Positions 1 through 64,000 of a DNA stretch of 64,000 nucleotides are shown here, piece by piece (position 1 is the first letter of the stretch; every line of letters starts with the position of its first letter). The position numbers and the translations under genes were made by a program. The stretch is from Candidatus Vecturithrix granuli (GTDB lineage: Bacteria > Moduliflexota > Moduliflexia > Moduliflexales > Moduliflexaceae): contig DF820464.1 of assembly GCA_000739535.1 (NCBI GenBank), positions 713,069 to 777,068 on the forward strand. The letters run 5' to 3'. Under the pieces are notes generated by a model. That model saw only the letters and a list, made by a program, of their open reading frames with translations. It had not been told where the DNA came from and made no database searches.

Positions 1-66
1 TCAGAGGATCTGAACATGATCACAAGATATTTGTCAAAGAACTTTTTTATCTACTGCGTAAAGTGA

Positions 67-1467
67 GATATTCATTATGGTTATACAGCTTCAGCACAAC
101 CTGAAAATGAAGGGATCAAGCTTCTGCGAATTACGGATATACAAAATAATAAAGTGAATTGGGAGAACGTTCCTGGATGTGAAATAACAGAACAAAAAGC
201 TGAAGGATATTTGTTAGAAAACGATGATGTGCTTATTGCCCGTACAGGAGGAACAATTGGAAAATCATATCTTGTTGAAGATATTAAAGTGAAGGCTGTG
301 TTTGCATCGTATTTGATACGTGTAAAACGAATTTCATCAATGTATTCACCGTATATTAAAACCTATTTAGGAAGTTTAGTTTATTGGTCTCAACTTTATG
401 ACAATACATCTGGAACCGGACAACCAAATGTAAATGCAACCGCATTGAAACGACTTCTTGTTCCAATCCCTCCTCTTGCCGAACAACACCGCATTGTCGC
501 CAAAGTTGATGAACTTATGGCGCTCTGCGACCGGTTGGAAGCGCGGCAGGAGGCGAGCATCAGCACCCACCGCACATTGGTACACACCCTGCTCGCAGCC
601 CTCACCGGCGCCGGCGGGCAAGGCCGTTTCGAGCAAGCCTGGGCGCGGATTGCCGAGCATTTTGACATCCTTTTCACCACCGAAGAGAGCATCGAGCTTC
701 TGAAGCAGAGCATCCTGCAAATAGCTGTGATGGGCAGACTTGTGCCCCAAAACCCGCAGGATGAACCGGCCTCAGTCCTGCTCAAAAACATCGCCGCCGA
801 AAAAGCCCGCCTCGTGAAAGAAGGGAAAATCAAACAGCAGGAAAAATTACCCCCAATTCGTGAAAATGAAAAGCCCTTCGATTTGCCGCGGGGGTGGGAG
901 TGGGTTCGTTTTGGTGAAATCGCTCAACATAATGCGGGTAAAACTTTAGATCATGGACGGAATACTGGTAAACCAAGAGATTATTTGACAACCTCAAATT
1001 TGTATTGGGGACGTTTTGATTTATCAGAAGTCCGTCAAATGCTGATCAGGGAAGATGAACTTGATAAATGCACTGCCCAAAAAGGTGATTTGTTAATTTG
1101 TGAAGGGGGTGAAGCAGGAAGAGCGGCTGTCTGGAATGAGGATTATGAAATTTGTTTTCAAAATCATGTTCATCGCGCAAGATTTTATTGTGAGATTGAT
1201 CCTTATTATGCCTATCGTTACTTTGAAAAGTTGAGTGCGACAGGTGAAATAGAGAAATACCGAAAAGGTGTTGGGATATCAAGTATGTCAGGCAAGTCAC
1301 TTGCTTCTGTCACGTTTCCTTTGCCTCCACTCAAAGAACAACATCGCATCGTCGCCAGAATTGACGAACTCATGGTCCTCTGCGACCGCCTGCACGCGCG
1401 CATCCGGGCCGCCCGCGCCGCGCAGCAGCAGCTTGCGGAGGCCATCGCCGCTCGCGCTATCGGGTAA
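67..1467 (+). CDS. hsdS: Type I restriction-modification specificity subunit (HsdS), 5' end missing or broken
   Basis: HsdS chooses the DNA target of a type I restriction-modification complex. Two target-recognition domains are each followed by a conserved spacer helix: IPPLAEQHRIVAKVDELM near the middle and LPPLKEQHRIVARIDELM near the end, the usual HsdS plan. The first recognition domain starts before the first usable start (GTG at 154): the codons from 67 read DIHYGYTASA and then LLRITDIQ, motifs normally found some tens of residues into HsdS. An in-frame TGA at 64-66 stops the frame from extending further upstream, and the window edge hides the rest. The gene is therefore either truncated, frameshifted or interrupted just upstream. 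No hsdM or hsdR lies beside it inside the window; a second hsdS is at 59.4 kb. Confidence 0.85.
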   Translation, partial: DIHYGYTASAQPENEGIKLLRITDIQNNKVNWENVPGCEITEQKAEGYLLENDDVLIARTGGTIGKSYLVEDIKVKAVFASYLIRVKRISSMYSPYIKTYLGSLVYWSQLYDNTSGTGQPNVNATALKRLLVPIPPLAEQHRIVAKVDELMALCDRLEARQEASISTHRTLVHTLLAALTGAGGQGRFEQAWARIAEHFDILFTTEESIELLKQSILQIAVMGRLVPQNPQDEPASVLLKNIAAEKARLVKEGKIKQQEKLPPIRENEKPFDLPRGWEWVRFGEIAQHNAGKTLDHGRNTGKPRDYLTTSNLYWGRFDLSEVRQMLIREDELDKCTAQKGDLLICEGGEAGRAAVWNEDYEICFQNHVHRARFYCEIDPYYAYRYFEKLSATGEIEKYRKGVGISSMSGKSLASVTFPLPPLKEQHRIVARIDELMVLCDRLHARIRAARAAQQQLAEAIAARAIG

Positions 1468-1714
1468 GCTTGTATTTTATGGATAAAGAAGTTGAATATG
1501 TATCATGCGATCGTGAATCAGGTCAGGCAAGAAATCCAGGCGGGGGATCAACCGGTTTTTTCTTGACATTCGCGTCTGATGGGGGAAGAGTGGGAAGATG
1601 AGCTATGCCAACAATCCCATGTTCGCCGAAATTCGGCAAATCATATTTAACAAACAGGAATCGCATAGAGGAAAAAATTAGATGAGGTCCCTGTCCTTCA
1701 AGGAGGCATAACGT
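1468..1714. other. Degenerate intergenic stretch with gene remnants
   Basis: No intact gene is visible. A reading frame from the ATG at 1498 on the plus strand runs for about 22 codons (MYHAIVNQVRQEIQAGDQ) and then hits TGA. The same frame continues with protein-like text (LMGEEWEDELCQQ) interrupted by further stops. This looks like the remains of a small accessory gene, but I cannot name the family. Confidence 0.35.
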
Positions 1715-1783
1715 ATGACCACGATGACGATTGCAGAACCATTACAAGGTCTCTTAGAAGCTGTTTTAAAAGTTTGCAGGTGA
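1715..1783 (+). pseudogene. Start of a small gene cut by a palindromic element
   Basis: A good ribosome binding site (AAGGAGG at 1700-1706) precedes an ATG at 1715 that opens a frame of 22 codons ending in TGA at 1781. The frame runs directly into the left arm of the inverted repeat at 1754. The likeliest reading is a small antitoxin-like gene whose 3' part was lost when the palindromic element arrived. The strong ribosome binding site is the only evidence that this was a real gene. Confidence 0.3.
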
Positions 1784-1922
1784 GGAGTGCGAAAGCTTTG
1801 CTTTCGCTGTCAAAGCAGAGCTTTGACACTCCTGCAGAGCTTTGACATTCCTGCAGAGCTTTGACACTCCTGTTCACCTCTCTCGAAATGCTCGTTGCAT
1901 GGACTTTTAAAACAGCTTCTAA
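1754..1922. mobile_element. MITE-like palindromic element with 20-bp terminal inverted repeats
   Basis: The 20 bases at 1754-1773 are the perfect reverse complement of those at 1903-1922. Between them lie three tandem copies of a 19-bp unit containing AGCTTTGACAYTCCT. The element carries no gene. Perfect terminal inverted repeats around a short non-coding core are typical of non-autonomous miniature elements. No target duplication was clear by eye. Confidence 0.5.
1815..1871. repeat. Three tandem copies of a 19-bp unit
   Basis: The units lie at 1815-1833, 1834-1852 and 1853-1871. Each reads GCAGAGCTTTGACAYTCCT, and the middle copy differs from the others at one base. The period is not a multiple of three and there is no spacer sequence, so this is neither coding nor a CRISPR array. 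It sits inside the palindromic element at 1754-1922. Confidence 0.8.
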
Positions 1923-2010
1923 AGCCTTGACAAGAAATGCCAAATCTGTTTTCATGTTTTTTCAATACGATACGTTCAATGTTATCAACATGATTCTCTA
2001 AGGTAAATTT

Positions 2011-2274
2011 ATGCAAGTCGTTGTCAATATTCCCGATCAATATGTTCTTGATATGAACATCGGGGAAATCGCCAGGCAGCTTAAATTATCTGCCGCATTG
2101 CTCATGTTTCAGGCGGGTCAGTTGTCAGCCGGGGCCGCCTGCGAATTTGCCGAGATTGATCGCTATGCCTTTCTGGAAGCCTGCGCCCGTCATCATATCG
2201 CTGCGATTGATTATGATGCGGATGAATTGGAAACTGATTTTGAAAACTTAAAAAGGACTTACGCCTCATGCTGA
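2011..2274 (+). CDS. UPF0175 family antitoxin
   Basis: This 87-residue protein has the UPF0175 pattern: a short N-terminal beta strand (MQVVVNIPDQYV), then a helix-turn-helix-like region around KLSAALLMFQAGQLSAG with AACEFAEIDRYAFLEACA following. UPF0175 proteins are thought to act as antitoxins of DUF3368/PIN-like toxins. The gene overlaps the next one by 7 bp, the usual antitoxin-first arrangement. Family membership comes from recognition by eye. The C-terminal segment IDYDADELETDFENLK is the acidic tail commonly seen in the family. Confidence 0.8.
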   Translation: MQVVVNIPDQYVLDMNIGEIARQLKLSAALLMFQAGQLSAGAACEFAEIDRYAFLEACARHHIAAIDYDADELETDFENLKRTYASC

Positions 2275-2690
2275 TTATCGCTGATAGTTCTGCTCTTGTC
2301 GCTTTAGTGTTGTGTGATGGTCTGACATTACTTGATCAACTGTTTGATAAGATCAAAGTTCCCCAAAGCGTATTTGAGGAGGTTCTTGTCAAAGGAAAAC
2401 CAGCGGCAGGTATCCTTCGAACCTATCTCAAAGAAAAAGTTGTTCCGGTTGACATGACCCAGGCGATTATCATGCCTGCCAGGATTGGGCAGGGCGAAAT
2501 GGAAGCCATGGCGTTATACAAGAGTTTACATGCGGATTATTTACTTGTTGATGATCAACGGGCGCGAAAGATTGCCCGCTTGAATCAGATCAAGATCACA
2601 GGAAGTCAAGGAGTTCTGCTTCTGGCGAAACATACGGGACTCATTACGAAAATTCGCCCCTTTCTTGAACGATTGCAAGCCTCTGGATAA
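2268..2690 (+). CDS. DUF3368 (PIN-like) toxin
   Basis: The 140-residue protein starts MLIIADSSALVAL, the first acidic motif of PIN-like nucleases. It continues with a central Q-G-E-M-E-A segment and LLVDDQRARKIA, which carries the later acidic pair. It ends with the LLLAKHTGLI region typical of DUF3368. The proposed role is RNA cleavage restrained by the overlapping UPF0175 antitoxin upstream. The acidic residues D6, E76 and D96-D97 are all present, so the toxin appears intact. Activity is inferred from the family, not demonstrated. Confidence 0.8.
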   Translation: MLIIADSSALVALVLCDGLTLLDQLFDKIKVPQSVFEEVLVKGKPAAGILRTYLKEKVVPVDMTQAIIMPARIGQGEMEAMALYKSLHADYLLVDDQRARKIARLNQIKITGSQGVLLLAKHTGLITKIRPFLERLQASG

Positions 2691-2700
2691 GGAGTTGAAT

Positions 2701-3189
2701 ATGGCTGAACATATACTTATTGCATATTTTTCCCATTCGGGAAACACGCAGAAAATCGCCAATCTCATCCATAGAGAGGTTGGCGGAACCCTTCATGAGA
2801 TACAACCTGAAACACCGTATCCCAATTCATATAATGCGGTTGTAGATCAGGCAAAGAAAGAAATACAGGCGGGATATAAACCGGCATTACAATCAACACT
2901 CGATCATGTTGAATCGTACGATACAATTTTTATTGGTTCCCCAAATTGGTGCAGTACGATCGCCCCTCCGGTTGCTACCTTTCTGTCGAAATACGATTTG
3001 TCGGACAAAACTATCGTACCGTTTTGTACGCACGGCGGAGGCGGACTGGGGAGAGTCGAGAAAGACATTGCGAAACTGTGCCCTCAGTCAACCATCCTGA
3101 GTAGTTTTGAAATCTATGGCAGTGGCACAGGGAGCGCTCAAGCCAAAGTGTCCGCGTGGCTGCGCAAAATAGGCATAGCGCAGTACTAG
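2701..3189 (+). CDS. Flavodoxin family protein
   Basis: The protein (162 residues from the ATG at 2701, preceded by AAGGAG) begins MAEHILIAYFSHSGNTQK. The SHSGNT loop is the FMN phosphate-binding loop. A second conserved segment, IFIGSPNWCSTIAPPV, lines the isoalloxazine pocket. FCTHGGGGLGRVEKDI matches the third flavin-contact region of flavodoxin_4-type proteins. The likely role is low-potential electron transfer or a small quinone or nitro reductase in the cytoplasm. An upstream in-frame start at 2665 lies inside the previous gene and was rejected in favour of the start with a binding site. Confidence 0.85.
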   Translation: MAEHILIAYFSHSGNTQKIANLIHREVGGTLHEIQPETPYPNSYNAVVDQAKKEIQAGYKPALQSTLDHVESYDTIFIGSPNWCSTIAPPVATFLSKYDLSDKTIVPFCTHGGGGLGRVEKDIAKLCPQSTILSSFEIYGSGTGSAQAKVSAWLRKIGIAQY

Positions 3190-3220
3190 ACATTATCGCA
3201 AATAAACCCGGAATTGGGTT

Positions 3221-3244
3221 AAATCCCCTCCTGGGAGGGGATTT
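3221..3244. terminator. Bidirectional hairpin between convergent genes
   Basis: AAATCCCCTCC pairs with GGAGGGGATTT around a 2-base centre, between the convergent flavodoxin and solute-binding genes. The same CCCCTCCYGRGAGGGG core recurs at 24066 and 30748, so it is also a dispersed repeat. A second small hairpin (GGCGGCTTCGCCGCC) follows at 3246-3260. Confidence 0.6.
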
Positions 3245-3313
3245 TGGCGGCTTCGCCGCCTTATTCACGAACGCCTATCGCCCCCCTGAAACGCTAAGAT
3301 CATTTCAGAGCAG

Positions 3314-4075
3314 CTATTGCTGTGTGTATCTGGCGAGGATTTCTTCGATTGTACCGTCCTGCCACATCTCTTTGAGCACCGTATCCAATTGTGAGATCAT
3401 ATCGCTATATTGCGATTTTTTTCCGATCAACAGATTAAAATTCCCTTCCGCCACAATCCCTTCGGTTGCAACGATTTTATCAGTCAACTCCAAATTCTTG
3501 AGAGCCGGGACCACAAGAAGCGTATCCTCAATAAACACATCCCCTCTTTTCGCGGCTAACATCTTATACATGGCCTCGACAGTGTTCGAGTCCGATACAG
3601 GAATGCCAGCGCCTTTGATCATGGTATCTGACCAGCTATTGCCAATATACGACACCACCGTATATCCGCCCTTTTTGAGATCCTCAATACTCTTGATGGC
3701 GTCAAATTTTGCAAGATCAGGATGGCCAGCATACGTAAACAATCGCCATTTCTTGACCCAAATAGGCGTTTCAGTTGCCACAGCATAAACTAAACGTTCC
3801 GGCGTGGGAACGGTGGCAATCATATCCGCTTGCCCTTCTTCAACTAATAACTGGCAGCGTTTCCAGGGGAAAACGGACATGCTGACAGCAATACCCATTC
3901 TTTGCTCAAGGGCTTCTTTGATAATATCAATAAAAAACCCTCCGAACTCTCCTGTTTCGCTTTGATAATTCGCCGGAGCATAATTGGTAAAAACGAACTT
4001 TAACGGTTCCTTCGCCCAGGAGAAACCGCTGAAAAACAGACAAACCACAAGGATCACAAGCATTCTTTTTAGCAT
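3314..4075 (-). CDS. Periplasmic solute-binding protein, amino-acid type (SBP family 3)
   Basis: The 253-residue protein starts with a signal peptide (MLKRMLVILVVCLFFSGFSWA) and then a mature domain. EPLKFVFTNYAPANY, FFIDIIKEALEQ, FPWKRCQLLVEEGQADMI and later segments follow the bilobed type II binding fold of ABC amino-acid binding proteins. No permease or ATPase is adjacent, so it may be a lone sensor-like binder. The start at 4075 puts GAGAGG seven bases upstream. An ATG at 4081 is almost on top of the binding site. The gene converges on the flavodoxin across a hairpin. Confidence 0.8.
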   Translation of the reverse strand: MLKRMLVILVVCLFFSGFSWAKEPLKFVFTNYAPANYQSETGEFGGFFIDIIKEALEQRMGIAVSMSVFPWKRCQLLVEEGQADMIATVPTPERLVYAVATETPIWVKKWRLFTYAGHPDLAKFDAIKSIEDLKKGGYTVVSYIGNSWSDTMIKGAGIPVSDSNTVEAMYKMLAAKRGDVFIEDTLLVVPALKNLELTDKIVATEGIVAEGNFNLLIGKKSQYSDMISQLDTVLKEMWQDGTIEEILARYTQQ

Positions 4076-4352
4076 ATTCATACCTCTCTTAAACAAAATA
4101 TTATACAACCCCTAAAAATCAAAACTATACAAATTAAATTATCCTGAAATATTGGCACAAAGTCAAGGGGGGCTATCATTTTTTTATAGCTGTCAGAGCA
4201 AGAGCAAAGAGATAATTTTGACAATTCTCTTATTTTTCAATTGCTTTTTTCAAGAAATTATTATGGTCTGGAATTGGAAGAATTTGTCATATTCTCAACA
4301 AAGGTCATGTATGAATGTATCTGAAACACGAATGATGAAAGGAGGAGAACGT

Positions 4353-5318
4353 ATGGCCAATGCCCTGGAAAGTCTTAAATCAATGACCACCGTTGTCGCT
4401 GATACGGGCGACATCAATTCCATTAAAGCGTATGAGCCGACCGACGCCACGACAAACCCTTCGCTCATCCTGGCTGCTGCGCAAATGCCGGAATATCAAC
4501 ATCTGATCGAGGAAGCGGTGGCTTACGGCTGTCAAGCCGGAGCGAGTGCCACCGAAAGAGTCACGAAAACCGTTGACAAACTGTTTGTGCTCTTTGGACG
4601 TGAGATTCTGAACATTGTGCCCCGCTATGTTTCTACGGAAGCCGACGCCCGGCTCTCGTTCGATGCGGAGGGCACAATTGCCAAAATCCATGATCTCATC
4701 ACGTTATATGAAGAGGTTGGGGTCAGCAAAGAGCGGGTGCTGTTTAAAATCGCCTCAACCTGGGAGGGGATTAAAGCCGCCGAAGTGTTGCAACAAGAAG
4801 GCGTCAATTGTAATATGACCCTGCTGTTCGGCTTTGGGCAGGCGGTCGCCTGCGCTCAGGTCGGCGCGTATTTGATTTCGCCCTTTGTCGGGCGCATTCT
4901 CGACTGGTATAAAGCCAAAGAAGGCGTGGCCGGCTATGCGCCGGATGACGATCCGGGCGTCATCTCAGTACGTCGGATTTATAGCTACTACAAGACGTAC
5001 GGCTACAAGACGATTGTGATGGGCGCAAGTTTTCGCAATGTGGATCAGGTAAAGGCCCTGGCCGGCTGCGACGCGTTAACCATTGGTCCGAAATTTCTGA
5101 AACAATTGCAAGACGAGCCAAAAGAATTGCCCAGAATTCTCTCTGACAACTATGCTCAAACTCATTGTCAGGATGAGAAAATCGGGCTTGATGAAAAAAC
5201 CTTTCGCTGGATGCTGAATGAGGATGCCATGGCCACGGAAAAGTTAGCGGAAGGCATCAGAAAATTCAGCGAAGATATTGTCACCCTGGAAAAATATGTG
5301 TCTCCTAAATGTCAATAA
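4353..5318 (+). CDS. tal: Transaldolase
   Basis: The 321-residue protein transfers a dihydroxyacetone unit between sugar phosphates in the non-oxidative pentose phosphate pathway. It shows the classic transaldolase signatures [13 protein letters not shown] near the N-terminus and [15 protein letters not shown] around the Schiff-base lysine. The length matches the long (TalB-type) cytoplasmic enzymes. The frame stays open upstream to 4152, but the ATG at 4353 is preceded by an ideal AGGAGG and matches the family N-terminus ([20 protein letters not shown]). It is monocistronic by position, with a hairpin terminator downstream at 5471. Confidence 0.96.
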
Positions 5319-5470
5319 TGGGGTTTTCCCTGAAAAATGCCAATTTTTCCTTGACATCTCTGGCATAGTGAAACACTAGCAGGAACAGATAAGAGGCTCC
5401 ATGGTCATGAAAAATGCAACCGCGCTAATCTTTGAGGTGAAGGCGGGCAAGTTCTCAATATACAGGCTCT

Positions 5471-5503
5471 AAAAACCGGGTTTCTTGAAGAAACCCGGTT
5501 TTT
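5471..5503. terminator. Strong rho-independent terminator
   Basis: AAAAACCGGGTTTCTT is followed by its reverse complement, giving a GC-rich stem flanked by A and T tracts that works in both directions. Closely related stems occur at 6956, 8727 and 51877. Confidence 0.85.
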
Positions 5504-5554
5504 CTTCCTGAAGCAGATTTTTTTATCTTTGTGCGAAAAAGTATAGTGCAGGGC

Positions 5555-5583
5555 TTGACAATGGAAACGTGAAAGGATTAAAT
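5555..5583 (+). promoter_or_regulatory. Sigma-70-like promoter of the secreted protein/LbetaH operon
   Basis: TTGACA (5555-5560) is separated by 17 bases from TTAAAT (5578-5583), about 60 bp ahead of the next start codon. The -35 box is perfect and the -10 box has four of six consensus bases. Confidence 0.6.
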
Positions 5584-5639
5584 TTGAGAAAGCTTCTTCT
5601 ATCAAACCAGAGAAGAAACCCTGAGGAGGGAAATACGTT

Positions 5640-6248
5640 ATGAAAAAATATGTATGGAGTGGAGGGTGTCTATTTTTAATTATTCTGCTTGTCGCGTCAT
5701 CTGTTTTTGCGTTGGGAGAACGCGGAAAAACGGTCACCTATAAATTTACGCATCACACGGCTGCCGGCGAGTTAACCACGTACGCTCATTACAGTATTGC
5801 TGCTCAAGAAAGTGAGGGTTACTGGTTGCAACGTATCACAACGATGCAGCCAGATTCAGACCCCCTTTCGATTACGCAAACGTTATTGAATGATTATACC
5901 CACGAAGCGCTGCGTTATATTATGCATCGCCCGGCCAAAATGGATCAGCCGGAAAATGTGATTGATCTGCCGCTTTCCAAAATGGGACAGGATGAAATCC
6001 TACCAACCCCGGAGACCGGAGCATTTATTGAAGAAGAACGTTTGGAGCTTGCCGCCGGCACCTTTGATGCCAAAAAAGGGGGGAATGGTAAGGCAACGTT
6101 GTGGATCAATTTGGATATTCCGGTGTTAGGAGTTGTCAAAGCTGAGACGGAAGAGTGGGCCATGGAATTTTTCCAGATGAGTGATCACGCAGAAGACTTA
6201 CTTCCGCAAAAACCGCCGAAAGGTGGAATTGTATATTTGAACAAATAG
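5640..6248 (+). CDS. Secreted protein of unknown function
   Basis: I do not recognise the family. The 202-residue protein starts with a clear Sec signal peptide (residues 1-24: MKKYVWSGG, hydrophobic LFLIILLVASSVFA) followed by a soluble domain rich in beta-strand-like segments (KTVTYKFTHHTAAGELTTYA; EGYWLQRITTMQ). The C-terminus carries PQKPPKGGIVYL. It has GGAGGG upstream and its own promoter. The following beta-helix gene starts 16 bases after its stop, so the two are probably co-transcribed. The likely location is the periplasm or outer envelope. Confidence 0.75.
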   Translation: MKKYVWSGGCLFLIILLVASSVFALGERGKTVTYKFTHHTAAGELTTYAHYSIAAQESEGYWLQRITTMQPDSDPLSITQTLLNDYTHEALRYIMHRPAKMDQPENVIDLPLSKMGQDEILPTPETGAFIEEERLELAAGTFDAKKGGNGKATLWINLDIPVLGVVKAETEEWAMEFFQMSDHAEDLLPQKPPKGGIVYLNK

Positions 6249-6264
6249 CGTCGTAGGGTATATT

Positions 6265-6951
6265 ATGCTGAGACCTGAAGATTTTTTTGATTTACACGAT
6301 TTTTCGCATCGAGAAATTTTTGAGGATCTGGAATATGTGTGGGATGCGTTAAAACGGTTGGCGGACTACATTCAAGACGTGATGACCCCGGACATTGAGG
6401 GCAGCGTGATGGATGGAGCTTATCTGATAGGCGACCAGATTCAAATCGGCGAGGGGTCAATCGTTGAGCCGGGGGCGTATATTACCGGCCCTACGATTAT
6501 CGGAAAAAATACAGTGGTGCGTCACGGAGCGTATATTCGCGGCAATGTGCTCATTGGGGATGAGTGCGTGGTTGGACATACGTCTGAATTAAAAGGCGCG
6601 ATTTTGCTGAATCAAAGCGGCGCGCCCCATTTTAATTATGTCGGCGACAGTATCTTAGGTAATCACGTCAATTTGGGCGCTGGAACGAAACTGTCAAATT
6701 TGAAAATTCTCAAAGGGAGCGTCAAAGTCAAAATCGGCGATACGGTCTATGACAGTAAGTTGCGGAAATTTGGCGCGATTCTCGGGGATCGGGCTGAAAC
6801 CGGGTGTAACTCCGTGTTGAATCCCGGCACCCTGATTGGCCCGGACAGCCTGGTGTATCCCAATGCGACCGTCTCAGGCTATGTGCCTCCGAATTCAATT
6901 GTGAAACTACGCCAGACCCTGGAAATCGTGACGCGAGAATCGCGTGCATAA
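6265..6951 (+). CDS. Left-handed beta-helix acyltransferase/nucleotidyltransferase-like protein
   Basis: The 228-residue protein has a helical N-terminus (about residues 1-45) and then imperfect hexapeptide repeats (for example IGDQIQIGEGSIVEPGAY and IGKNTVVRHGAYIRG) that build a left-handed parallel beta-helix, as in the acetyltransferase half of GlmU. The N-glycan-like segment HFNYVGDSILGNHVNLGAG resembles GlmU-type sugar-nucleotide acetyltransferases. It has no pyrophosphorylase domain. The substrate is unknown; an acyl transfer to a nucleotide sugar is the family-level guess. It lies just downstream of the secreted protein and ends five bases before a terminator. Confidence 0.8.
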   Translation: MLRPEDFFDLHDFSHREIFEDLEYVWDALKRLADYIQDVMTPDIEGSVMDGAYLIGDQIQIGEGSIVEPGAYITGPTIIGKNTVVRHGAYIRGNVLIGDECVVGHTSELKGAILLNQSGAPHFNYVGDSILGNHVNLGAGTKLSNLKILKGSVKVKIGDTVYDSKLRKFGAILGDRAETGCNSVLNPGTLIGPDSLVYPNATVSGYVPPNSIVKLRQTLEIVTRESRA

Positions 6952-6955
6952 ACCC

Positions 6956-6988
6956 AAAAACCGGGTTTCTTCAAGAAACCCGGTTTTT
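6956..6988. terminator. Rho-independent terminator, same stem as 5471
   Basis: AAAAACCGGGTTTCTT pairs with its complement immediately after the beta-helix gene. The hairpin is part of an open frame running into hflX, which makes that upstream extension of hflX artificial. Confidence 0.85.
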
Positions 6989-7018
6989 ACCCATTTAATT
7001 CGAAAGGAGGAATGTGCT

Positions 7019-8707
7019 ATTCGAAAAGTGTATGGCAATCTTACCGGCTTAAAAACCAACCACATTCAGCGTTTAGAACGTATTTACCGACGGAAAATTC
7101 CTGCCAACCAGGTTATCACCCAGGAACTCGCCAATTATCTGGCGGAGCTCTCGCTTGAAATCAATCGGCAAATCGGCGTGTTGGTCGCACGAAAAGGGGC
7201 GATAGAATATGTGATTGTCGGGGATCAAAAACAAATCCACCTTCCAGATATTGGGCGTTTTCGGGCAGGGTATCTGCGTTTACGCGGTCTGCGCTATCTG
7301 CACACCCATCTGGCTGATATTCCACTCAATCGCGATGATTTTGTCGATCTGGCCATGCTGCGTTTTGATCTGGTTGGAGCCATTATCGTCAATGATCAGG
7401 GGTTGCCTGGCAAATATTATTTAGCGCACCTGGTACCGGAAAATCCTGAGGAAAAACGTTGGGAAGTCCTGGAAGCTATTCTTCCCGGCCAACTTACCCT
7501 GGATTTTGAAGAATTCATTCGCGCCCTGGAAGAAGAATTTCGGCGGACCCAGGGTCCCAGAGATGTTGACGATCAGCGTGAACGCGCCGTATTAGTCGGC
7601 GTCTCAAATGGCAAACGCCTCCTGGCAGAAGAATCCTTTCGAGAATTGCACGAACTTGCTCAATCGGCCGGGCTGTTTGTCATGGATACGATCATGCAGC
7701 ACCGTGAAAAAATTGACCCGAAATTTTTACTGGGCAAAGGCAAACTAAACGAATTGATTATTCGCAGCTATCAGGTCGGAGCCGAGGTTCTGGTGTTTGA
7801 TCATGATCTCACGCCGGCCCAGGCGCGAACGATTGCAGATATGACCGAACTGAAAATCATTGACCGGACCCAGCTCATCCTGGATATTTTTGCGCAACGC
7901 GCCCATAGCCGGGTTGGGAAAGTACAGGTGGAGTTAGCGCAACTGAAATACCAATTGCCGCGCCTGGGGACCCGCGATGATGCGCTATCACGTATTACCG
8001 GAGGCATCGGCGCGCGCGGTCCTGGCGAGACAAAATTGGAAATAGATCGTCGCCGCGCCCGCGACCGCATTCGCAACCTGGAAAAAGAACTATCACATTT
8101 GCAAAAAGGACGAAAACAACGCCGGGTCAAACGACAGCGCAATCAGATTCCGGTAATCTCGATTATCGGCTACACTAACGCGGGCAAATCAACGCTCTTA
8201 AATGCGTTAACTCACAGCGAGGTCGAGGTGAAAGATCAGATGTTCGCCACCCTTGATCCGACCAGCCGCCGTCTGAGATTCCCCAGAGATATCGAAGTCA
8301 TTATTACGGATACGGTGGGATTTTTGCGTGATCTGCCGAAAGATCTGGTCGAAGCGTTTCGATCCACGCTGGAAGAATTGGAGGATGCTGATCTGTTATT
8401 ACATGTCGTGGATCTCAGCAATCCTGATTTTGAAGAACATATTACAGCAGTGAACCGGATTTTAGAAGAGTTGCATCTGGATCAGATTCCGCAACTCCTG
8501 GTTTTTAACAAAGAAGATCGTGTGGAGCCTCAATTGGCCGAGACGCTTTGTACGCGCTATAACGGCGTCTCAATTGCCGCAATCCACAAACCAACGTTAC
8601 GGAAACTGGTGCAGCGAGTGCAGGAGGAAATTCTGCGTCTCTATCCGGAGCAGGAGAAATATCCGCAACTCAAACCAGCGGCTCTGTCTGTTTCTCTGTC
8701 AGTTTGA
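7019..8707 (+). CDS. hflX: GTPase HflX
   Basis: HflX is a ribosome-associated GTPase that splits stalled or heat-damaged ribosomes. The protein (about 562 residues) is a long form with a family-specific N-terminal region, the HflX domain (KIDPKFLLGKGKLNEL; GGIGARGPGETKLEIDRRR), then the G domain with G1 GYTNAGKST, DTVGFLRDLP (G3) and NKEDR (G4). Start choice is unusual. AAAGGAGG at 7003-7010 is eight bases before an in-frame ATT at 7019, while the first in-frame GTG (7028) is 17 bases away. The ATG at 7012 is out of frame. The open frame upstream of 7019 crosses the terminator at 6956 and is not real. Confidence 0.93.
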   Translation: MRKVYGNLTGLKTNHIQRLERIYRRKIPANQVITQELANYLAELSLEINRQIGVLVARKGAIEYVIVGDQKQIHLPDIGRFRAGYLRLRGLRYLHTHLADIPLNRDDFVDLAMLRFDLVGAIIVNDQGLPGKYYLAHLVPENPEEKRWEVLEAILPGQLTLDFEEFIRALEEEFRRTQGPRDVDDQRERAVLVGVSNGKRLLAEESFRELHELAQSAGLFVMDTIMQHREKIDPKFLLGKGKLNELIIRSYQVGAEVLVFDHDLTPAQARTIADMTELKIIDRTQLILDIFAQRAHSRVGKVQVELAQLKYQLPRLGTRDDALSRITGGIGARGPGETKLEIDRRRARDRIRNLEKELSHLQKGRKQRRVKRQRNQIPVISIIGYTNAGKSTLLNALTHSEVEVKDQMFATLDPTSRRLRFPRDIEVIITDTVGFLRDLPKDLVEAFRSTLEELEDADLLLHVVDLSNPDFEEHITAVNRILEELHLDQIPQLLVFNKEDRVEPQLAETLCTRYNGVSIAAIHKPTLRKLVQRVQEEILRLYPEQEKYPQLKPAALSVSLSV

Positions 8708-8726
8708 GATTGACATGCTCATGTCT

Positions 8727-8759
8727 AAAAACCGAGTTTTCTCAAAAAACTCGGTTTTT
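8727..8759. terminator. Rho-independent terminator after hflX
   Basis: AAAAACCGAGTTTT pairs with AAAACTCGGTTTTT. It serves hflX on one strand and the small glycine-zipper gene on the other. Confidence 0.85.
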
Positions 8760-8768
8760 CCTGGTTCT

Positions 8769-8954
8769 TTAAGCTTTCCTTTTCGAGCGGCGGAATTTGC
8801 GATCAATCATGCTGCCAATGCCGCCGCCGATCGCCCCACCGACAATCGCGCCAATCGGGGCAAGCGGCCCCAGAAAAATTGCCCCCGATACAGCCCCGAC
8901 CATTGCGCCATACCCGGCGCCTTTATTCGCTTCAATCCGATCTTTTAACGACAA
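8769..8954 (-). CDS. Small glycine-zipper membrane protein
   Basis: The 61-residue protein has a short charged N-terminus (SLKDRIEANKG), then a central run of G-x3-G type repeats (GAMVGAVSGAIFLG, GAIVGGAIGGG) and a basic tail (RKFRRSKRKA). Glycine-zipper proteins insert in membranes and can stabilise or permeabilise them. The start is TTG with AAAGG directly upstream, a weak arrangement. The composition is strongly protein-like, but the small size keeps confidence moderate. It is convergent with hflX. Confidence 0.6.
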   Translation of the reverse strand: MSLKDRIEANKGAGYGAMVGAVSGAIFLGPLAPIGAIVGGAIGGGIGSMIDRKFRRSKRKA

Positions 8955-8970
8955 CCTTTAAAGAAAAAAC

Positions 8971-8999
8971 TTGCCAAATCGTCTATTTGTTCTGTATAC
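8971..8999 (+). promoter_or_regulatory. Possible sigma-70 promoter of the sigma-54 activator gene
   Basis: TTGCCA and GTATAC are separated by 17 bases, 100 bp before the start codon at 9100. Each box keeps about four of six consensus bases. Confidence 0.4.
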
Positions 9000-9099
9000 C
9001 CCTCCTTGTCAAACATGATCGAAGGAGGGAAAACGCGGATCAGTGGATCAAACTGTGGGAATGACTCATCAATCTTCAACCGGAAGGGAGGTTATTAGA

Positions 9100-10461
9100 A
9101 TGAATGATGCTGCCAGGTTGCTACAAGATCAGAGTTTCATCAGAACGCTTATGGACTCCCTTCCTTGCGGGTTCATGGTCTTAGATGAAGAGGGGCGCGT
9201 TCAGCTCATAAATGCGATCATGCAACAAACCTTTGGGATCACCGAGCAACCCGTCAGAGGAAAGAAGTATGGGGATGTTCTGAGATGCATTCATCCCCTG
9301 GAAAGTTCCGTAACGTGTGGTTTTACAGCATATTGTCCGGGCTGTGAGACTCGAAAATTAGCGTTTTCAGCCCTTGCTGAAAACCGTAGGCTAACTGCGC
9401 AGACATCCGTGCAATTATTGATTAACGGCCAATTAAAAAATCACCTGCTCCTGCTCAGCGCCGTTCCGTTCGCTTTTGCGGATCGTCGTTCGGTCATGCT
9501 AATCATTGAAAACATTGGTAAGCTGATCTCTCATTCCCTTCCTGTTCAACCTGCGTTCAGGGGAATTGTGGGGCAGAATCCCAAAATGCAGGAGTTATTT
9601 ACGACGATTCGGCATGTGGCACAGACGAATGCTGCGGTGCTGATCCAGGGGGAAAGCGGAACCGGCAAGGAATTAGTGGCGTTAGCTATTCATCAGGAAA
9701 GTCCACGGGCTGAGAAGCATTTTATTCCGGTCAACTGTGGCGCCTTGCCTGAAAGCCTGGCTGAAACCGAACTGTTTGGTCATGTTAAAGGGGCGTTCAC
9801 CGGGGCGATCCATGACAGAAAGGGACGCTTTGAACTTGCCGATCATGGGACTATCTTTCTTGACGAAGTAGGCGAACTGAGTCCTGCTATGCAGGCGAAA
9901 CTCCTGCGGGTGCTTCAGAGCGGAGAAATCCAGCGGGTAGGGAGCGAACGGATGATTCAAGTGAATGTCCGCGTCATCAGCGCCACCAACAAGAACCTTG
10001 AAGAAGAGGTAGAGGCTGGACGGTTCCGGGAAGATCTCTATTATCGTCTCCGAGTGGTCCCCATGACGGTTCCTCCGCTGCGGGAGAGATGTGGAGACAT
10101 CCCGCTGCTGATCGAACACTTTCTTGCCGAATTTGCCAGGGAACCTGGACTCTACAAGGTGACGCTTTCTCCGGCGGCCCTCTCGGTGCTGGTAGAATAT
10201 TCCTGGCCGGGAAATGTCCGAGAACTCCAGAACGTCCTGCAATATGCTATGATCCGATCTCAAGGGGACATGATCGAATCTGATCACCTCCCGCTGCTCC
10301 TTCCCAGTCCCTTGCCGGTCAGACATCGAGAGACAGAACTCCGGGAACAAGATGTTACTCTGGCACTGCAAAAGGCCGGTGGTAACAAACGTCGGGCTGC
10401 CCAAATATTGGGGGTTTCCCGATCGAGCCTGTATCGCTTTTTCGACCGGCAAAAGAAATAA
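9100..10461 (+). CDS. Sigma-54-dependent transcriptional activator (PAS-AAA-Fis)
   Basis: The 453-residue enhancer-binding protein has three parts. An N-terminal PAS domain (about 10-145) includes a cysteine cluster, C63, C73, C79 and C82 (in the segment CGFTAYCPGC). The AAA+ domain (about 165-400) has Walker A GESGTGKE, the sigma-54-contacting loop GAFTGA and Walker B IFLDEVGEL. The C-terminal Fis-type helix-turn-helix is NKRRAAQILGVSRSSLYRFF. It opens sigma-54 promoters using ATP. The PAS domain, not a receiver, would sense the signal; clustered cysteines suggest a metal, haem or redox cue. The ATG at 9100 has GGGAGG nine bases upstream. The likely target is the gene at 10899. Confidence 0.93.
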   Translation: MNDAARLLQDQSFIRTLMDSLPCGFMVLDEEGRVQLINAIMQQTFGITEQPVRGKKYGDVLRCIHPLESSVTCGFTAYCPGCETRKLAFSALAENRRLTAQTSVQLLINGQLKNHLLLLSAVPFAFADRRSVMLIIENIGKLISHSLPVQPAFRGIVGQNPKMQELFTTIRHVAQTNAAVLIQGESGTGKELVALAIHQESPRAEKHFIPVNCGALPESLAETELFGHVKGAFTGAIHDRKGRFELADHGTIFLDEVGELSPAMQAKLLRVLQSGEIQRVGSERMIQVNVRVISATNKNLEEEVEAGRFREDLYYRLRVVPMTVPPLRERCGDIPLLIEHFLAEFAREPGLYKVTLSPAALSVLVEYSWPGNVRELQNVLQYAMIRSQGDMIESDHLPLLLPSPLPVRHRETELREQDVTLALQKAGGNKRRAAQILGVSRSSLYRFFDRQKK

Positions 10462-10477
10462 GCGATATAAGCTACGC

Positions 10478-10527
10478 GTGTCCCAATTAAAGTGTCCCAG
10501 TGTCTCATTTAGCTTAAAAGCATCACC
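10478..10527. promoter_or_regulatory. Candidate upstream activator site, copy 1
   Basis: A 50-bp repeat carries three direct heptamers TGTCYCA (TGTCCCA, TGTCCCA, TGTCTCA) just downstream of the activator gene. The second copy lies 98 bp further on. Fis-type activators often bind such arrays 100-300 bp ahead of a sigma-54 promoter. Confidence 0.6.
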
Positions 10528-10575
10528 GATTCTGCTTTCCCTTATTCATAAGGTTTTTCCCTTGCCCAAGATTAA

Positions 10576-10625
10576 GTGTCTCAATTAAAATGTCCCAGTG
10601 TCCCATTTAGTCCGAAAGTATCACC
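10576..10625. promoter_or_regulatory. Candidate upstream activator site, copy 2
   Basis: This second 50-bp copy again has three TGTCYCA heptamers. It ends about 160 bp before the -24 box at 10788, a normal enhancer distance. Confidence 0.6.
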
Positions 10626-10787
10626 CAGGGGTTCCCAAATCTGATTTCTCGTATCTCCCCAGACACCTGACCTGCTTTACAGCACTTTTGGGGGAACAGT
10701 GATGTTTCATCTTCATTTTCCTGCAATAGCTCTTGAAATTGGATAAGTTCAATAAAAACAATGCGTTGATTGAACTCAGAAGGAGCG

Positions 10788-10803
10788 TGGCATGGTCTTT
10801 GCT
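10788..10803 (+). promoter_or_regulatory. Sigma-54 (-24/-12) promoter
   Basis: TGGCATGGTCTTTGCT matches the consensus TGGCAC-N5-TTGCW at all but one base, with the invariant GG and GC at the correct 12-base separation. Transcription would start near 10814 and give a leader of about 85 bases with a perfect 10-bp hairpin at 10856-10878. Confidence 0.85.
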
Positions 10804-10898
10804 GTATTATTAGTATATCAGTATGTTGTCTATTCTATAATAAGCATATAAATTTGTAATCTTGGACGCCAAGATTACCACTACAACGGAGGTTATGT

Positions 10899-11663
10899 AT
10901 GAAGACGAATACATACTTCTTTTCAATCGTGTTACTTTGTGCACTGACATTTGTTATGAGCGGAGGTTCTGCTTCCAGAGCCTGGGCCGAGCCAAAAACG
11001 TTATTTGGAGAATCTACCCCACTTGGTCAGGGAACTGCTCGGTCATTCGTGATGCTGGATGATCAGGGGAAACCAGTTTCTATCGGAATAGCACTAACGA
11101 AGACGGCACTTTCCGGGTTACCCCAGGGACCAATGCCATCCGAATTAACGCTGGCATTACCTGAAAAAGTGGCTGTCCCCCCATTTGATCATATTTCGGT
11201 TGATTGGAATCCCCAGGGGCATGAGCCAGCGGGAATCTATGACGTGTCTCATTTTGATTTTCATTTTTATTTCATTCCGTCCACAGAACAGGACAAAATC
11301 AGTGAGAATGATATGGCTCAATTTGCAAAGGCTCCATCCGCGGAATATCTGCCGACCGATTACAAACCGATCCCCGGGGGAGTCCCCCGCATGGGAGCGC
11401 ATTGGTTTGATCCGATGTCGCCTGAATTTCAAGGCAAACCGTTTACGGCCACGTTTATTTACGGAACGTATGATGGCAGGGTGATCTTCTATGAACCAAT
11501 GATCGCCTCTGCTGTGCTGGAAACCAAACAGAATTTTTCCAGTGAAATTAAGCAGCCCACGGCGTTCCAGAAAAGTGGATACTATCCGAAAACATATCGG
11601 TCTGTTTACGATGAAACGACCGGAGAATATCGGATTTCCCTTGATGAATTAACATCTCACTAA
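10899..11663 (+). CDS. Secreted DUF5602/TTHB210-like protein
   Basis: The 254-residue protein has a signal peptide (residues 1-30, ending SRAWA) and a single domain. The segments GHEPAGIYDVSHFDFHFY, GGVPRMGAHWFDPMSPEF, FTATFIYGTYDGRVIFYEP and the histidine-rich HFDFHFYF stretch match the DUF5602 (TTHB210-like) pattern as I remember it. No enzymatic activity is established for the family. Conserved His and Met residues in those segments suggest metal binding, which is inference. GGAGG lies eight bases before the ATG. It is the only gene behind the sigma-54 promoter at 10788 and is followed by a hairpin terminator, so it is probably a monocistronic regulon target. Confidence 0.75.
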   Translation: MKTNTYFFSIVLLCALTFVMSGGSASRAWAEPKTLFGESTPLGQGTARSFVMLDDQGKPVSIGIALTKTALSGLPQGPMPSELTLALPEKVAVPPFDHISVDWNPQGHEPAGIYDVSHFDFHFYFIPSTEQDKISENDMAQFAKAPSAEYLPTDYKPIPGGVPRMGAHWFDPMSPEFQGKPFTATFIYGTYDGRVIFYEPMIASAVLETKQNFSSEIKQPTAFQKSGYYPKTYRSVYDETTGEYRISLDELTSH

Positions 11664-11673
11664 GTTTAATCGA

Positions 11674-11710
11674 ATCCTTGCAAAGGGGTCTCGTTCCCTT
11701 TGCAAGGGAT
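11674..11710. terminator. Hairpin after the DUF5602-like gene
   Basis: ATCCTTGCAAAGGG pairs with CCCTTTGCAAGGGAT across an 8-base loop. There is no obvious T tract, so it may instead protect the 3' end of the mRNA. Confidence 0.6.
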
Positions 11711-12051
11711 CAGATGCTTCTGGTAGTAACCTGAATTATCCAAGATTCCCGGATCTGAAATTTATATAATTCACTCGACAATAAACATTATCGAAAATAA
11801 AATTGCAAGAATTGCTTGACTTCTCATTCCATATTCCAAACATATAAAATGAAGTTGTCAAAAATATCTTTCGGAATACAAAGGTGGATGTTGATAATCT
11901 CGTGATGGAATTGGTGTGTGGATTGCATAATTTTCGTATTGCTTGTTGAACCGCTTGCTACGGTTTTCTTCTCTTCGATAATGTCAATTTTATTCGGTTC
12001 ATGTTTAAACACCATTAATAGATGTCTCGTATGTATCAGGGAAAGATTGCC
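11711..12051. other. AT-rich intergenic region
   Basis: No convincing gene is visible in the roughly 340 bases upstream of the tandem response regulator. A 63-codon minus-strand frame (11824-12015) lacks a ribosome binding site and domain-like sequence. A possible -35 (TTGACT at 11816) precedes TATAAA at 11840, which could be a promoter for the regulator gene. Confidence 0.4.
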
Positions 12052-12897
12052 ATGGATACTCAGGAAAAAGCCACGATTTTAATTGTCGAAGATAATCCGT
12101 TAACTGTCTATACCCTCATCGAATATCTGAAAAAAATAGGAATCCACATCTCAGTTGCTCGAAACGGTGAAGAAGCCCTACGCCAGGTAAAAATTCTTCA
12201 ACCCAACCTTATTCTGCTAGATATTATGCTACCCGGCATTGATGGGTTTGAAACTTGTCAGCGTTTAAAAAACAGTTTTGACACTAAAGAGATTCCTGTG
12301 ATTTTTATGACAGCATTTTCAGATACGACCAATAAAGTCAAAGCCTTTGAAGCCGGAGGAACAGATTATCTTACCAAACCCTTTGATCTTAAGGAAATTG
12401 TGGCTCGAATTGAGACGCGCTTGACGATCCAAAAATTACAGAAGCGGTTGCACACTCGGAGTCTTTCGACAGTAAGGCATGAGGAGACGGAAAAGGCGAT
12501 CATTTTAGTCGCCGAAGACAATGAGATGACCTTACATCTTATCTGCGGCTATCTTGAAAAACTCGGGTTTCAGACAATTAAGGCTATGACCGGGGAAGAT
12601 GCATTGATTCGCCTCAAAGAGCAAACGTTGCCGGATCTTATTCTCTTGGATGTCATGATGCCCGGGATCGATGGTTTTGAAACCTGCCGCCAGATTAAAG
12701 CCAATCCTCTAACCAGGGAGATTCCCGTGATTTTTATGACCGCCCTCACAGACATATCCCATAAAATTAAAGCCTTTGAAGTTGGAGGAGCGGATTATAT
12801 TACCAAACCTCACCATTATGCAGAGGTGATTGCCAGAGTGAATACGCACCTGACACTCCGGACCCTCCAAAAATTACTCCGCAAAAAGTCGGAGTGA
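12052..12897 (+). CDS. Tandem response regulator (REC-REC)
   Basis: The 281-residue protein consists of two receiver domains joined by a short linker (about residues 125-150) and nothing else. REC1 has ILIVEDN, the phospho-acceptor aspartate in LILLDIMLPG and the lysine in YLTKPF. REC2 has LVAEDN, LILLDVMMPG and YITKPH. The two domains are similar enough to suggest internal duplication. With no output domain it should act as a phosphorelay intermediate or protein-interaction switch. No kinase is adjacent. The start at 12052 is preferred because of AGGGAAAG upstream; an in-frame extension to 12022 is possible. Confidence 0.9.
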   Translation: MDTQEKATILIVEDNPLTVYTLIEYLKKIGIHISVARNGEEALRQVKILQPNLILLDIMLPGIDGFETCQRLKNSFDTKEIPVIFMTAFSDTTNKVKAFEAGGTDYLTKPFDLKEIVARIETRLTIQKLQKRLHTRSLSTVRHEETEKAIILVAEDNEMTLHLICGYLEKLGFQTIKAMTGEDALIRLKEQTLPDLILLDVMMPGIDGFETCRQIKANPLTREIPVIFMTALTDISHKIKAFEVGGADYITKPHHYAEVIARVNTHLTLRTLQKLLRKKSE

Positions 12898-12995
12898 GCA
12901 TTAATAAAACATATGATACCCTGGTAACCATGTATGCTGAAATTTCGTCTCTGACATGAAAATACTTCGGTTCAATCTCGCGTTTATTTTTTTCC

Positions 12996-13023
12996 TTGAC
13001 AAAAGCTTCTTCTCTTTTATAGA
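12996..13023 (+). promoter_or_regulatory. Sigma-70 promoter of the ribosomal protein operon
   Basis: TTGACA (12996-13001) and TATAGA (13018-13023) are 16 bases apart, about 120 bp before rplM. Both boxes are close to consensus. Confidence 0.75.
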
Positions 13024-13145
13024 GACACTACGCTTATATAGCCTTTCGGAAAAATACTGACGTTTTAATACATGAAAATTTCTGAAAATCTATAGATGCG
13101 TGTATATGTTGCTTGTTGCCCTGATAAAGAGGAGTAAAGTGAAGT

Positions 13146-13586
13146 ATGAAAACAGAATTTGCGAAAAAAGAAACCGTTCAACGCAAATGGTGCGTAATTG
13201 ATGCTCAAGATCAGGTGCTTGGCCGCCTTGCTGCAGAAATAGTGCGGAGGTTGCGTGGAAAACACAAACCGATCTATTCTCCGCACGTTGACACGGGCGA
13301 TTACATTATCGTCGTCAATGCCGATAAAATTCGATTAACCGGGAGAAAATTAGATGACAAAGTGTATTATCGCCATACCGGTTATACCGGCGGAATTAAA
13401 GCTACCACTGCGAGAGAACTTTTACGCCGTAAGCCAGAACGAGTGCTGGAACTGGCAGTTAAAGGCATGTTACCAAAAAACAGACTGGGACGACGCATGT
13501 TCAAAAAATTAAAAGTCTATGCTCAGCCTGATCATCCGCACACTGCTCAGCAACCAGAAGTATTAACCCTTGAACAACGCTATTAA
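13146..13586 (+). CDS. rplM: 50S ribosomal protein L13
   Basis: This 146-residue protein of the large subunit has the L13 hallmarks [20 protein letters not shown] near the start, the [10 protein letters not shown] segment, [12 protein letters not shown], and the signature ending [18 protein letters not shown]. The length is normal for the family. AAAGAGGAG precedes the ATG. It opens the conserved rplM-rpsI pair, with rpsI starting about 14 bases after its stop. Confidence 0.98.
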
Positions 13587-13600
13587 TTGGAGGGATGTCG

Positions 13601-14134
13601 GTGTCACAGTTTGATGATTTTGCAGAAAAAAACCACTTCGAAGAAGATCAATACGAAGAATCCCTGTATGGACCACCTCAGGGAGAAGAAGATCTGTCGG
13701 AAGATATGAGCAATATGCTTCCGGAGGCTTCTCCGGATGGCCCAGTCGAACAGGTCTATGCCACGGGAAAACGGAAGACCGCGATTGCCAGAATTTGGTT
13801 ACGGCGCGGCAAAGGACGTTTTTCTGTGAATAATATGACGCTTGACGATTATTTCAATCAAGAAACTCAACGAATGATTGTGAAGCAACCTATGCGGCTC
13901 ACGAAAAATCTAAATGATTTTGATGTGATTGCCACAGTCAAAGGCAGCGGGAAATCTGCCCAGGCGGATGCGATTAAACACGGCATTTCCAAAGCTCTGG
14001 TGTTATTTAATGAAGAAGAATATCGACCAGTGCTGAAAAAAGCCGGGTTCTTGACGCGCGATTCGCGTGTGAAGGAACGCAAAAAATATGGTCAACGCGG
14101 AGCCCGGGCGCGCTTCCAATTCTCGAAACGTTAA
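13601..14134 (+). CDS. rpsI: 30S ribosomal protein S9 with an acidic N-terminal extension
   Basis: Residues from about 50 onward are a complete S9 ([20 protein letters not shown]; GGxSxQADAI-type segment [35 protein letters not shown] at the C-terminus). The first 48 or so residues are extra, acidic and low in complexity ([35 protein letters not shown]). Most bacterial S9 proteins have about 130 residues and lack this. GTG at 13601 is six bases after GGAGGG, while ATG at 13595 touches it. Either way the extension is translated unless a start exists inside it (M33 and M36 from 13601 have no good site). Confidence 0.95.
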
Positions 14135-14274
14135 ACCTGGGGAGTCGCAAGTATAATGAATACGACCCCTAACATTACCATGTTTTCTGATCTTCATAGC
14201 GGTGTTTGGTGAAAACCAGATTCTATGAAGAGATGATGAGAACATACGTGTAACCACGATAAGGAGGAACTTGC

Positions 14275-15093
14275 GTGAGTAATGTAAGCATGAAAGAATT
14301 GCTGGAAGCTGGCGTCCACTTTGGACACCAGACAAAACGCTGGAACCCGAAGATGAAACCGTACATCTTCGATGAGCGGAATAATATTTATGTGATCAAT
14401 TTGCAAAAAACGGTCAAAAAATTTAAAGAGGCTGCAGATTATCTGATCGGTACGATTGCCGATGGTGGGACCATTCTGTTTGTTGGCACGAAAAAACAAG
14501 CCAAAGACGCTATTCAAGAAGAAGCAATCAGGTGCAACATGCACTATGTCAATCAACGCTGGCTCGGAGGCACCCTGACCAATTTTGCCACCATTCAGCA
14601 AAGCACCAAACGCCTGAAACGTCTTGAAGAGATGAAAGAGACCGGAGAAATTTCCTTATTAACGAAAAAAGAGGCCCTCCAGTTGGAGCGCGATCGGGAA
14701 AAAAAGGAAAAATTCCTGGGCGGCATTAAGAATATGGACCGGCTGCCCGATGCTGTGTTCGTCATTGATCCGAAAAAAGAAAAAATCGCTGTGCATGAAG
14801 CCAATGTGTTAGGGATTCCGGTTATTGCTATTGTTGATACCAATTGTGATCCTGATCCGATTGATTTTGTCATTCCGGGAAATGATGACGCCATTCGAGC
14901 TATCAAGCTTTTTGCCAACCGAGTTGCCGAATGTGTTCTCGAAGGGCAAGAACTTCAGCAAAAGCGGATCACCACCCAAGAAAAAGACGACAACGATTCC
15001 ACAGGAAAGCCGATCAAAGGCTTTACGCCTGAAGAGTTTCGAAAACAAGCTGAAGAAGAAGCTCAGTTTGATGAAGAAGACGAAGAAGAATAA
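14275..15093 (+). CDS. rpsB: 30S ribosomal protein S2
   Basis: The 272-residue S2 protein starts at GTG (14275), ten bases after AAGGAGG. It shows [30 protein letters not shown], and the second signature around [15 protein letters not shown]-like text ([19 protein letters not shown]). After the core (about 235 residues) there is a charged acidic tail ([13 protein letters not shown]). It follows rpsI after 140 bp without a clear terminator and precedes tsf by more than 400 bp of hairpin-rich sequence. Confidence 0.97.
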
Positions 15094-15515
15094 CAGGGAA
15101 TTTTCCCTAATAAACAACCCGGTTGTGTGAAACAACAATAGCAAAAAAACGTCAGGGCAACAATAAATTCAACGATAGTTTTTAGAACACAAAGCAACGA
15201 AGTTTTCACAAGTCTGCTCATCTTCAATCTCCAAAAGTCGTAAGAGATTTTTGGAGATTGAGTTATAGAATTCGCAAGGGACGTGAATCTCTATAAGAGT
15301 GATGTATATCGAAACCTTAGTTTCGATATACAGGCCGTATGAAAATGCGGTGTTTCGATGAACGAAATTGACATTTCGTTTCCATAGGAGTTGTCATGAG
15401 CGCGTACTCCCCAACGTGATGATTTCCAGGGGAGTCATTGTACCGCGAAACTCCGATTTCGCGGGCGCGAAATCCAATTTCGCGCGACATTTCAGCAGTA
15501 AAGGAGAATGAATAT
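15094..15515. promoter_or_regulatory. Hairpin-rich rpsB-tsf spacer
   Basis: No gene is visible. Four stem-loops are clear by eye: 15224-15236 with 15249-15261 (13-bp stem), 15304-15315 with 15320-15331 (perfect 12-bp stem, CTTA loop), CGCGAAACTCCGATTTCGCG at 15444-15463, and GCGCGAAATCCAATTTCGCG at 15465-15484. The last two belong to the GCGAAACTCCAGTTTCGC repeat family also found at 52404-52490. The spacer may attenuate or stabilise the operon message. The open frame from 15438 into tsf is encoded by these hairpins and is not the true start. Confidence 0.6.
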
Positions 15516-16175
15516 ATGGCTATCACAGCACAGATGGTCCAGGAATTACGTGAAAAAACCGGAGCCGGCATTATGGACTGCAAACGGGCGTTAACGGAAA
15601 CAGAAGGAGATCTTGAAAAAGCGATCGAAGCCTTGCGGAAAAAAGGACTGGCTGCCGCTGCCAAAAAATCTGGACGGATAACCAGTGAAGGGACAATCGC
15701 GTCCTATATCCATACTGGCGGGAAAATTGGGGTATTAGTTGAAGTGAATTGCGAAACTGATTTTGTGGCGCGAACTAATCAATTTCAACAATTGGTGAAA
15801 GATATTTCCATGCAAATCGCTGCAGCAAATCCGCTCTATGTGAAGGATGAAGAAGTGCCTGAAAGCGTACTCGCAAAAGAACGTGAAATTTATCGAGCGC
15901 AATTCAGCAATTCTGGGAAACCTGAAAAAGTGATTGAGAATATTGTGGAAGGCAAAGTCAAAACCTATCTGAAAGAGGTGTGTTTGTATAATCAACCCTT
16001 TGTCAAAGATGCTGAGAAAACAGTGCAGCAGCTTGTGTCCGAGACCATCGCACAGTTAGGTGAAAATATCAATATTCGCCGATTTGCTCGTTTTGTTCTG
16101 GGCGAAGGCATTGAGAAAAAAGAGAAAGATCTGGCTCAGGAAGTTGCCGCCCAACGCCAGGCCGTCAATCAATAA
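15516..16175 (+). CDS. tsf: Translation elongation factor Ts
   Basis: The 219-residue guanine-nucleotide exchange factor for EF-Tu has the N-terminal UBA-like region with [20 protein letters not shown] and then [16 protein letters not shown], both EF-Ts signatures. It is a short form compared with the 280-residue E. coli protein, with a reduced C-terminal core, as is common in many phyla. The ATG at 15516 is nine bases after AAGGAG. pyrH follows after a hairpin. Confidence 0.97.
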
Positions 16176-16180
16176 AAATA

Positions 16181-16226
16181 GAAGATCATCGCCAGGGCAT
16201 ATTTTCCTGTCCTGCAGATGATCTTC
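16181..16226 (+). terminator. Attenuator-like hairpin between tsf and pyrH
   Basis: GAAGATCATC (16181-16190) pairs with GATGATCTTC (16217-16226), followed by TTTG. The pyrH start codon is only seven bases past the stem and there is no separate ribosome binding site, so the hairpin could influence both termination and pyrH translation. Confidence 0.55.
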
Positions 16227-16233
16227 TTTGTTT

Positions 16234-16962
16234 ATGCCCATACGTGCATATAAACGCATCCTTCTCAAACTGAGCGGCGAAGTGTTAGCCGGAAAGACTG
16301 GCTATGGAATTGATGGGACCATGCTTGACTACCTTGCCAAAGAAGTGCAATCTGTTGTGGAGTTGGGAACGCAAGTTGCTATTGTCATTGGAGGAGGAAA
16401 TATCTTTCGTGGCATCCACGGGGAACGCCGCGGTATTCCCCGGGCGTCAGGCGATCAAATCGGCATGCTAGCCACGGTGATGAACAGCCTGGCCCTCCAG
16501 GAAACCTTGCGGAGTTTTCATATTCCGACGCAGATCCAATCAGCGATAGAGATACGGTCAATTGTTGAACCTTTTATCCGTCAAAAAGCGCTGCACTATT
16601 TGGAAGATGGACATGTGATTATTTTTGCCGCAGGCACAGGCCACCCGTTTTTTACAACGGACACCGCGGCAGCGCTGCGCGCCATCGAAATCAACGCTGA
16701 GGCCATTCTCAAAGCCACAAAGGTTGACGGCGTCTATTCAGCAGACCCTGTGCTTGATCCAACAGCCACCCGTTTTGAGCAGATTACCTATTTTGAGGTT
16801 TTGCAGCAACGGCTGAAAGTGATGGATTTGACAGCCATTTCATTATGTATGGAACATCATGTCCCAATTATTGTGTTCAATTTGAACGTGGCAGGGAATG
16901 TCAAACGAATCGTATTAGGCGAAACCATTGGAACTCTAGTCAATAACGAGGGGAAAGGTTAA
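16234..16962 (+). CDS. pyrH: UMP kinase
   Basis: The 242-residue enzyme phosphorylates UMP to UDP. It shows the amino-acid-kinase fold signatures YKRILLKLSGEVLAG, VAIVIGGGNIFRG, FAAGTGHPFFTTDTAAALRA and KATKVDGVYSADP, all typical of bacterial PyrH. The ATG at 16234 is chosen; the frame also permits a TTG at 16228, and neither has a clear ribosome binding site, the preceding sequence being the tsf-pyrH hairpin. It sits in the standard rpsB-tsf-pyrH-frr order. Confidence 0.97.
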   Translation: MPIRAYKRILLKLSGEVLAGKTGYGIDGTMLDYLAKEVQSVVELGTQVAIVIGGGNIFRGIHGERRGIPRASGDQIGMLATVMNSLALQETLRSFHIPTQIQSAIEIRSIVEPFIRQKALHYLEDGHVIIFAAGTGHPFFTTDTAAALRAIEINAEAILKATKVDGVYSADPVLDPTATRFEQITYFEVLQQRLKVMDLTAISLCMEHHVPIIVFNLNVAGNVKRIVLGETIGTLVNNEGKG

Positions 16963-17030
16963 GGAGAAATAATGAACATGAGTCTCAGAGATGGCTCGTT
17001 TTGATTATTTCTGTCTTCACTTTGAAAGCA

Positions 17031-17588
17031 ATGCTTCAAGACATATATAAAGATGTTGAATCACAGATGCAGAAAGTAGTTGAGGCATTAAAACATGATT
17101 TTGCAGGAATTCGTACCGGACGGGCTTCTGTTGGGCTTCTGGATGGTATCACGGTTGAATATTATGGTACGCAAACTCCACTCAACCAGGTAGCGACGCT
17201 GTCTGTTCCGGAAAGTTCTCTGATTGTCATTCAACCCTGGGACGCGAGCGTCATCAAACAGATTGAAAAAGCGTTGCTCCGTTCAGATTTAGGAATCACC
17301 CCTTCGAATGATGGCAAGGTGATTCGTTTGGCCATCCCGCCTTTGACAGAAGAACGACGAAAAGAATTGGCAAAATTAGTCAAGAAACGCGCCGAAGAAA
17401 AAAAAGTGGTGGTTCGTCAAATTCGTCGAGATGCCAATGAACACCTGAAAAATCTTGAGAAGGACAAAAACCTTACAGAGGACCAACGCCATCAAGGACA
17501 GGATAAAGTTCAAAAATTGACAGATCAGTACATCCAAAAAATTGATGACGCCACAGTGCAGAAAGAAAAAGAAGTGTTGGAGATTTGA
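17031..17588 (+). CDS. frr: Ribosome recycling factor
   Basis: The 185-residue protein has exactly the usual length. It releases ribosomes from mRNA after termination together with EF-G. Signatures include HDFAGIRTGRAS, VEYYGTQTPLNQVA, IPPLTEERRKELAKLVK and the long helical bundle ending QKIDDATVQKEKEVLEI. The in-frame extension to 17001 gives no family-like residues, so the ATG at 17031 is taken. uppS begins three bases after the stop, indicating co-transcription. Confidence 0.97.
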   Translation: MLQDIYKDVESQMQKVVEALKHDFAGIRTGRASVGLLDGITVEYYGTQTPLNQVATLSVPESSLIVIQPWDASVIKQIEKALLRSDLGITPSNDGKVIRLAIPPLTEERRKELAKLVKKRAEEKKVVVRQIRRDANEHLKNLEKDKNLTEDQRHQGQDKVQKLTDQYIQKIDDATVQKEKEVLEI

Positions 17589-17591
17589 ACT

Positions 17592-18362
17592 GTGAATACT
17601 ATGAGTCCTTCAACAGAGGCAGAGCTTCTTGCTCAACTCCGCGAACAACTGGATCCGGAAAAAATTCCCCGGCATGTCGCGATAATCATGGACGGAAATG
17701 GACGTTGGGCCAAACAACAGAGAAAATCTCGGATTGAAGGGCATAAGGCCGGAGCGCAATCGGTTCGATCTGTCGTCGAAGCGGCTGCTGAACTCGGCAT
17801 TTCCGCTCTGACCTTGTATGCCTTCTCGACTGAAAATTGGCGGCGTCCGGCGATGGAGATCAAAGCTCTTATGTCCCTGTTAATTCAATACTTAAAAGAG
17901 GAACTGAAAGAACTTCAACAACACGACATTCGCTTAAAAGCCATTGGCCGCCTGCATGCTCTTCCAAAAGATGTCCAAAAGCCTTTGACTGCAGCGATGG
18001 AGAGCACAAAAGACAATAGGGGCATGACGTTATGTATTGCATTAAATTACGGCGGACAGCACGAAATCCTTGACGCCGTGAAAAATGTGCTCTATCTTAT
18101 GCAAGAGCAAAAAATATCGGTTGATGAGTTAACGCCTGAAGTGTTTAGCAGGTATCTTTCAACCGCTGAACTGCCGGAGTTAGATTTGATGATTCGAACA
18201 AGCGGCGAAATGCGAGTCAGCAATTTTTTACTCTGGCAGCTTGCGTATGCAGAGTTGTATGTGACGCCTGTGTTATGGCCTGATTTTCGTAAGCCGCATT
18301 TTTATGAAGCGATTCTGAATTTTCAACAGCGTCACAGAAGATTTGGCAATATCACTGAATAA
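17592..18362 (+). CDS. uppS: Isoprenyl transferase (undecaprenyl diphosphate synthase)
   Basis: The 256-residue cis-prenyltransferase makes the C55 lipid carrier for wall and surface polymers. It shows HVAIIMDGNGRWAKQQ with the catalytic aspartate, IEGHKAGAQSV, LTLYAFSTENW, and DLMIRTSGEMRVSNFLLW near the C-terminus. The GTG at 17592 is nine bases upstream of an ATG at 17601; either is possible. It ends the core operon, followed by a perfect 10-bp hairpin at 18387-18413. Confidence 0.96.
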   Translation: MNTMSPSTEAELLAQLREQLDPEKIPRHVAIIMDGNGRWAKQQRKSRIEGHKAGAQSVRSVVEAAAELGISALTLYAFSTENWRRPAMEIKALMSLLIQYLKEELKELQQHDIRLKAIGRLHALPKDVQKPLTAAMESTKDNRGMTLCIALNYGGQHEILDAVKNVLYLMQEQKISVDELTPEVFSRYLSTAELPELDLMIRTSGEMRVSNFLLWQLAYAELYVTPVLWPDFRKPHFYEAILNFQQRHRRFGNITE

Positions 18363-18434
18363 AACATTATAAACCTCGGCGCGATCCCATAGCAATTGCG
18401 ACGATTGCTATGGAATCGGAGGAGGGTGAATAGG

Positions 18435-18836
18435 ATGAACACGAAAAGCCTGAATACAAGAGATGAACGGGGTGCTGTGGGAATTAAGGCAATTATTGCC
18501 CTTGTTATTGTAGGGGTGTTTGTATATGCTGGCATTCAGTTGATCCCCCTGTATTGGGATCATTGGAATTTTGAAGATGAGGTGACGACAAATGTTCAAT
18601 TTGCCTATGTCAACTACGATAGAGAAAAAGTCCAGGAAGCCTTGACAGCGGCGATCTATGGTATGCTCGATAAGATAGGCGCACAATATGAAAAAAAGAA
18701 TGTACGCGTCAAGGTCGATAACAATACCAAGAAAATTACGGTGGAAGTCTGGTATTCACGCACTCACAATTTTCCGGTTTTTCCGCCAAACCCAAAGCCC
18801 TTTTACATCAAAGTAGAAAATACCCCGATCTCCTAA
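18435..18836 (+). CDS. Small membrane-anchored protein, DUF4845-like
   Basis: The 133-residue protein has a short charged N-terminus (NTKSLNTRDERGAVG), one transmembrane helix (about residues 14-34, IIALVIVGVFVYAGIQLIPL) and an extracytoplasmic domain. The segments WNFEDEVTTNVQFA and VKVDNNTKKITVEVWYSRT resemble DUF4845, a family of pilin-like single-pass proteins of unknown role. GGAGGAGGG precedes the ATG by about eight bases. The next gene starts seven bases after its stop. Similarity to DUF4845 is a tentative call. Confidence 0.6.
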   Translation: MNTKSLNTRDERGAVGIKAIIALVIVGVFVYAGIQLIPLYWDHWNFEDEVTTNVQFAYVNYDREKVQEALTAAIYGMLDKIGAQYEKKNVRVKVDNNTKKITVEVWYSRTHNFPVFPPNPKPFYIKVENTPIS

Positions 18837-18842
18837 TTGGGT

Positions 18843-19976
18843 ATGAATGTCGGAATTGATGCACGTTTACTACACAGTACAACAGGGATCGGACGCTATA
18901 CCCGATCCCTGGTTTTTGAGTACACGCAGAGAGAGTACTTTCAAAATGATCGCCTGGTTCTTTTTTCTGACGCCCCTGTACCTCCCGAACAACAGATCAT
19001 CTCTGACAATGTTGAAGTGGTGATTTCCTGTTGTCAGCACCGGATTCTCTGGACGAATTGGTATCTTCCTCCTTTATTGCAGCGTCACAAGATTGATGTG
19101 TACCATGGCGTTTGTAATTTTGAACTTCCGATCCGAAAAGTCTGCCGCTATGTTGTAACGATTCACGACCTGGTTCCGCTGTTTTTTCCTGAACTTGTGC
19201 CCCAAAAACACCTCCTGTTTTTTCGATTGTTTATGAAACGTGTCGCTCATACAGCGGATCTGATCATCACGGATTCCGAACATTCCAAAAAGGATATTAT
19301 CCAGTTCCTTAAAGTTCCGGAAAAGAAAATTCGTGTAATTTATCTTGGATATCAGCAGCAATATCACCGCATTCAGGAACAGCAGAGGATTTCAGAAGTG
19401 CTTGCCCGGTATCGAATTCGCCAGCCCTATCTTCTCTTTGTCGGTGTGATTGAGCCGAAAAAAAACCTGGAACGACTGGTTGAGGCATACAGTCTGCTGC
19501 AAAAAAACGCCGCTATATCGAAAGAGATGCAACTCGTGATCGCCGGAGGAGAAGGATGGTTTTCTGAGCGACTCTATCGGAAAGTGAAGGATTGCAAACT
19601 CGAACAGCAGATTGTTTTCCCGGGATATATTCCGGATGAGTGTCTTCCAACCTTGTACAGCGGGGCAGAATTGTTCGTATTTCCTTCGATTTATGAAGGG
19701 TTTGGGTTGCCAGTGCTTGAAGCTATGTCCTACAGAGTTCCGGTCGTAACTTCGAACGTTTCTTCATTACCGGAAATCGCTGGAGAAGCAGGGGTATTGA
19801 TTGATCCGCACCAACCTGATGCAATTGCCCGGGGAATCCTCAAGGTCTTATCTGACCGGCAGTTACAGGAGCAAATGCGTGAAAAAGGTTATCGCCAGGC
19901 TCAAAGATTTTCCTGGGAGCGCACGGCGCAAGAAACCTATCAGGTGTATCGGGAGATCTATGAGAATCGCAATTGA
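18843..19976 (+). CDS. Glycosyltransferase family 4 (GT1-like) protein
   Basis: The 377-residue GT-B fold enzyme has an N-terminal domain with GIDARLLHSTTGIGRYTRSL, the ITDSEHSKKDI segment, LLFVGVIEPKKNLERLVEAY at the start of the nucleotide-sugar domain, and the E-x7-E motif YEGFGLPVLEAM. Such enzymes add sugars from NDP or lipid-linked donors to surface polysaccharide or glycolipid. The sugar is not predictable. The ATG at 18843 is preferred to TTG at 18837. The next glycosyltransferase overlaps its end by 17 bp. Confidence 0.9.
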   Translation: MNVGIDARLLHSTTGIGRYTRSLVFEYTQREYFQNDRLVLFSDAPVPPEQQIISDNVEVVISCCQHRILWTNWYLPPLLQRHKIDVYHGVCNFELPIRKVCRYVVTIHDLVPLFFPELVPQKHLLFFRLFMKRVAHTADLIITDSEHSKKDIIQFLKVPEKKIRVIYLGYQQQYHRIQEQQRISEVLARYRIRQPYLLFVGVIEPKKNLERLVEAYSLLQKNAAISKEMQLVIAGGEGWFSERLYRKVKDCKLEQQIVFPGYIPDECLPTLYSGAELFVFPSIYEGFGLPVLEAMSYRVPVVTSNVSSLPEIAGEAGVLIDPHQPDAIARGILKVLSDRQLQEQMREKGYRQAQRFSWERTAQETYQVYREIYENRN

Positions 19977-21102
19977 TTTACGCTGGGTTCGCAGTGAACA
20001 GATTGACGGCATCAGCCGTTACGCGTTGAATCTTGTACGCCATCTTCTGGCGATGGATTCTAAAAATGAGTATCTCCTGCTCGGGAATGATGCCATTTTG
20101 CGCCGTCATATCGATCTGTCGCCGTTCGAGAATTGTTCAATGCCTCCATTCCATCTTCCCTTGCTGTCGCCGCAGGATTTTTTGCGGACGCCTCGCGCAC
20201 TTGAGCGGTTGGGAATTGATATTTTTCATGTCCCGAATTACCTGACTTCTCCATTCCAGGGACGATACAAGAAAATCCTCACTGTGTTTGATCTGATTCC
20301 GTTTCTGTTTCCCGATGCCTTATCCAAATCGCGGTTGCTGTGGCGGTGGTTCTATAAAACTCTCTATCCGGCACGGATTATTTTGAAATCTGCGGATACC
20401 ATTATCACGACCTCAGAAAATACCAAACATGACCTTGTGTGGTTGCTCCGAATTTCTCCGGATATCATTCAAGTGGTCCGGGCCGGGGTCGAAAAACGTT
20501 TCCATCCGCATTATGAGGTGACAGACCAGTTTCGCCGTACCTATCGTTTGCCGCCTCGTTTTCTGCTCTATGTTGGCCGTCAGGATCCATATAAAGGCTT
20601 AACGTATCTGGTACAAGCCTATGCCCATTTGCCTGAAGCACTGCGCCGGGAATATCAGGTCGTGATCGTCGGAAAAACCGACCCACGTTACATTGGCGAA
20701 GTGCATGACTGGATCAATAAAACCGGCCTGTATTCGTCATTTTATTTTCTTGACTATCTTCCCGACCACGACCTTCCATTACTCTATGCCGCTGCCGCTC
20801 TATTGGTACATCCGTCCTTATATGAAGGTTTCGGTCTGCCGCCCTTAGAAGCCATGGCCTGTGGAACGCCTGTTGTTTATGCTGATACTTCGTCGCTGAC
20901 AGAACACCTGGGAACGGCGGCGCTCGCGGTTACTCCGGCATCTGCCGAATCGCTGGCGGGCGGCATTCAACAAATGCTCCAGGATATGGCTCTCCGAGAA
21001 TCTTACATTCAAAAAGGAAAGGTTCATGTTCAGCGGTATTCCTGGGAAACCGTTGCACTCACGATATTACATCTTTATGAACAATTCGTTCAAGACAATT
21101 AA
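19960..21102 (+). CDS. Glycosyltransferase family 4 (GT1-like) protein
   Basis: The 380-residue GT-B enzyme is homologous to its upstream neighbour: IDLRWVRSEQIDGISRYALN at the N-terminus, TVFDLIPFLFP, LLYVGRQDPYKGLTYLVQAY and the E-x7-E motif YEGFGLPPLEAM. The ATG at 19960 has GGGAGAT upstream and matches the family N-terminus. The frame runs open back to 19801 inside the previous gene, which is an overlap artefact. The pair looks like an ancient tandem duplication acting in one glycan pathway. Confidence 0.9.
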   Translation: MRIAIDLRWVRSEQIDGISRYALNLVRHLLAMDSKNEYLLLGNDAILRRHIDLSPFENCSMPPFHLPLLSPQDFLRTPRALERLGIDIFHVPNYLTSPFQGRYKKILTVFDLIPFLFPDALSKSRLLWRWFYKTLYPARIILKSADTIITTSENTKHDLVWLLRISPDIIQVVRAGVEKRFHPHYEVTDQFRRTYRLPPRFLLYVGRQDPYKGLTYLVQAYAHLPEALRREYQVVIVGKTDPRYIGEVHDWINKTGLYSSFYFLDYLPDHDLPLLYAAAALLVHPSLYEGFGLPPLEAMACGTPVVYADTSSLTEHLGTAALAVTPASAESLAGGIQQMLQDMALRESYIQKGKVHVQRYSWETVALTILHLYEQFVQDN

Positions 21103-21117
21103 AAGGGAGCTGATCTT

Positions 21118-21804
21118 ATGCAACAATCGCAGTCAACCGTGATTCCTATTTCGTTGGGAGGAGTCAAAGCATTTTTAATCAAAGGAACATATCCTATTTT
21201 AGTTGATACAGGCAATCCGGGCAGTGAGCAGAAAATTGTGGACGCACTCGCTCGCAATGGGGTTGCCCCACAGGATTTAAGCCTTATTCTCATCACTCAC
21301 AGTCATATTGACCATTTCGGCAGCGCGGCGGCCTTCAAACCCCAAACTGCCGCAAAAATCGCTGTCCATGCTGATGATGCCGATGCGCTTCGAGATGGAG
21401 TGAATCAGGAATTACATCCTACAAGTTTTCTGGGAGAACTTTTTCTGAAAGTGATTCCTCAACATAAAAGATTTCCTGGTGTGCAACCGGATATCATCAT
21501 TGAACAGCAACTCGATCTGGCTGACTTTGGCGTTCAGGGCACGGTGATTGCCACGCCAGGCCACACATCTGGCTCGCTGTCGCTTTTCCTGGCAAGTGGA
21601 GAAGCGATTATCGGGGATTTGATCATGGGAGGAATTTTTCGGTCTAAAGTTCCGCACTATCCCTGGTTTGCTGCAGATTTAGACCAGGTAAAACAGAGTA
21701 TTCAGGTGGTGCTCCGTCGCCGGCCAACCATCATTCATACATCGCACGGCGGCCCCTTTTCTCCTGAAACGCTGGCAAAAACATTTAACTTCTCTCTAGC
21801 ATGA
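21118..21804 (+). CDS. MBL-fold metallo-hydrolase
   Basis: The 228-residue protein has the metallo-beta-lactamase metal motif THSHIDHFG (H-x-H-x-D-H), a second ligand in TPGHTSGSLSLF, the bridging aspartate in IIGDLIMGG and a C-terminal histidine in HTSHGGPF. These suffice for a dinuclear zinc site. The substrate is unknown; small MBL proteins of this shape often hydrolyse thioesters or lactones. AAGGGAG lies before the ATG. It starts 15 bases after the glycosyltransferase. Confidence 0.9.
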   Translation: MQQSQSTVIPISLGGVKAFLIKGTYPILVDTGNPGSEQKIVDALARNGVAPQDLSLILITHSHIDHFGSAAAFKPQTAAKIAVHADDADALRDGVNQELHPTSFLGELFLKVIPQHKRFPGVQPDIIIEQQLDLADFGVQGTVIATPGHTSGSLSLFLASGEAIIGDLIMGGIFRSKVPHYPWFAADLDQVKQSIQVVLRRRPTIIHTSHGGPFSPETLAKTFNFSLA

Positions 21805-21897
21805 ACAAGGATTGGGCGAAGTCATAGAGATGTAAAGACGATAGAAAAAAGAACGCTCACTCACGTGATAACTCTTGCACCTCTGTGGATAAATTTG

Positions 21898-23244
21898 ATG
21901 AAACGTACACGCATTCAAGACGCATTACAAGCCGCCTCTGAGACAGAGGCGTTCATTTCAGGGCCCGGATGCCGAACCCAGACTCCGGCGGTATTTCAAC
22001 AATATTTTCCTGAAACCATCGCTTTGGTGGTCGCGGATGAGATCACCTTTGGCATTGCCGGAAAAGAGGTCTATGAACTGTTACAGCGAACCGGATTGAA
22101 AACCCTGGATCCCTTTATCTTTCCCGGTCAGCCCGTGCTCCATGCCGATTATGTCCATATTGAGCGCCTGCGCGATTTTTTAAAAATTCATCCCCACGCC
22201 ATTCCCATTGCGGTCGGTTCCGGAACAATCAATGATCTGGTCAAACGGGCAGCCTATGAAGTCAACCAGCGTTATATGGTACTTGCCACTGCAGCCTCAG
22301 TTGACGGTTACTCTTCTTTTGGGGCGGCCATTAGTCAAGGGGGATTTAAAAAAACCCTGGAATGTCCTGCTCCGTTAGTCATTGTGGCCGACACTGAGAT
22401 TCTGCGCGATGCCCCCGCGGAAATGACGGCTGCCGGCTATGCGGATTTGATGAGTAAAATTCCCGCCGGGGCAGATTGGATTATTGCTGATGTAGTCGGC
22501 GTTGATCCGATCCTACCCTCGATTTGGGACATGGTGCAGACCGATTTACGCACCTGGGTTCAGGCTCCGGAACAGTTGAAAGCGGGAGATGAACAGGCCT
22601 TTGAATTTCTTTTTGAGGGCTTAACCATGAGCGGCTTTGCCATGCAAGCCTGTCGAAAATCACGTCCGGCTTCCGGGGCGGATCATTTATTCAGCCATAT
22701 ATGGGAAATGCAGCACCATCGTGATCTGAACGGCGAACCAGTATCTCACGGATTTCAAGTCGCCATCGGCACGCTTGCCAGCACAGCTCTGATGGAAGTG
22801 ATTTTTGCGCGCGAGATGACACAATCGGATATTAAAAACGTGTGTACACAGTGGAAATCCTGGAAAACCCGTGCAGCCGAGATTAAACAGCAATTTCAGG
22901 GAACCCCGATTCTCGACCGGGTTCTGGAAGAGAGCAAGGCTAAATATCTCAACCGCGCCGAATTGTGTGAACGGCTGCAACTCCTGAAAACTCATTGGGG
23001 GGATTTGCGAGAGCAGGTCACAACTCAGATCATTCCATATCACCAACTCAAGCAGATGCTCATGACCGCTGATTGTCCCGTGAGGCCGGAGCAGATTAAC
23101 CTCTCCCGCGAACATGTGAAACAGACCTATTTTCTGGCGCAGATGATTCGTAACCGCTATACCATCCTGGATTTAGCCTACGAGCTGAACTGGCTGGAAA
23201 AGGGTGTGGAAGAAATCATGGCCTCAGAAATATATTTGCGGTAA
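21898..23244 (+). CDS. sn-glycerol-1-phosphate dehydrogenase family protein
   Basis: The 448-residue protein belongs to the iron/zinc alcohol-dehydrogenase superfamily with the AraM/EgsA pattern: IPIAVGSGTINDLVKRAAYE (NAD binding), TAASVDGYSSFGAAIS, the MTAAGYADLMSK segment and metal-ligand histidines in SGADHLFSHIWEMQHH. EgsA-type enzymes reduce dihydroxyacetone phosphate to sn-glycerol-1-phosphate, the archaeal lipid backbone enantiomer. Some bacteria use them for heptaprenylglyceryl phosphate. It is longer than the usual 350-400 residues, with an extra C-terminal helical domain. The start at 21898 is chosen by family likeness; the frame extends to GTG 21865. Confidence 0.85.
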   Translation: MKRTRIQDALQAASETEAFISGPGCRTQTPAVFQQYFPETIALVVADEITFGIAGKEVYELLQRTGLKTLDPFIFPGQPVLHADYVHIERLRDFLKIHPHAIPIAVGSGTINDLVKRAAYEVNQRYMVLATAASVDGYSSFGAAISQGGFKKTLECPAPLVIVADTEILRDAPAEMTAAGYADLMSKIPAGADWIIADVVGVDPILPSIWDMVQTDLRTWVQAPEQLKAGDEQAFEFLFEGLTMSGFAMQACRKSRPASGADHLFSHIWEMQHHRDLNGEPVSHGFQVAIGTLASTALMEVIFAREMTQSDIKNVCTQWKSWKTRAAEIKQQFQGTPILDRVLEESKAKYLNRAELCERLQLLKTHWGDLREQVTTQIIPYHQLKQMLMTADCPVRPEQINLSREHVKQTYFLAQMIRNRYTILDLAYELNWLEKGVEEIMASEIYLR

Positions 23245-23275
23245 GTAAGGTTTGCCTGACAGGTTTTTAGTGAGG

Positions 23276-23297
23276 GCCGCCTTGACTGGCGGCTTTT
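23276..23297 (+). terminator. Rho-independent terminator
   Basis: GCCGCC pairs with GGCGGC over a TTGACT loop, followed by TTTT, 30 bp after the dehydrogenase gene. Confidence 0.75.
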
Positions 23298-23306
23298 CAT
23301 ACAAGG

Positions 23307-23356
23307 TTCGTAGTTCGCGCTTGAACGCGTTTTTCGCCTGAAAGCGGAACTACGAA
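23307..23356. repeat. Palindromic repeat
   Basis: TTCGTAGTTC (23307-23316) pairs with GAACTACGAA (23347-23356), with further partial pairing inside. It lies between convergent genes and resembles the other intergenic palindromes of the window. Confidence 0.6.
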
Positions 23357-23368
23357 CTTATTTTGTCA

Positions 23369-24046
23369 TCAGAGAAAAAGATACGATAGGATTACAGAGA
23401 TGAGCAGTGCCGGCAGCATATTAAGAATTTTAATTTCTTTGATTTCCAGAATCGTCAGGCCAAGCCCGACCAGAATGAGTCCACCGACGGCCGTCAATTC
23501 TGTAACAATCGGTTCAGTGAGCACATTGTGTAATAATCCGGCAAGCAGTGTCAGTCCACCCTGATAGATGAATAACGGGATCACCGAAAATAACACGCCT
23601 ACCCCAAAAGAGGTGGCTAAGGCCGCTGAAGAAAACAGATCCAGAACTGATTTGGCGAAATACAGATTCGGACGATTGCCAAGTCCCTCTTCAATCGCGC
23701 CCATAATCGTCATTGATCCCATACAAAACAGCAAAAACGCAGAAATAAAACCTTCCGTAAATTTTTCGTTTTTCGATTTGACTTTAACTTTTAAAAAATG
23801 ACTGAGTCGCTCAATATAGGCTTCCAGATTGAGCGCCTGACCGATAATTCCACCCAGCACAATGCTCAACACCATCAGTAGAAAATTCTGGGTTTTCATC
23901 GCCATCGTGAAACCAATGGTTAAGGTAAACAAGCCAATACCCTGAAAGGCAATGGTAATAATCGTTTTTGGTAATTTAGAGTGTACAAGAAGTCCGATAG
24001 TGCTTCCTGCAATGACTGTTCCAACATTCATCAAAGTTCCTAACAT
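23369..24046 (-). CDS. DUF554 family membrane protein
   Basis: The 225-residue protein has about seven hydrophobic segments and matches DUF554 (YdfK-like): MLGTLMNVGTVIAGSTIGLL at the start, GLFTLTIGFTMAM, CMGSMTIMGAIEEGL and AVGGLILVGLGLTILEIKEI near the end. The function of the family is unknown; transport has been suggested from its topology. GAGGAATATG gives the ribosome binding site. It is monocistronic, flanked by repeats on both sides. Confidence 0.9.
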   Translation of the reverse strand: MLGTLMNVGTVIAGSTIGLLVHSKLPKTIITIAFQGIGLFTLTIGFTMAMKTQNFLLMVLSIVLGGIIGQALNLEAYIERLSHFLKVKVKSKNEKFTEGFISAFLLFCMGSMTIMGAIEEGLGNRPNLYFAKSVLDLFSSAALATSFGVGVLFSVIPLFIYQGGLTLLAGLLHNVLTEPIVTELTAVGGLILVGLGLTILEIKEIKILNMLPALLISVILSYLFL

Positions 24047-24064
24047 ATTCCTCCTTCTCTTATT

Positions 24065-24198
24065 CCCCTCCTGGGAGGGGTCAGGGGTGGGTAAAATTTA
24101 TGCTGTTTCTCAGGATAACCACAGATTTTATGGATTTCACAGATAAATGAAGACTGAGACTAATATAATATCCCTCTGTAAAATCTGTGAAATCAGTG
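24065..24198. repeat. Dispersed repeat and palindrome upstream of the DUF554 gene
   Basis: CCCCTCCTGGGAGGGG at 24066-24081 followed by TCAGGGGTGGGTAA is the second copy of a repeat also seen inside the NTPase gene at 30748. Further on, CACAGATTTTATGG and GTAAAATCTGTGAAATC form a loose inverted repeat. No gene is visible here. Confidence 0.5.
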
Positions 24199-24204
24199 TT
24201 CTCA

Positions 24205-25236
24205 CTATACAACTTCCTCAACACACACATGATGCTGCTGACCATTAATCGTCACGATATAGTGTGAAATGCGTTGCAACGATTGTTCGGCGTGTTGGCG
24301 CACAAACTGCTGTAGTTGTTCAAGACGCTGCTCCCGTTCACGATACAGTCGTTGCGCCTCCTGGACTGTGACCTGTTCGAAGCGGATGGCATCACCCGGT
24401 TTTTTCTGAGCCACACAGGGCAGATCCACAGAAATCACATTGGCGATTTTAGTGTAACCACCGGTGGTCTGCCGGTCGGCTAGCATAATAATCGGCGTGC
24501 CATGGGCTGGCACCTGAATCGCTCCTGACGCAATACCGTCAGAGATGATATCAGCCCCGCTTTTGTGTTCGATTTTCGGCCCATCCAGGCGGTAGCCCAT
24601 ACGATCGGCTTCATTCGTGACGGTATAAGTTGCAGACAAAAAGGTGTCAATTCCTTTTTGGGTAAAAGCATCATCCTGCGGGCCTAAAATGACGCGAATC
24701 GCCTCTCGCTCCTGCGGCAAATACTCTAAGGGCAGAGCAAGTCCAGGCAAAATTTTTTGAGAAACCGCTTGACTGGTCGTTAGCACATCGCCAGCTTTTA
24801 GCGCGCGACCATCATAACCGCCAAGTTTGCCGCGTAAATACGTTGACGCGCTGCCCATCACCGCTTCGACCTGAAATCCACCAGTAACTGCCAGATACGC
24901 CCGGCAGCCGCTTTTGAGTCCGGCAAAACTGAGCGTATCGCCTTCATGCGCATACTGAATCGTCCAGAGCGCGATGGGAGCATTGTTGAGACGCGGCTGT
25001 AAATCGCCGCCGCCGATGACAAAGGCTGTTTCTGCGTCAAACACCAGTGTCGGCCCCATTAAAGTGATTTCCAACACCGACGTATTTTCATCATTTTCCA
25101 ACAGAATATTGGCAACCCGCGCAGCATACTCATCCATGACGCCCGCGACCGGCATTCCGAATCTGCCAAATCCCCAGCGCCCCAAATCCTGCACGGTCGT
25201 CAACATCCCTGCCTGTTTAATCTGTATTATTCCCAT
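24205..25236 (-). CDS. Biotin-dependent carboxyltransferase family protein (PxpC/KipA-like)
   Basis: The 343-residue protein starts IIQIKQAGMLTTVQDLGRWG and continues with GMPVAGVMDEYAARVAN, VIGGGDLQPRLN and MGYRLDGPKIEHK, the conserved pattern of PxpC (KipA), subunit of prokaryotic 5-oxoprolinase, and of urea amidolyase relatives. PxpA and PxpB, its usual partners, are absent from the window. The C-terminus carries about 45 extra residues ending YIVTINGQQHHVCVEEVV. This resembles the first strands of a biotinyl carrier domain but stops before any attachment lysine. The role is therefore uncertain: 5-oxoproline use, or part of a biotin-dependent carboxylase. Confidence 0.88.
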   Translation of the reverse strand: MGIIQIKQAGMLTTVQDLGRWGFGRFGMPVAGVMDEYAARVANILLENDENTSVLEITLMGPTLVFDAETAFVIGGGDLQPRLNNAPIALWTIQYAHEGDTLSFAGLKSGCRAYLAVTGGFQVEAVMGSASTYLRGKLGGYDGRALKAGDVLTTSQAVSQKILPGLALPLEYLPQEREAIRVILGPQDDAFTQKGIDTFLSATYTVTNEADRMGYRLDGPKIEHKSGADIISDGIASGAIQVPAHGTPIIMLADRQTTGGYTKIANVISVDLPCVAQKKPGDAIRFEQVTVQEAQRLYREREQRLEQLQQFVRQHAEQSLQRISHYIVTINGQQHHVCVEEVV

Positions 25237-25957
25237 AATAATTCCCTCTCTCGCATAAACATGGGTTGATAACGGATACAGCCCATGTATAATCTTCAGA
25301 TGTTTCAGTAAAGATTTTTTTTCAAGATGTCAAATATTCTACAAAATGCATCTAAATTGCTTATTTTTAGGCTTTACGATAGCACGGCCGAATATTTCTT
25401 GATAAAATTCCTGACCATCATGATTTTCACTTCCCTCTTCAATTTTTTGATCCTGGAAATAGCGTGTTAACGAGGATCGCCTATTCTCAAAGAATTAAGC
25501 GGTGTATTCCATGCAAATGTGAAGACATAGAACAGGAGGGGAACGGTATTCCGAGAGGCAATGTAGTTCATGACAGAGGATGGAGGCGGCAGGGAAAAGT
25601 CGAACTTCAGCAATTAGTCAATAAGCTTGGGGGAAGGATTCCCAGAAGTCATTCTGTAAATTTGTCATAAGTTTCCGTTCGAACGCCGTCAATTCCCACG
25701 TCTCAGCCTGCGCAGACCAGGCATCCAACAGAGCATACTGAAACACCTGGGTTAAAGAACGTTTTTTTGAGTTCTTCTTTATTCCAATTAGAAAACAATT
25801 ACTGATTGGCATAATTTTCTGACGCCGGGCGATGTGGGCGAAATACGCGACGCATAGTTCCGCCACACCGTCCCACGTTACACATCCTGCTTTGTACTAT
25901 CATTGAGTATGGCTTTCAGGCGTTCAAAATGTCAAATATTACGATTTATGCCGATAT
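25237..25957. other. Long region without a recognisable gene
   Basis: The longest candidate is a minus-strand frame of 82 codons at 25618-25866 (fragment FQYALLDAWSAQAETWELTA). It reads like protein but lacks a ribosome binding site and is probably a remnant. A plus-strand frame at 25464-25670 is unconvincing. The 17-mer TCAARATGTCAAATATT occurs at both ends (25322-25338 and 25924-25940) as a direct repeat, so the region may be the scar of an inserted element. Confidence 0.4.
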
Positions 25958-26269
25958 TTACACGGCATAGACGTTCTGGTCGTCATCCACCTCAACGTCT
26001 ATCGGCGTCAGATTATCAATGTGGTCGAAGATCGAGCTGTGTTTATACACTGTGCCATCATCCACATTAAAAAGCGACATGTGACATTCACACAAGAGTT
26101 TGTGCAGCTCTTTATCCCACTCAACCCCTTCATGTTCATGCGGACATATCGCCACATAGGCTGCGAGTTGTTCTTCCGTTGTTCTCACTAAAATGGCTTT
26201 TTCTCCTTTATATTCGAATTTGACTGCTTCTCCGGGCTGAAGATACTTCAGATTCGTAATCTTTTCCAT
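25958..26269 (-). CDS. Rieske [2Fe-2S] domain protein
   Basis: The 103-residue protein is essentially one Rieske domain. The first cluster motif CPHEHEG (C-x-H) and the second CECHMSLFN (C-x2-H) are spaced as in soluble Rieske ferredoxins, binding a 2Fe-2S cluster with two Cys and two His. The N-terminus MEKITNLKYLQPGEAVKF gives the first strands. The start at 26269 has AGAGGG upstream; the open frame to 26341 comes from a repeat. The likely role is electron transfer, but no oxygenase lies nearby. Confidence 0.9.
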   Translation of the reverse strand: MEKITNLKYLQPGEAVKFEYKGEKAILVRTTEEQLAAYVAICPHEHEGVEWDKELHKLLCECHMSLFNVDDGTVYKHSSIFDHIDNLTPIDVEVDDDQNVYAV

Positions 26270-26297
26270 GCTATTATCCCTCTTTTCTTGTAACGTC

Positions 26298-26399
26298 CGC
26301 AAAGACGCAAAGCCCCTGGCGATAAATCCTGGCTCTTCCATGTAGTTTTACAAACATGCCGGAAGAACCTGAATTCTTTGCGAGCTTTGCGCCTTTGCG
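26298..26399. repeat. Intergenic palindromic element of about 100 bp
   Basis: CGCAAAGACGCAAAGC (26298-26313) pairs with GCTTTGCGCCTTTGCG (26384-26399) with one mismatch. Inner arms GGCTCTTCCATGT and ACATGCCGGAAGAACC also pair. It separates the divergent Rieske and LysK genes, and nothing else is visible in the 309-bp gap. Confidence 0.65.
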
Positions 26400-26578
26400 A
26401 GTAGAACATATACTCCTACAGGCGAAGACGCCGTTTGTTGCCACAATGATAAATTTTTCTGGCTACCTCATTTGCTCATCTCTTGCACGGTTGTCAATAA
26501 AAATGATCAGCACTGAAAATTTTCATGAAATGCAAAAATAAGTTGAAAAGAATCTCTTCATAAATAATACTGTTCAAC

Positions 26579-27640
26579 ATGAAAAATCTTACGTCTGAAT
26601 TCATGCTGACAATTTTACGCGACGCCGTCTCACTCTATTCCCCGCCGCAAGAAGAACGAGGAGTGGCTGAATATCTGGTTACGCAGGCGAGTCAACTGGG
26701 CTGGAACAGTTATCGGGACGAGGCCGGGAATTTTGTGGCTGAACGAGGCAGCGGCAGCCCGGTCGTCTATTTTTTAGGGCACATTGATACGGTGCCTGGC
26801 GAAATCCCGGTACGCATCGAAGATGGTAAGCTCTACGGACGCGGAAGTGTTGACGCCAAAGGCGCGACGGTCGCTTTTCTGTGCGGCGCATCGCTGCTCG
26901 CGGCCGATCATCCCGGTACGCTTCGTATCATCGGAGCGGTTGAAGAAGAAGGGCCAACGTCCAAAGGCGCGCGCTTTGCGGTTGAACACTATCCGGCGCC
27001 GGATTATCTGATTATCGGCGAACCAAGCGGGTGGGATAAAGTCACCCTCGGGTACAAAGGCAGCGTGCAATTAAGCTATCGCGCGGAACAGGAAAAATCA
27101 CACGGGGCATCGCAATGGGCCTCGGTCGGCACATTGGCGTGTGAATTGTATCATCGCATCACCACCATCCCGGAACTGGCGAAAATTACGGCAGATTCTC
27201 CCTTTTATGCAGTCACGAAAACGGTCAGAACCCTCAACACCCAGGATGATGATCTGCGCGAATCCGTTGATATGTATCTGACTCTGCGCCTGCCGCCGGA
27301 CGTTGACGCGGCTCAATTGCGCCGGGAACTTGAAGCCTTCGAATATCCCGGAGAAATCACGGTCCACGAAATCTTAAACGCCGTGCGCTGCCCGAAATCC
27401 GGCCCGCTTGTTGCCGCCTTTCGCAAAGCGATCAAAGCGCAGCAGGGCAACCCGCGTACCTCGCTCAAAACCGGCACCAGCGACATGAATATTGTAGTTC
27501 CCGTCTGGCAATGCCCGTGCCTGGCGTATGGTCCCGGAGATTCCAGCCTGGATCACACACCGCACGAGCACATTGAGATCGAAGAATTCCAGCGCAGCAT
27601 CCGCATTATCCACAACGCCCTGGAAATGCTGTTGAATTAA
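26579..27640 (+). CDS. lysK: [LysW]-lysine/ornithine hydrolase-like M20 peptidase
   Basis: The 353-residue M20 metallopeptidase has the metal ligands in YFLGHIDTVPG and YGRGSVDAKGA, the catalytic and bridging glutamates in AVEEEGPTSKGARF, IIGEPSGWDKVTLGYKGS, and SLKTGTSDMNIVVPVW near the end, a segment diagnostic for LysK. LysK releases lysine (or ornithine) from the LysW carrier protein in the alpha-aminoadipate pathway. The other lysine genes are not in the window, so a relaxed deacetylase role is possible. No strong ribosome binding site is visible (the start at 26579 follows TTCAAC). Confidence 0.88.
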   Translation: MKNLTSEFMLTILRDAVSLYSPPQEERGVAEYLVTQASQLGWNSYRDEAGNFVAERGSGSPVVYFLGHIDTVPGEIPVRIEDGKLYGRGSVDAKGATVAFLCGASLLAADHPGTLRIIGAVEEEGPTSKGARFAVEHYPAPDYLIIGEPSGWDKVTLGYKGSVQLSYRAEQEKSHGASQWASVGTLACELYHRITTIPELAKITADSPFYAVTKTVRTLNTQDDDLRESVDMYLTLRLPPDVDAAQLRRELEAFEYPGEITVHEILNAVRCPKSGPLVAAFRKAIKAQQGNPRTSLKTGTSDMNIVVPVWQCPCLAYGPGDSSLDHTPHEHIEIEEFQRSIRIIHNALEMLLN

Positions 27641-27651
27641 CAATTAACGCT

Positions 27652-27717
27652 CAAGTCTCCTGGCGATCAATCGCCAGTCTCAAAGCTGAAGGACGCTGAA
27701 GCGTCCTGCGGAATTAG
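27652..27717. repeat. Dispersed palindromic repeat, copy 1
   Basis: TGGCGATCAATCGCCA and GGACGCTGAAGCGTCC are two adjacent hairpins joined by GTCTCAAAGCTGAA. A nearly identical copy is at 51271-51332. It sits between convergent genes and may also terminate transcription. Confidence 0.75.
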
Positions 27718-27732
27718 GCAGCGGACTAATGT

Positions 27733-28128
27733 CTAATATTTCAATTTCAGCGCCGCCTGTTCCGCCAATTCCAACGCGATAAGTTTCCTCGCCGATTTTT
27801 CTTCAGGCCAGCCAATAATGTCGGCATGACGAGGAGGAATATCGTTGGGATCGATCCTCAGGTTCACGTTCCAAACGCTGGATGCTTTCACATCTGCTCT
27901 CCCATAAAGTGTTTTCGAAGTGGGCTGTTGTTGTACGACTTCGCGTTCACCAAGTTCCCATATCTCCTTTTCTGTAAGCCCGTTGACCCGGAACACTGAC
28001 AACTTGAGATCTGGCGGCGGTAAGAAAGCTGATGATTTGACCCGTTTTTTCTGAGGAATGAAGAGACTTCTACTGAGTAAATAGCGGCTCAATAGTTCGT
28101 CAGGACTAACAATAGCTGGCAGTTTCAT
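27733..28128 (-). CDS. Conserved hypothetical protein, downstream partner of a two-gene unit
   Basis: I do not recognise a named family. The 131-residue protein is basic at its start (SRSLFIPQKKRVKSSAF), then has FRVNGLTEKEIWELGE, LYGRADVKASSVWNVNL and IGWPEEKSARKLIALELA. It starts eight bases after the stop of the gene at 28137-28613 and must be co-transcribed with it. I recall the same pairing of a WDGYGA-type protein with a short protein of this kind elsewhere, but no function is known to me. Coding composition is good. Confidence 0.7.
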   Translation of the reverse strand: MKLPAIVSPDELLSRYLLSRSLFIPQKKRVKSSAFLPPPDLKLSVFRVNGLTEKEIWELGEREVVQQQPTSKTLYGRADVKASSVWNVNLRIDPNDIPPRHADIIGWPEEKSARKLIALELAEQAALKLKY

Positions 28129-28136
28129 AGAATCAT

Positions 28137-28613
28137 TTATTCAAATACTCGCTGAAGATGCTCCACAAGAATCCTGGGGAAATCATGTTCAAAGTATTCA
28201 GTTCCATGCGTGTAACTCTTTTCGAAGATTCCGGCATACACCAATTCGCCATGATCGCCGATACTAAGAGACAAGACCTGACGCGGACCATTGCTCCATT
28301 CGAATGCGACTGTTCCATCAGGGTCAGCCGCGACATCAGGCTGCGGAAACATTGTCGGCAGGTATTGAAGCAAGCGCAAAGCCTCCTGATAGGATTCTTT
28401 GTGCAAAGCACATGCGCCATAGCCATCCCAGTTATCTACCCCGCAGGTTTCCCGCAATTCCTCAAGGGAGTGTCGGAGTTCTCCGTGATTCTCCTCTCTG
28501 GCAAATTCATGTTTCTGCTCTAATGCATTGAGGAATCCTAACAGTTCCATGATGTCATCGTGAGATAACATGTCAATTTTCTGTTTTGCGATTTCCTTCA
28601 CAGGCATTGCCAT
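28137..28613 (-). CDS. Conserved hypothetical protein with a WDGYGA motif
   Basis: The 158-residue protein has a helical N-terminus (KEIAKQKIDMLSHDDIMELL) and then CGVDNWDGYGACALHKESYQ, DVAADPDGTVAFEWSNGPRQ and LSIGDHGELVYAGIFEKS. The N-W-D-G-Y-G and D-P-D-G-x-x-A-x-E-W motifs look conserved-type, but the family is unnamed to my knowledge. The start at 28613 has GGAGGA eight bases upstream; the frame extends to 28724 without family-like sequence. It is the first gene of a minus-strand pair and lies next to a toxin-antitoxin island, so a toxin-antitoxin or defence role is possible but unproven. Confidence 0.7.
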   Translation of the reverse strand: MAMPVKEIAKQKIDMLSHDDIMELLGFLNALEQKHEFAREENHGELRHSLEELRETCGVDNWDGYGACALHKESYQEALRLLQYLPTMFPQPDVAADPDGTVAFEWSNGPRQVLSLSIGDHGELVYAGIFEKSYTHGTEYFEHDFPRILVEHLQRVFE

Positions 28614-28804
28614 ACAGATCTTCCTCCGTTTTTTCAGAAAAAACATTTTTTCAATAGAACACTCCTCTTTGTATCCTGGGACAAAACTGTTTGTTGTCAA
28701 GGGAAATTCAATCGGAACCATCATTTAGCGAAGTAATTTTCAGGAATTCAGCTTGACATTTTCCTGAATCATGCTCATGACTGTAAGAGAGGTGGATAAC
28801 ACGA

Positions 28805-29128
28805 ATGAAAAACACACTGATGATCTTACAAGAACTCAAGCAATTGTTACAAAACCGATTTGATGATGATATTCAAGATGTCATCCTCTTTGGCTCTCAG
28901 GTCACCGGAGAGGCTCATCAGGATTCGGATTATGATGTGTTGGTGGTCCTGAATTGTCAGCCTGATTGGAAATATAAGAAGGCTGTAAGGTATGCCTGTT
29001 ATGATATTGCTTTACAATATGATATTTTTCTTGATGTGAAAGTGATATCTGAATACGAATTGCAGCATACCATCCAGGGAAAACATCCGTTATTCCTTCA
29101 GGCGATAGAACAAGGAGTGTTTGCATGA
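28805..29128 (+). CDS. MNT-type nucleotidyltransferase (antitoxin of HEPN/MNT)
   Basis: The 107-residue minimal nucleotidyltransferase has the G-S-x10-D-x-D motif in LFGSQVTGEAHQDSDYDVLV and a further acidic residue in DIFLDVKVIS. MNT proteins of HEPN/MNT pairs neutralise the HEPN ribonuclease by AMPylating it. The gene overlaps the HEPN gene start by four bases (ATG at 29125). It is intact, while its partner carries a stop codon. Confidence 0.9.
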   Translation: MKNTLMILQELKQLLQNRFDDDIQDVILFGSQVTGEAHQDSDYDVLVVLNCQPDWKYKKAVRYACYDIALQYDIFLDVKVISEYELQHTIQGKHPLFLQAIEQGVFA

Positions 29129-29526
29129 CCCTCGATCCAAACGATAGGAATACACTTATACATTACAGAATTGAACAAGCGAAGAATACCAGGGATGATG
29201 CCGAATTCCTGATCTAGCATGATAAACTCACAATGGCCGTAAACAGGATATATTATGCCATGTTCTACATGCTCTCCGCACTTGCGCTGAAACATGGATT
29301 TTCAACGTCAAAACATAAGCAATTAATCGGGTGGTTTAACAAGCATTTTGTTAAAGATGGAACTATTGCGCCCAAATATGCGAAAATTGTGAGTGATGCA
29401 TTCGAAAAGCGTTCAGACAGTGATTACGGTATGTTGGTAAACTTTACCTGTGATGAAGTGCAAGAAATGTTTACAGAGTTGAATGACTTCATCGCAACAA
29501 TAGAACAATTGCTCCTCTCTCAATGA
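29125..29526 (+). pseudogene. HEPN-domain toxin with one in-frame TAG
   Basis: The frame of 133 codons encodes a complete HEPN protein apart from TAG at 29215-29217 (codon 31). Before it: RIEQAKNTRDDAEFLI. After it: HDKLTMAVNRIYYAMFYMLS, continuing through FSTSKHKQLIGWFNKHFV to the normal end. HEPN proteins are RNases paired with MNT antitoxins. The TAG falls at a position where homologues carry varied polar residues, so CAG to TAG is one possible origin. A downstream start cannot restore the first helix. It may be a silenced toxin. Confidence 0.8.
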
Positions 29527-30726
29527 TATTGAAAATGCTGAGCGCTGCAAATAGAGGAATCCATGCCATGTAAACAGCCTGAAATTTTTATTTCCTACTC
29601 CTGGAACGATGAGGGCCGGGACGTCGCTGATGACTTAGAGCGATATTTGCAGGAGAAAGGGTTCACGGTCATGCGCGACAGCCGCGCCATCGGCTACAAA
29701 GGCTTGATCAAGGAGTACATGCAGCGTTTGGGGCGCGGCAAGTGCGTCATTCTGGTGTTAAGCGACCAGTATTTCAAATCGCCGAACTGCATGTATGAAT
29801 TACTCCAAATTGCCCAACAGTCGGATTTCCGGAAGCGGATTTTTCCGGTTGTCTTAGATAATACGCTGTTTTACCGGCCCGAAGACCGCTTGAAATATCT
29901 CAGGTATTGGGATGAGGAAAAGACCCGGCTGCAAGAGGAAATCCGACAGATGTCCAATCTGGCGAACCTGCACGGCATCACCGACGATCTCGACCTGTAC
30001 GACGACATCCGCCGCAACATTGCCAGACTGCTCGATTTTTTACGCAATCTCAACACCTATCCCCTAAAAGGCGGAAATTACGAGCCGTTATTAGAAGCGA
30101 TTCAGGCCAACATGCCACAGGCTGAATTGGACTACAGCCGGCTGCCGATCGATTTCTCTTCCAAAATCGAATTTCTGACCCAATACTTTGTCGGACGCCA
30201 GGATGCGATGGCGAGGATTGACCAGTTCATCCAAACTCATCGATCCGGTTATTTGGCGATTGTGGGAGAGGCCGGAATCGGTAAATCCGCGTTGCTGGCG
30301 AAATTGGTCAAAGAACGCGGCTACCCGCACCATTTTGTGGATGACAAACAGAACAGCGCAAAGGATGAGGTCTTTCTGCACTCCATCGTCGGCCAATTGC
30401 AACAGAAATATGGCTTTGAATTTGAAGAACGCACGCCGATCTCGGTCAGCGAATGGAACATCTATTTCCACAAATGGATCAAGGCAATCAGCGCGGAAGA
30501 ACAACTCGTGATCTTCGTAGATGCCTTAGACGAAGCCCAACGCTACGGCGGCAGCGACAATCTGCTCAAATACTTGCCCCAAGAACTCCCTGAAAACGTG
30601 TATTTCATCATCAGCTCCCGTCCGGAATTCAAAAAAGAGGACATCACCTTCTTCGAGTCAACTGTCTTCTAACGCTACGACCTGCCCCCCTTCACGCAAG
30701 CCGACATCGAAGCCTATCTCGCCGTC

Positions 30727-30798
30727 CGTAATTCCCGCTTTAGCAGTCCCCTCCCGAGAGGGGTAGGGGTGGGTAATCTTGCTGAAGCGAGAATTACG
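30727..30798. repeat. In-frame palindromic element inside the NTPase gene
   Basis: CGTAATTCCCGCTTTAGCAG (30727-30746) pairs with TTGCTGAAGCGAGAATTACG (30779-30798) with three mismatches. The core CCCCTCCCGAGAGGGG is followed by TAGGGGTGGGTAA, the dispersed repeat also at 24066. The element is 72 bp, exactly 24 codons, and adds a peptide around SSPLPRGVGVG without breaking the frame. Confidence 0.75.
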
Positions 30799-31884
30799 AG
30801 CCAGGAACTCGCCGCGATCCTCTACCACAAATCCAAAGGCAATCCGCTCTATCTCTACTATCTCCTGCAAGAGTGCGAAAATGAAAATCTGACGCTGGAA
30901 CAGATCAACCAACTGCCGCAAGGACTCACCAAATTCTATGAAAAACAATGGCGCGAACGGATCTGGATTGGCGACAATGCCACCAAAGAAGGTCGCAAAC
31001 AGATTCTCTGCCTCCTGCTCATCTTAAAAGAGCCACCTAGCAAAAAACTACTGCTGGAATTAACCAATTTCGACCAGGCGGAGTTGCAAGAGTATATAAC
31101 TCCACTACGCCGATTTATGCGGATAGGGGAACGATACGCCTTTTTTCACGACAGTTTCAAAAATTTTCTCCAACAGCAATTTGAGAAAACGATTCCAACC
31201 TATCGTGAGAAATTAATTGAACATGTTTGGCATTGGAGGAAGTTGAATGGGGAACTGTTAACGTATGCTCTTTTCTGGCTGCCAACCCATCTGTTGGAGG
31301 CAAAATGTTATGAAGACCTCTTCGCGTTAGCGCGGGATGCGATGCTCCTGCAAGCTCAGGTGCAGGTATTTCACGATGATCCCGGGCTTCCGTTGCGTAC
31401 TTTACAAACTGCTCTGCAAGGTGCGATAGAGGCTGATAATGCGGTCAGAATGGCAGAATTTTTGCTCTCTTATGCGCGGCAGGCAATAGAAGTTAAGCAA
31501 GAAAGCCCTTTGGAGGCATTACGTACTGGCAATTTGAATCGAGCGTGGGAATTGGCAGACCTGTTTGAAATTGAGCGATGTGTCCTCTGGCATCTACTGT
31601 TGGCGTGGGAGCTAAAGGATATGAACCGTTTGGAGGAGGCCCGAGCGGTCTTGGAGCGTTTGAGGAGAAAAGAGTTGTCTTATTTATCTGATTGGCAAGG
31701 TGAGTATGCAGCATATTTCCTCGCTTATATCTTTGAAGCCGATAAAAACATTTTTAAAATTTTGGAACAGCAGCTTTTACAAGACGCTGATCGTTGTGTC
31801 TTGAGTGAATTCCTTAGTGTTCGTAATTTATTTGCTAACGCTGTGGAGATTGCTCAGGAAATTAAGGATACGAGTAAGCAGGCA

Positions 31885-32360
31885 GAAACATTACAGAGCA
31901 TAGCACGGGCCCAGGCCAAAGCCGGAGAATTTTCAGGTGCCCTGGAGACAGCCCAGAAAATTGCTATCGCATGGATTCAGTTTGATACAATGAGAAGTAT
32001 TGTGGATGCCCAGCTCGAAATCGGAGAATTTCAAGCAGCCCTTAAAACTGTCGAGATGATCAAAGATGTGCGACGTCAGAGGGTGGCTTTACAAGATATT
32101 ATAAAATGCCAAATACAAGCGAAAGAATTTATTTCGGCTCTGGAAATAGCTCAGAAGTTTGATAAATCAGAACAAGCAGAGACAATGAAGGCTATTGCGC
32201 GAGCCCAAGCCAAGACCGGAAAATTTTCAGGTGCTATGGAGACGGCTCAGAAAATTGGTATCGCATGGATTCAGTTTGATACAATGAGAAGTATTGTGGA
32301 TGCCCAGATCAAAATCGGAGAATTTCAAGCAGCTCTTAAAACTGCCGAGGCGATCAAAGA
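31885..32360 (+). repeat. Internal 294-bp tandem duplication in the repeat domain
   Basis: The segment containing GCATGGATTCAGTTTGATAC occurs at 31969 and again at 32263, 294 bases (98 codons, three helical repeats) apart. Similarity extends roughly from 31885 to 32060 and from 32182 to 32360. The match is much closer than between other repeats of the protein, so the duplication is recent. Confidence 0.75.
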
Positions 32361-34640
32361 GGTACGGCGTCGAAATGAGGCTTTACAGGATATTATGGCG
32401 GGCCAAAAACAAGCCGAAAAGGAGGCTTTACTGACTATTGTGGAGGGTCAAGTGCAAGCGGGAGAATTTCAAGCTGCATTGACAACTGTCATGGAGATTG
32501 AGAATATAAGGGACCGGATAAAAGCACTGGAGACTATCGCAGTGAGACAGGCCAGGATCGGTGAACGTGATATGGCCCAAAAAGTATTTACTATGGCTTT
32601 GGAGTATACCAAAGGGTTAAAAAATGTGAGGGATCGAACATGGGCATTGGAACAAATTGCGATAGATCAGGCATGGACAGGGGAATTTATTGACGCCTTC
32701 AAAGCCATACAAAAAATTAACGATAAGCTGGTTCGAACAAAAGTATTGTGGAACATAGCAATGTCTCAGGCCTCGCATGGAGACATTGCCGCTGCGCTGA
32801 AGACTACCCAGATGCTTGATAATATAGGACAGCAGAAATCTCTATTGTCGGGGATTGTATGGGATCGAGCTGGAGCTGGAGATTTTCTCACTGCTTTGGA
32901 AGTCACACAAGGAATTGATGATACAATAACCAAGACATCGTTATTAGAGGATATTGCGAAAGCACAGATCCGCGTTGGGGAGTTTACTGCGGCCATAAAA
33001 ATTGCTCAGAGGCTTGAGGATGCGAAATGTCGAGAAGTTTTGCAGGCTGTCATAGAAGCTCAAATTCAAGCAGAGGAATTTTCAGCGGCTATAAACAGAA
33101 CTCAGATATTTGACGATATCAAGGTTCGATCAAAGACCCTGAAGAGGATTGCACAGGCACAATGTCAGATAGGAAAACCTGATGCCGCAAGAACGACATT
33201 CGCAGGAATTGTTCTAACTTCCCAAGAACTTGATGAGACCACGAAGGGGAGGGCATGGATGCTCCAGCAGATTGCTCAAATTCAGGCTCAGAACAGAGAG
33301 AATAAAGCCGCTCAAGCAAAGTTTGCGATGGCTCTGAAAATCGCCCAAAAAATTAAAAAGGTAGAAGATCGTATACTGACGCTCGCAGGAATTGCACTAG
33401 CACAGGCTCAGACTGGCGAACGAGATGACGCGAGGAAAACGCTTGATACTGCTCTCAATTCCACTTCTGAGATCGCGAACGTGAGGGATCGGTTATCTGT
33501 ACTAGAGGCCATTGTACGGGATCAAATACAGGCCAGGGAGTATGACATGGCGCAAATGACTATTACAACTGGCAAGAATATTACCTTAGTAGAATATCAA
33601 CTAGATGGGATTTGGTCTGTACCGCTGGAGGCGATTGCTATGGCTCAGATCCAGGCCGGAAATTTGACAGCAGCCCTGACGACTGCCAAAGAGATTGGGA
33701 TAAGGACAATCTGGGGGAGGAAGGTTTTACAGGCCATTGTGCATGCGCAAGCGCACGGGAGGAATTTCTCCGCCGCCTTTGAAACAGCCCAAATAATTTA
33801 TGATACTGAGGTGCGAGCTGTAGCTTTGGGGATCATTGCAAAAGAGCAAGCTCTGGCGGGGGATCGAAGTTCAGCCCAGATAACATTTGCCACTGCTTTT
33901 AAAGAGGCTCAATGGATTGGTGAGGAATGGAAAATAAGTGGGCATAGACAAGAGCGACTAGAGGCGATCTTGTCTATTGCACGAGCACAGGCCCAGGTCG
34001 GGGAGAGGGAAGCAGCTCGGATGACACTTCTTGTTGCTCTGGAAACCACTCAGGAGTGGCAAAGACGTGGAGGGAGAGTTACTGCTTGGGAATTAACTGA
34101 ACTTGCAGAGACACAAGCCCAAATCGGAGAACATGAAGCATCAACAGTAACGTTTGCAGTTGCTATGAACAACGCTCGGCATATCAAGGAGGCAGTGGAT
34201 CGGGTGGAGGAACTACGAACCATTGCACAGACACAGGCACGTGTAGGGGAATTGGCTGCGGCCTTAATGACTGCCGAACAGATCGAAAACGCGGAGTATC
34301 GGATTGCGATACTACAAACTATTGCACAGGCCCAAGTACAAATGGGAGAGGGAGAAACAGCCCAGATGACATTCATTATGGCCATAAAAATTGCCCAAAC
34401 GATTGAGGAAGTGGAGGATCGTGTAAAGGTATTACAGACCATTGCGCATACACAGATCCGAGCAGGGTTTGGCGAGCAGGCAGTGCAGACTGCAATGACC
34501 ATTCTCACCAATCGTAATAAACACCTTCCTGAAATTGCTGAGACCCTTGTCGATGTGGGTAACAAAGAACACTTCAAGCAGTTGTTAATCCCCTGTGCAG
34601 CCTACCTGGACTCCGCCTATCGGATGTGCGGGTTGCTGGC

Positions 34641-34846
34641 AAGGCTGTATCCTGAGCAGGCGACAGCAATTGCGGAAATATTACTGCAACAAGAACACCT
34701 TGACAAGAAACATTATATTTGAGACGATTCAATACCAAATTCCATACAAAAAAGCGCACGGAGAGTACACAAAATAAGGAGAGCGTAGGATGCAAAAGAG
34801 TGACTTACCCTTTGGCAGCGAGTTTTCGCCGACGCAGATTGATTTA
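34641..34846 (+). repeat. Module-tail repeat, copy A (parental)
   Basis: It covers the end of the NTPase gene (LYPEQATAIAEILLQQEHLDKK), its spacer, and the first codons of the small gene at 34790. Diverged copies lie at 36511-36716 and 38371-38496, and a shorter one at 35581-35630. Confidence 0.75.
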
Positions 34847-34945
34847 TCGATCGTATTGGAGCTTGTAAAACAGTATGAAGGAGATCAAGCCCGTTTCGAG
34901 GAAGCGATTCATAAAAAGGTTTTTTGCCCAAAATTAGCTCAGTAG
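34790..34945 (+). pseudogene. Short remnant gene, beginning MQKSDLPFGSEFSPTQIDL
   Basis: A 51-codon frame starts at ATG 34790 behind AAGGAGAG. After the opening residues it reads IVLELVKQYEGDQARFEEAI and then VFCPKLAQ before TAG. The beginning looks like the N-terminus of a longer protein cut off by deletion. Two more copies of the same beginning (near 36659 and 38474) are even more reduced. I cannot name the parent gene. Confidence 0.5.
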
Positions 34946-34970
34946 GATCAGGAAAGGAGGTCTCCGCATT

Positions 34971-35258
34971 ATGTCACGCCGTATGCTGCGACAGATTCGG
35001 GAGGCGATCAGAACCGGAAATTATGACATCACGCATCATGCCATTGATGAGATGGTGGAAGATGGGTTGTGTATTTCAGATATTGAACAGGCGATTCTCA
35101 ATGGAGACCTCTCTAACATTGAAGAGGATGATCGGCGAGGCGCAAAATATCCTATCATCGGGTTCTCAGAGGATGCCGGCACACCAATAGGCGTCGTTGG
35201 GCGTTTTAAAGAAACGCAGGTTTTTCTGATTATTACGGTGTATGCTATCATAGAGTGA
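34971..35258 (+). CDS. DUF4258 family protein, likely toxin
   Basis: The 95-residue protein has the DUF4258 pattern: MLRQIREAIRTGNYDITHHA with the conserved histidine pair, DGLCISDIEQAILNGDL, GAKYPIIGF and a closing strand pair (VVGRFKETQVFLIITVYAI). DUF4258 proteins resemble RelE/BrnT-type RNases. The next gene is a YgiT-like zinc protein starting 16 bases later, a frequent partner, so the two probably form a toxin-antitoxin unit. GGAAAGGAGG is the ribosome binding site. Confidence 0.85.
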   Translation: MSRRMLRQIREAIRTGNYDITHHAIDEMVEDGLCISDIEQAILNGDLSNIEEDDRRGAKYPIIGFSEDAGTPIGVVGRFKETQVFLIITVYAIIE

Positions 35259-35274
35259 AAGGAGAGGAAAGCGT

Positions 35275-35511
35275 ATGTATGGATACCGCTGTGAATATTG
35301 CGAGGGGACTGTGCGTGAACAAATGGTTGATCGTGAAGTCTTTAAGCATCGCGACGGATTTGTGATACTTGAGCATGTCCCGGTGGGCGTCTGTGATCAA
35401 TGTGGCTGCCGGTATTATCATGCCAGCCTCTTGCACCGCGTTGAAGAGATTATTTCGAAACGACAGCCGGCAGAGCGGATGGAACTCATTCCCGTCGCAC
35501 CCTTTGCATAA
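35275..35511 (+). CDS. YgiT-type zinc-finger protein, likely antitoxin
   Basis: The 78-residue protein has two C-x2-C pairs (CEYCEGTV and CDQCGCRYY), the zinc-binding motif of the YgiT/MqsA N-terminal domain, with the usual hinge VILEHVPVGVC between them. It ends with a helix ASLLHRVEEIISKRQ. No helix-turn-helix domain follows, as in many short forms paired with DUF4258 proteins. AAGGAGAGG precedes the ATG. A second, broken member of the family is at 38499. Confidence 0.88.
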   Translation: MYGYRCEYCEGTVREQMVDREVFKHRDGFVILEHVPVGVCDQCGCRYYHASLLHRVEEIISKRQPAERMELIPVAPFA

Positions 35512-35528
35512 CAAACAATCCAAAAGAA

Positions 35529-35564
35529 GCAAGGATATCGAAATCATGATTTTGATATCCTTGC
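35529..35564 (+). terminator. Hairpin after the YgiT-like gene
   Basis: GCAAGGATATCGAAATCA pairs with TGATTTTGATATCCTTGC with one mismatch. It lies 17 bp after the stop codon. Confidence 0.7.
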
Positions 35565-35580
35565 TTGTCCTGCGTCATTT

Positions 35581-35664
35581 GGCGCGGCTCTCTCCTGAGC
35601 AGGCGACAGCGATTGCAGAAGTGGTGTTGGGAACGACACGGATTTCAGGTAGGGAGGATTTTTG
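35581..35664 (+). pseudogene. Remnant of the NTPase C-terminus
   Basis: The plus-strand frame reads LARLSPEQATAIAEVVLG, clearly related to the C-terminus of the NTPase protein (LARLYPEQATAIAEILLQ), and then stops. There is no start. It marks a deletion that removed the rest of a second copy of that gene. Confidence 0.6.
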
Positions 35665-35685
35665 AGGGAACGTTGGGAGGCAAAA

Positions 35686-35796
35686 GGGAAAGTGAAAAGC
35701 CATGCCGACTAATCTCCCGTCACGAATCCTTCTTCCATGCAATTCGTATCGTTTCACGGAAAAACACTTGAAATTCAAGGGGTATGCTGGTATATT
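35686..35796 (+). repeat. Second dispersed repeat, copy 1
   Basis: The 110 bp beginning GGGAAAGTGAAAAGCCATGC and including ACTTGAAATTCA recur at 37402-37513 with about 85 percent identity by eye. Both copies begin at a point where gene homology breaks off. Confidence 0.7.
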
Positions 35797-35904
35797 AACA
35801 TTGTGGATCAACTATCATTTGGTGACAGATGTTGTCAAAGAAATGGAAGGGTGGTACTGCTTCCAAAAGTAATTGACAATAGGGCATTTTAAGGAGAACA
35901 TTCT

Positions 35905-36462
35905 ATGGGACTCGCGCAGCGAAAATATGCGTATATCAGCGAAGAAGACTATTTACAGGGCGAAGAGTACAGCGATGTGCGCCATGAATATATTGACGGT
36001 CATGTCTATGCGATGGCCGGGTCAAGCGATAAGCATAATCAAATTACGCTCAATGCAGGAACGTTTTTTAACACGCATTTACCTGATGAATGTGAGGTGT
36101 TCGTGGCAGACATGAAAGTTCGAGTGCAATTGCAGCGGAGTGTCAGATTTTACTATCCTGATGCGGTGGTCAGTTGTGCTGAAAACGATAACGCGACCTA
36201 TTACCGGACGCAGCCCTGTCTCATCGTGGAAGTGCTGTCGAAGGCGACAGAACGGCAGGATCGCGGTGAAAAATTCTGGAATTATCAGCAGATTCCCAGT
36301 CTTCAGGAATATCTGTTGCTCAAGCAAGATGTCAAAGAAGCCATGCTGTTTCGCCGCCTCACCGGCTGGCAGCCGGAAGTGTATCGGGAAGGGAACATTC
36401 GTCTGGACTCCGTTGGGCTGGATATGCCGCTGGATGACCTGTATCGCAGAGTACAGCTATAA
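35905..36462 (+). CDS. Uma2 family (DUF820) endonuclease-like protein
   Basis: The 185-residue protein has the PD-(D/E)XK-like Uma2 pattern: YISEEDYLQGEEYSDVRHEY with IDGHVYAMAG, VADMKVRVQLQ, FYYPDAVVSC and LIVEVLSKATERQDRGEKF, then LQEYLLL. The D-x-V and E-V-L-S pairs supply the usual acidic residues. Uma2 proteins are numerous in cyanobacteria and multicellular bacteria and their function is unsettled. AAGGAGA precedes the ATG. It stands alone between repeat remnants. Confidence 0.9.
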   Translation: MGLAQRKYAYISEEDYLQGEEYSDVRHEYIDGHVYAMAGSSDKHNQITLNAGTFFNTHLPDECEVFVADMKVRVQLQRSVRFYYPDAVVSCAENDNATYYRTQPCLIVEVLSKATERQDRGEKFWNYQQIPSLQEYLLLKQDVKEAMLFRRLTGWQPEVYREGNIRLDSVGLDMPLDDLYRRVQL

Positions 36463-36510
36463 TCTGCAATTTCGCCTTGATGTCACGTCCGACTGTGCCG
36501 GCATCTTGCG

Positions 36511-36716
36511 CGGCTTTCTCCTGAGCAGGCAACGGCGATTGTGGAAATATTGCTGCAACAAGAACACCTTGACAAGAAACATGCAGGTTGCTATGATTAA
36601 ACCCCAAATTCCATATAAAGAAGAGCACAGGGAGTACACAACAATAAGGAAAGTGCAGGATACAAAAAAGCGACTTCCCCTTTGGCAGCGAGTTTTCGCC
36701 GACGCAGATTGATTTA
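36511..36716 (+). repeat. Module-tail repeat, copy B
   Basis: This is a diverged copy of 34641-34846, covering GAGCAGGCAACGGCGATTGT through GGCAGCGAGTTTTCGCCGAC. No frame is open. The stretch from 36463 to 36827 holds only this remnant. Confidence 0.75.
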
Positions 36717-36827
36717 CCTGTGGCGTTGAAGCTTGTGGGAGAAAGGGGATCGGTTTTCATGAGAACAATTCATACAACAACGGGCAGCAAACGTTCATGA
36801 AATATGAAAGAAGGAAAGGAGAACATC

Positions 36828-37046
36828 ATGATACAGATATTGTATCAACATATCCTTGTGCAAGTCAAGCAACTGAATGTGTTAGAGCAGCTTCGACTTT
36901 TAGAGGCGATTGCCCAATTAGTGCAGCGGGAAACGGTATCGAAACCGCCGCGAAGCATTCGTGAACTACGAGGGTTGGGCAAAGAGGTCTGGAAAAATCT
37001 TGATGCTCAAGAATACGTCAATCAGGAGAGGGATTCATGGGAGTAA
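36828..37046 (+). CDS. Antitoxin-like protein of a VapBC pair
   Basis: The 72-residue protein has a helical N-terminus (VQVKQLNVLEQLRLLEAIAQ) and then SIRELRGLGKEVWKNLDAQE and YVNQERDSWE. This is the pattern of small Phd/AbrB-independent antitoxins encoded ahead of PIN toxins, whose C-terminal acidic tail binds the toxin. The ATG at 36828 follows AAAGGAGAA. It overlaps the PIN gene by ten bases. A close paralogue is at 38864. Confidence 0.75.
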   Translation: MIQILYQHILVQVKQLNVLEQLRLLEAIAQLVQRETVSKPPRSIRELRGLGKEVWKNLDAQEYVNQERDSWE

Positions 37047-37411
37047 ATACAGATTGGATTCGTCAATGCCAGCAGGCTATTGTTGGCCTGGACACTGCAC
37101 CGCTGATTTATTACATTGAAGAGCATCCTCACTATCTTAAAGTAGTTGATCCGTTTTTTGACGCGTTGGATCGGGGGGAATTCACGGTCATTACATCTAC
37201 AGTAACGTTATTGGAAGTCCTGGTTCAGCCCTTGCGTTCTGGTGAAACGACATTGATTGATGAATATAAAGACATCTTGTTACACGCTCCAAACGTTACC
37301 ACTTTTGATATGAATCCCGTGATTGCCGAAGAAGCATCGAAATTGAGAGCCAACTATCGGCTTCGCACTCCTGACGCAATTCAAATTGCTACTGCTCTTC
37401 AGGGAAAGTGA
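37037..37411 (+). CDS. PIN-domain toxin (VapC-like), 3' end truncated
   Basis: The 124-residue protein has PIN motifs GLDTAPLIYYIEE (first aspartate), TLLEVLVQP (glutamate) and LRTPDAIQIATA (third acidic residue). It then ends abruptly in QGK and TGA at 37409. The fourth acidic motif and the last strand, normally 15-25 residues further on, are missing. The stop codon lies inside the second dispersed repeat (37402-37513), so a deletion joining to that repeat explains the truncation. RNase activity may be lost. Confidence 0.85.
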   Translation: MGVNTDWIRQCQQAIVGLDTAPLIYYIEEHPHYLKVVDPFFDALDRGEFTVITSTVTLLEVLVQPLRSGETTLIDEYKDILLHAPNVTTFDMNPVIAEEASKLRANYRLRTPDAIQIATALQGK

Positions 37412-37513
37412 AAAGCCATGCCGACTAATCTTCCTTCACGAATCCTCCTGACATGCAATCCATGTCGTTTAACGCGAAATCACTTGAAATTCATGGCATA
37501 AACTATTATATTT
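37402..37513 (+). repeat. Second dispersed repeat, copy 2
   Basis: This copy of 35686-35796 starts within the last codons of the truncated PIN gene and ends shortly before the AbrB-like antitoxin gene. Confidence 0.7.
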
Positions 37514-37557
37514 AGAAGACGGGAACTTCATATTCAACATACAAGGAGGTGTAGCGT

Positions 37558-37779
37558 ATGGTTCTGACAACAGTACAGTCAAATCACATTTCTCTTCCTG
37601 AACCGCTGGTGAAACGGTTTTGGGGGAAATCATTCGAAATCATCGAAATCAAAGAAGGCATCTTGCTCAAACCGGTAGATGATGCTATCAGCCTGGCAAA
37701 GGGCTGTCTGAAGGGCACAGGATTTTCATCGCAACGATTCATGCAACTCAAGCAGACAGAAAAGGAGTTAGAACGATGA
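37558..37779 (+). CDS. AbrB-like antitoxin (VapB type)
   Basis: The 73-residue protein has a swapped-hairpin AbrB-like N-terminus (MVLTTVQSNHISLPEPLVKR, then FEIIEIKEGILLKPV) and a C-terminal toxin-binding segment (LKGTGFSSQRFMQLKQTEKE). CAAGGAGGTG precedes the ATG. It overlaps the next PIN gene by four bases (ATGA), indicating translational coupling. Confidence 0.85.
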   Translation: MVLTTVQSNHISLPEPLVKRFWGKSFEIIEIKEGILLKPVDDAISLAKGCLKGTGFSSQRFMQLKQTEKELER

Positions 37780-38192
37780 GCGAACACTATGTGATGGATG
37801 CCTGCGCATTACTGGCTTTTTTGAATGCGGAGCAGGGCGGCGATAATGTTGAAGCGTTGCTGCGAAAGGCAAATACACCTGAATGTACCCTGTATATGCA
37901 CAAATTGAATGTGCTGGAAATTTATTATGGCGTGTTTCGTGATGTCAGCCCGGAGAAAGCAGAAGAAACCCTAAACACCATCCATTCCTTGCCAATTACG
38001 ATTGTTGATGTGCTGTCAGATGCGGTTTTCAAAGAAGCCGGGCGATTAAAAGCCACCTATAAAATCTCGCTTGCAGATGCAATAGCTCTGGCAGAAGCCA
38101 AAACGAGAGACGTTCAATTGCTCACTTCCGATCATCATGAATTTGATTCGATTGACGCTCAGAAGGATGTGAAGTTTTATTGGATTCGATAA
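37776..38192 (+). CDS. PIN-domain toxin (VapC-like), complete
   Basis: The 138-residue protein has all four PIN acidic positions: YVMDACALLAFLN, KLNVLEIYYGVF, ISLADAIALAEA and LLTSDHHEFDSI. It is the expected length and coupled to the AbrB-like antitoxin, so this is probably the only intact VapBC-type system of the island. The proposed activity is Mg-dependent RNA cleavage. Confidence 0.92.
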   Translation: MSEHYVMDACALLAFLNAEQGGDNVEALLRKANTPECTLYMHKLNVLEIYYGVFRDVSPEKAEETLNTIHSLPITIVDVLSDAVFKEAGRLKATYKISLADAIALAEAKTRDVQLLTSDHHEFDSIDAQKDVKFYWIR

Positions 38193-38370
38193 GGCTGGAG
38201 CGTGATCTGGACGTCACTGGTACGGGACTTTCTATTGAATCATATATCCGGTATCTGCGGACAAAATACGGAGAATTGTATCACTTGTAGCTTTTTCGTT
38301 TCATCATGTTGCACATTCGCCTTGTAAGGCTTTATTCTGGACAGATAGCGAGGATTACGGAGGTATTCCA

Positions 38371-38496
38371 GTGACAAGAACACCTTGACAAGGAACATCA
38401 AATTTGAGAGGATTAAAAATAAATTCCGCACAAACAAGAGCTCAGGGAGTCCACAAAATAAGGAGAGTGCAGGATGCAAAAAAGCGACTTACCTTA
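38371..38496 (+). repeat. Module-tail repeat, copy C
   Basis: GACAAGAACACCTTGACAAG through ATGCAAAAAAGCGACTTACC matches the spacer and small-gene start of copy A. The copy breaks at 38496, three bases before the YgiT-like pseudogene. The gap 38193-38498 holds nothing else. Confidence 0.75.
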
Positions 38497-38498
38497 AT

Positions 38499-38750
38499 AT
38501 GATACAGATCTGTCATTTTTGCGGCAATAAAAATTTTCGAAAACGGACTGTACAGTATATTTACTGACATAATGGCAATTTCTTGCTGGTGAATAATGTA
38601 CCATGCGTTGAATGTGAATTCTGCGGCGAACAATATTTCGAGGCAGCCGTATTGAAAAAAATCGAACAGGATTATCTCGACATTTCTGTTGCCGGAAAAC
38701 CCGCAGAGAAAGAAATTCGCGTGCCATGTGAAGATTTTGCACTGGTATAA
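38499..38750 (+). pseudogene. YgiT/MqsA-type antitoxin with an in-frame TGA
   Basis: The frame of 83 codons encodes a zinc-finger antitoxin: ICHFCGNKNF (first C-x2-C), then TGA at 38565-38567, then HNGNFLLVNNVPCVECEFCG (second C-x2-C) and IRVPCEDFAL at the end. In homologues the TGA position usually lies in a stretch like YIYRHDG, so CGA (Arg) to TGA is the simplest origin. Everything else is intact. The usual toxin partner is absent. A further remnant (ARENIERIRKGRRNS) follows near 38785. Confidence 0.8.
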
Positions 38751-38863
38751 AAAATAGGATGCAGAAAGGATTAATTTGGGGATGATCGCCCGGGAGAACA
38801 TCGAACGCATCCGTAAAGGCCGGAGAAACAGCGCAGAAAATATTATTCAAGAAAGGAAAGAAC

Positions 38864-39082
38864 ATGGTTAATGCAGCGTATCAAAACATCCTTGTGCAAG
38901 TCAAGCAACTGAATGTGTTAGAGCAATTTCGACTTTTAGAAGCGATCTCCCAATTAGTGCAACGGGAAACGGTCTCGAAACCGCCGCGAAGCATTCGTGA
39001 ACTACGAGGGTTGGGCAAAGAGGTCTGGAAAAATGTTGATGCGCAAGAATACGTCAATCAGGAGCGCGTCTCATGGGAGTAA
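38864..39082 (+). CDS. Antitoxin-like protein, paralogue of 36828
   Basis: The 72-residue protein differs from the one at 36828-37046 at only a few residues (VQVKQLNVLEQFRLLEAISQ; IRELRGLGKEVWKNVDAQE). AAGGAAAGAA precedes the ATG. The toxin gene behind it is reduced to 19 codons, so this is an orphan antitoxin left by duplication and deletion. It could still neutralise toxins of the same type. Confidence 0.75.
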   Translation: MVNAAYQNILVQVKQLNVLEQFRLLEAISQLVQRETVSKPPRSIRELRGLGKEVWKNVDAQEYVNQERVSWE

Positions 39083-39132
39083 ATACGGGTTGGATTCGTC
39101 AATGTCAGCAGGCTATTCTATTAACGTTATAA
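39073..39132 (+). pseudogene. Truncated PIN toxin remnant
   Basis: MGVNTGWIRQCQQAI matches the first 15 residues of the PIN protein at 37037 (one difference) and then runs into unrelated codons and TAA. The remainder of the toxin is deleted. Confidence 0.75.
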
Positions 39133-39150
39133 TGGAGGAATAGGTAGAGA

Positions 39151-39531
39151 ATGTTGCAACATCGTTTAGAGTGGGCAAAACATTACCTTGCTGATGCCCA
39201 GGCGTTATGTCACCAGAAACGCTTTAATAGTGCGGTATCACGGACATATTATGCTTCATATCAGGCCATGTGGGCCGCGTTGGGTGAGGCGAAAGACGGC
39301 AAAATTTGGAGACATTTGGCCATTATCAAGCACTTTGTGCGCTGATACCCGAACCATTCTCACACCGGACCAGGGCTGTTAGAGGAGAAACGGTTTGCTC
39401 TCAGACAATTATATACGTACCGGATTCAAGCTGATTATGATGTTGTTGAGCTTCATGAACAGACAATCCAACCGCTTCTTCAGGTTATCGAAAGCATTAT
39501 TCGGATTATCGAAGAACAGAGAGGACAATAA
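39151..39531 (+). pseudogene. HEPN-domain protein with an in-frame TGA
   Basis: The frame of 126 codons encodes a complete HEPN protein, broken once by TGA at 39343-39345. Before it: RLEWAKHYLADAQALCHQKR and AVSRTYYASYQAMWAALG, the HEPN helix pair. After it: TGPGLLEEKRFALRQLYTYR and IQADYDVVELHEQ. Both halves are collinear with the family. The next gene starts two bases after its end and is intact. A start downstream of the TGA could at most make the C-terminal helices. Confidence 0.78.
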
Positions 39532-39533
39532 CT

Positions 39534-39788
39534 ATGGCGCAAACATCCTTACAACCAACCACTCTGGCACAGGCTGTAACGAGCTTTGTTGATGCAATCC
39601 ATCGGATGTATGCGGGGATAGCCATTCGCACGGTCTCGAATTATGAGGATGAGGACCTGGCGTTCGAAATCACGATTCCGCCCGTATTTTCACGGGAGCA
39701 GGTGTTAGAAACGTGTAATAGAGCATGTATCACCATCGAGGATGAATATGATGTGTTTATTTTGCCTATCGTCGTGTATGCTCAATAA
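39534..39788 (+). CDS. Small hypothetical protein paired with the HEPN gene
   Basis: I do not recognise the family. The 84-residue protein has a helical start (SLQPTTLAQAVTSFVDAIHR), then IAIRTVSNYEDEDLAFEITI and a compact end (EDEYDVFILPIVVYAQ). It starts two bases after the HEPN frame, the distance expected for a toxin-antitoxin partner. It could be the antitoxin of the broken HEPN gene. It has no nucleotidyltransferase motif. Confidence 0.6.
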   Translation: MAQTSLQPTTLAQAVTSFVDAIHRMYAGIAIRTVSNYEDEDLAFEITIPPVFSREQVLETCNRACITIEDEYDVFILPIVVYAQ

Positions 39789-39956
39789 ATCTCTTTCAAA
39801 GTCGCTTATGCGGCAGCGATTGCGGCAGTGGTGCAAGGAGAGAACTATAGAAATGGTATATAAGCACGAATGGCTTATTCTGTTTCAAAGGGGGACGATT
39901 CTTTCTTATATACGATTCTTGTAGTTCTCACAGAGCGGTGAATATCTTGCCTTGCT

Positions 39957-41267
39957 TCAAATATCTATATCCAGGGATCGCAAGACCTCAACGGCTTCAC
40001 GAGCAACAACCTGGGCGCTTTCTGGGGTGAAGCGTGAGGCGACGGCTTCATAGCCGCCTTCTTCATAGGTCTGCGCCGTAGGCAGATAGCCGATGTAGCC
40101 GTTGGTATAGCCCAGAATACAGGTCTGTGCAAAAGGCGAGTTCTGTTTGATGGCTAAGCCGATCTCGACAAACAATTCGCCCGGAAATGCGAGCAGGGCG
40201 CAATTGCCGATCTTGATGCCCTGAAGCTCGATCTCAAGCGTCTCCTGCTGAGGAGCTTTGGCTTGTTGCGCCACGTTGTCTAATAACAATTCCGCATAGA
40301 ATTTGTTGACTCTGGCTTTGAGTAATTGTTCCTCAGAGGCGCCTTCCGCAATGGCTTGTTGTAAAACCGCTTGTTTGGCAATAAGATCGTTTTGAACCTG
40401 CTCAAGCGACGGCAGCGGCTTTAATTTCAGCGCAATGGTTTTGCTTTTTGCAACAACCACAATTTCCGATTGTAATTCGATGGTTTCGAAGATTTTGAGC
40501 ACTTCACCAGCCAGCATGTTTCCGAGCTTTTCAGCCCGCTCGAAAGTGCGTCCCGGTATGGGATAGCCGAGTGCGCTGAGATCCGCAGAATGCCCGGTGT
40601 TAATATCTCCGGTCGCGCCGTTCGTAAACATGGACAGGAATCCATCCCCTTTGACGCGCTCCATGAGGCGCGTCGCATAGCCGGGATAGTCGGCAGTAAT
40701 CAGCAGATTGTCAGGGCCTAACACGACCGGGTGACAGGTATAATTGATAAGTACTCCCCCGGGCCGCCCGTTCGCAAAATCAAAGCGCAATACGCCGACT
40801 TGCGGGTCAACGGGCAAGCCATCAGGATGTCTGCGATTCACTCCAATCCCCTGAATCGTCCCGCAACCGACGCCAATTCTGGCCGGTTCCCGCACGCTCC
40901 AGGCCGCATAAATACCCCCGGCAAGATCATCAATCAAATTTTGCATGTATGCGGCGCTGGCAATTTCTTTCTCATTTGGCCGCAACTCTGGACCTGAATG
41001 GGTATGCGTTGCCGCAATAGCAATGCATTCTTCACAGATCCCGATCTTCCGGGCCGCTAACGCTTTGACCTGTTTGACCATTTCCGCCGGAAGACACAGC
41101 AGGTCGGCCGCAACAATTGCTACAGGTTCTTGTTGTTCGATCACGAGGATGCGAGCGTACAATTCATCGTGGATACCTTGCGACACATCTTTTCGCGCCG
41201 CAAATCCACCCAACGGACAGCCGATATACGGCGTAATATTGACTTTACAGGTTCCTATGCGTATCAT
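39957..41267 (-). CDS. Neutral/alkaline ceramidase-like protein
   Basis: The 436-residue protein matches the N-terminal domain family of neutral/alkaline non-lysosomal ceramidases: IGTCKVNITPYIGCPLGGFA, ILVIEQQEPVAIVAADLLC, IAATHTHSGPEL (zinc-ligand histidines), NYTCHPVVLG, and FTNGATGDINTG. Bacterial proteins with this domain alone are widespread and may hydrolyse amides other than ceramide. There is no obvious signal peptide, so a cytoplasmic role is likely. It stands alone at the edge of the island with a palindrome upstream. Confidence 0.88.
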   Translation of the reverse strand: MIRIGTCKVNITPYIGCPLGGFAARKDVSQGIHDELYARILVIEQQEPVAIVAADLLCLPAEMVKQVKALAARKIGICEECIAIAATHTHSGPELRPNEKEIASAAYMQNLIDDLAGGIYAAWSVREPARIGVGCGTIQGIGVNRRHPDGLPVDPQVGVLRFDFANGRPGGVLINYTCHPVVLGPDNLLITADYPGYATRLMERVKGDGFLSMFTNGATGDINTGHSADLSALGYPIPGRTFERAEKLGNMLAGEVLKIFETIELQSEIVVVAKSKTIALKLKPLPSLEQVQNDLIAKQAVLQQAIAEGASEEQLLKARVNKFYAELLLDNVAQQAKAPQQETLEIELQGIKIGNCALLAFPGELFVEIGLAIKQNSPFAQTCILGYTNGYIGYLPTAQTYEEGGYEAVASRFTPESAQVVAREAVEVLRSLDIDI

Positions 41268-41374
41268 ATTGCTGACTTGTCCCTTTCTTGATAAGTGTAA
41301 CTACTCAGGCTAATATTTTATTGCCCACGAAACACACGAAAAGACACGAAAATTTTCTTCCTGTAAATAATTCT

Positions 41375-41489
41375 GGTAATGGTTAAATGGTAAATGATAC
41401 CGTTCCCTGAGCGGAGTCGAAGGGAACACGTTCAGGCTCGTTTCGACTTCGCTCAACGAGCGGATGCCAGTTACCGTTTAACCATTACC
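41375..41489. repeat. Palindromic element of about 115 bp
   Basis: GGTAATGGTTAAATGGTAA (41375-41393) pairs with TTACCGTTTAACCATTACC (41471-41489) with one mismatch. The interior includes CCTGAGCGGAGTCGAAGGGA, a motif often seen in dispersed bacterial repeats. No gene lies in 41268-41632. Confidence 0.65.
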
Positions 41490-41632
41490 ATAATTCTGTG
41501 TTATCGTACAGGTTAGGAGAAGGAGCATGAATTTGTCAAATTTATCTTGCCCTGTGTTGAGTTTTTAGAAGAGATGAGAACATAGACTCGACAAGCGACA
41601 AGCATACAGACCACAAGCATGGAGGAAACCAA

Positions 41633-42890
41633 TGGCAAGTAGAGAAATGATTCTTCGAGATGATGAGGGCACTATCATCAATCACAAAACACAGAAACGG
41701 GATACCTTAAGCGTTGATAAATGACGAATCGGGGAGATCGAAGCGGAGGGAGAAGGATGTAAACGGGAGCATCTTCCCGATATGACATCTGATGTGTTAA
41801 CCCATGCCCAGCAGCAGCAGATTGAACAGATAAAAAAACCGAGCACGTGAGATGTAACGGGCAGCGTCCGGTCACAATCAAGATGACGCATGGCCAATTT
41901 GCCTTGCTGAATCAACGGTTTACGGATCGAGTAGGCCAGAAGAACTTCAGTTGGTTCGAATAGGCGGAACAATGTCGCCAGAGTTCTGAAAGTGAGCGGT
42001 GACGGTCTCGGTGTTGTTATTCTGCCAACTGGCGGAGTTATCATGACGTGTCAACCTTGCGGAGAGATGAAACTGGTGCGACTCTGTTGAGCGGTCAACG
42101 GATTCATGAGATTGTTGAGGAGGAAGCGCAGCGGCTGAGGGCTTCTACGGCGGCTCAGGCGAGGGCTGTTTTGGCAGGGGACACTGTCGTACCGAGGATG
42201 AATCAGGAGGTCGCCATCCAGGAGGGGCAGACAGAGGACGTGTTGCTGTGTGATGACGGCAGACAGGTGAAGACGCAAAAGGACTATCGGGAGAAGCCCT
42301 CGGCGTGCCCCTCGACCACTGAGGTGGTTCAGGAGCCTCAGTATGGGGGAAACAGAGCAAAGGGAAGGTCAATACGGATGTGCTGCTGCTCCAACGAGCC
42401 CAGGGCGGGTTTCGCTACATGATGGAGGGGCTTGTGAAGGGGCGGGGGCTGAAAGCGACCATGTGAGTGCAGAAGAGTTGGTCAAAAGGGCTCTTATCGA
42501 GGAATATGGGAAGCGCACGGAGGCGTTAAATCTTGTGGCAATGACTGATGGAGCCCGCGGTATTCGTCTGTTTTTTTGAGCGCGTATTGGGTTGTGGGAT
42601 CGTGCTGATTTTGGATGGGTCTCACCTGGAGAACAGGGGGGGGGAACTGATGAGCAGGATTGCCAGCACCACAACAGAGAAAGAGCGTCATTGTCGGGTT
42701 CTCCTGGGCTGGTTGTGGGAGGGGAATGTGGATGACGCCCTGCCCTCTCTGCGCCCATCTGTTTCTGTGCGTCATCAGAAGCCACATCAGGAACTGATCA
42801 CCTCTCTCACGCAACACACCGCTGAGATCATCAAATATCAGGCTCGGCAAGAGACAGGAAAACCGATTGGCAGGGGGCGACCGGTATTAT
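41633..42890 (+). pseudogene. Decayed transposase, ISKra4-like
   Basis: Protein-like text is spread over all three plus frames with many stops and frameshifts. It includes MASREMILRDDEGTI, MTHGQFALLNQRFTDRVGQ, IHEIVEEEAQRLRASTAAQA, PRMNQEVAIQEGQTEDVLLC, FRYMMEGLVKG, ALNLVAMTDGARGIRLF, GIVLILDGSHLENRGGELM and ELITSLTQHTAEIIKYQA. The order and spacing fit an ISKra4-type transposase of about 420 residues. G runs (for example at 42638-42646) are unlike the neighbours. The element ends inside an S41 peptidase gene. Its family assignment is from memory. Confidence 0.6.
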
Positions 42891-43497
42891 GTCGTAGATC
42901 AATGATCAGAGCGGTAATGTGCTTCTGATGGATTTCGTCAAACATGTGTTGCAAAAAGTCCCGAAAATTCATCTGGCGCTCAAGGGTCTTCGGATCGACC
43001 CTGAACGTATGTTCAAATTTTTCGGTTCCCATTTCCTGTAAGAAAAATTGTAGCGCTTGTTGATCCATGAACGTATTGCATTGAAAATAGCACATCTTCT
43101 GTTGAGAAAGAATCCGGGAATGAAACCACGCGCTTTTTCTGGCCATGACAGGATAAGTCTTCATAGACCTGTTGGCGGTCCATTGTACATCGTTCACAGC
43201 GGATGTTGCGATGGTCGAGATGGTCATGGTCTGTTCCGTTCCATCCAGCCCTGCCACGGTAAGCGTTAACGGTTCATTGTCGCGAATGATCCCTGCGAAT
43301 TGTAAGGTTGAAGGTTCTTGTAAATAATACGTGATCGCCCCCTTGCGGCAGATCTCATTTTCACATGACGCCAACTTGCCTAAATGTTGCCTCACGTGTG
43401 TCATCGGCATCCCGTTCACTGCCAGGATTTTCGCGCCTAAATATGTCATATTACTTTTTGCATCAAAATTCATCACATAGAAATCATCCAGGAGGAC
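42889..43497 (-). pseudogene. S41 peptidase-like fragment, truncated at both ends
   Basis: The minus-strand frame reads FYVMNFDAKSNMTYLGAKIL with a PDZ-like LAVNGMPMTHV, then VDPKTLERQMNFRDFLQHMF and HITALIIDLRHNTG. The last is the strand preceding the catalytic serine loop of S41 proteases (normally D-L-R-x-N-x-G-G). It breaks exactly there at the transposase end, so the catalytic part is missing. At the other end the homology stops at about 43497, where a nucleotidyltransferase fragment begins on the opposite strand. Confidence 0.7.
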
Positions 43498-43779
43498 AGT
43501 TACATTGTTCCTCGCAATTCCTCGATCCGGACAAAAAGACTGGATATTCTCACCGACCTGGCCCGGTCCGGCTTTTGTAATGTTGACCTGGTCTTTCTGG
43601 ATACCGACGATATTGTCCTGAAATATGAAGCGGTTCGTCAAAACAAGCTGGTTTATCAGACTGAAGATTTTGATCGTGGTAAACTATATTCCAGAATCCT
43701 TCGGCAGTATTTTGATTTCTCCCCTTATTTGAAAATTCAGCGAGCAGCCTATAAAAGGAGGATAGGGTTTTGTAAATAA
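43498..43779 (+). pseudogene. 3' fragment of an MntA-type nucleotidyltransferase
   Basis: The plus-strand frame from 43498 to the TAA at 43777 reads TKRLDILTDLARSGFCNVDL, VFLDTDDIVLKYEAVRQNKL, VYQTEDFDRGKLYSRILRQY and KIQRAAYKRR. This is the C-terminal half of MntA/MNT antitoxins. The N-terminal half with the G-S-x10-D-x-D motif is missing. The gene has no start and joins the S41 fragment directly. It is a separate copy from the MNT gene at 28805. Confidence 0.75.
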
Positions 43780-43922
43780 TGACTCATCATTTCCGTTCTT
43801 CCTGAGCCCGACAGAGGACATGTGCATTGGCGTCCTCCGACAGGTTCAGGACGAACGGTGTATACTTATTTCCGAAAGCATATCCTACTATTACAAAAAC
43901 AGGTCTTCATGTCACTTTATTG

Positions 43923-45203
43923 CTAATATCCGAAGAGACGCGGAATGAACAGGACGATCTGCGGAAAATAGGTAACGACCATCAGCATGACGATTTCAAC
44001 TAAAAGAAACGGGGTATTCACGCGCACGAGTTTCATCAAATCCACCTTCGCAAGTGAACAGGAGACAAAGAGACATAACCCAACAGGCGGCGTGATCAGG
44101 CCGATCATCAGGTTCATGACGACTATCATGCCGAAATGGAGCGGATCGATGCCCGCCTGCACGGCTACGGGAACCAGGATCGGCACCAGGAGAATGATAG
44201 CGGCAAGGCCCTCCATAAAACACCCTACCACGAGCAAGAGCAGATTAATCAGTAACAGGAGCATATACGGATTCGTAGTAAATGAGGTGATTGCCGCAGC
44301 AATCTTCTGGGGCACCATTTCGGTTCCCAGCAGCCAGGCAAAAATGTTCGCGCAGGCCATCACGATTAAAATGGTGGCGGTTGTCACCATTGAACGATAA
44401 AAAATGCCTGGCAAGTCTTTGAATTTCAGGGTGCGCAAGACAAAAAATCCGATGATGAAGGCATACGCGACGGCCACGGAGGCCGCCTCAGTCGGGGTAA
44501 AAATTCCGCTTAAAATTCCGCCTAAAATGATCAGGGGCATTAACAGGGGAATGATGGCCCCGGTAAAACTGGAAAGTAATTCATGCCAGGAGACGAAAGG
44601 GCGTTTGGTGCCGTAATTTTTTTGGCGTGAAATCATATACGCGACAACCATCAGGCCAAGTCCGATCAGAATTCCTGGAACAACGCCGGTCAAAAAAAGG
44701 CCACCGACGGATACGGAGCCTGCGATTGCATAAATGACGACCGGAATACTCGGGGGAATAATCGGCCCAATCACGGCTGCAGAAGCCACGACGGCAGCAC
44801 TGAACGTGGTATCATACCCATCCTCTTCCATGGCCGGGATCAGAATAGAGCCCAGAGCCGCAGCATCGGCCACAGCGGAGCCGGAAATACCGGCAAAAAA
44901 CATGCTCGCTACGATGTTCACATGAGCCAGACCGCCGCGAATATGCCCCACCAGCGCGGTGGAAAGACGCAGAATCCGGTGAGTGATTCCGGCGCTATTC
45001 ATCAAATCGCCGGCTAAAATGAAAAATGGGACCGCCATGATAGGAAAAGAATCCATTCCTGTAAACATGCGCTGCGGGATGAGGTGCAGAGGGACGTCGC
45101 CGATTAGCAGCAGGGCAACCAGGCTGGCCAGGGCTAAACAAAACGCAATCGGAATCCCTATCATCAGGGTCAAAAATAAGGCAATTGTGGTGATGACTAA
45201 CAT
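43923..45203 (-). CDS. dctM: TRAP transporter large permease subunit (DctM)
   Basis: The 426-residue membrane protein has about 12 hydrophobic segments and the DctM family signatures: IPQRMFTGMDSFPIMAVPFF, FFAGISGSAVADAAALGSIL, AVIGPIIPPSIPVVIYA and FTPTEAASVAVAYAF. It is the Na-coupled transport subunit of a TRAP system that imports organic acids captured by DctP. It follows dctQ after 63 bp. The substrate cannot be told from the sequence. Confidence 0.95.
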   Translation of the reverse strand: MLVITTIALFLTLMIGIPIAFCLALASLVALLLIGDVPLHLIPQRMFTGMDSFPIMAVPFFILAGDLMNSAGITHRILRLSTALVGHIRGGLAHVNIVASMFFAGISGSAVADAAALGSILIPAMEEDGYDTTFSAAVVASAAVIGPIIPPSIPVVIYAIAGSVSVGGLFLTGVVPGILIGLGLMVVAYMISRQKNYGTKRPFVSWHELLSSFTGAIIPLLMPLIILGGILSGIFTPTEAASVAVAYAFIIGFFVLRTLKFKDLPGIFYRSMVTTATILIVMACANIFAWLLGTEMVPQKIAAAITSFTTNPYMLLLLINLLLLVVGCFMEGLAAIILLVPILVPVAVQAGIDPLHFGMIVVMNLMIGLITPPVGLCLFVSCSLAKVDLMKLVRVNTPFLLVEIVMLMVVTYFPQIVLFIPRLFGY

Positions 45204-45266
45204 ATTTTCCTCCTCAGTTGTACAACTTCCTTATTGTTTTCATAAGGCAAGCCTTGCATTCTCTCC

Positions 45267-45773
45267 TTATTCCAACTCGCTGTGGATCGTGACATCGGTG
45301 GGCGACTCCCTCATTTGTTTGAAAAAGAGCACCACAGCCTGAATGAGAATCAAGCCTGCCCCGACCGGAACAGCCAGATAGGGCACAGTCATAGGAATTT
45401 CCAGGGCTGGCGAGAGTTGATCGTGCAATAAAAAGCTCAATACAAAGCCCTGATACACAATAACTGCCATCAACAGGGCAACAGCCAGATGAATGACCAT
45501 CGTCATGATTTTGCGCATACCTGGTTTGATCGCGTTAATAATGATGGTGACGCCCACATGATTGCCGCTGGCATAGGCTTCTGAAGCTGCCAGACAGGCG
45601 CCCCAGACCATTAAATAGCGCGCCAATTCTTCAGACCAGGGCAATGGCCGCAAGAGAATATAGCGGAAAATAACCTGGGCAATAACAACCAGAAACATGG
45701 CCATCCCTAATACGAAAATCACAGGCACCATCACACGATGTATAACCCGTGAAATGCTGGGAAGATTTTCCAT
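45267..45773 (-). CDS. dctQ: TRAP transporter small permease subunit (DctQ)
   Basis: The 168-residue protein has four transmembrane helices (for example VMVPVIFVLGMAMFLVVIAQ) and the DctQ motif FRYILLRPLPWSEELARYLM followed by VWGACLAASEAYASGNHVGV. The start at 45773 has AAAGGGGG upstream; the frame continues to 45908 through a hairpin and was rejected. It lies between dctP and dctM. Confidence 0.93.
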   Translation of the reverse strand: MENLPSISRVIHRVMVPVIFVLGMAMFLVVIAQVIFRYILLRPLPWSEELARYLMVWGACLAASEAYASGNHVGVTIIINAIKPGMRKIMTMVIHLAVALLMAVIVYQGFVLSFLLHDQLSPALEIPMTVPYLAVPVGAGLILIQAVVLFFKQMRESPTDVTIHSELE

Positions 45774-45796
45774 TACGATCCCCCTTTCACTCGTTG

Positions 45797-45831
45797 AATC
45801 GTGAAGGTTTATTATGAGAACCTTCACGATT
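45797..45831 (-). terminator. Hairpin between dctP and dctQ
   Basis: AATCGTGAAGGTT pairs perfectly with AACCTTCACGATT across a 9-base loop. It could act as a partial terminator or RNA stabiliser, giving more binding protein than permease. Confidence 0.65.
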
Positions 45832-45853
45832 CGGATGATTGGTGTAACACCGA

Positions 45854-46891
45854 TTATTGCAGTTCGGCTTCCGCCTGTTCCACTGCGTTCACGACTTTCT
45901 CGATCCACGCCGGATCAACCTGGGTTTTCATCCATTCAAGCACCGGTTTCTGCGTGAGTTCTTTGAACTGTGCACGCTCTTCGTCGGTGGGCGAATAAAT
46001 CTCCATGCCAAATTCTTTCAGTTTGGCGACGCCCATGGCCGAATTGAGTTGTTGAATGGAACGACCGCAGTTACCGGCCACGATAGCGGCGCGTTTGATA
46101 ATCTGCTGCTGTTCAGGAGTCAGCTTGCCGGTAAAAAATTTGTCGTTGATGAGCAAGAAATCTGCCCCGTAAGTATGCCCGTCAAGGGTCAGGTATTTTT
46201 GCACCTCTTGAAATTTTACCTGTAAGATGACGCTCACCGGATTTTCCTGACCGTCAACAACGCCCTGCTGCAAAGAGGTATAGACTTCAGGCCAGGCAAT
46301 AGGCGTTGGCGACGCGCCGAGCGCCTTCACCATCTCGATGTACAGCGGCGTCTCCATGACTCTGATCTTTAAACCACCCATATCAGCCGGAGATTTGATC
46401 GGGCGTTTCGAGTTGCTAAAGTGTCGGATACCGGTCTCGCCATACGCCAGATTACGCAAACCGGTGTCTTTGAGAAGATTTTCCGATAATTCCTGACCAA
46501 ATGGTCCATCCAGGACTTTCCAGGCTACCGGGGCAGAGGGAAACAGATAAGGAATATCCAGCACCATTGCTGGTTTGAAATAGCCGGCAATGGCCGCTGA
46601 AACCATGCACATTTGAATCGTCCCCAATTTCGTCGCCTCGATCAGTTCCCGCTCTCCTCCGAGTTGTCCGGCCCCAAAAAGGTTCACCACAACTTCACCC
46701 CTGGTCTCTGCTTCGACAATATCCTTAAACACTCTCACAGCCGCCCCTTTTTTCGAGATATACACATCCTCAGGATCCACATGGGCGAGCTTAATCACCG
46801 TCTCAGCAAGCGCGAGAGCCGGATTTAAAATCATCGCCAATACAACCATTGTCAAAAAAAGCCTGTGCAAATTGAATAGATGTCGTTTCAT
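45854..46891 (-). CDS. dctP: TRAP transporter substrate-binding protein (DctP)
   Basis: The 345-residue protein has a signal peptide (cleavage near ALALAE) and the DctP fold signatures: VIKLAHVDPEDVYISKKGAA, VNLFGAGQLGGERELIEATK, GLRNLAYGETGIRHFSNSKR, and GLKIRVMETPLYIEMVKALG (carboxylate-binding arginine), then SLQQGVVDGQENP. It captures an acid substrate in the periplasm for DctQM. GGAGGAAAAA precedes the ATG. Confidence 0.95.
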   Translation of the reverse strand: MKRHLFNLHRLFLTMVVLAMILNPALALAETVIKLAHVDPEDVYISKKGAAVRVFKDIVEAETRGEVVVNLFGAGQLGGERELIEATKLGTIQMCMVSAAIAGYFKPAMVLDIPYLFPSAPVAWKVLDGPFGQELSENLLKDTGLRNLAYGETGIRHFSNSKRPIKSPADMGGLKIRVMETPLYIEMVKALGASPTPIAWPEVYTSLQQGVVDGQENPVSVILQVKFQEVQKYLTLDGHTYGADFLLINDKFFTGKLTPEQQQIIKRAAIVAGNCGRSIQQLNSAMGVAKLKEFGMEIYSPTDEERAQFKELTQKPVLEWMKTQVDPAWIEKVVNAVEQAEAELQ

Positions 46892-47166
46892 AATTTTTCC
46901 TCCATTATTCTTTCTTATATGCGATTCTTGTAATTATTCACAAAGACAGTTGTCAATTCATGTTGCGGTTCTTCCGGAAAATCTTTGAGAAACAAAAGGA
47001 ATCTTGCTCTGATTTCGCGTTCATCCTCTGGTTCTACAAATATCCCAACGAACCTCTCTTCTCCCCTCCCTTCCCTGATCAGGATTCTTCTTTATGGTTT
47101 GTAGCTGCCGCTTCAGCGGCCAAAACGCTCAAGCGTTTACTACGAACCAGGTGTTCATAGACTTCC
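46892..47166. other. Intergenic region upstream of dctP
   Basis: TTGACA at 46949-46954 on the minus strand could be the -35 box of dctP. CTTATATGCGATTCTTGTAA at 46914-46933 resembles CTTATATACGATTCTTGTAG at 39903-39922, so part of this upstream region is duplicated. Small hairpins (GCCGCTTCAGCGGC at 47107-47120) lie nearer the SDR gene. Confidence 0.4.
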
Positions 47167-47913
47167 TTATCTTATCAGCAGTCCGCCATTGACATCAAGG
47201 GTAACACCCGTGATCCAATCCGAACGATCAGAAGCCAGAAAAATGGCGGCATACGCGACATCTTCGGGCATTCCATCTTTATCAATCGCACGACCAACAT
47301 TCCAACGTGCAAATACTTCAGGAGGGTATTGCGCAGTCTGTTCGGTCAATATCGGCCCGGGCGCAATCGCATTCACATAAATACCTGCGGGGCCAAGTTC
47401 TCGCGCCAGGAGTTGAGAAAGTCCGATGACTCCGGCTTTTGATGCCGCATAATTCACCCCCACTCCAGGACGACCGGTTCGCCCGCCAAGCGACGCAATA
47501 TTCACAATTTTTCCTTTCCCTTGTTTTTTCATGGCCGGGACGACGGCGCGACAGCAGATAAAAGTCCCTGTGAGATTGATCTTGATCACGGCCTCAAAGA
47601 TTTCGAGCGTCATCTCTTCAAGTGTCCTATGACGGGAGATTCCGGCATTATTAACCAGCACGTCAATCCGGTTGAACTTTTCCAGAACCTTTGCGACCGC
47701 CTGGGCAATTTCATGCTCATCAGTCACATCAGCCCTGATGGCAAGCACCTTTTTCCCAGAAGGATCTAATATGCTTGCCAATTCTTCTACTAAAGAGACA
47801 TCAACATCAAAAAGAGCGAGAGATGCCCCTTCCTCAAAGAATTTCTGCGCGATGGCCTTTCCCAGCCCTTTGCCAGCCCCGGTAATAATCACGACTCGAT
47901 CTTGTAATTCCAT
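47167..47913 (-). CDS. SDR family oxidoreductase
   Basis: The 248-residue protein is a classical short-chain dehydrogenase: ELQDRVVIITGAGKGLGKAI with the TGxxxGxG cofactor loop, VLVNNAGISRH, the catalytic serine in VNIASLGGR, the catalytic Y-x3-K in GVNYAASKAGVIGL, and ITGVTLDVNGGLLIR at the end. An aspartate (LALFDVD) after the second strand favours NAD over NADP. The start at 47913 is six bases after GGAGA. It probably oxidises a hydroxyacid or polyol in the catabolic cluster. Confidence 0.93.
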   Translation of the reverse strand: MELQDRVVIITGAGKGLGKAIAQKFFEEGASLALFDVDVSLVEELASILDPSGKKVLAIRADVTDEHEIAQAVAKVLEKFNRIDVLVNNAGISRHRTLEEMTLEIFEAVIKINLTGTFICCRAVVPAMKKQGKGKIVNIASLGGRTGRPGVGVNYAASKAGVIGLSQLLARELGPAGIYVNAIAPGPILTEQTAQYPPEVFARWNVGRAIDKDGMPEDVAYAAIFLASDRSDWITGVTLDVNGGLLIR

Positions 47914-48046
47914 AACCATTCTCCAATGTAAATCAAACTTCAAAAGCCTTCAAGACTTCTGAAGTTTCCTGTCCTGTCTTTCACCCTGCGCGTGTGTCAC
48001 ATTCGTTGTATTCGCGCCATCCGATGACTCCCTTTACGGATAAATT

Positions 48047-49430
48047 TCAAAAGGTTTCCGTATTGTAAAATTCGCCAAACAGTTCTTCCTCGGATGGTCG
48101 ATCTTCCTGAATTGGGCGAGCAACCCAGGTGGTTTGCATATAATGTTTCAGCGCGATATTCTCGTTGGTGATATTGCCGCCCCAGATACCGCAGCCCATA
48201 CTCGATGTCATCGGCATTCCATTATTGAAAGCGCCCGCATTGGCTTTGGATTGGGGCTGGCGCACCATAATGCGGCTGACCGGCGCGGTCAGCGCCAGTT
48301 GATGAATACGCTCATCGTTAAACGAATAAATGCCGCAGGAATGCCCTTTGCCGCCGACTTCGTAAATCTGTTTGACCATCTCCAGCGCGGTATCAAAACC
48401 ACCGCTGTATTTGAAAATCGCCAAAAGCGTTGTCAGCTTCTCGCTGGAAAACGGGTACTCCTTGCCGATATGATCCTCTTTGACGATGATAAATTTTCGA
48501 TCTGCGGGAATACTAAACCCTGCTTTTTCAGCAAGTTTTTGGGGGGCGCAGGCAATGGTATCCATGGTGCGGTGTCCTTCAGCGTCCCACAGCACCGCCT
48601 GTAATTTCTCCTTCTCCTTCTCCGTTGCCAGGTAACCACCTTCTTTCTGAAGTTGTTCCAGAAAACGGTCATAAATACCGGCTTCGACGATCAGATTGCC
48701 ATCGGCAGAACATCCAGAACCGTGATCCGATGTCTTGCTGAGCATGGTGTTTCGAGCGGCCTCCTCAATATTGGCGGTTTCATCAAACGCCATAGGCCGG
48801 TTTGCCGGAACTGTAGGCGGCCTTTACCATGGCCGAACCGCCAGTCGCGATCGTCAGGTCGCAGATCGCCATCAATTCCTGAGATAACGGAATACTCGGC
48901 TTTTCGACACAGATAAATACATCTTCAGGCATTTCCAGTTTCTTTAATGCAGCGCGCATGATACGAATGGTTTCAAACGTTGTCTTTTTACTGCGAGGAT
49001 GAGGGGAAAAAATCACGGCGTTTTTGCACTTTAAGGCATAGATGCCGATTCCCGGCGGCGTCAGCGCCGGATTGGTGGTCGGCACCAGGCTGGCGATCAC
49101 GCCCACCGGCTTGGCGTATTTCACCAGTCCTTTCTCCGGAATTTCTTCAATAATCCCCATGCTCTTTTGTCTAAGAGCGTCGCGGAGAATACCTTGAATT
49201 TTGAAGCGTTTGCCTGGTCGTCCTTCCCAGCTTCCCAGACCGCTTTCTTCTACCCCCAGGTGAGCCAGGCGCGTGAAGGTTTTTTCGTTGGCCGTCGCCC
49301 AGCCGACGGCGCGAATCGCCCGGTCAATCGCTTCCTGATCATACGCTTCGATTGCCTGTTGCGCAATACGCGCGCTCTTAAGCAACTCCTGCGCATACTG
49401 CTTTTCTTCTTCTGTAATTGCTCTTGCCAT
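48047..49430 (-). pseudogene. CoA-acylating aldehyde dehydrogenase, frameshifted
   Basis: Two frames together give a complete aldehyde dehydrogenase of the EutE/sulfoacetaldehyde-dehydrogenase type. The N-terminal part (49430 down to about 48785) has GVIASLVPTTNPALTPPG, FSPHPRSKKTTFETIRIM and ATGGSAMVKAAYSSGKPAYG. It then meets TGA. The C-terminal part resumes in another frame (from about 48793) with DETANIEEAARNTMLSKTSD, HGSGCSADGN around the catalytic cysteine and ends NTETF. The residues expected between PAYG and DETAN (the G-x-G-N cofactor loop) are missing, so a short deletion removed about seven codons and shifted the frame. AGGGAACG precedes the ATG at 49430. Confidence 0.85.
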
Positions 49431-49463
49431 CGTTCCCTCCATGTTTAGCCATGAGTACGAATG

Positions 49464-51224
49464 TTAGTCCGTACTGACATGCGATACCTGCTTTCCAGGA
49501 GAATAAATATCCAAAATGTTCCAATGACCGGTGGTCGGCACCGGGTTGTTAATCATGGCCACATCAATGACGACCGGCTTATTGGCCTGAATCGCTTGTT
49601 CAAGTACAGGCTTGAATTGCGCGGCCGATTCGATTTTGATCCCTTCCACACCGTAGGCCCTGGCAATAGCGGCGTAATCCGGGGAAGTGGATTTGCCATC
49701 CTTCATGAACACCGTCCCGTAAGTTGTGCCGTAATGGGCTTTTTCAAGTCCGGCGATGGTGCCGAAGGCATTATTGTTCATAATCACCCAGACAACCGCC
49801 ACATTTTCGTGAAATGCGGTCGCCAGCATGGCCGGATTTTGTCCAAATCCGCCGTCGCCGATCAGGGCGAGCACGACTTTATCAGGACACGCAATTTTCG
49901 CGCCGATCGCGGCCGGCGCGCCAAAGCCCATGGTTGCGTATCCGCCGGGAATGAGAATGCTGCCCGGTGTATAAATGGGAAACTGCTGCCCAACCCCATT
50001 TTTGTTCCAGCCGACATCGGTGGTAATAATCGCATCTCGGGGCAAAACCTCGCGCAGTTCCGCCAGGATGCGTTCCGGCATCATCGGAAACGCGTCGCTC
50101 TGTTCCATTTCAACATTCCGTTTTTTAAATTCCTCGCGGTAAGCGGCAATTTCCTGTCGGAGTTCCTTTTTATGAATGCCTTGAGGGTACAACTCTTTAG
50201 CAACCCGGATCAGCACCGACAATGCCTGTTTCAGATCCGCCACAACTCCAATTTCTACAGGATAATTCCGTCCAATCTCAGCGGGTTCGATATCAATGTG
50301 AATCAATTTTGTCGGGGGAATGTTAAAGGTATATTGCGGGTACCATGAACTGCTATCGGCTTCCTTGAAACGAGTTCCGAGGGCGAAGATATAATCCGCC
50401 TTGCGGCAGGAGTCATTGATATATTGAGTGCCCCAGAATCCGCTCATACCCAGAGTCAATGGATGGTCGTCCGGCAATGCGCCTTTGCCCATCAGACTGT
50501 AAGCTACCGGAATATCCAGATGATCAACAAAAGCCCTTAATTCTTCGGCGGCGTTGGCCAAAACAATCCCCCCGCCGACATACAGAATCGGATTTTTCGC
50601 CGCCGCAAGCCGCTGAACGATCTCCGCCGCTGTTTCCTGATCGATCGAAGGCTTGTGAAGCGTTCTGGTATGATGCTTCACACGTTCAAAAAGCGTAACG
50701 TCAATCTCTTTGGAGAAGACATCCATCGGCACATCCACCAGTACCGGGCCAGGCTGCCCGCTTTCCGCTAGCTGAAAGGCTCTTTCAATAATTTCCGGGA
50801 AAAGTTCGGGACATTCCACGCGCCAGGCGCGTTTGACAAAGGGGCGATAAATTTCAAATTGGCCCCCATCCAGGTGCAAATTCACTTCCTGATGCGGATG
50901 CTTGCCAAAATAATGCGAGGGAACATCACCGGCAATTACGACAAGCGGAATGCAATCCAGGGCGGCGTTGGCCACGCCGGTAGCCGCATTGGTCAAACCG
51001 GGACTCAAATGGCTCAAAACAACGCCTGTTTTATGTTTCGCTCGCGCATAACCGTCAGCCGCGTGCGCGGCGATCTGTTCATGACGAACATTAATGAACT
51101 GAATGGAACTCTTTTCCAGGGCGGACAGGACGGCAATATTGGTATGTCCGCACAGGCCAAAGATATGTTCCACGCCTCGCTCTTCAAGGTATTTAACGAG
51201 TTGATGAGCAACAAGGTCTTTCAT
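49464..51224 (-). CDS. Thiamine diphosphate-dependent enzyme, acetolactate synthase-like
   Basis: The 586-residue protein has the three-domain ThDP layout. The PYR domain has the catalytic glutamate in RHEQIAAHAADGYARA, the middle domain LYVGGGIVLANAAEEL, and the PP domain TPGSILIPGGYATMGFGAPA with LIGDGGFGQNPAML and IMNNNAFG (GDG-x-NN Mg/ThDP motif). It may be a carboligase or a 2-oxoacid decarboxylase; similarity is not close enough to name a substrate. The start at 51224 has GGAGG six bases upstream. The aldehyde dehydrogenase follows 33 bp later, consistent with decarboxylation to an aldehyde that is oxidised to acyl-CoA. Confidence 0.88.
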   Translation of the reverse strand: MKDLVAHQLVKYLEERGVEHIFGLCGHTNIAVLSALEKSSIQFINVRHEQIAAHAADGYARAKHKTGVVLSHLSPGLTNAATGVANAALDCIPLVVIAGDVPSHYFGKHPHQEVNLHLDGGQFEIYRPFVKRAWRVECPELFPEIIERAFQLAESGQPGPVLVDVPMDVFSKEIDVTLFERVKHHTRTLHKPSIDQETAAEIVQRLAAAKNPILYVGGGIVLANAAEELRAFVDHLDIPVAYSLMGKGALPDDHPLTLGMSGFWGTQYINDSCRKADYIFALGTRFKEADSSSWYPQYTFNIPPTKLIHIDIEPAEIGRNYPVEIGVVADLKQALSVLIRVAKELYPQGIHKKELRQEIAAYREEFKKRNVEMEQSDAFPMMPERILAELREVLPRDAIITTDVGWNKNGVGQQFPIYTPGSILIPGGYATMGFGAPAAIGAKIACPDKVVLALIGDGGFGQNPAMLATAFHENVAVVWVIMNNNAFGTIAGLEKAHYGTTYGTVFMKDGKSTSPDYAAIARAYGVEGIKIESAAQFKPVLEQAIQANKPVVIDVAMINNPVPTTGHWNILDIYSPGKQVSHVSTD

Positions 51225-51270
51225 ACAGGCCTCCAAAATATTTCGGATATGGTTCAATTTATACTAAACG

Positions 51271-51332
51271 CAAGTCCTGGCGATCAATCGCCAGTCTCAA
51301 AGCTGAAGGACGCTAAAGCGCCCTGCGGAATT
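51271..51332. repeat. Dispersed palindromic repeat, copy 2
   Basis: CAAGTCCTGGCGATCAATCG with CCAGTCTCAAAGCTGAAGGA matches the repeat at 27652-27717 with few differences. It lies between the ThDP enzyme and the cupin gene; a further hairpin (GCGGGCTTCAGCCTGC) follows. Confidence 0.75.
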
Positions 51333-51418
51333 GATCAGCGGGCTTCAGCCTGCTTCGGCTTTGAGACCGGTCATTGATGGCCGGGATAATGAAACGACCT
51401 CAGCTACAGCAATACGCC

Positions 51419-51799
51419 TTATTTCGTGGGAAGCTGTCCCGGAGGGGCGTAGCACCACAACAATACCAGGGGTTCTTCCGTATCATTGTAATGGATGTGT
51501 TCAACGCCGTCAGGGATCCACATAAAATCATTCTTTTCCATCCGAATTTGTTTATTGTTCGTCACATCAATCGCAAGACATCCGCCGCTGATCACAAAAT
51601 CAATCTCTTCTGATCCTGGATGAGAATGGGCGGCGCAGCGTTCACCAGGTTCAAAAATCGTGACGCCGGCGACCATGTTTTTTGCGCCGATCTGTTCCTC
51701 GTCAACCGCCCGAAACACCTTACGGCGGTGTCCCTCCTGCTCCAACCCCAACCAGATTTGTTTTGCTTCTTTAAAGGTCTTGATAACTTTAACTTCCAT
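51419..51799 (-). CDS. Cupin-domain protein
   Basis: The 126-residue protein is a single cupin. Motif 1 has the metal ligands in CAAHSHPGSEEIDFVISG (H-x-H, E) and motif 2 lies in DFMWIPDGVEHIHYND (H). Metal-dependent isomerase, dioxygenase or lyase activities all occur in this fold; small cupins in sugar-acid clusters often remove or isomerise an unstable intermediate. GGAGAG precedes the ATG. It lies between aroQ and the ThDP enzyme. Confidence 0.9.
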   Translation of the reverse strand: MEVKVIKTFKEAKQIWLGLEQEGHRRKVFRAVDEEQIGAKNMVAGVTIFEPGERCAAHSHPGSEEIDFVISGGCLAIDVTNNKQIRMEKNDFMWIPDGVEHIHYNDTEEPLVLLWCYAPPGQLPTK

Positions 51800-51876
51800 A
51801 ATGTCTCTCCTTTACCTGAATGAATACGGTTAATGTGATTTCTCCCATGTAAATGAAATTTTCATTCGCGCGTGTA

Positions 51877-51910
51877 AGAAACCGGGTTTTTTCGAAAAAA
51901 CCCGGTTTCT
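51877..51910. terminator. Rho-independent terminator between aroQ and cupin genes
   Basis: AGAAACCGGGTTTTTT pairs with AAAAAACCCGGTTTCT. Its stem is related to those at 5471, 6956 and 8727. Confidence 0.8.
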
Positions 51911-51935
51911 ATACTTGACTTCTTTTCTATCGCGA

Positions 51936-52382
51936 TTATTCAGCCTCTTTGATCAATTCCCAGGCTGCCCTGAGTCCCAGCAGATAGCTATTGACCCCAA
52001 ATCCGGCGATTTGTCCTTTGGCACGGGAAGCAACCACGGAAAAATGCCGAAACTCTTCACGCGCGTGAACATTCGACATGTGCACTTCAACGATCGGGGC
52101 TTTCAAAATGCCGAGCGCGTCCATAATAGCATAACTATAATGGGTCCACGCGCCGGCATTAATGACGACCGCATCAATCTGTTCTTCATGCGCCTGATGA
52201 ATTTTTTCGACCATTTCCCCTTCATGATTGGTTTGATAACATTCAACTTCGCAGCCAAGCTGCGCCGCTAAAGCGGCAATCTGTTCATTGATTTGTTGCA
52301 GCGTAATCGTGCCATATTGAGCGGGGTCGCGCTTACCAAACATATTCAGATTGACCCCGTGCAGCACGAGCACCTTTTTCAT
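51936..52382 (-). CDS. aroQ: Type II 3-dehydroquinate dehydratase
   Basis: The 148-residue enzyme has the complete AroQ pattern: VLVLHGVNLNMFGKRDPAQYG with the catalytic tyrosine loop, TNHEGEMVEKIHQA, INAGAWTHYSYAIMDAL, and IVEVHMSNVHAREEFRHFSV. It interconverts 3-dehydroquinate and 3-dehydroshikimate. Its place in a transporter and oxidation cluster, not with shikimate genes, suggests quinate-type catabolism or a related substrate. The start at 52382 has GGAGGG upstream; the longer frame comes from a hairpin. Confidence 0.94.
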   Translation of the reverse strand: MKKVLVLHGVNLNMFGKRDPAQYGTITLQQINEQIAALAAQLGCEVECYQTNHEGEMVEKIHQAHEEQIDAVVINAGAWTHYSYAIMDALGILKAPIVEVHMSNVHAREEFRHFSVVASRAKGQIAGFGVNSYLLGLRAAWELIKEAE

Positions 52383-52403
52383 AGCGTACCCTCCTCTGAA
52401 AAT

Positions 52404-52490
52404 GTAGTGCGAAACTCCAGTTTCGCGCATCGTTGCGAAACTCCAGTTTCGCGCATCGTTGACAGCCGCGAAACTGGAGTTTCGCGCTAC
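52404..52490. repeat. Palindromic repeat array of GCGAAACTCCAGTTTCGC units
   Basis: Two direct copies of GCGAAACTCCAGTTTCGCGC are followed by one inverted copy, and the outer 24 bases at each end pair with one mismatch. The same family occurs upstream of tsf at 15443-15487. It lies between tctA and aroQ. Confidence 0.8.
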
Positions 52491-52523
52491 ATCTGATTTT
52501 CATTGCGTTGGGTGAGCCTAAGC

Positions 52524-54041
52524 TCATGACAACTCCTTATTTTTCTTAAAACGGTTCATGAATACAGGCCAAAGCGGAGTCTGGTTGATCAGCATGAAAA
52601 GCGTGGCGAACGTCAGCACTGCGGTTAACGGATGGGATACCAGATCCACCAAAAAGCCGCTAAAACTATTCTCACACGATATCACGGCTCGACGATACGA
52701 CACATCCATTAAGGGTCCCAGAATAATGCCCAGAATAATCGGCGCCACCTGGAAGCCATACATTTTTAGGATATAGCCGAAAATTCCGAATCCCAACATC
52801 CAATACACATCCACAATGCTGTTTTGGATGGAGTATGTTCCGACCACTGAGAGAATGATAATGATCGGATTTAAGATGCCTTTGGGCACTTCCACCAACT
52901 TTGCAAATATGCGGATGCCGGTGAGTCCGAAAATCAGCAAGAATATATTGGCTAACACCAGATTTCCGACGGTAAACCAGAACAGATGAGGTGTTTCAAT
53001 CATCAGCATGGGGCCTGGTTTGAGGCCATGAATATATAACGCTCCGATAATGACGGCGGTCACAGCATCGCCAGGAATGCCCAGGGTCAACATCGGGATA
53101 TAGGCCCCGCCGATAGCTGCGTTATTAGCTGATTCAGGAGCGATCAGCCCTTCATACGCCCCCTTGCCGAAGGGGCGCGATGGTTTTTTCACCGAGCGTT
53201 TGGCATGGTCATAAGCTATCAGCGCCGCAATATCTCCTCCGGTGCCTGGCAGTGCGCCAATAAGGACCCCGATAAGTGATGCACGAACAGAGAGCGGCAG
53301 GTATTTGAGGATTACCGACCAGGAGGGGATAATCTTGTTGACATCCTGCTTAACTGGTTTGACATGCAGGGTGCGGATTTGATACAACGCTTCAGAGACG
53401 CCGAATAACCCAATCATGGCGATAACATAGTGAATGCCGCCCAGCAGAGTGACCGTCCCGAAGGTAAAACGTCCTTGAGCAGTCAACGGGTCCATACCGA
53501 CCATGCCCAACGTCACCCCCAAAGCCCCTGTAAAAATTCCTTTCGCTGTAGATTCGCCTGACAGACTGCCTACCAGCAGCAATCCCATCGCTGCCAGCAG
53601 CAAATAATCACGCGGGGCGAACTTCAGCGCAAACTCAGCCACCTGCGGCGCTGCCAGGGCCAACACAAGCACGCCCATCAAACCACCAACGACTGAGATC
53701 ACGGTACTCACCCCGATAGCCCGGCCGGCTTCCCCCTGTTCGGCCAATGGAAACCCGTCAAAGCTTGTGGCAATTGATGCCGGCGCGCCCGGAATGTTCA
53801 GCAAAATGGCGGAACGAGACCCGCCATACACGCCGCCGCAATAAATGCCAACCATCAACGCCAAGGCGCTATTGACATCCCAGGAAAAGGTAAAGGAAAT
53901 CAAAATAGACACCGCCATAGTTACCGATAACCCAGGAATCGCGCCCACGTAAATCCCGGCAAAGGTCCCGGCAGCCGTCAAGACCAAGAGCAATGGGTTG
54001 GTATATGACATCAAAAAATAGGAAAGCCCAGATTCGGTCAC
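52524..54041 (-). CDS. tctA: Tripartite tricarboxylate transporter large permease (TctA)
   Basis: The 505-residue membrane protein has about 11-12 transmembrane helices and the TctA signatures GAIPGLSVTMAVSILISFTF, YGGSRSAILLNIPGAPASIA, LIGALPGTGGDIAALIAYDH and PMLTLGIPGDAVTAVIIGAL. It imports tricarboxylates or other organic acids using the binding protein TctC. It starts at GTG 54041 behind AAGGAGG, 15 bases after tctB. Confidence 0.95.
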   Translation of the reverse strand: MTESGLSYFLMSYTNPLLLVLTAAGTFAGIYVGAIPGLSVTMAVSILISFTFSWDVNSALALMVGIYCGGVYGGSRSAILLNIPGAPASIATSFDGFPLAEQGEAGRAIGVSTVISVVGGLMGVLVLALAAPQVAEFALKFAPRDYLLLAAMGLLLVGSLSGESTAKGIFTGALGVTLGMVGMDPLTAQGRFTFGTVTLLGGIHYVIAMIGLFGVSEALYQIRTLHVKPVKQDVNKIIPSWSVILKYLPLSVRASLIGVLIGALPGTGGDIAALIAYDHAKRSVKKPSRPFGKGAYEGLIAPESANNAAIGGAYIPMLTLGIPGDAVTAVIIGALYIHGLKPGPMLMIETPHLFWFTVGNLVLANIFLLIFGLTGIRIFAKLVEVPKGILNPIIIILSVVGTYSIQNSIVDVYWMLGFGIFGYILKMYGFQVAPIILGIILGPLMDVSYRRAVISCENSFSGFLVDLVSHPLTAVLTFATLFMLINQTPLWPVFMNRFKKNKELS

Positions 54042-54056
54042 GCTTCCACCTCCTGT

Positions 54057-54527
54057 TTATGGCAAGATGACTCTGAAAAGAGTTCGAAAAACCAGATAAA
54101 TCCCCCCAAGCGTTCCGGTGCTGATAAGTAACGCTTTGACCGGCGTACTGCCTTTTAAATAAATCATGGATCCTGCCAGGAAGAGAAAGGAACTTGGTAA
54201 GAAATGCAGCGGTTCAATGAGAATCATGTAGAGCACGATAATTCCTGAATATACCAGGATCTCTGGCCGAAAGATGTCTTTTACCGCCCGCCACAATTCA
54301 TCTTTCAGATCATGGGCGTCCGGCTTTTCTGCTTGACGGTTATTCAGGAGGAGGAGGGCAGCACTTATCGCCATGGCTGCGGCTGCCAGCATGGGAAACA
54401 TGCCCGGCGAACTGACCGAAGAAAAGCCTGAAATTCGATAAGCCAGCACCAATACGAAGAAGCTGAAAGCGAGCAGCAGCCAGGTAAATACCGTTTCTCC
54501 GAGGTGAAGCGTTCTTCGTTCTTTCAC
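54057..54527 (-). CDS. tctB: Tripartite tricarboxylate transporter small permease (TctB)
   Basis: The 156-residue protein has four hydrophobic helices (LLLAFSFFVLVLAYRISGF; PGMFPMLAAAAMAISAALLL) and the TctB-type layout with a short cytosolic stretch in the middle. It begins at GTG 54527 behind AAGGAGG. It lies between tctC and tctA in the canonical order. Confidence 0.88.
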   Translation of the reverse strand: MKERRTLHLGETVFTWLLLAFSFFVLVLAYRISGFSSVSSPGMFPMLAAAAMAISAALLLLNNRQAEKPDAHDLKDELWRAVKDIFRPEILVYSGIIVLYMILIEPLHFLPSSFLFLAGSMIYLKGSTPVKALLISTGTLGGIYLVFRTLFRVILP

Positions 54528-54590
54528 GACAAACCTCCTTCCTTTTTCATGGCTTCGGCGAAAACCGGGGCCATGAATTATTTGAGGAGT

Positions 54591-55592
54591 TTACGGTTTC
54601 GGTATGCCCAAAGTTTCCGGAGAAACTTTCGCGGCACCGGCATATTCGTACATCCAATTTGTGACCGATTGCCATTTTTTCAAAAATGCATCAGCCTCTT
54701 CACCGCTGATATTCATCGGTACTGCGCCAAAATCTTTCAAGAATTCCTGGAATTGAGCCTCCGCTGCTCCTTTCTGAAATGCCTCGACCAGTACTTGTTT
54801 GGCGGCGTCAGGCACGTCGCGTTTGCACCAAATACCGTAAAAAGGCCCCCAGGGCAGATATTGTTTGAATTCGGGAAAATCCTGGGTGATCAGAGGAATA
54901 TCTTCCAAACCTTCAATCGGTTCATCTGCAACAACACATAATGCCTTGACTCTGCCAGCCCTGATATGCTCGCGCACCGCAGTCAACCCGGCTGGCATGA
55001 AGTCCACATGTCCGCCCTGCATGGCCGTAATGCCAGGCCCCTCGCCATCAAAGGGCACTGAGATCACATCAAATCCTGTAACGGCCTGGGTCATCGCTCC
55101 TACCGTGTAAGGTAAACCGCCAGGCCCCGTAGAACCCATCTTAATCTTACCAGGACGCTGTTGGGCGTCTTCTACAAGATCTTTAAACGAATTCCAGGGC
55201 ATGTCATTATTGGCTACAATCACGCCAACCCCGCGCCCCAGGATATTGACCGGATAGAAATCCTTGTAATCCAGATCGGAAAGTTCGAGAATCCGGTACA
55301 CCTGCGGGTTTTCAGCGCCGTACAGCAGCGTATATCCATCTGATGGCCGGCTATAGACATACTGAGTGGCAATTGCACCGGTTCCGCCGGTTTTATTGAC
55401 CAGGATAATCTTTTTCCCGAGATAGGCTTCCACCAGCGGCGTGACGGCGCGGGCAACATTATCAGTTGCTCCGCCAGCTCCCCACATAATGTAGCCCTGC
55501 ACATCTTTTGTGGGAAAATCCGCTGCAAGTACGCTCATAACACATCCGAAAACCATGATACCTGTCAGCATGAAACAAAGAGATTTCTTCAT
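54591..55592 (-). CDS. tctC: Tripartite tricarboxylate transporter substrate-binding protein (TctC)
   Basis: The 333-residue protein has a signal peptide (residues 1-23) and Bug/TctC-type segments: WGAGGATDNVARAVTPLVEA, NKTGGTGAIATQYVYSRPSD, GSTGPGGLPYTVGAMTQ, VPFDGEGPGITAMQGGHVDF and GRVKALCVVADEP. It binds the substrate in the periplasm for TctAB. It is the first gene of the tct operon, behind a candidate promoter and operator. Confidence 0.95.
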   Translation of the reverse strand: MKKSLCFMLTGIMVFGCVMSVLAADFPTKDVQGYIMWGAGGATDNVARAVTPLVEAYLGKKIILVNKTGGTGAIATQYVYSRPSDGYTLLYGAENPQVYRILELSDLDYKDFYPVNILGRGVGVIVANNDMPWNSFKDLVEDAQQRPGKIKMGSTGPGGLPYTVGAMTQAVTGFDVISVPFDGEGPGITAMQGGHVDFMPAGLTAVREHIRAGRVKALCVVADEPIEGLEDIPLITQDFPEFKQYLPWGPFYGIWCKRDVPDAAKQVLVEAFQKGAAEAQFQEFLKDFGAVPMNISGEEADAFLKKWQSVTNWMYEYAGAAKVSPETLGIPKP

Positions 55593-55703
55593 AACTTACC
55601 TCCACGTTGCTAAAAGTTTTTGGTTGAGCGGTGATGGACAAGATCTGACAAAGATTTCCGGTGTCGTCATTTCACCTCTTCATCAACTCAGTATCTTTGT
55701 CAT

Positions 55704-55771
55704 AAATTCTATTTGATAGAATTTTATTGCACTATATAGAAAATAAATGCTGATTGTTTGTCAAGATTTTT
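55704..55771 (-). promoter_or_regulatory. Candidate promoter and operator of the tct operon
   Basis: On the minus strand AAAAATCTTGACAAACAATC (55752-55771) contains a perfect -35 box, with TATATA about 20 bases downstream. A perfect palindrome AAATTCTAT-TTG-ATAGAATTT lies at 55704-55724, just downstream. The 20-bp -35 segment recurs upstream of the MFS gene at 57497-57516. Confidence 0.5.
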
Positions 55772-55858
55772 ATGCTACTCTTAGAAAAAAGTTGATCTAT
55801 TAATGTGAGTTCGGGATAAGAAAAATGCCATAAAAGTCCCGAAGGGACAGCATATAGT

Positions 55859-55993
55859 AGCCCAGGGTGTCAGCCCTGGGGGTGAAAATCCGATGTGTAC
55901 CCTCCCCTTCCCGCGTTCCGCCGCCGCGAGCGGCGGAACGCGGGAAGGGGAGGAGGGAACCCGATTCTTGTCCCAGGGCTGACACCCTGAGCT
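55859..55993. repeat. Large nested palindrome
   Basis: Outer arms at 55859-55880 and 55972-55993 (22 bp, one mismatch) enclose inner arms at 55901-55923 and 55931-55953 (23 bp, perfect) that are very GC-rich. The motif AGCCCAGGGTGTCAGCCCTG repeats in inverted form at both ends. It holds no gene and is probably a mobile palindromic repeat. The rest of 55593-56208 holds the tct promoter and the inverted repeat at 56109. Confidence 0.8.
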
Positions 55994-56108
55994 ATCAGAT
56001 TCCGCCCCGTTGGGGCTTAAAAGCTTATCCTAAACTCACGTTATTATCATGTTTTTCGACAGAGTTAAGTTTAGACATATCGAGAAACGAGGAAAATATG
56101 ATAATAGT

Positions 56109-56132
56109 AGAACAAAATTAGAATTTTGTTCT
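56109..56132. repeat. Perfect 11-bp inverted repeat
   Basis: AGAACAAAATT and AATTTTGTTCT flank AG. It is followed by CTATTTGATA, which also follows TTCTATTTGATA in the palindrome at 55704. It could be an operator or a hairpin at the 3' end of the MFS transcript. Confidence 0.5.
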
Positions 56133-56166
56133 ATTTGATATGCTGCTTTGTCAGATAGATCAGATT

Positions 56167-56198
56167 TGTCCGACAAGGTCTGTTAGTAAGGACTTCTG
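56167..56198. repeat. Dispersed inverted repeat, copy 1
   Basis: These 32 bases (TGTCCGACAAGGTCTGTTAG and the following 12) match the reverse complement of 59275-59306 at 30 of 32 positions. The two copies bracket the MFS and hsdM genes. Confidence 0.75.
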
Positions 56199-56208
56199 TC
56201 CCAAAGTA

Positions 56209-57432
56209 TTATACTCGATCTCTGATACCTTTTCCGACCAATATGGCAAAAAGCATGAAGAGCGCACTGACGGCGACGAGTATTCCCATATAGATAAAAC
56301 CTGCATAAAATCGGTGTGCATCGCCAAAGGCTCCGAGGATAATCGGAAAAATACCGCCGCCCAGAAGCATCGCAACCGGCATGAGCAAAGCAATGATGCT
56401 GCTTCGCAGCCCGGAAGGCACCGCATCTGCCAAAACAGCGTAAGCAGGAGGGAATAAAGCGGTCGCAAATATCGGTTGAAAAAACAGGGGAAGCCAAAGC
56501 CACTTGTTCGGACAGAGTCCTAAAAGAATTGTCGTCGTCCCGGTCAGGAGATTCGTAAACGCGATCACCGGCCGAGGGCCATAGCGGCCGGCCAACCATC
56601 CGACAACAAGCGGAGAGAACATCGCCGCCACCCGCGCAACCGCCATGATGAGGTTGGTATATGTTTGTCCCATTCCCCGTTCAATTTGAAGATAAAGAGG
56701 CGTCATTGAATAAATTCCCACATTGGCCCCGATACCTAAGGTGAAGAGAATCAACATGATCCAGAATACTGGTTGCGAGAGAACCCGGATCACATTCCTG
56801 ATTGTCAGCGGGTCACTCTTATAATCACCGGTCACATTCTTGATCCTATATAGTAATCCCATAACGAAAAATCCCACGACTATGGGGCCAAGAACGATTC
56901 GCCATGAACCCCAGCCTAGCAGAAACTCCGCGAGCAGCGGACCGATAATCAGGGCTAAACTGGGAGAAATTTCATGGATCGCAAAGGCTCTGCCAAAATC
57001 TTTCGGTTCTAAATTGTAAGCGAGGCTGGCAATCGCTGAAGGCAAATAGAGTCCTGCGGTTGCGCCAACAACGATCAGCATGATTTTAAAGAACAAAAGC
57101 GACGTCCCGCTCACCATGAACATCATCAGGGATAGGCCGCAAGTATAACAGGATAACACAATCGTGTTGCGATGATTCAGTTTGGATGAAAAAATCCAGG
57201 AACCTATCACCCCAATGAAATACCCGCTGGTAATGTTGATAAAAATCGATCCTGCCTGGGCATGGCTGATGCCCAGATCTTTCTCAATATTGACGATCAA
57301 AGGCCCCCAGAGGTAGCGCGCCAGAATGTTTAGAAAAAATATGCATGTCAGAATCAAAATGTGAGGGAGTTGCTCTTTGAGTAAGAAAGGCTTGATATCT
57401 TGCGCGTTGATTTGGAAATCAGCATCGTTCAT
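56209..57432 (-). CDS. MFS transporter
   Basis: The 407-residue protein has 12 predicted transmembrane helices in two halves, with the MFS-type signature region RYGPRPVIAFTNLLTGTTTI after helix 8 and SSKLNHRNTIVLSCYTCGL after helix 2. The N-terminal half has LARYLWGPLIVNIEKDLGIS and GSIFINITSGYFIGVIGSWI, similar to organic-acid or oxalate-type carriers. It is on the same strand as the tct genes and shares a 20-bp promoter element with tctC, so it probably belongs to the same pathway. Confidence 0.93.
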   Translation of the reverse strand: MNDADFQINAQDIKPFLLKEQLPHILILTCIFFLNILARYLWGPLIVNIEKDLGISHAQAGSIFINITSGYFIGVIGSWIFSSKLNHRNTIVLSCYTCGLSLMMFMVSGTSLLFFKIMLIVVGATAGLYLPSAIASLAYNLEPKDFGRAFAIHEISPSLALIIGPLLAEFLLGWGSWRIVLGPIVVGFFVMGLLYRIKNVTGDYKSDPLTIRNVIRVLSQPVFWIMLILFTLGIGANVGIYSMTPLYLQIERGMGQTYTNLIMAVARVAAMFSPLVVGWLAGRYGPRPVIAFTNLLTGTTTILLGLCPNKWLWLPLFFQPIFATALFPPAYAVLADAVPSGLRSSIIALLMPVAMLLGGGIFPIILGAFGDAHRFYAGFIYMGILVAVSALFMLFAILVGKGIRDRV

Positions 57433-57719
57433 AATACCACCGATCGTATTTTCTCTTATCTATGAATATCATTTGATTTAAAAAATCTCTATGATCCGAT
57501 TGTTTGTCAAGATTTTTTCTGCCTTTAAAAATTTCAACATTATTCGGGATACCCACATTCACCAAGATGCCGCCGTAAAAAGTATTGCAGCTAACCTGCC
57601 GGAACAGGGGAAGTGCAGTCGAAAATCAACTTGACAATCCTCTCCGCATCGCGCAGTATTGTTTAAAAGGAAACAAAATTGCAGCTCATGCGAGCGATTG
57701 AAAAATTGGAGAACAATCC
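57433..57719. other. Spacer between MFS and hsdM
   Basis: The only feature seen is AAAAATCTTGACAAACAATC on the minus strand (57497-57516), identical to the tctC promoter element, about 65 bp before the MFS start. On the plus strand TTGACA (57631-57636) and TATTGT (57657-57662) could be a promoter for hsdM. Confidence 0.45.
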
Positions 57720-59264
57720 ATGGCAAAAGTCCCAAAAAACCATCAGGGACAGGAACCCATCGAAAAACAACTCTCGAAAGCGGCGGATAAACTGCGCAAA
57801 AATATTGATGCGGCGGAATACAAACACATTGTGCTGGGGCTGATCTTTCTCAGGTACATTTCCGACGCTTTTGAAGCCTTACATGCAAAGTTACGCAGCG
57901 GCCAGGACGAGTATGCCGGGGCAGACCCGGAAGATCGGGATGAATACAAGGCGGAAAATGTGTTTTTCGTGCCGGAAACAGCGCGGTGGTCATATCTGCA
58001 ATCCAAAGACAAGTAACCGACCATCGGCAAAGAGGTTGATCAGGCGATGGATGCGATTGAAAAAGAGAATCCGGCTCTGAAAGATGTTTTGCCCAAAGTG
58101 TTTGCCCGGGGCAATCTCGACCCGACCAATCTGGGCGGCTTGATTGACCTGGTGAGCAATATTGCGATCGGCGGCGCCAAAGTGCGCAGCGCGGATGTGC
58201 TCGGACACGTGTTCGAGTATTTTTGGGGCGAGTTTGCTCTGGCTGAAGGCAAAAAGGGCGGTCAATTCTATACGCCGCGCAGCGTGGTTGAATTGCTGGT
58301 TGAAATGCTTGAACCCTACAAAGACCGGGTCTTTGATCCCTGCTGCGGATCCGGCGGCATGTTCGTGCAATCGGAAAAATTCGTGGCCGAACACCAGGGC
58401 AAAATCAACGACATTTCGATTTACGGCTAGGAGAGCAACCATACGACCTGGCGACTGGCCAGGATGAACCTTGCCATTCGCGGCATTGACAGTTCGCAGG
58501 TCAAATGGAACAATGAAGGTTCATTCTTAAACGACGCCCACAAAGATTTGAAATCGGATGTTGTAATCGCCAATCCGCCCTTTAACGATAGCGACTGATC
58601 CGGCGACCTGCTGCGCAAGGACGGACGCTGGAAATATGGAGTTCTGCCTTCAGGAAACGCCAACTACGCCTGGATCCAACACTTCCTCTATCATTTAAGC
58701 CTCACCGGAATTGCCGGGTTTGTGCTGGCAAAAGGCTCGCTCACCTCGAAAACTTCGGAGGAAGGCGACATCCGCAAAGCTCTGACTGAAGCGCGATTGG
58801 TAGATTGCATTGTCAATCTGCCGGCCAAGCTGTTTTTGAACACGCAGATTCCGGCCTGCTTGTGGTTTGTCAGCCGCAACAAAGCCAATGGCAAGTTCCG
58901 CAATCGGATTGATGAAATTTTATTTATTGACGCCCGCAACGAAGGGCATTTGATTAACCGCCGTACGCGAGAGCTTTCCGCCGCAGACATTCAAAAAATT
59001 GCCCGGACCTACCATGCATGGCGCAATCCCAACGGCAGCTATGAAGATGTGAAAGGTTTCTGTAACTCCGCCAGCCTTGAAAGGGTGCGGGAACTGGATT
59101 ATGTGCTGACTCCTGGCAGGTATGTCGGCCTGCCGGAGGATGAAGAGGATTTTGATTTCAAGGAACGCTTTACCAGCCTGAAAGCCGAGTTTGAAGCGCA
59201 GTTGCAGGAAGAAACGCGCTTGAATACGTTGATTCTGGAGAATTTACAGAAGATTGAGGTGTAG
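57720..59264 (+). pseudogene. hsdM: Type I restriction-modification methyltransferase (HsdM) with three in-frame stops
   Basis: A single frame of 514 codons encodes a full-length Hsd[21 protein letters not shown], the SAM site [19 protein letters not shown], and the catalytic NPPF motif in [11 protein letters not shown]. It contains TAA at 58014, TAG at 58428 and TGA at 58596. At these sites homologues normally read K-Q-P-T-I-G-K, Y-G-Q-E-S-N and N-D-S-D-W. The changes are CAA to TAA, CAG to TAG and TGG to TGA, each a single transition. There is no frameshift and the last 220 codons are intact. AACAATCC precedes the ATG. The gene should be inactive unless the stops are read through. Confidence 0.92.
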
Positions 59265-59274
59265 TGCTTTGAGG

Positions 59275-59345
59275 CAGAAGTTCTTACTAATAGACCTTGT
59301 CGGACAACTCAGACTTGTCGGACCTTGTCGGACAAGTCTGAGTTG
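59275..59345. repeat. Dispersed inverted repeat copy 2 and adjoining palindrome
   Basis: 59275-59306 is the inverted partner of 56167-56198. It is joined to a 15-bp inverted repeat, CAACTCAGACTTGTC (59305-59319) and GACAAGTCTGAGTTG (59331-59345), just after hsdM. Confidence 0.75.
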
Positions 59346-59431
59346 CCTGGCAAAGCCGCGCCTCAGATTTCAGAGCAAACGAGAATTGGCCGGGTTGGGA
59401 AAGGATGATGAAGAGGAAAGGGAAAACTGGT

Positions 59432-60523
59432 ATGAGTGAGTGGAAGGAATGTAAGTTGGGGGATGTGGCTGTTTTTCAAAGAGGCCATGATCTACCAAAG
59501 ACAAATATGAAAGATGGAAATATTCCTGTTGCTGGCTCTAATGGGATTATTGGCTATCATAATGAAGCAACAACGCGAGGCCCAGGAATTACTATTGGAC
59601 GCAGTGGAAATATTGGAACTCCAAAGTTTTATAAAACAGATTTTTGGGCGCATAATACAGTGCTTTATGTGAAAGACTTCAAAGGAAATGATGAACAATT
59701 CATATTCTATTTTTTACATACATTCGATTTTATGGGATTTAATGCTGGAAGTGCAGTTCCTACATTAAATAGAAACCATATTCATGAAATACCAGTAATA
59801 ATACCCCCTCTCCCCGAACAACGTGCCATTGCCGGGGTACTTTCCAGCCTCGATGATAAAATAGACCTGCTCCACCGCCAGAACAACACCCTCGAAGCCA
59901 TGGCCGAAACGCTGTTCCGGCAGTGGTTTGTGGAAGAGGCGCAGGAGGAGTGGGAAGAGGGTAAATTGAGTGATCTTATATCTTTAATTGAATCTGGTAG
60001 CAGACCAAAAGGTGGAATTGATCCTGATTTACGCTTTGGAATTCCAAGTATCGGAGCAGAAAGCATTAATGGTATAGGTAATTATGATTACTCAAAGACT
60101 AAATATATTACTGAAAGTTTTTACAATTCTATGAAAAGAGGTTTTATAAAAGATTATGATGTGTTAATTTATAAAGATGGTGCATATATTGGCAGAAAAG
60201 GTATGTTTGGAAATGGATTTCCTTTTAATAATTGCACTGTCAATGAGCATGTATTCATTCTTAGAAGCAATGAAAAATCAAATCAATTTTTTCTTTATTA
60301 CCTTTTGCAAGAAGAAGACCTAGCTCAATTAAATGCAAATTCAGCACAACCAGGTTTAAATCAAGAAGCAATGAAATCTTTTGAAATTATAATTCCGCCT
60401 AAACAATTGATAGATAAATTTGGAAATACTGTTAAAATATGGATTGACAAAATATTTTTTAATGCTAAACAAATCCGCACGCTCGAAAAGCTGCGTGATG
60501 CGCTTCGCTTTTGCCGAAGCTGA
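59432..60523 (+). CDS. hsdS: Type I restriction-modification specificity subunit (HsdS), frameshifted at the 3' end
   Basis: The 363-residue protein has two target-recognition domains. The first conserved spacer is PPLPEQRAIAGVLSSLDDKI followed by LLHRQNNTLEAMAETLFRQW; the second is KQIRTLEKLRDAL at the end. A tandem CGCTTCGCTT at 60501-60510 shifts the frame after RDAL and the protein ends RFCRS. If one CGCTT unit is removed, the frame reads LLPKLISGEVRV, the normal HsdS ending, and stops at 60573. The recognition domains are AT-rich compared with the spacers, as usual. The ATG at 59432 is chosen over 59405. Confidence 0.9.
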   Translation: MSEWKECKLGDVAVFQRGHDLPKTNMKDGNIPVAGSNGIIGYHNEATTRGPGITIGRSGNIGTPKFYKTDFWAHNTVLYVKDFKGNDEQFIFYFLHTFDFMGFNAGSAVPTLNRNHIHEIPVIIPPLPEQRAIAGVLSSLDDKIDLLHRQNNTLEAMAETLFRQWFVEEAQEEWEEGKLSDLISLIESGSRPKGGIDPDLRFGIPSIGAESINGIGNYDYSKTKYITESFYNSMKRGFIKDYDVLIYKDGAYIGRKGMFGNGFPFNNCTVNEHVFILRSNEKSNQFFLYYLLQEEDLAQLNANSAQPGLNQEAMKSFEIIIPPKQLIDKFGNTVKIWIDKIFFNAKQIRTLEKLRDALRFCRS

Positions 60524-60632
60524 TAAGTGGGGAAGTGCGGGTGGCGGCGTTGTCGGATGGTGAGGAAGGTTGAACAATTCGGGAAAGTTGGGTTGAGCGG
60601 CTGGGGGCAGTTGGGTTAGTTGGGTCAGGCAG

Positions 60633-60675
60633 GTCGGACAAGTCGGACAAGTCGGACAAGTCGGACCTGTCCGAC
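60633..60675. repeat. Tandem 9-bp repeat GTCGGACAA
   Basis: Three full copies and one partial copy of GTCGGACAA end in a small hairpin GTCGGACCTGTCCGAC. The same words occur at 56167 and 59301, so these are related pieces of one repeat family around the hsd locus. Confidence 0.75.
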
Positions 60676-60720
60676 ACAACTGATTTCAGCCGATAAACTT
60701 AAAACACAGGAGGAACAGCT

Positions 60721-61254
60721 ATGAGCGAGCTTATTCCAAAACATGGGGGGTTCAGGAAACTGCGGAGCTTTCAGGTGGCGCAGCAGGTGTATGATGGCAC
60801 GGTGTATTTTTGCAACCGTTTCATTGATAAGCGTTCCCGGACTCACGATCAAATGGTGCAGGCGGCCAGAAGCGGGGTGCAGAACATCGCGGAAGGCAGT
60901 CTGGCGGCGGCGACCTCCAAAAAAATGGAACTCAAACTGACCGGCGTGGCACGGGCGAGCTTAGGGGAACTGTTAATGGATTATGAAGATTATCTGCGCC
61001 AGCGCGGCCTGGAAAAGTGGTCAAAAGAGCATCCCAAAGCACGTAAAATCCGCGACGCCAGGCCGGAAACGGTCAACTGGACGCTTTTTGGAGATCGTTC
61101 GGACGAGGAATTAGCCAACATTATGATCTGCCTGATTAACCAGGCCAGTTATCTGCTCTGGAAACAGATGCAGCGGCTTGAGCAAGACTTCTTGAACGAA
61201 GGCGGTTTTACAGAACGCATCTATCACGCCCGAAAACAAAAACGAGGCTACTGA
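60721..61254 (+). CDS. Four-helix-bundle protein (S23/IVP-like with suffix domain)
   Basis: The 177-residue protein has the four-helix pattern of S23-rRNA intervening-sequence proteins (FRKLRSFQVAQQVYDGTVYF; SRTHDQMVQAARSGVQNIAE; ASLGELLMDYEDYLRQRGLE) plus a C-terminal suffix (NIMICLINQASYLLWKQMQR). Such genes often lie between hsdS and hsdR. The function is unknown; DNA or RNA binding has been suggested. AGGAGG precedes the ATG. Its stop overlaps the expected start region of hsdR. It is the only clearly intact gene of this locus. Confidence 0.88.
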   Translation: MSELIPKHGGFRKLRSFQVAQQVYDGTVYFCNRFIDKRSRTHDQMVQAARSGVQNIAEGSLAAATSKKMELKLTGVARASLGELLMDYEDYLRQRGLEKWSKEHPKARKIRDARPETVNWTLFGDRSDEELANIMICLINQASYLLWKQMQRLEQDFLNEGGFTERIYHARKQKRGY

Positions 61255-62049
61255 GGAACAATATCACCGAATCCGAAATTGAACAATATGCGCTTGAGCT
61301 GTTCAAACAACAAGCCTACGAATATCTTTACGCCCCTGCCATCGCGCCGGATGGCAAAACCCCGGAAAGACGCTCCTTTGAAGATGTCTTGCTTATCCAT
61401 CGCCTGCAAACAGCCGTCCGCCGCCTGAACCCGACTCTTTCAGCAGATGTGCTCGAACATGCCATAAAGCAAATTCAACGCCTCAACTCCCCGGACCTCA
61501 TCAGCAATAACGAAGCCTTTCACCGCCTGCTGACTGAAGGCATCAAGGTCACGTATCAAAAGGATGGACACAGCCTCGGCGATCTGGTCTGGCTGATAGA
61601 TTTCACTACCCCCGAAAACAACGATTTTTTAATAGTGAATCAATATGCGGTCGTCAAACACAATTTCTATAAACGCCCTGATATGGTGCTGTTCGTCAAC
61701 GGCTTACCGCTGGTGGTGATCGAGCTAAAAAACCCTGCCGAATTACGCGGTTAACCGGGCGGTCGAATCAACCCTGCGCGCCGCTGGCTATCATCCTCAT
61801 GCATCTCTGAGCATCGGCGAATCACCTGAAAGCTACGGACTCAGCGGCGTCGCACCCCAGCCGGTCGGAGATCGCAAAGGCGGCGTGGTCTGGCATACGC
61901 AAGGCAGCGGCAAATCGCTTTCCATGGTGTTTTATGCGGGCAAAATCGTGCTGGCCATGGAAAACCCGACCATCGTGGTCATCACAGACCGCAGCGACTT
62001 AGATGATCAACTGTTTTACAACAAGCGGAACTCATCGCAGAGGAATTGA
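61254..62049 (+). pseudogene. hsdR: Type I restriction enzyme R subunit (HsdR), deleted and frameshifted
   Basis: The first part reads NNITESEIEQYALELFKQQA, HRLQTAVRRLNPTLSADVLE and the nuclease motif in [20 protein letters not shown] (D, then E-x-K). At about 61745 the frame jumps and continues [20 protein letters not shown], then the helicase Walker A in [19 protein letters not shown] and [14 protein letters not shown]. It ends at 62049 in unrelated codons. About 150-200 codons between nuclease and helicase, and the whole remainder (more than 600 codons), are missing. The start codon is also unclear (AGG or ATC where ATG is expected). It is non-functional as a nuclease motor. Confidence 0.9.
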
Positions 62050-62286
62050 CAGGGCATGAATCATGAACAGGGAAAACGATTTCGGAAGAGTCGAACTGTT
62101 TTGTGAAGAACTTACTGAGAGGAACGATTCTACTTTTCCTCTATTTTGAGTGGGAAAGAAGAAAAATTGATGTTATGAAAAAAATCTCTATTTTCTTCTT
62201 GACGAAAACATGATCGCTCTGCATTGTTGTTTTACTTTTTATCAGAGAAGGATCACGTTTTGACAGAGGCGTAAAAGTTGAGGGAA
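62050..62286. other. Intergenic region upstream of the kinase leader
   Basis: No gene is visible. TTGACG at 62199-62204 could serve as a -35 box, with a weak -10 (CATTGT at 62222), for the leader and kinase downstream. Confidence 0.4.
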
Positions 62287-62400
62287 GCGATGATGACAAT
62301 TCAAACAGGGCGACAGGCCGGATATTTTTGGTTTTTTAGCGGCTATGGCGGCGTTTGCCCTGTGCCGGAGATTCTCTGAATCTCCTGAAATCAAGCGAAG
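62287..62400 (+). promoter_or_regulatory. Structured 5' leader, candidate cis-regulatory RNA
   Basis: CAGGGC (62306-62311) pairs with GCCCTG (62357-62362), enclosing GCCG/CGGC pairing. A second hairpin GGAGATT-CTCT-GAATCTCC follows at 62367-62385. These stems lie directly ahead of an intrinsic terminator and the kinase start codon, the layout of a riboswitch or attenuator. I cannot match it to a named riboswitch class. Confidence 0.45.
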
Positions 62401-62402
62401 AC

Positions 62403-62446
62403 AAGCCATGGGGTAAACAAGAAGCTCCATGGCTTTTTTTATTTTT
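62403..62446 (+). terminator. Intrinsic terminator immediately before the kinase start
   Basis: AAGCCATGG (62403-62411) pairs with CCATGGCTT (62427-62435) and is followed by an uninterrupted T tract. The kinase ATG (62447) comes directly after the tract, so there is no room for a ribosome binding site. Confidence 0.8.
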
Positions 62447-64000
62447 ATGGAAACCGAACAACAGAGACATCACGCATATCAGACTGATCGGCGTGCAGCA
62501 AAACGCGACTGCACACTGCTCGATTTTTTACCCTATCCGATCGTCGTGTTGAAGATGGATCACACGGTTTCCTATCTGAATCCGGCATTTGTCAATGTAT
62601 TTGGCTGGACATTGGAAGACCTGGAAGGCAAAGAAATCCCTTTTGTGCCCGATATAGTTCAAGAACAGAATTTGCAGGAGATGCAGCAGTTGTTCAGTGT
62701 GCATCAGATTCACGCTCTTGAAACTCAACGTCTGACCAGAGATGGCCGTATGCTCGATGTCGTGCTGGACGGGGCGATCTTTTACGAAGAAGATTCCACC
62801 CCGGCAGGCCAGATCCTCACGTTGCGCGATATAACTCGTGAAAAGCGGGTTGCGCGGAGTCAGCACGCGCTGTTTCGAATTTCTCAACAGATCCATCAGG
62901 TACAGGGATTGGATGATTTACTAGAGTTCATCACAAAAGAGGTGCAAACTCTTCTCAATGCCGGTGGGGCTATGGTGATTCTGCTTGATGAGGAACGCCA
63001 GGAATTCTTTTTTCGGGTGGCGACTCTGGATAGTCTCGAATCCAGCAAAAAAATGCAGGAAGTCCGTTTTCCAGCAGACAAAGGGGTAGCCGGCCATGTG
63101 TATCGCACCGGACAATCGCTGATTGTGCCGGATACTTCCCAAAGTCCTTACTTTTTCAAAAAAGTGGACCTCGACGCAGAATACCATACACGCAACATGC
63201 TCGATGTGCCTCTGGAAACTCGGGATCGCCGCATTGGTGTGTTGTGCGTGGTCAACAAAAAGGATGGGATGTTTGATCAACAGGATGTTGATTTCCTCAG
63301 CACGATTGCCAGTACCATCGCTCTTCCCATTGAAAATGCCCGTATTCATGAGGAACTGAAACAATCATATCAGGAAATTCAAAGTTTGAATCGCGCAAAA
63401 GATCAGGTCATTCATCATCTTTCGCACGAGTTAAAAACCCCGGTCTCGGTCGTATCTGCCTCGTTAAGCCTCCTGCAAAAACGTCTGTCCGTGACAGAGG
63501 CTCATCAGGGGTATCAACGCCTCCTGGATCGCGCGCAGCGAAATCTCCAGCGTATCCTGGATATGCAATATGAAATTGAGGATATTTTACGCGACAAAGA
63601 ATACGCCACCTACCACCTGCTTTCGATCTTGCTGGACGCCTGTGTGGATGAATTGGAAGTGTTGGTCGCGGATGAATTCGGAGAGTGGAATGTCATGCAG
63701 AGAATTCGGCGGCGGATCGAAGAACTTTTTGGGCCGCAAGACTCCATCTCTCAGAGAATTCCCTTAGCACAGTTCGTGCAAAAGCACCTCGATGCCCTGC
63801 GTCCCCGTTTTGCGCACAGAACATGCCAGATCACGTTTTCTGGCGAAGCGACGCCTGTAGTTCTGATTCCACCGGATGTGCTCTCCAAAATTGTTGAGGG
63901 ATTAATTCGAAATGCAGTCGAAAATACGCCTGATGGAGGAAAAATTGAGGCGATGATTAGAAATGGCGCAGAAGGCCCCGAATTTGAAGTCAAAGATTTT
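62447..64000 (+). CDS. PAS-GAF sensor histidine kinase, continues past the window
   Basis: The frame is open for 518 codons to the window edge. Residues about 24-135 form a PAS domain (LLDFLPYPIVVLKMDHTVSY; FGWTLEDLEGKEIPFV). Residues about 150-300 form a GAF domain (FPADKGVAGHVYRTGQSLIV; RIGVLCVVNKKDG). A coiled linker leads to the HisKA H-box VIHHLSHELKTPVSVVSASL, then the HATPase N-box GLIRNAVENTPDGGKIE. An unusual insertion lies between the H-box and N-box, where acidic and arginine-rich helices (VDELEVLVADEFGEW; MQRIRRRIEELFGP) replace the usual short linker. No ribosome binding site precedes the ATG. The receiver or partner lies outside the window. Confidence 0.9.
   Translation, partial: METEQQRHHAYQTDRRAAKRDCTLLDFLPYPIVVLKMDHTVSYLNPAFVNVFGWTLEDLEGKEIPFVPDIVQEQNLQEMQQLFSVHQIHALETQRLTRDGRMLDVVLDGAIFYEEDSTPAGQILTLRDITREKRVARSQHALFRISQQIHQVQGLDDLLEFITKEVQTLLNAGGAMVILLDEERQEFFFRVATLDSLESSKKMQEVRFPADKGVAGHVYRTGQSLIVPDTSQSPYFFKKVDLDAEYHTRNMLDVPLETRDRRIGVLCVVNKKDGMFDQQDVDFLSTIASTIALPIENARIHEELKQSYQEIQSLNRAKDQVIHHLSHELKTPVSVVSASLSLLQKRLSVTEAHQGYQRLLDRAQRNLQRILDMQYEIEDILRDKEYATYHLLSILLDACVDELEVLVADEFGEWNVMQRIRRRIEELFGPQDSISQRIPLAQFVQKHLDALRPRFAHRTCQITFSGEATPVVLIPPDVLSKIVEGLIRNAVENTPDGGKIEAMIRNGAEGPEFEVKDF

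Follow-up and report, generated by a model that had tools for sequence, protein, structure and literature searches.

A probable local sigma-54 switch linking a four-cysteine PAS activator to a secreted DUF5602 protein in Candidatus Vecturithrix granuli

In a 64,000-nucleotide stretch of Candidatus Vecturithrix granuli DNA (contig DF820464.1, positions 713,069 to 777,068; hereafter the window), a gene for a sigma-54-dependent activator is followed by two repeats, a -24/-12 promoter and a gene for a secreted protein. Do these neighboring parts constitute a switch in which one activator controls one gene, and is such a switch unusual? From the evidence given below, a local one-activator, one-gene sigma-54 switch is considered the best explanation of the locus, with a probability of about two in three. 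The coordinates of all features are collected in Table 1.

Table 1. Features of the sigma-54 locus, in window positions
Feature	Position	Strand	Basis	Remarks
Sigma-54-dependent activator (bacterial enhancer-binding protein), 453 aa	9100..10461	+	ORF, Pfam, motifs	
PAS sensor domain, residues 13 to about 82	9136..9345	+	Pfam PAS match, cysteine-motif alignment	
First 50-bp repeat, putative enhancer	10478..10527	+	Repeat/pattern searches	TGTCCCA 10479, TGTCCCA 10493, TGTCTCA 10501
Second 50-bp repeat, putative enhancer	10576..10625	+		TGTCTCA 10577, TGTCCCA 10591, TGTCCCA 10599
IHF-consensus match AATCAACGCATTG	10759..10771	-		Between array and promoter, about -55 to -43
-24/-12 promoter TGGCATGGTCTTTGCT	10788..10803	+	Pattern scan	Start expected near 10814
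10-bp perfect hairpin, 3-nt loop, in 5' leader	10856..10878	+		Upstream of ribosome-binding site 10887
Secreted DUF5602 / TTHB210-like protein, 254 aa, predicted target	10899..11663	+	Pfam, alignment, AlphaFold2	
12-bp inverted repeat CCTTGCAAAGGG...CCCTTTGCAAGG	11676..11707	+	Sequence	Past target stop codon

The first gene had been described in the first-pass annotation as a PAS-AAA-Fis activator, and the presence of an intact activator of this kind is confirmed. According to Pfam and motif searches, the protein consists of a PAS domain with four cysteines, an AAA+ domain with GAFTGA and a Fis-type helix-turn-helix. Sigma54_activat (PF00158) was matched at residues 156-322 (E 3.1e-73), an AAA lid was also found, and HTH_8/Fis was matched at residues 422-446 (E 5.8e-7). 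The motifs GESGTGKE (Walker A, residue 184), GAFTGA (residue 231) and FLDE (residue 253) are all intact. The best NCBIfam scores were obtained for NifA, NorR and PrdR, and the AAA+ and Fis architecture is common to activators of these types. However, the window activator differs from them in its four-cysteine PAS sensor, and its scores lie far under the curated equivalog cut-offs (384.6 vs 528.85, 363.4 vs 476 and 359.9 vs 795, respectively).

The promoter, previously called near-perfect, proved to be a full consensus that fits every specified position of TGGCAY-N5-TTGCW, and it is the sole site in the window with one mismatch or fewer. Absence of rpoN had been named as grounds for giving up the proposed module. 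Since rpoN is present in the genome (profile match to PF04552 at C19:649968, E 2.8e-64) and perfect -24/-12 sites are enriched genome-wide (59 vs 9 control matches), this objection fails. About 45 full-length activator domains were found in the genome, and sigma-54 promoters can be cross-activated, so another of these activators might serve the promoter while the adjacent one controls something else. However, 23 of the 59 perfect sites have one of the 45 activator genes no more than 4 kb away, where 2.5 would be expected by a simple density estimate. Activator genes and perfect promoters thus co-localize about nine times more often than by chance, so a promoter adjoining an activator is meaningful in this genome, and control by another activator appears very improbable.

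The IHF-like site between the array and the promoter was not mentioned in the first-pass annotation. It is a perfect match to the consensus, one of five matches in the 64 kb, and its position is a common one for IHF sites in sigma-54 promoters. Four genes of the HU/IHF family are present in the genome, a count in which HU and IHF are not told apart. The leader of the target transcript, folded as a whole, gave a minimum free energy of -26.3 (z -3.35); one arm of its hairpin, CCAAGATTA, is found again at 10566-10574, directly ahead of the second array. No further gene occurs in the ORF list between activator and target. The inverted repeat that follows the target gene has no long T run and is absent from the list of classic terminators. 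Judged from the sequence, it likely ends a one-gene transcript, and the transcript is therefore probably monocistronic.

The two 50-bp repeats, each with three TGTCYCA heptamers, were present where they had been reported. They are direct repeats of 84% identity, 98 bp apart, with heptamers at offsets 0, 14 and 22 (spans 10479-10507 and 10577-10605). The array starts 18 bp past the activator stop codon, upstream of the promoter, and relative to the expected start the first set of heptamers lies at about -335 to -307 and the second at about -237 to -209. These six heptamers represent one third of the 18 TGTCYCA sequences in the whole window. The direct-repeat score is far above the shuffle level (30.0 vs a maximum of 10.5), whereas the array contains no dyad beyond shuffles (best inverted repeat 8.5 vs a maximum of 11.0). 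When the genome was scanned for further triple-heptamer arrays, with as many as three mismatches allowed, only two matches were obtained in 8.38 Mb, both at this locus, and the reversed control gave none. Such uniqueness suits a one-target circuit. No orthologous activator-target pair was found in the genomes searched, and for this reason there is no phylogenetic footprint of the array.

At their level of identity the two copies resemble a decayed duplication, and they might be left over from a mobile element or have arisen by chance duplication, without any part in regulation. However, no copy exists elsewhere in the genome, no exact match was found in viral contigs, and 72,556 plasmids gave no long or significant match (E 2 or worse); on the basis of these searches a mobile-element origin was rejected. 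Moreover, the copies agree in heptamer spacing and keep every one of the six heptamers, though they differ at other positions, and the location just behind the activator gene and ahead of the promoter fits an enhancer. A non-regulatory origin of the repeats is accordingly considered very unlikely.

OmpR-, LytTR- or similar proteins, and not Fis-type dimers, are the typical binders of direct repeats that lack a dyad. It is conceivable, then, that the activator drives the promoter from a weak site or a site elsewhere, and that the heptamers are bound by some other protein (a response regulator or a repressor) as a second input. In three sister modules of the same genome (L099, L101, L102), dyad repeats that exceed the shuffle level lie between activator and promoter, and a double response regulator gene lies downstream of the target at 12022; both observations favor a separate binder. 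However, the protein encoded at 12022 consists of receiver domains only according to Pfam, the activator is the only adjacent DNA-binding gene, and an array unique in the genome best suits a dedicated local regulator. Binding by another protein is therefore regarded as unlikely, and the activator is retained as the putative binder of the heptamers. The earlier claim of a complete one-target module is thus upheld in part: the components are real, the array is unique and rpoN is present, but binding of the Fis domain to the heptamers is something we infer, and the array has no dyad. In another sister module (L106), two copies of the palindromic unit CGGCCARAAATGGCC were observed between activator and promoter. 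Among the modules compared, the strongest direct repeat is that of the module described here.

The sensor is one of the two less ordinary features of the module. The Pfam PAS match itself spans residues 13-61 of the activator, and the conserved cysteines of the window protein are C63, C73, C79 and C82 (motif region 9283-9345). In the cross-genome alignment, the pattern C-[HN]-x(6-9)-GCG-x(4-5)-C-x2-C recurs in nearly all aligned homologues. There is no second copy of the N-terminal 151 residues elsewhere in the genome. Matches to the sensor domain were found in 23 of the 385 genomes searched, including that of the window, and they are located in histidine-kinase-like and other sensor proteins as well as in at least one activator; many sensor proteins of distant genomes share the four-cysteine variant. 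Neither the target nor the promoter is present beside the closest sensor homologue found (L136/L160), and no described family with the exact four-cysteine motif was found in the literature searched. Four conserved cysteines so spaced are suggestive of metal binding, an Fe-S cluster or a thiol switch.

The predicted target had been described as a single secreted DUF5602-like gene, and this holds true. A signal peptide ending in AWA was recognized by inspection, and the protein matches PF18197, for which the Pfam name is TTHB210-like (E 3e-19, 69.6 bits vs a gathering cut-off of 26.6), while its homologues carry the NCBI name DUF5602 and align with it over the full length. Homologues of 37-51% identity occur in Armatimonadota, Bdellovibrio relatives, Bacteroidota, Opitutaceae and haloarchaea, and those of lower identity in cyanobacteria, Rhodococcus, Streptomyces and Allomeiothermus plasmids. 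No homologue was found in three genomes of the same family or order, and with the A1 profile only two others of the 385 genomes contained one, both belonging to one unrelated genus. The family is rare and patchily distributed, suggesting horizontal transfer.

In an alignment of 17 target sequences, H108, H118, D120, H122, H168 and E199 are invariant, and these six residues are also retained in the 30%-identical Allomeiothermus protein. The AlphaFold2 model of the target is confident (pLDDT 90.8). Comparison of this fold with solved structures gave a best E of 0.18 in Foldseek and a best Z of 4.3 in VIA-align, and no homologous sequence was found in the PDB; none of the solved structures is a convincing match. 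TTHB210 itself reportedly has a known structure and is said to be controlled by a Thermus ECF sigma/anti-sigma pair. No mention of TTHB210 or DUF5602 was found in the literature searched.

Is sigma-54 control a trait of the whole target family? When the 450 bp upstream of 24 other family members were scanned, no strong -24/-12 site was found in any of them, in contrast to the perfect site of the window target, which indicates that it is not. In Azoarcus KH32C, a sigma-54 activator is encoded three genes upstream of a DUF5602 family member, but its sensor is a V4R domain (XylR/DmpR-like, by inspection), unlike the four-cysteine PAS of the window. The only candidate promoter of that cluster is a weak one (14/16), and other family members were rejected as sigma-54 targets. 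DUF5602 genes were also observed within the copper-resistance clusters of two plasmids of the cyanobacterium Chroococcidiopsis (L087, L094), a setting that favors metal binding by the target. Other neighborhoods of the family contain monooxygenase, SRPBCC, flavin reductase and halogenase genes, and given such mixed neighbors the idea of a metal-related role is weak.

The layout of the module is ordinary: it is a fine example of a widespread type of gene switch. About ten modules of this genome are built like the present one, with activator domain and promoter on one strand and the promoter no more than 1.2 kb downstream. Given the clustering of perfect -24/-12 sites beside activator genes, the genome contains several local sigma-54 modules in parallel. 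Among the probable targets of the sister modules are a pentapeptide-repeat protein, an AtuA-like protein, a cupin and a cysteine-rich small protein. In L099 (G000:C11:234500-239000), the likely target is a 97-aa protein rich in Cys, Ser and Asp (ORF 1545-1838, minus strand); it has no Pfam match and contains an LGGC stretch (HVLGGCIAYATCPSKSCSIQACPIEGCDSDNC), resembling the precursor of a peptide natural product. One-component activators located beside their only target operon, with a -24/-12 promoter and an upstream enhancer, have also been reconstructed for Clostridiales (PMC6615313) and Desulfovibrio (PMC4641369). In the former, control of one operon is predicted for 170 of 263 activators (65%), and this operon is usually a neighbor (PMC6615313); in Desulfovibrio vulgaris, 10 of 13 one-component activators are co-localized with sigma-54 promoters (PMC4641369). 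With so many modules of the same order and so many single-operon activators, a complete one-target module is a common arrangement. In Desulfovibrio, most activator genes either diverge from the target operon or lie within it, whereas the window promoter is downstream on the same strand, like that of DVU0569 (PMC4641369). The direct heptamers with no dyad are the other less ordinary feature: most enhancer sites described in these two studies are inverted repeats, such as TGT-N10-12-ACA (PMC6615313, PMC4641369), and the window array departs from this norm.

Under the preferred reading of a local switch, the cysteine-bearing PAS domain of the one-component activator would act as its sensor, and the signal would most likely be redox state, a metal ion or an Fe-S cluster. 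The activator would then occupy both TGTCYCA arrays, some 200-335 bp ahead of the transcription start, and the DNA may be bent at the IHF-like site. The AAA+ ring would contact sigma-54 polymerase through GAFTGA and open the -24/-12 promoter. Only one protein would be produced; it would be secreted and rich in beta structure, with invariant His and Glu residues, and would probably bind a metal or a small ligand. A more specific joint reading can also be drawn, in which the activator reads direct heptamer triplets, the four-cysteine PAS senses metal or redox state, and the secreted target, of a fold with no clear solved relative, binds the same metal through its His/Glu residues; this combination as a whole is speculative and quite unlikely to hold in full.

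Being compact, unique and apparently limited to one target, the module offers a clean handle on an uncharacterized secreted family of bacteria and haloarchaea. The signal that activates the four-cysteine PAS is likely what the DUF5602 protein handles, and the earlier suggestion that the sensor signal could be a clue to the function of the target is a reasonable one. Additionally, about ten like modules make this a convenient genome for matching activators, enhancers and targets by sequence.
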